DNA from: Acidithiobacillus montserratensis
Lineage (GTDB): Bacteria > Pseudomonadota > Gammaproteobacteria > Acidithiobacillales > Acidithiobacillaceae
Direction of reading: 5' to 3'
Length of the DNA stretch: 11,061 bases
Assembly: GCF_018853465.1 (NCBI RefSeq)
Contig: NZ_JABBOU010000106.1
Span: forward strand, 1-11,061
Shown here in pieces: positions 1 to 11,061 of the stretch; the first letter of the stretch is position 1, and the number at the start of each line of letters is the position of its first letter. The position numbers and the translations under genes were made by a program. Under the pieces are notes generated by a model that was not told the origin of the DNA, did no database searches, and was given only the letters and a program-made list of their open reading frames with translations.

Positions 1-186
1 AACCGCCTCTTTGTAGATTTTCGGGGTAGAAAGCCATAAATAATGCACGGCAGAAGTCTTGGCCATGGCGGTTTTGGCTGCCGACAAAGCCTGCTGGGCA
101 TCTGCTGCCGTCACATCGGACGCTACCGCAAAACCTGCCATCATCAATGTGCCTGCCGCCACTACACTCATTATCACACGCTTCAT
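1..186 (-). CDS. Small exported protein, N-terminal part (runs off left edge)
   Basis: The reverse strand reads ATG at 186 and stays open to the window edge (62 codons, no stop), so the C-terminus is missing. The first ~23 residues (MKRVIMSVVAAGTLMMAGFA followed by VAS) look like a Sec signal peptide: basic N-region, hydrophobic core, cleavage plausibly after VAS or slightly later. The mature start is Ala/Lys-rich and helical (AADAQQALSAAKTAMAKTSA). A strong Shine-Dalgarno, GGGAGGTG, lies 6-8 nt upstream and decides the start. The Ala/Lys helix followed by a Trp-containing segment (YLWLSTPKIYKEA) reminds me of small periplasmic proteins of the SoxXA-binding (SoxK-like) or DUF4398-like type, but too little is visible to assign it. 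Export to the periplasm is the only function I would infer. Confidence 0.75.
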   Translation of the reverse strand, partial: MKRVIMSVVAAGTLMMAGFAVASDVTAADAQQALSAAKTAMAKTSAVHYLWLSTPKIYKEAV

Positions 187-391
187 AAATGCACCTCCCT
201 CGGACTCTGTTTGCCAATACGGACAATACTCCAGACGATGTACTAGCAGGATTTGTTCCTTTTTTGCATCCGGCTGAATAAGCTCAACAATCCAAAACAA
301 CCAGGAGAACACGGCAGCAAAATGGCCGATATGGGCCAGACACCCCAGCGTGCAGGGGGACCATTTCGGACCATTTTCGGGGAGCCATCGA

Positions 392-1720
392 CTAGATGAG
401 CAACGGCACAGCCAGAGCCAGCGCATGAATGAGCACGCCCACCAATCCCCCCACCAGCGTTCCGTTCACCCGGATATATTGCAAATCAGTCCCAACACCC
501 TCTTCCAGCAAACGGATCAGGTCTTTTTCCGGCCAGTCGAGAATGGTTTTTTCGATATGCTGGGCGAGCCCATCCCGCACTGCCGGGGCCAGGCGCCGCA
601 CACTGCTTTCCAGGTAAGTGTTGATGGCTTCGCGCAAAACCGCCTGCCCCCCAAGAAAAACGCCCAGTTGCGCGGCCAGTTCCTGGACTTGATGTTGCAG
701 ACGGGAGTCGGGACGTTGCAAATCCCGATCCAGCCAGGCGCGTAGATCACGCAGTACGCCGTCGGCATATTCCTGCACTGCAGGATGGGCAATCAAGCCC
801 TGTTGCCAGCGCCGGATGCGCTCCTGGAAAGGACCATCCGTCTGTAACCGCTGGATAGCTTCGGCCATCCAACGATCAAAGGCCAGACGGCGGGGATGTT
901 CCGGATCATCCTCGATCTCTTGCAGCAGCTGATGCGCTGCCTTGACCAGATTGCGGGCAAGATTATCGCTCAGGGTAGCAGGGTCCATGAGCGTACTCAT
1001 CCACGCAAACAAGGTGGGATAAGCCCGCTTGAGAATGGCGGCAATATGCTCTGCCAACAGACTCCGGGTATCTTCTCCATCCAGCCACTGGCGCAGGCGT
1101 TGAATACCATCATCCAGCAGCGCCTGATGACGATGGTCTTCGGTCAGCAAGGCCAGGATACTCCCTATCCAGCGGGCGCCATCCACCCGCTGCAGTTGGC
1201 GGCCCAGTGCTCCCCGCAAAGCCTTGCGCAATTCGGCATCATCACTCAAAGCCAGGGCTTTTTGCAGCAGGGTCAGCAACTGCCTGGCCAATAATTCGCT
1301 GCTTTCTGGCTGGACGAGCCACTGCGCCAGCCAGGCGGCGGGGTCCGCACGGCGCAAGAGGCGCACGATGGCCTCACTTTCCAGAAAATGATCGCGGATG
1401 AAGCCGGACAAGCGTTTGGCCAGCCGCGCCTTGTTACGCGGCAAAATGGCCGTATGCGGGATGGGTAAACCCAAGGGATGCCGAAACAGTGCGACCACGG
1501 CAAACCAGTCGGCCAGGCCACCCACCATGGCCGCCTCGGCAAAAGCCCCGGTCCAGGCCCAGATACCCTGAAAATCCCGACTGGCCGACAGTATAAAAAG
1601 CAGTAGCGCCAGCACCAGTAAAGCCAGCGCCCCGCGCCGCATATTCTGCAATGACCGGCGCCGTGCCGGGGTGCGGGGATTCAATGGAAGTTCAGGAAAT
1701 TGCTCTGGATTCGTGGTCAT
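392..1720 (-). CDS. DUF445 (YjiN-like) inner-membrane protein
   Basis: A 442-residue protein with the DUF445 layout. A short polar N-terminus is followed by a membrane segment at about residues 30-46 and a second hydrophobic stretch at about 56-80 carrying the family signature GGLADWFAVVALFRHP and then LGLPIPHTAILP. A long, charged, mostly helical domain with many Arg/Leu/Gln follows (about 95-410), and a final hydrophobic segment occupies the last ~25 residues (GGLVGVLIHALALAVPLLI). Length agrees with E. coli YjiN-type members (just over 400 aa). The molecular function of the family is not established. I chose ATG 1720; the frame stays open upstream to 1927, but that extension lies over the divergent yqaE-type gene and reads unlike protein. 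No clear Shine-Dalgarno precedes 1720, so the start is less certain than the gene. It is transcribed divergently from the YqaE gene across 85 bp. Confidence 0.85.
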   Translation of the reverse strand: MTTNPEQFPELPLNPRTPARRRSLQNMRRGALALLVLALLLFILSASRDFQGIWAWTGAFAEAAMVGGLADWFAVVALFRHPLGLPIPHTAILPRNKARLAKRLSGFIRDHFLESEAIVRLLRRADPAAWLAQWLVQPESSELLARQLLTLLQKALALSDDAELRKALRGALGRQLQRVDGARWIGSILALLTEDHRHQALLDDGIQRLRQWLDGEDTRSLLAEHIAAILKRAYPTLFAWMSTLMDPATLSDNLARNLVKAAHQLLQEIEDDPEHPRRLAFDRWMAEAIQRLQTDGPFQERIRRWQQGLIAHPAVQEYADGVLRDLRAWLDRDLQRPDSRLQHQVQELAAQLGVFLGGQAVLREAINTYLESSVRRLAPAVRDGLAQHIEKTILDWPEKDLIRLLEEGVGTDLQYIRVNGTLVGGLVGVLIHALALAVPLLI

Positions 1721-1743
1721 GTTCGGGAGTTTAGCACAGGGGC

Positions 1744-1773
1744 TTGCCTTCAGGAGAAACTGCCATTTACTAT
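1744..1773 (+). promoter_or_regulatory. Candidate sigma70-type promoter of the YqaE-family gene
   Basis: TTGCCT (1744-1749), an 18-bp spacer and TACTAT (1768-1773) sit 33 bp before the start codon. Both boxes match the consensus only partly. It would start transcription near 1780, leaving a leader of about 25 nt with the GAGAGGGA ribosome binding site at 1793-1800. Confidence 0.35.
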
Positions 1774-1805
1774 GCAGACATAATGATTCAAAGAGAGGGA
1801 AAACC

Positions 1806-1994
1806 ATGCGTCTGCTACTGGCTATTTTTTTACCATTTCTGGTGTTTTTTACCATCGGCCGGCCGGTAGCCGGGATTATCTGCTTGATCCTGCAGGTCAC
1901 GGTACTGGGCTGGATTCCAGCTGCCATTTGGGCCGTGTATGCCTTGAGTCAGTATAAAACCGATCAGAAAATCCAGAAAGCGCTGGGGCGCTGA
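1806..1994 (+). CDS. YqaE/Pmp3 family small membrane protein
   Basis: A 62-residue protein made almost wholly of two transmembrane helices: about residues 2-20 (RLLLAIFLPFLVFFTIG) and about 25-46, including the family-typical LQVTVLGWIPAAIWAVYAL, followed by a short polar tail (QYKTDQKIQKALGR). This is the compact two-helix architecture of the Pmp3/YqaE (UPF0057) proteolipids. Fungal and plant members are linked to membrane potential and salt or cold stress; the bacterial role is poorly defined. The start ATG at 1806 has a good Shine-Dalgarno (GAGAGGGA) 5 nt upstream. The gene is monocistronic: its stop codon is inside the left arm of a hairpin that ends the transcript. Family call is firm; function is inference. 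Confidence 0.9.
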   Translation: MRLLLAIFLPFLVFFTIGRPVAGIICLILQVTVLGWIPAAIWAVYALSQYKTDQKIQKALGR

Positions 1995-2032
1995 AAAAGA
2001 CCGCCGGCAGTTCGCGCTGGCGTTGTTTTCAG
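1991..2032. terminator. Bidirectional terminator hairpin between convergent genes
   Basis: CTGAAAA (1991-1997) pairs with TTTTCAG (2026-2032). Inside it, CGCCGGC (2002-2008) pairs with GCTGGCG (2016-2022) using one G-U pair and a 7-nt loop. The A-tract and T-tract arms give a U-rich 3' side in both directions. The stop codon of the plus gene (1992-1994) lies in the left arm and the stop of the minus gene (2029-2031) in the right arm, so one structure serves both. Confidence 0.6.
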
Positions 2033-2244
2033 TCTTTACGTTCGTCGAGTTGCGTCGCGCCCGTCCTGGTCATCACCGGGCGCGATAATGCGATTTCCAG
2101 CGCCGTTTCCAGGCGGATGACCCGTTCCGTCAGCGTTTCGATTTTACCCTGCTGGGATTTTACGGCTTCGGCCAGACGCTCCACCTTGTCATTCATCTTG
2201 ATGACCGTGGTCAAGGCCTCCCACATTTTGTCGGTGATAGCCAT
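2029..2244 (-). CDS. Small coiled-coil protein, partner of the upstream RHH-like protein
   Basis: A 71-residue protein that I do not recognise by family. Residues ~10-50 form a heptad-like helix (VIKMNDKVERLAEAV, then GKIETLTERVIRLETALEIA) that should be a coiled coil; the last ~20 residues are polar and probably disordered. There is no signal peptide or membrane segment, so it should be cytoplasmic. Its ATG (2244-2242) shares one base with the TGA stop of the upstream gene, and AAAGAG just upstream can act as Shine-Dalgarno, so the two are translationally coupled and probably made in a fixed ratio. Such an RHH-plus-coiled-coil pair could be an accessory of plasmid mobilisation or partition, or an uncharacterised toxin-antitoxin-like pair. 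None of these can be decided from the sequence. Confidence 0.7.
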   Translation of the reverse strand: MAITDKMWEALTTVIKMNDKVERLAEAVKSQQGKIETLTERVIRLETALEIALSRPVMTRTGATQLDERKD

Positions 2245-2522
2245 CACTCTTTCCGGCTGGATTCCAGACTGGCAATACGTTGGTTGGACGCCTCCACAAA
2301 AGATAAAGTGTCATCAATGACCCTGCTGGCCTGGGCGGTGGTCTTTAACATCTGGTCGATCAAGCCCTCCAGCATCTGCTCATCTTCGCCCGGGCGGAAG
2401 GACGAGGCGGCACGGCGCAAAAACTCCCCCATGGATATGTGCGCCTCCTGGGCCATTCTGGCAATCAGCGCCTTTTCCTGTACCGTCACCAGAACTGGAA
2501 TACGTTCACTATACGCTGCCAT
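2244..2522 (-). CDS. Ribbon-helix-helix-like (CopG/MobC-type) small protein
   Basis: A 92-residue protein. Residues 7-40 (RIPVLVTVQEKALIARMAQE, then a turn and SMGEFLRRAA) fit the strand-helix-turn-helix pattern of ribbon-helix-helix DNA binders and of MobC-type relaxosome accessory proteins. A second half (~48-85) is a long amphipathic helix (MLEGLIDQMLKTTAQASRVI and onward) likely to form a coiled coil. I start it at ATG 2522 because a near-perfect AAAGGAGG lies at 2528-2535, 5 nt upstream; a longer frame to 2552 has no such support. It is first in a two-gene unit with the coiled-coil protein. An inverted repeat between the promoter and the ribosome binding site suggests autoregulation (inference). 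It lies just left of the first attC site but I see no core site on its left, so it cannot be shown to be a cassette gene. Confidence 0.7.
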   Translation of the reverse strand: MAAYSERIPVLVTVQEKALIARMAQEAHISMGEFLRRAASSFRPGEDEQMLEGLIDQMLKTTAQASRVIDDTLSFVEASNQRIASLESSRKE

Positions 2523-2535
2523 TATTGCCTCCTTT

Positions 2536-2554
2536 ATGTGCATGTTCGGCACAT
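2536..2554. promoter_or_regulatory. Inverted repeat, candidate operator of the RHH/coiled-coil pair
   Basis: ATGTGC (2536-2541) and GCACAT (2549-2554) form a perfect 6-bp inverted repeat around a 7-bp spacer. It lies between the -10 box and the ribosome binding site of the RHH-like gene, about where the transcript would start. Small RHH proteins commonly bind such repeats in their own promoters; binding here is inference. Confidence 0.4.
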
Positions 2555-2558
2555 ATTG

Positions 2559-2586
2559 ATTGTAGATGGGGGCTGCGATAAATCAA
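2559..2586 (-). promoter_or_regulatory. Sigma70-type promoter of the RHH/coiled-coil pair
   Basis: On the minus strand TTGATT (2586-2581), a 16-bp spacer and TACAAT (2564-2559) make a good promoter, with predicted start near 2552 and a leader of about 30 nt containing the strong ribosome binding site. Confidence 0.55.
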
Positions 2587-2640
2587 GCTGGTGGGTAGAT
2601 CATGCCGGTAACGAGACAGTGCGGACTGTGTAGCGGCTTC

Positions 2641-2703
2641 GTCCAACCTCTCGTTCAACGCGGACGCGCCAAGATCGGCGCGCCCCTCCACTTTACGTTG
2701 GGA
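2641..2703 (+). repeat. attC-like site 1
   Basis: Left core GTCCAAC (2641-2647); a TTCAAC segment that resembles the usual L'' box; hairpin GGaCGCGCC / GGCGCGCC with the loop AAGATC and the extra A typical of this array; L' segment CACTTTAC; right core GTTGGGA (2697-2703, one base off GTTRRRY). Its right core opens the brnTA cassette. The cassette to its left has no identifiable left end. Confidence 0.75.
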
Positions 2704-2719
2704 CTTTCCATATCTCCGT

Positions 2720-2749
2720 ATGACTTTTTGTATGGGCTAGTGCTACTCT
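2720..2749 (+). promoter_or_regulatory. Candidate promoter of brnT, near-leaderless
   Basis: ATGACT (2720-2725), an 18-bp spacer and TACTCT (2744-2749) preceded by TGC, an extended -10 element. The -10 ends 6 bp before the ATG at 2756, so the transcript would start at or beside the start codon. No Shine-Dalgarno precedes that ATG, which agrees with a leaderless message. Confidence 0.35.
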
Positions 2750-2755
2750 GTGTCG

Positions 2756-3046
2756 ATGGCAAAAACTCGCTTTCATTGGGATCCCGACAAGGACGCAGAG
2801 AATCAGGGAAAGCATGGAGTCTCTTTCTCACGCGCCCAATACGCCTTTGCGGATCCACAACGCGTGATTGCCAAGGACGAGACACACAGCCAGACCGAAG
2901 AGCGGTTCTATTGCTTTGGCGAAGTTGATGGTGGTGTGATCACAGTGCGGTTCACTTACCGTGCTTCGGTTATTCGAATCATCGGCGCCGGTTATTGGCG
3001 CAAAGGAAAGGCCATCTATGAGCGCGAAAATCAAATACACCGATGA
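2756..3046 (+). CDS. brnT: BrnT family toxin (type II TA, predicted ribonuclease)
   Basis: A 96-residue protein matching the BrnT/DUF497 pattern from end to end: FHWDPDKDAENQGKHGVSF at residues 6-24, AFADP at about 30-34, the acidic EER at 48-50, the strand VITVRFTY at 61-68 and VIRIIGAGYWRKGKAIYE at 72-89. BrnT toxins have a RelE-like fold, cleave RNA and arrest growth, and are neutralised by BrnA. Length is normal, so it looks intact. I prefer ATG 2756; an in-frame GTG at 2750 would add two residues and also lacks a Shine-Dalgarno. The downstream antitoxin overlaps it by 29 nt. The cassette carries a possible promoter of its own directly upstream, as TA cassettes usually do. Confidence 0.85.
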   Translation: MAKTRFHWDPDKDAENQGKHGVSFSRAQYAFADPQRVIAKDETHSQTEERFYCFGEVDGGVITVRFTYRASVIRIIGAGYWRKGKAIYERENQIHR

Positions 3047-3299
3047 ACCCCTTGGCAAGGTTCAGGTGGTTCCCGACTTCCTCCCTTCGCCGGCCGAATT
3101 GGCATTTCGTGAAGAAAGTGTGAAGGTAACCTTAGCTCTGAGCAAGAAGAGTATTGAGTTCTTCAAATTGGAGGCTACAAAGAATCACACTCAGTACCAA
3201 CGCATGATTCGGCGGCTCATCGACGCATATGTGGATGCCCAAGCCCCAACCCGGCAGTCCACACGGACGCTGCGCGATAAAGCCGCGCAGCGCCGGTGA
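3018..3299 (+). CDS. brnA: BrnA/CopG-type RHH antitoxin
   Basis: A 93-residue partner of BrnT. Residues ~1-33 form a variable N-terminus that would contact the toxin; residues 34-73 (SVKVTLALSKKSIEFFKLEA, then YQRMIRRLIDAYV) form a ribbon-helix-helix domain for binding its own operator. The ATG at 3018 lies inside brnT, preceded by AAAGGAAAGG, so the antitoxin has a far better ribosome binding site than the toxin. The attC site begins at 3244, so residues from about 76 on (TRQSTRTLRDKAAQRR) are encoded by the recombination site itself and form a strongly basic tail; the stop codon TGA (3297-3299) lies within the attC right arm. The exact subfamily (BrnA proper or another CopG antitoxin) is uncertain; the pairing is clear. 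Confidence 0.8.
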   Translation: MSAKIKYTDEPLGKVQVVPDFLPSPAELAFREESVKVTLALSKKSIEFFKLEATKNHTQYQRMIRRLIDAYVDAQAPTRQSTRTLRDKAAQRR

Positions 3300-3313
3300 C
3301 TTCTACGTTGGAC
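3244..3313 (+). repeat. attC-like site 2
   Basis: Left core CCCCAAC (3244-3250), nearly complementary to the opening core of the same cassette. The hairpin is the best in the array: CGCTGCGCG (3268-3276) pairs perfectly with CGCGCAGCG (3284-3292) around a 7-nt loop, extended by CACGG/CC-GTG with an unpaired A3267. The right core GTTGGAC (3307-3313) fits GTTRRRY and opens the yefM-yoeB cassette. The site overlaps the end of brnA. Confidence 0.75.
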
Positions 3314-3321
3314 GTCTCATG

Positions 3322-3576
3322 TCAGTAGTGGAACCGAAGTTGCGCGATTTCTAGCGCATCATTGACGACGCGATACACCATGCGATGCTCATCCGTAATT
3401 CGGCGCGACCAAAAGCCCGACAGCGCGTGCTTCAGTGGCTCTGGCTTACCCACACCACTGAATGGTTCGCGTTGTATCTCCCGAATCAGCTTGTTGATCC
3501 GCTCCACCATTCGCTTGTCTTGCTTCTGCCAATATAGGTAGTCTTCCCATGCCTCGTCTGCAAAAATCAACTTCAC
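3322..3576 (-). CDS. yoeB: YoeB/Txe family mRNA interferase toxin
   Basis: An 84-residue protein, exactly the length of E. coli YoeB, ending in the typical RFHY. The residues known as catalytic in E. coli YoeB fall at the same positions: Glu46, Arg65, His83 and Tyr84. The flanking motifs (PLKHALSGFWSRRITDEHRM and VYRV) are typical. YoeB binds the ribosome A site and cuts mRNA at the codon being read; the active site here looks complete, so the toxin should be functional. The start overlaps the yefM stop by 4 nt, so translation is coupled. The gene lies opposite to the direction of the cassette array, ending 9 bp from the attC core on its left. Confidence 0.93.
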   Translation of the reverse strand: MKLIFADEAWEDYLYWQKQDKRMVERINKLIREIQREPFSGVGKPEPLKHALSGFWSRRITDEHRMVYRVVNDALEIAQLRFHY

Positions 3577-3824
3577 TTTGCCAGTTTCCGCTCGACACCC
3601 TTGTCTGCGTTCAGTTGTGCAACGGCGGAGAGAAGACGCTTGGCGTTGGCAGGTGTGCGCAACAGATAGGCTGTTTCCTCAAGCGCTTTGAAATCTTCAA
3701 GCGAAAGCATCACAACGGATTGTTCGCCGTTGCGCGTGATAATCAAAGCTTCATGATCATTACAAACCCTATCCATTGCGCTGGCGAGATTTGCACGAAC
3801 AGTGGTATAGGTAATTGCGTCCAT
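3573..3824 (-). CDS. yefM: YefM/Phd family antitoxin
   Basis: An 83-residue protein. The N-terminal Phd/YefM DNA-binding and dimerisation domain spans residues ~1-55 (MDAITYTTVRANLASAMDRV, ALIITRNGEQSVVMLSLEDF); the C-terminal part (KALEETAYLLRTPANAKRLL and following) is the toxin-neutralising region. It represses its own operon together with YoeB. The start ATG at 3824 has AGGAG (3831-3835) 6 nt upstream. Immediately upstream lie TGTACA-type repeats that fit a YefM operator. Length is normal and nothing suggests damage. The TA operon has its own promoter and is inverted in its cassette, so it does not depend on read-through from a cassette promoter. Confidence 0.93.
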   Translation of the reverse strand: MDAITYTTVRANLASAMDRVCNDHEALIITRNGEQSVVMLSLEDFKALEETAYLLRTPANAKRLLSAVAQLNADKGVERKLAK

Positions 3825-3839
3825 GGGTGGCTCCTGAAA

Positions 3840-3860
3840 TGTACGTCTTACTGTACAGTA
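3840..3860. promoter_or_regulatory. YefM-YoeB operator, paired TGTACA-type repeats
   Basis: TACTGTACAGTA (3849-3860) is a perfect 12-bp palindrome centred on TGTACA. A second, imperfect core TGTACG lies at 3840-3845, centre-to-centre distance 12 bp. The E. coli yefM-yoeB operator is known to be built of adjacent palindromes with TGTACA cores, so both sequence and arrangement fit. The main palindrome overlaps the putative -10 box. Confidence 0.65.
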
Positions 3861-3879
3861 TTAGGCGCTAGGTGTCCAA
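3850..3879 (-). promoter_or_regulatory. Candidate yefM promoter using the attC left core as -35
   Basis: On the minus strand TTGGAC (3879-3874) and TACAGT (3855-3850) are separated by 18 bp. The -35 is the reverse complement of the attC left core and the -10 lies within the operator palindrome. The match to consensus is only moderate; the position relative to the operator and to the AGGAG of yefM is reasonable. Confidence 0.35.
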
Positions 3880-3935
3880 CCCGTCGTTCTAGGGGACGCG
3901 CCGCGATGAAGTTGCGTCGCGCCCCCTGAGTTTCC
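3874..3935 (+). repeat. attC-like site 3, right end degenerate
   Basis: Left core GTCCAAC (3874-3880) is exactly complementary to the opening core of the yefM-yoeB cassette. Hairpin GGGGaCGCG (3892-3900) / CGCGCCCC (3918-3925) again has the unpaired A (3896). After it comes CTGAGTTTCC, but no GTTRRRY follows at the expected place; the nearest one, GTTAGAC at 3973-3979, is ~48 bp beyond the stem. The right part is therefore mutated or rearranged. Confidence 0.65.
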
Positions 3936-4023
3936 ATCATGATTGTAGGATAGTGTCTCGTACTGTATGTCTGTTAGACTCGTACTAAATAAAGGTAGAT
4001 CGGTGTAACACTGATTGCCCATT

Positions 4024-4052
4024 TTGCAAACTTCGCCTCGGATGACTCTAAA
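4024..4052 (+). promoter_or_regulatory. Candidate promoter of the methyltransferase remnant
   Basis: TTGCAA (4024-4029), a 17-bp spacer and TCTAAA (4047-4052). The start point would lie within a few bases of the ATG at 4062, another near-leaderless arrangement. The boxes match consensus at about four of six positions each. Confidence 0.3.
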
Positions 4053-4061
4053 AATCCCGTT

Positions 4062-4205
4062 ATGTCCAAACTAGATAACATCCCTGAACCCAGCGAGACT
4101 TCTTCTCTTCGTGCCGTCGCTTTCTTCTGCGGTGCTGGAGGCATGAGCTTTGGGCTGTCACAAGTTGGGATCCAATTTCTGGGAGCCCCTTACCTTCAAC
4201 GTTAG
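4062..4205 (+). pseudogene. Cytosine-5 DNA methyltransferase, N-terminal remnant
   Basis: The frame from ATG 4062 encodes 47 residues. After a polar leader, residues 18-41 read as motif I of C5-cytosine methyltransferases: AVAFFCGAGGMSFGLSQVG, the S-adenosylmethionine-binding FCGAGG loop followed by the usual helix. Full-length enzymes run to roughly 300-450 residues with the catalytic Pro-Cys motif IV and target-recognition region; all of that is absent. The frame ends at TAG 4203-4205, which is part of the attC core GTTAGGA. The gene was thus deleted from just after motif I into the right end of the attC site that once followed it. It cannot methylate DNA. Whether a restriction enzyme once accompanied it cannot be seen. 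The motif is short but very characteristic. Confidence 0.75.
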
Positions 4206-4207
4206 GA
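4194..4207 (+). repeat. attC remnant 4 (right half only)
   Basis: CTTCAAC followed by the core GTTAGGA (4201-4207) is the L'-R' end of an attC; its left core and hairpin are missing, removed with most of the methyltransferase gene. The core opens the next cassette and is exactly complementary to that cassette's right-end core TCCTAAC at 4611. Confidence 0.65.
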
Positions 4208-4214
4208 GTTACCA

Positions 4215-4607
4215 GTGGAATCAGATCGTTATAAACGTGGTTGGGAAAAACTCAAGGAGATCGACGGTCACGCCGGCGAGAAGGTGATTGATGCATTGAA
4301 GGACATTGCGCCGGATCTCGCCCGCTACACCATTGAGTTTCCTTTTGGTGATGTTTACTCCCGTGGAGTTCTTTCGCTAAAGGAGCGGGAAATTGCCACC
4401 GTTGCTGCTTTGGCCGCCTTGGGTAATGCACAACCCCAACTCAAAGTACATATTCATGGAGCACTCAACGTCGGTTGCACAAGGCAAGAGATCGTCGAAA
4501 TCATGATTCAAATGGCTGTGTACGCCGGGTTTCCTGCAGCGCTCAATGGTATTTTTGCAGCCAAGGAAGTCTTCGCCAAGCGTAATCATTTGGGGCAGGT
4601 GAATTGA
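4215..4607 (+). CDS. Carboxymuconolactone decarboxylase (CMD/PcaC-like) family protein
   Basis: A 130-residue all-helical protein. The CMD signature is at residues 76-109: [20 protein letters not shown], then [15 protein letters not shown]. Before it, [17 protein letters not shown] (54-70) is also typical. It has one cysteine (Cys88) and no CXXC pair, so it is not a classic AhpD-type peroxidase reductase; it resembles the PcaC branch, but a true role in protocatechuate breakdown is unlikely because no pathway genes are near. Many family members of unknown substrate occur on mobile DNA. The start is GTG 4215: an AGGAG at 4204-4208, 6 nt upstream, fits well and comes from the attC core GTTAGGA plus the next G. 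It is the only non-TA intact gene in the array. Confidence 0.85.
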
Positions 4608-4610
4608 CCC

Positions 4611-4674
4611 TCCTAACTCTGCATTCGAGCGGGACGCGCCAAAAGCCGCGCGCTCCTCAATTTGAACGTTGCAC
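4611..4674 (+). repeat. attC-like site 5
   Basis: Left core TCCTAAC (4611-4617); L'' region CATTCGAGCGG; imperfect GC-rich stem around the loop CCAAAAGC; L' CTCAATTTGAAC; right core GTTGCAC (4668-4674, one base off GTTRRRY). It shares long stretches with site 6, including the words ACGCGCCAAAAGC and CTCCTCAAT, so the two descend from the same attC type. It begins 3 bp after the CMD-family stop codon. Confidence 0.75.
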
Positions 4675-4675
4675 G

Positions 4676-4696
4676 ATCTAACCTTATTCGTTAGGC
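4676..4696 (+). repeat. Collapsed second attC-like core pair
   Basis: ATCTAAC (4676-4682, fits RYYYAAC) is followed after only 7 bp by GTTAGGC (4690-4696, fits GTTRRRY). CTAAC and GTTAG are inverted repeats. The layout equals an attC whose hairpin was lost, or a very small cassette remnant between 4668 and 4690. GTTAGGC matches the right-end core of the following cassette (GTCTAAC at 5300) at 6 of 7 positions, better than GTTGCAC does. Confidence 0.45.
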
Positions 4697-4710
4697 ATCT
4701 CACCAGAAAG

Positions 4711-4739
4711 GTGACAATAGGCACACATCAAGATAGACT
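4711..4739 (+). promoter_or_regulatory. Candidate promoter of the second BrnT-like toxin, leaderless
   Basis: GTGACA (4711-4716), a 17-bp spacer and TAGACT (4734-4739). The predicted start point coincides with the A of the ATG at 4746. Only GGGG, one base from the ATG, could serve as a ribosome binding site, which is too close to work normally. Confidence 0.4.
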
Positions 4740-4745
4740 TGGGGC

Positions 4746-5039
4746 ATGAAACCATTTCGCTGGAACCACGAAAAGAATGAGGCGCTGAAAATTGAGCGCG
4801 ACATTTCATTCGAGATTGTAGCGCTTGCTATTGAGGCTGATGGCCTGCTGGATGAATTGCGCCACCCGAACACGGAAAAATATCCGAATCAATCCGTTTT
4901 CGTCGTAGCATTTGATGGTTATGCTTACTTGGTGCCTTACGTTGAAGAACCGGATTACTATTTTTTGAAGACAGTAATCCCCAGCAGAAAGGCTACCAGA
5001 GACTATTTGCTGAGGGGTAATCCAGATGAAAAAGCTTGA
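4746..5039 (+). CDS. BrnT-like toxin of a second TA pair
   Basis: A 97-residue protein. Its start, KPFRWNHEKNEALKIERDIS, matches the BrnT opening pattern (FxWxxxKNxxxKxERxISF); the middle has LLDELRHPNTEKYPNQ and the second half VFVVAFDGYAYLVPYVEE and YYFLKTVIPSRKATRDYLL. It belongs to the BrnT-related branch usually found next to a CopG-type antitoxin and differs from the BrnT of the first cassette, so this is an independent module and not a duplication. The stop overlaps the antitoxin by 14 nt, a coupled operon. By analogy it should be an RNA-cleaving, growth-inhibiting toxin; catalytic residues cannot be named with confidence for this branch. Confidence 0.8.
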   Translation: MKPFRWNHEKNEALKIERDISFEIVALAIEADGLLDELRHPNTEKYPNQSVFVVAFDGYAYLVPYVEEPDYYFLKTVIPSRKATRDYLLRGNPDEKA

Positions 5040-5352
5040 TGCGTTTGAAGAAGACATTTTGGCAGCCTATGAAAGAGGGGAGTTCAAGTCCACATCCCCT
5101 TCAAAAGCAGAGTTGGCAAAATTCAAAGCGGCTGCTACAGCCACCTTTCTGAAAGAAAAGCGGGTTAACATTCGCCTTTCCGCGCCAGACTTGATGGATA
5201 TTCAAGCACGTGCGCTTGAAGAAGGTATGCCATATCAGACGTTAATCGCCAGCGTCCTTCACAAGTTTGTGTCGGGGCGCCTTGTAGAATCTTTGCCCAG
5301 TCTAACTTCTCATTCAAGCGGAACGCGCCAAAAGCGGCGCACTCCTCAATAG
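5026..5352 (+). CDS. CopG/RHH antitoxin of the second BrnT-like pair, attC-encoded tail
   Basis: A 108-residue protein. Residues 1-44 (AFEEDILAAYERGEF, KAELAKFKAAATATFLKEK) form the likely toxin-binding part; residues 46-86 (RVNIRLSAPDLMDIQARALE, then PYQTLIASVLHKFVSGRL) are a ribbon-helix-helix domain typical of CopG antitoxins paired with BrnT-like toxins. The ATG at 5026 has GAGGGG upstream. From residue ~92 on (SLTSHSSGTRQKRRTPQ) the protein is encoded by attC site 6, and the stop TAG (5350-5352) is created where that attC breaks off, so the present C-terminus may not be the ancestral one. The core antitoxin domain is complete. Confidence 0.82.
   Translation: MKKLDAFEEDILAAYERGEFKSTSPSKAELAKFKAAATATFLKEKRVNIRLSAPDLMDIQARALEEGMPYQTLIASVLHKFVSGRLVESLPSLTSHSSGTRQKRRTPQ
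5300..5349 (+). repeat. attC-like site 6, truncated; right end of the array
   Basis: Left core GTCTAAC (5300-5306), L'' segment CATTCAAGCGG, stem and loop with ACGCGCCAAAAGC, then CTCCTCAAT. At this point site 5 continues with TTGAAC and the right core, whereas here the sequence switches to AGCTCC and no GTTRRRY follows. The site has lost its right half, marking the breakpoint between array and flank. Confidence 0.7.
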
Positions 5353-5517
5353 CTCCGCGCCTGAATTTCACGAGCTCGGCGATCCACACTGGTTACGCAA
5401 CGGCTGCGTCTTCTTAAGTCGACACCCCGCAAACGCATTGCCTCCCGGCGAGGGTGCCGCACAACTCGGGATCCCTTTGGACCACCCGCAAGCTGCGCTT
5501 GAGGTCCATAACACCAC
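5353..5517. other. Gene-free stretch right of the array; possible remnant reading frame
   Basis: No complete gene is visible. One plus-strand frame stays open from before 5350 to TAA 5555-5557 and reads plausibly in part (HELGDPHWLRNGCVFLSRHP), but it has no start codon and runs through the terminator, so it could be the tail of a gene cut off at the array junction or chance. A hairpin occurs at 5479-5507 (GGACC/GGTCC outside, CAAGC/GCTTG inside, loop TGC). I recognise no RNA gene. Confidence 0.35.
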
Positions 5518-5551
5518 CCCAGAAATCACAATGATGTCTGGGTTTTTGTTT
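5518..5551 (+). terminator. Intrinsic terminator on the array side of ssb
   Basis: CCCAGA (5518-5523) pairs with TCTGGG (5537-5542); inside, ATCA pairs with TGAT around the loop CAA, separated by one A/G mismatch; the run TTTTTGTTT follows. It is oriented to stop plus-strand transcription leaving the cassette array before it runs antisense into ssb. Its arms may also end ssb transcription, though the U-run is on the plus side only. Confidence 0.75.
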
Positions 5552-5572
5552 ACATAATTTTATAGGTACAGA

Positions 5573-6046
5573 CTAAAACGGAATATCATCATCAAAATCT
5601 TCCATGGGCGGGGGAGCATCCTGCTTGCGTCCTGCTCCGGCTGCTGCGGGGGCAGCTGAGGAGCGTCCACCGCCATGATCTTCTTCATCAAAACTGGCGG
5701 CACCGCCACTACCGCCGCGTGATCCTACCAACTGCAGGCGGTCGCCGATGATTTCCGTGGTGTAGCGCTCCTGACCGTCCTTGTCCGTCCATTTGCGGGT
5801 CTGCAGGCGGCCTTCCACGTAGGCCATGCTGCCCTTGCGCAGATACTCCCCGGCGATTTCAGCGGTACGGTTGAAAAACACTACACGATGCCATTCGGTG
5901 CGCTCCTGCTTGTTGCCGTCCCGATCCTTGTAGGTTTCAGAGGTAGCCAAACTGAAATTGGCGATAGCCGCCCCGCTGGGCTGATAGCGCATCTCCGGGT
6001 CCCGGCCCAGATGTCCTAATAATATGACCTTGTTCACTCCCGCCAT
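5573..6046 (-). CDS. ssb: Single-stranded DNA-binding protein
   Basis: A 157-residue SSB, which coats single-stranded DNA during replication, recombination and repair and recruits partner proteins. The OB-fold domain covers residues ~1-110, beginning [20 protein letters not shown], with [20 protein letters not shown] and [18 protein letters not shown] as typical motifs. A Gly/Ala-rich flexible linker follows, and the acidic C-terminal tip DFDDDIPF, the docking site for partner proteins, is intact. Start ATG 6046 has AAGGAG (6055-6060) 8 nt upstream. It is divergent from uvrA, the same arrangement as in E. coli, with a 16-bp palindrome between them. Length and motifs are normal for a chromosomal SSB. 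Confidence 0.97.
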
Positions 6047-6068
6047 TGTCAGATCTCCTTATGTACAG

Positions 6069-6084
6069 GGGGACGGCTGTCCCC
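6069..6084. promoter_or_regulatory. Perfect inverted repeat between ssb and uvrA, candidate operator
   Basis: GGGGAC (6069-6074), a 4-bp spacer GGCT and GTCCCC (6079-6084). It lies 22 bp upstream of the ssb start and just upstream of the putative uvrA -10. The half-site/N4/half-site form resembles GAAC-N4-GTTC-type LexA boxes but not the CTGT-N8-ACAG box of E. coli. It could also be a hairpin in the ssb leader. Confidence 0.4.
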
Positions 6085-6092
6085 GAAAGCTC

Positions 6093-6098
6093 TATACT
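6093..6098 (+). promoter_or_regulatory. Candidate -10 box for uvrA
   Basis: TATACT matches the -10 consensus at five of six positions; no convincing -35 lies 16-18 bp upstream, where the palindrome region is found. The reverse strand of nearly the same bases (TAGTAT) could serve ssb. Start would be near 6105 with a leader of about 45 nt. Confidence 0.3.
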
Positions 6099-6149
6099 AA
6101 CTCATTCGCAGAAAATCTCATTCCCAAGGCAAAAAAAGGCTGTGGCTAG

Positions 6150-8951
6150 ATGGAACACATCCATATCCGGGGCGCACGCACCCATAACCTCAAAAACATC
6201 TCATTGACTCTGCCCCGGGACCGCCTCATTGTCATCACCGGCTTGTCGGGTTCAGGCAAATCCTCCCTGGCTTTTGATACCCTCTACGCCGAAGGCCAGC
6301 GTCGCTATGTGGAGAGCCTTTCGGCTTATGCCCGACAGTTTCTGTCGCTGATGGGCAAGCCCGATGTGGATGCCATTGAAGGACTGTCTCCCGCCATTTC
6401 CATCGAACAGAAATCCACTTCCCATAATCCCCGCTCGACGGTCGGGACGGTGACCGAAATTCATGATTATCTGCGTCTGCTCTATGCCCGCACCGGCACG
6501 CCCTGGTGCTGCGGCGCACCCATCCAGAGCCAGACCATCAGCCAGATGGTGGATCAGTTACTGGCCCTGCCCGAAGGCGAAAAGCTGATGATTCTTGCCC
6601 CTCTGGTGCGTGACCGCAAAGGCAGCCATGAAGAAGTGATCAGCACCCTGCGCGCCCGGGGCCTGATCCGCGCCCGGGTGAATGGCGAGATGCTTGAACT
6701 GGACGAGATACCCAGCCTGGACAAAAAACGCAAGCACCGCATTGAGGCCGTTATTGATCGGCTGGTACTGCGCCCAGACAGCGGACCACGCTTGGCCGAA
6801 TCCCTGGAAACTGCCCTCAGTCTGGCCGATGACCAGGCCATTGCCGTATTGATGGGGCCGCAACATCAGGAAGAACGGTTGTTTTCGGCGCACCATGCCT
6901 GTCCCAGCTGCGGCCGCTCCTTTCCGGCCCTGGAGCCCCGGCTGTTTTCCTTCAACAATCCGGCGGGAGCCTGCCCGCGTTGTGATGGTCTGGGGGAAAT
7001 CACTTTTTTTGATCCCGATCTGGTGGTGCCTGACCCGCGACTGAGTCTGAGTAGCGGGGCCATTGCCGCCTGGACCAAGCGTCACAAGGAACACTATGCC
7101 CCGCTCCTGAAGGCACTGGCCGCCCATTTTCACTTTTCTCTGGAGACTGCCTGGGAGGATCTCCCTTTTGAGATGCGCGAACAGATATTGCACGGCTCTG
7201 ACGAACGCATATCCGTGCAGCAGGGCTCCCGCAGTCATCAGATGCATTTCGAGGGGGTCATCCCCGGCCTGGAGCGCCGCCTGCGCGAATCCCAATCCAA
7301 TCTGGCCCGGGAAGAAATCATGCGCTATATGGGTCGCTTGCGTTGCCCCACCTGCCAGGGCAGCCGCCTGCGTGAAGAGGCGCGCATGGTCAAAGTCGGG
7401 CCGCTGGCTATTCAGGAAGTCTCGGCCCTGCCCATTCGCGAGTCACTGCAACATTTTGAGCAGCTCCAGCTGGAGGGTCAGGAAGCCGTCATCGCCGAAA
7501 GAATCCTCAAGGAAATCGGCAGTCGTCTGAAATTTCTGGTGGACGTGGGGCTGGCCTATCTGAGCCTGGATCGTTCGGCAGAAACCCTCTCGGGCGGAGA
7601 AGCCCAGCGCATTCGCCTGGCCTCCCAGATTGGGGCCGGACTGGTGGGGGTCATGTATGTGCTGGATGAACCATCCATCGGCCTGCACCAGCGCGATAAT
7701 GACCGGCTGATCGGCACCCTCAAACACCTGCGCGATCTCGGCAATACGGTCATTGTGGTGGAACATGACGAAGACGCCATTCGCGCTGCGGATCATGTGG
7801 TGGATATGGGACCCGGGGCCGGCACCCACGGCGGTTCGGTCATCGCTCAGGGTACCCCAGAGGATATCCGCGCCAATCCCGATTCCCTCACTGGCCGTTA
7901 TCTGACCGGCGACCTGTGTATTGCCGTTCCTGAACGGCGGCGCCATGACCAGCAACGCTGGCTGGAAGTCATCGGCGCCACCGGCAACAATTTGCAGGCG
8001 GTCCATGCCCGGATTCCTATCGGCCTGTTTACCTGCATCACCGGGGTCAGTGGTTCGGGCAAATCCACCCTCATCAACGACACCCTGTATCCGGCCTGCG
8101 CGCGGGCACTGATGGGCAGCACCCAGAGCCCAGCTCCCCATCAGCAAATTCTGGGGCTGGAAGCACTGGACAAGGTGATTGCCATCGACCAGAGCCCCAT
8201 CGGTCGCACACCGCGCAGCAACCCGGCCACCTACACCGGACTGTTCACGCCGATTCGGGAACTGTTTGCGGCCACCAGTGAAGCCCGGGCCAGAGGCTAC
8301 AATCCCGGTCGCTTCAGTTTCAACGTCAAGGGCGGGCGCTGCGAGGCCTGCGAAGGCGATGGCGTTATCCGCGTGGAAATGCATTTTCTGCCCGACATTT
8401 ACGTCCCCTGCGACGTCTGCGCCGGCAAACGCTACAAGCGGGAAACCCTGGATGTGCATTACAAGGGCAAAAACATTCACGAAATTCTGGAGCTGACCGT
8501 GGAAGATGCCCGGGAATTTTTTGCACCGGTTCCGGCCATTGCCCGCAAACTGCAGACTCTTTTGGACGTGGGACTGGGCTACCTGCGCCTCGGCCAGTCC
8601 GCCACCACTCTGTCGGGAGGGGAGGCCCAGAGGGTGAAGCTGTCCCGGGAATTATCCCGGCGCGACACCGGACGGACCCTGTATATTCTCGATGAGCCGA
8701 CCACCGGCCTGCATTTTCATGATATTGCCCTGCTCCTGGTGGTGCTGCAAAAACTCGCCGATGCCGGCAATACCATTGTCGTCATCGAACATAATCTCGA
8801 TGTCATCAAGACGGCCGACTGGATTATCGACCTCGGTCCGGAAGGGGGATCTGGGGGCGGCCAGATTATTGCCACGGGCAGCCCGGATGAAGTCGCCCAC
8901 CATCCGGCTTCTCACACCGGTCACTACCTGGCGCGACATTTGGCCCGATAA
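6150..8951 (+). CDS. uvrA: Excinuclease ABC subunit A
   Basis: A 933-residue UvrA, the damage-sensing ATPase of nucleotide excision repair, which loads UvrB onto DNA lesions. Both ABC modules are complete: first Walker [10 protein letters not shown] at 31-39, signature LSGGEAQ at 480-486 and [11 protein letters not shown] after it; second Walker A GVSGSGKS at 632-639, signature LSGGEAQ at 821-827 and [10 protein letters not shown]. Zinc-binding cysteine quartets are present at 251, 254, 275, 278 and at 731, 734, 754, 757; a further CPTC pair lies at 399-402. The N-terminus ([18 protein letters not shown]) is typical, supporting ATG 6150 although the Shine-Dalgarno is weak (AAAGG, 10 nt away). 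Length is close to the usual ~940. It is divergent from ssb and followed after 41 bp by a co-directional gene. Confidence 0.98.
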
Positions 8952-8992
8952 ATTGCACAATATGTCGGTAAATCTGACCTGGAGCCGTGAAT

Positions 8993-9547
8993 ATGTCCGT
9001 TCTCCCCGAACGTCGTGAACAAATCCGTAGCGCCCACGCCGCCCTCATTCTGCAAGTGGTGGCCGCCTGTCAGAACGCCCAGTTACGCCCGCCGGTGGAA
9101 GATCATCTGCGCGTCGCCGCTGCCAATGGCTGGGGTGATCTGGTGACGGTACTGCAGCAGATCCTGGGCGGCAAACGCGACTTGGGCCTGTTGCAGGGGC
9201 TGGATGAGGAAGACAGCATCATTGTCGAATCCATTCTCATGGGCCTGCAAAATCCCGAAACCCTGCCTCAGCCTACCGGTCAAGCGGACCCGGGCATGGC
9301 CGCGCCCGGGCTGGCCAGCGTCATCCTCGCCGCCCGCCGGGGCGACCCCCAGGCCGTGGCCTGGCTCGGGCAGATGGCCAGCCAGATGCAAAAGGCGGGG
9401 GGTGACATGGCGCGCATGGGCGCCGCCCTCGGTCCCTTGTCCAGAGGCCTTGACGATCGCCGCAAACTGGAAAAAGGCATGGGCCCTTTGGGGCGTAGTC
9501 TGCTGCAAGGCGTGCTGGATGAACTCGCCAAGGCCGAGCTGCATTAA
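8993..9547 (+). CDS. Unrecognised 184-aa soluble protein downstream of uvrA
   Basis: I do not recognise this protein. It has no signal peptide or membrane segment. Residues 1-90 are helical (HAALILQVVAACQNAQLRPP, DLVTVLQQILGGKRD, DEEDSIIVESILMGLQNPET), residues ~91-105 a Pro/Gly linker, and 106-180 a second helical part rich in Ala, Gly and Met (QMASQMQKAGGDMARMGAAL) ending in GVLDELAKAELH. Start ATG 8993 is chosen because GGAG (8981-8984) lies 8 nt upstream; the in-frame GTG at 8987 would be too close to it. It follows uvrA by 41 bp and precedes cnoX by 86 bp, so it may share the uvrA transcript. GC and codon use look like the neighbouring housekeeping genes, so it is likely a resident gene. 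Confidence 0.8.
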   Translation: MSVLPERREQIRSAHAALILQVVAACQNAQLRPPVEDHLRVAAANGWGDLVTVLQQILGGKRDLGLLQGLDEEDSIIVESILMGLQNPETLPQPTGQADPGMAAPGLASVILAARRGDPQAVAWLGQMASQMQKAGGDMARMGAALGPLSRGLDDRRKLEKGMGPLGRSLLQGVLDELAKAELH

Positions 9548-9568
9548 TCTCAAATACGTCAGGATAAC

Positions 9569-9597
9569 TTGAAATAGTCTTTTCCTGCCCTTATTTC
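9569..9597 (+). promoter_or_regulatory. Candidate promoter of cnoX
   Basis: TTGAAA (9569-9574), a 17-bp spacer and TATTTC (9592-9597). The -35 is good and the -10 weak. It lies in the AT-rich gap before cnoX and would give a leader of about 30 nt with AGGAG at 9623-9627. Confidence 0.35.
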
Positions 9598-9633
9598 CCA
9601 AGCTAACGTCATTTTATTTTTCAGGAGTATTGC

Positions 9634-10503
9634 ATGGCCACTGGTGAACATATCCTCGAAGTCAACTTAGGCAATTTTCAGGAAGCCGTCATTGCGCTTT
9701 CCCAAAAGACCCTGGTCCTCGTGGATTTCTGGGCGCCCTGGTGCGGGCCCTGTCGCGCCCTCGGTCCCATCCTCGAAAAACTGGCGGAAGAAATGCAAGG
9801 GGCTTTTGTTCTGGCTAAAATCAATTCCGATGAAAATCAGGAGCTTTCCCAAAAATATCAAGTGCGGGGGATTCCTGCCGTCAAGGCCTTCAAAAACGGT
9901 CAGGTCGTGGATGAGTTCACCGGCGCGCTCCCGGAATCCGCCATTCGTCAGTTTCTGGAAAAGCACCTGCCCAAACCCGGCGATGACCTGCGCGCTGCAG
10001 CCATGGATGCCATGGCCCAGGGCAAAACTGCCGAAGCCCAGGCATTGCTCGAAGAAGCCCTCCAGCAGAATCCCCGGAATGACCAGGCACGACTGGCGCT
10101 GGCCCATCTGGCCATCCAGCAGGGCCAGCACGCTGAGGCGCAGGCGCAGATTGATGCCATGTCGCCTCTGTTTCAGATGGAAACCGAGGTGGAGGGTCTG
10201 AAGGCGTTGCTGGAGTTTACCGCAGAAGCCCGCAAAGCGCCGCCCATGCCGACCCTGGAAGCAACCATTGCCCAGGAAAAAGGCGACGCCCGCGCCTTGG
10301 CCATGTATCAACGCGCTCTGGTCCTGCTCCTGCAGGGCCAGGAAACAGCCGCCTTGGATCAGCTGATCGAAATGGTGGAACGCCATAAAAATTACGAGGA
10401 TGGCCTCGCCCGCAAAACGATCCTGAAAATTTTTGCCCTGCACGGTAATCAGGGGCCGATGGTGGAACAATATCGGACCAAACTGTCCCGCGCCTTGTAT
10501 TAA
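9634..10503 (+). CDS. cnoX: CnoX/YbbN-type thioredoxin-TPR protein (chaperedoxin)
   Basis: A 289-residue protein. Residues ~1-112 are a thioredoxin domain with the active site WCGPC at 36-40 (Cys37, Cys40) and the cis-proline in RGIPAV at Pro81. Residues ~115-289 form TPR-like helical repeats (AMAQGKTAEAQALLEEALQQ, ARLALAHLAIQQGQHAEAQA, and later RALVLLLQGQETAALDQLIE). This architecture and length match CnoX/YbbN, which protects substrates of GroEL from over-oxidation and holds unfolded proteins in the cytoplasm. E. coli CnoX lacks the full CXXC and is redox-inactive; here CGPC is complete, so thiol-disulfide exchange is likely, as reported for some other bacterial members. ATG 9634 has AGGAG 6 nt upstream. 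It lies before a periplasmic protease gene, a second protein-quality-control function. Confidence 0.92.
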   Translation: MATGEHILEVNLGNFQEAVIALSQKTLVLVDFWAPWCGPCRALGPILEKLAEEMQGAFVLAKINSDENQELSQKYQVRGIPAVKAFKNGQVVDEFTGALPESAIRQFLEKHLPKPGDDLRAAAMDAMAQGKTAEAQALLEEALQQNPRNDQARLALAHLAIQQGQHAEAQAQIDAMSPLFQMETEVEGLKALLEFTAEARKAPPMPTLEATIAQEKGDARALAMYQRALVLLLQGQETAALDQLIEMVERHKNYEDGLARKTILKIFALHGNQGPMVEQYRTKLSRALY

Positions 10504-10525
10504 GTGCTATGGTAGCTCACATACA

Positions 10526-10556
10526 GGAACCAAACCTTTCAATTTAGTGTCCTAGA
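10526..10556 (+). promoter_or_regulatory. Candidate envelope-stress (sigmaE-type) promoter of the protease gene
   Basis: GGAACCA (10526-10532) and TCCTAGA (10550-10556) are separated by 17 bp, similar to the GGAACTT...TCTGA arrangement of sigmaE promoters such as that of E. coli degP. The GGAAC part is exact and the -10 part loose. It precedes the start codon by 26 bp. Assignment is inference from motif and context. Confidence 0.35.
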
Positions 10557-10582
10557 GAATCAAAACTCCAAAGGAGAGTCCT

Positions 10583-11061
10583 ATGGCGAATAGTCGCCCC
10601 AACAGCCTGTTAAAACGCCCGAAACTACTCATCACCGCCATCGTTGCTGCCTGCTTTGGTTTTAGCCTCGGTGCCACGGAATGGGCCCAGGCGGATGCCA
10701 CCGCGCCCGCTTTATCCATCAATACCAATACGGCGCCGCAGCAGGCCCTGGTGGCTCTCCCGGATTTCACCCCCATTATTGACCGCTATGGTCCGGCGGT
10801 AGTCAACATCAGCAGCACCACCAACAAGGTCATCCATCAGCAGACCAACCCGTTTCCGCCCAATTCACCTTTTTATCAATTCTTTCAGCATTTCGGGGCT
10901 CCCGGACAAGGGGGCGGACCCCAGCATCAGCAACACGAAAAAATTCAGTCCCTGGGCTCGGGCTTCATCATCAGTCCCGATGGCTACATTGTGACGGCGG
11001 GGCATGTGGTGCGTGGGGCCAATCATATTGTTGTCACTCTGACCAACCACCATGCCTATCC
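10583..11061 (+). CDS. Periplasmic Do/HtrA-family serine protease (DegP/DegQ/MucD-like), N-terminal part
   Basis: The frame opens at ATG 10583 behind AAAGGAGAG and runs off the window, giving 159 residues. Residues 1-38 look like a signal peptide: basic KRPK, hydrophobic LLITAIVAACFGFSLG, probable cleavage after AQA. The mature part starts with the family's FTPIIDRYGPAVVNISST, then a Gln/Gly/Pro-rich loop (~85-118, the LA-loop region), then the trypsin-like domain SLGSGFIISPDGYIVTAG followed by the catalytic His141 (HVV). The Asp and Ser of the triad and the PDZ domains lie beyond the edge. These proteases degrade or refold damaged periplasmic proteins. Which subfamily cannot be decided without the C-terminus. 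It follows cnoX by 79 bp and has its own possible stress promoter. Confidence 0.92.
   Translation, partial: MANSRPNSLLKRPKLLITAIVAACFGFSLGATEWAQADATAPALSINTNTAPQQALVALPDFTPIIDRYGPAVVNISSTTNKVIHQQTNPFPPNSPFYQFFQHFGAPGQGGGPQHQQHEKIQSLGSGFIISPDGYIVTAGHVVRGANHIVVTLTNHHAY

Follow-up and report, generated by a model that had tools for sequence, protein, structure and literature searches.

A small, toxin-antitoxin-rich cluster of attC cassettes beside ssb-uvrA in a draft Acidithiobacillus genome

How did a short row of gene units, three of five of them toxin-antitoxin (TA) pairs, come to lie in Acidithiobacillus with a Pmp3-like gene region on one side and ssb-uvrA on the other? The stretch that raises this question, here called the window, is one entire contig of 11,061 bases from a draft genome of 178 contigs that is close to A. 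marinus. We conclude, with a probability of about 90%, that the row is a CALIN, which was built by an integrase and is now probably frozen and decaying: four attC sites, where at least two found by a covariance model define the class, were found with both of our models (R1 and R2), and no integron integrase adjoins them.

Both flanks of the array are 93–94% identical to A. marinus (94% on the ssb side) and syntenic with it over 2.7 and 5.6 kb, and an ssb match was found in 16 of 17 genus genomes. Two features lie to the right of the array:

5359..5508, no strand: 150 bases that separate the array from the conserved ssb flank and lie beyond the flanks that align with A. marinus
5573..6046, minus strand: ssb, in the right flank (PF00436 and TIGR00621 above cut-off)

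The open frame within 5359..5508 matched no Pfam family. Scans for promoters and terminators gave no excess over shuffled sequence (three promoters against a mean of 3.2, three terminators against 3.3), and screening the window against Rfam at gathering thresholds returned no match, which is uninformative on attC either way.

The attC sites and their remnants

The sites were searched for with two home-made covariance models, distinct from the attC model of IntegronFinder. R1 was built from 10 sites, three of them from the window and one from A. marinus, and R2 from 11 sites, none from either. A noisy heuristic search served for choosing the model sites; one attC-like site (L051:6956) failed to align and was left out of the models, and the A. 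marinus site L028:9017, present in alignment A3, was removed from A4 and R2 for independence. Both models match the same four places, all on the plus strand:

2641..2703, plus strand: attC site 1, left end of the array, with R'' GTCCAAC and R' GTTGGGA (67.3 bits with R1, 38.3 bits with R2)
3244..3313, plus strand: attC site 2 (58.7 bits with R1, 50.2 bits with R2)
4611..4674, plus strand: attC site 4 (68.8 bits with R1, 61.5 bits with R2)
5300..5358, plus strand: attC site 5, right end of the array, with its right core lost (39.2 bits with R1, 37.8 bits with R2)

In a search of the own genome the R2 E-values were, in this order, 6.8e-7, 1.9e-10, 8.5e-14 and 9.1e-7, and the last site is absent from the training sets of both models. 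The attC-like sites that had been proposed from the letters alone are thus recovered by a model free of window sequence. In 107,468 bases of control DNA from the own genome and the genus (partly overlapping stretches), R2 gave a single match at E up to 1, which was the A. marinus ortholog of attC site 1. Extrahelical bases on the left arm of the stem, read from the sequence, and paired outer cores conform to the attC structure. Among 42 matches outside R2 training, the 22-pair structure is present in 87.4% of cells, and the covariation score of the hairpin was 0.392 against 0.127 in shuffles (none of 500 reached it), a value biased towards the model, to which the alignment had been fitted; the set extends to matches as weak as E 0.5. 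A strict whole-genome attC pattern proved useless, with no match in the own genome against 11 in the reversed control (8 and 3).

Three further pieces resemble attC sites in part:

3874..3930, plus strand: degenerate attC site 3, left core and hairpin without a right core (9.5 bits with R1, E 1.1, not significant)
4185..4207, plus strand: attC right half with R' GTTAGGA, sharing 21 of 23 bases with the corresponding half of L130:11393, an attC supported by R2
4671..4696, plus strand: attC-like right half with R' GTTAGGC, fused to attC site 4 (9.7 bits with R1, E 0.88)

Degenerate site 3 is alike at 42 of 57 bases to an R2-supported attC of another genus genome (G013, L128:3353), and the piece at 4671–4696 is identical over 26 of 26 bases to the right half of L051:6956, a site found by the heuristic search only and not among the R1 matches.

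The cassettes and their relatives

Five units lie between these sites, namely three TA pairs, one enzyme of the carboxymuconolactone decarboxylase (CMD) family and one methyltransferase stub:

2750..3046, plus strand: BrnT-family toxin, cassette 1 (PF04365, E 2.9e-23, above cut-off)
3018..3299, plus strand: probable BrnA-type antitoxin, cassette 1, overlapping the end of brnT and itself ending inside attC site 2
3322..3576, minus strand: YoeB toxin, cassette 2, reversed within the array (PF06769, E 3.1e-40; TIGR02116 above cut-off)
3573..3824, minus strand: YefM/Phd antitoxin, cassette 2 (PF02604, E 5.8e-24, above cut-off)
4062..4205, plus strand: DNA methyltransferase gene remnant, the first ~40 codons (PADLOC MTase_II, E 4.6e-5, residues 14–42)
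4215..4607, plus strand: CMD family protein, cassette 4 (PF02627, E 9.8e-23, above cut-off)
4746..5039, plus strand: BrnT-like toxin, cassette 5 (PF04365, E 0.0075, below cut-off)
5026..5352, plus strand: CopG-type antitoxin, cassette 5, its end passing through attC site 5 (PF12441, E 1.3e-5)

The count of three TA pairs among five units, put forward by the sequence-only reading, holds, as does the naming of YefM/YoeB, the one pair that fully shows the adjacent known families of a type II system, with both partners above the Pfam cut-off; the BrnA, BrnT-like and CopG partners fall below it. For the BrnA candidate no Pfam family exceeded its cut-off, and the name comes from position and size. 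The CopG-type protein, at 26.3 bits, lies just below the cut-off of 28, and the BrnT-like toxin has 3606 homologs, 5 of which, among 120 listed, are called toxin by a source. The methyltransferase remnant, truncated by the attC right half, matches PF00145 only at E 0.27. For the four cassettes having both ends, with the start of cassette 5 chosen from the second right half, pairing each start with the R'' of the attC of the same cassette gives 26 of 28 matches, a score that no other of the 24 permutations reaches.

Four of the five units have relatives elsewhere in the genus, several of them adjoining R2 attC matches. Relatives of YefM/YoeB stand without a nearby attC match in two genomes (G011 and G009) and beside a weak one only in a third (G004), which suggests that this module has further ways of moving or persisting. 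A search of plasmids gave 147 matching records, 77 of them at 90–95% identity; none of the 147 covers 80% of the array, and the 20 listed among them match YefM/YoeB or CMD genes or carry no annotation.

The abundance of TA pairs may be peculiar to this small array. In a larger genus array (L130), one of 10 proteins scanned has a TA family match, where the 10 come from 13 proteins of 11 cassettes, after omission of a 401-residue protein and two second ORFs; the comparison set as a whole comprised 36 proteins extracted from six loci, limited to cassettes whose gaps do not exceed 1.5 kb.

Exchange at attC site 1, the integrase and the origin of the array

The alignment of the window with A. marinus stops at 2699, the crossover point of attC site 1. 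The A. marinus copy of this site (L028:9017-9079) is the sole part of the array common to both genomes, and in place of window positions 2700–5508 A. marinus has ~0.7 kb with one HigB/HigA pair behind the same attC (PF05015, E 7.1e-15; HTH_3, E 2.9e-9). The start of this cassette pairs at 6 of 7 positions with R''-like bases behind it and at 4 of 7 with the shared site, as scored with 7-mers entered by hand. At other places in the A. marinus genome (G016), R2 identifies five more attC sites. Since a shared attC site is followed by different DNA from the GTT of its right core, cassettes have been gained or exchanged there since the common ancestor. The anatomy of a cassette exchange is observed here, at an attC boundary and with cassette relatives elsewhere in the genus, and we infer the enzymatic step. 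The array had been called sedentary; comparison of the two sister species bears this out as regards position, whereas the content is entirely different in A. marinus. The earlier reading had also named two outcomes that would speak against it, that no model would find attC sites and that the segment would be invariant among relatives; neither arose.

No integrase family matched on the contig of the window, as expected for a CALIN, and no intI with attI adjoins the array. The claim that an integrase is missing was accurate for this contig but fails for the genome, where TIGR02249 and PF00589 match on other contigs and where the recommended whole-genome search for IntI located an integron integrase gene at enolase, in two contig-end pieces (C171 and C146) with an exact overlap of 116 bases. 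Its motif-II His is replaced by Arg and it lacks an ATG at the aligned start, while part of the interior of the A. marinus ortholog is deleted; with the Arg in one and the deletion in the other, both enzymes are probably inactive, as judged from their sequences. Over the N-terminal piece, integrases beside the arrays that supplied model sites are mostly about 51–57% identical to the enolase integrase. Contig C171 itself holds no significant attC (best 9.6 bits, E 0.27).

Could assembly instead have cut a complete integron in two, leaving the array as one of its ends? Draft genomes do inflate CALIN counts, as the IntegronFinder 2.0 authors state in the portion of their article consulted (PMC9024848), and this draft has 178 contigs. 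We consider such a split very improbable, as the array lies wholly in one contig between two flanks syntenic with A. marinus and the integrase is at enolase, which is separated from ssb by 46 kb in one single-contig relative (G011) and by about 1.2 Mb in another (G004); in a third (G014), which was not used, the close enolase match is partial. A somewhat less remote alternative, though still unlikely, is a defence and TA hotspot, in which independent TA and Fic modules insert between Pmp3 and ssb through ordinary recombination, with the attC sites only as passengers. In other species, intervals without an attC match carry a Fic protein, in L030 (by Pfam) and L032 (by eye), or a MazE/PemK pair, in L029 (by Pfam) and L031 (by eye). 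A transposase-like gene was seen by eye in the interval of G004. However, each unit of the window terminates in a complete or partial attC, the break with A. marinus falls at the crossover point (GTT) of a shared attC, which weakens the hotspot, and in 6 of the 15 ssb loci read by eye there is no more than a short interval.

We therefore favor the CALIN. On this reading an integron integrase built the array by using folded attC sites as substrates, and the likely enzyme would be the one encoded at enolase in this genome, working in trans, or an ancestor of it. With the integrase apparently impaired in both sisters the array would now probably be frozen and decaying; decay is suggested by the truncated last site, the methyltransferase stub and the two right halves of attC sites. 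The TA pairs would retain the array through post-segregational killing, by analogy with Vibrio. A more speculative history, to which we give little credence, is that the sisters lost integrase function separately, after their cassettes had diverged at a site far from the integrase, and that mainly TA pairs were left; counted at the shared site, TA pairs make up three of five units in the window and the one unit in A. marinus. The five attC sites at other places in A. marinus speak against this history. If true, it would amount to a natural experiment showing that TA pairs outlast the other cassettes after the integrase has died.

Relation to known arrays

This kind of element is already known, and both CALINs in Acidithiobacillia and TA cassettes are in print. 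The present case pairs a CALIN with a possible integrase at another locus of its genome, displays how the cassettes behind one attC were replaced between two sister species, and offers a small system for probing whether TA cassettes hold decaying arrays together. Cassettes can reportedly insert into chromosomes at attG sites (Loot et al. 2024 are said to have described this), which would be a possible route for a CALIN at a non-integron place; the original left junction was not recognised in the array of the window, and attG insertion stands as a candidate route only. In Xanthomonas, as far as the available part of one report describes (PMC12444791), CALINs lie at conserved loci away from ilvD, and our array is likewise apart from the integrase locus and keeps its chromosomal position among related species; unlike those CALINs as described there, the sisters here share attC site 1 only and both integrase copies look impaired. 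The Vibrio cholerae superintegron, according to the consulted parts of two articles (PMC11551772, PMC11023631), also contains TA pairs inside an attC cassette array, with stabilisation by post-segregational killing, but has 179 cassettes where the array described here has 5 units. There is no difference of principle from known CALINs, among which this array stands out as small, TA-rich and marked by attC remnants.

attC sites and anatomy of the array

Four places in the window (2641-2703, 3244-3313, 4611-4674 and 5300-5358) are matched as attC sites by both of our covariance models, R1, whose 10 training sites include three window sites and one A. marinus site, and R2, whose 11 training sites come from other genomes, with the window and A. 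marinus contributing none; the attC sites proposed by the sequence-only reading are thus real. Run across the A. montserratensis genome, R2 recovers the four sites plus a fifth on contig C144 (20745-20852, 28.4 bits), and R1 recovers the four plus a match that is not significant (E 0.37). As a control, R2 was run on 107,468 bases of other DNA from this genome and the genus, where the single match was the A. marinus site. R2 sites at E 0.001 or better are present in 16 of 17 genus genomes, these counts being lower bounds with 150 candidates scored per genome. The structure covaries in a set of 42 matches that excludes all training sites: 134 cells show a change on each side of the pair, versus a shuffle mean of 42, and the covariation score was 0.392 versus 0.127 in shuffles. 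This is to be read with caution, since the sites had been aligned by fitting them to the model.

The C144 site (L131:1746-1853 in the fetched locus) forms a second, weaker attC pair with one at about 21658-21700 (20.9 bits; L131:2659-2701). This pair adjoins a ribonucleotide reductase small-chain gene (PF00268), and the 263-residue ORF between its sites gave no family match in a Pfam search.

From left to right the array consists of an attC, BrnT with a probable BrnA, an attC, a reversed YoeB/YefM pair, a degenerate attC without right core, a DNA methyltransferase stub running into an attC right half, a CMD-family protein, an attC fused to another attC-like right half, a BrnT-like/CopG pair, and a final attC whose right core is gone. 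Toxin-antitoxin (TA) pairs make up three of the five units, some on weaker family evidence, in agreement with the earlier description of a TA-dominated array. Within such an array each cassette begins at the right core of the preceding attC, and its start should therefore pair with the left core (R'') of the attC that closes it. Among the 24 permutations of the four cassettes that have both ends, the cognate pairing alone scores highest, with 26 of 28 matches; the start of cassette 5 was here taken, by our choice, from the second right half.

Comparison with the sister species and the genus

The window is the complete contig C9 in a genome of 2.83 Mb and 178 contigs. Left of the array lie a Pmp3-like gene (PF01679) and the following protein:

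392-1720, DUF445 protein (PF04286)

It shares 97% identity with the A. marinus SH copy and 82-84% with the other four loci found in Acidithiobacillus, and the genome is therefore that of an Acidithiobacillus close to A. marinus. On the right side, family models confirm ssb and uvrA, the neighbours named by the sequence-only reading. A small protein with a NikA-like match beside the array (2244-2552, minus strand; PF21983, 27.9 bits versus a cut-off of 27, E 2.7e-6) sits in DNA common to A. marinus.

Window positions 1-2699 align to the A. marinus counterpart (L028) at 93% and 5509-11061 at 94%, and 2700-5508 gave no alignment to it. The left alignment ends at the GTT in the right core of the first attC, which is the crossover point in integron recombination; behind this shared attC the content has been replaced, A. 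marinus carrying one HigB/HigA pair. The 150 bases from the last attC to the ssb flank (5359-5508) hold an open frame and have no A. marinus alignment.

An ssb match is present in 16 genus genomes, and the best locus was used for each. Only two of them have an R2 site within 2 kb of ssb: A. montserratensis and G016, which has the A. marinus sequence at ssb; in G001 and G010 the distance to a site is about 13.6 kb. Fifteen of these loci were readable 700 bases downstream and were read by eye: in six a Pmp3-like gene is close to ssb, leaving a short interval and no array, and seven have other DNA in the interval. This other DNA is a Fic protein in L030 and a MazE/PemK pair in L029; DNA has therefore entered the interval in several lineages. 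Depending on the species, the Pmp3-ssb interval (1995-5508 in the window; compared in L028-L032) is occupied by a cluster of attC sites without integrase (CALIN), by Fic, by MazE/PemK or, on reading by eye, by a transposase, or is nearly empty.

Searched against 17 genus genomes, 2704-5299 has matches in 14 including its own, some being attC sequence alone, and none in A. marinus (G016), G001 or G005. Relatives of YefM/YoeB (75-82%) occur in G012, G015, G008, G007, G013, G011, G009 and G004. Two of these matches, those in G012 and G015, begin near the brnT end and continue through the brnA part with gene order kept, at 95-96% identity over 2984-3115 and 78-79% beyond. The CMD cassette is also found in G010 and G003, a BrnT/BrnA part recurs at 71% in G013, and G013, G006 and G002 have BrnT-like/CopG relatives (66-67%). 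The relatives' stretches carry R2 sites in G012, G015, G013, G007 and G010 and weak ones in G004 and G003; none was found on those of G011 (L132) and G009 (L134).

The integron integrase beside enolase

The absence of an integrase held for the window and not for the genome, where a gene matching TIGR02249 lies apart from the array, at C171:3-794, scoring 343.8 bits and passing the cut-off, and at C146:41313-41579, a piece that alone scores 147.5 bits and falls short of it. The two pieces stand at contig ends, overlap exactly by 116 bases, adjoin enolase (TIGR01060) and match PDB 2a3v, 'site-specific recombinase IntI4' (E 3.8e-64 and 1.2e-31), which we take to be the Vibrio cholerae IntIA structure. 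The gene has an arginine where 2a3v and all 18 other aligned rows (17 loci, as L055 and L057 overlap) have the histidine of the H-x-x-R motif (motif II), and reads ATA at the position aligned with the A. marinus ATG; TTG codons after the ATA could serve as an alternative start. The A. marinus ortholog, which also adjoins enolase, retains roughly the first 70 and the final 66 residues and has a stop where the two parts meet. From these sequences we infer that both integrases are probably inactive. The two genomes diverge just outside the gene, at ACGTT, which would be consistent with an attI site followed by different cassettes.

The enolase integrase is followed (L026:904-3143, on C171) by an AIPR-family gene spread over two overlapping frames (1204-1659 and 1617-2888), the second giving the family match, with a possible degenerate attC at its end (L026:2859-2914; 9.6 bits, E 0.27). 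Several other integron integrases from the genus, family and order are broken by stops, frame changes or deletions in L050, L051, L052 and L055, and full-length matches without stops are present in G006, G007, G010, G011 and G015.

The array as a CALIN

That the array is a real CALIN is well supported. We suggest that the enolase integrase or its ancestor could have built it in trans, that this integrase would by now have lost activity, and that the TA pairs may retain the array. Among the papers listed by searches of an open-access collection, none concerned this array or any CALIN linked to ssb in Acidithiobacillus; for A. ferrooxidans, one paper lists integron integrases from annotation (PMC6736930). 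What gives the array moderate interest is that its content was replaced between sister species and that both integrases look impaired. TA stabilisation of cassette arrays is described in Vibrio (PMC11551772), and Xanthomonas has CALINs whose loci are fixed and lie apart from the integrase (PMC12444791); the CALIN at ssb belongs to a known kind of element.
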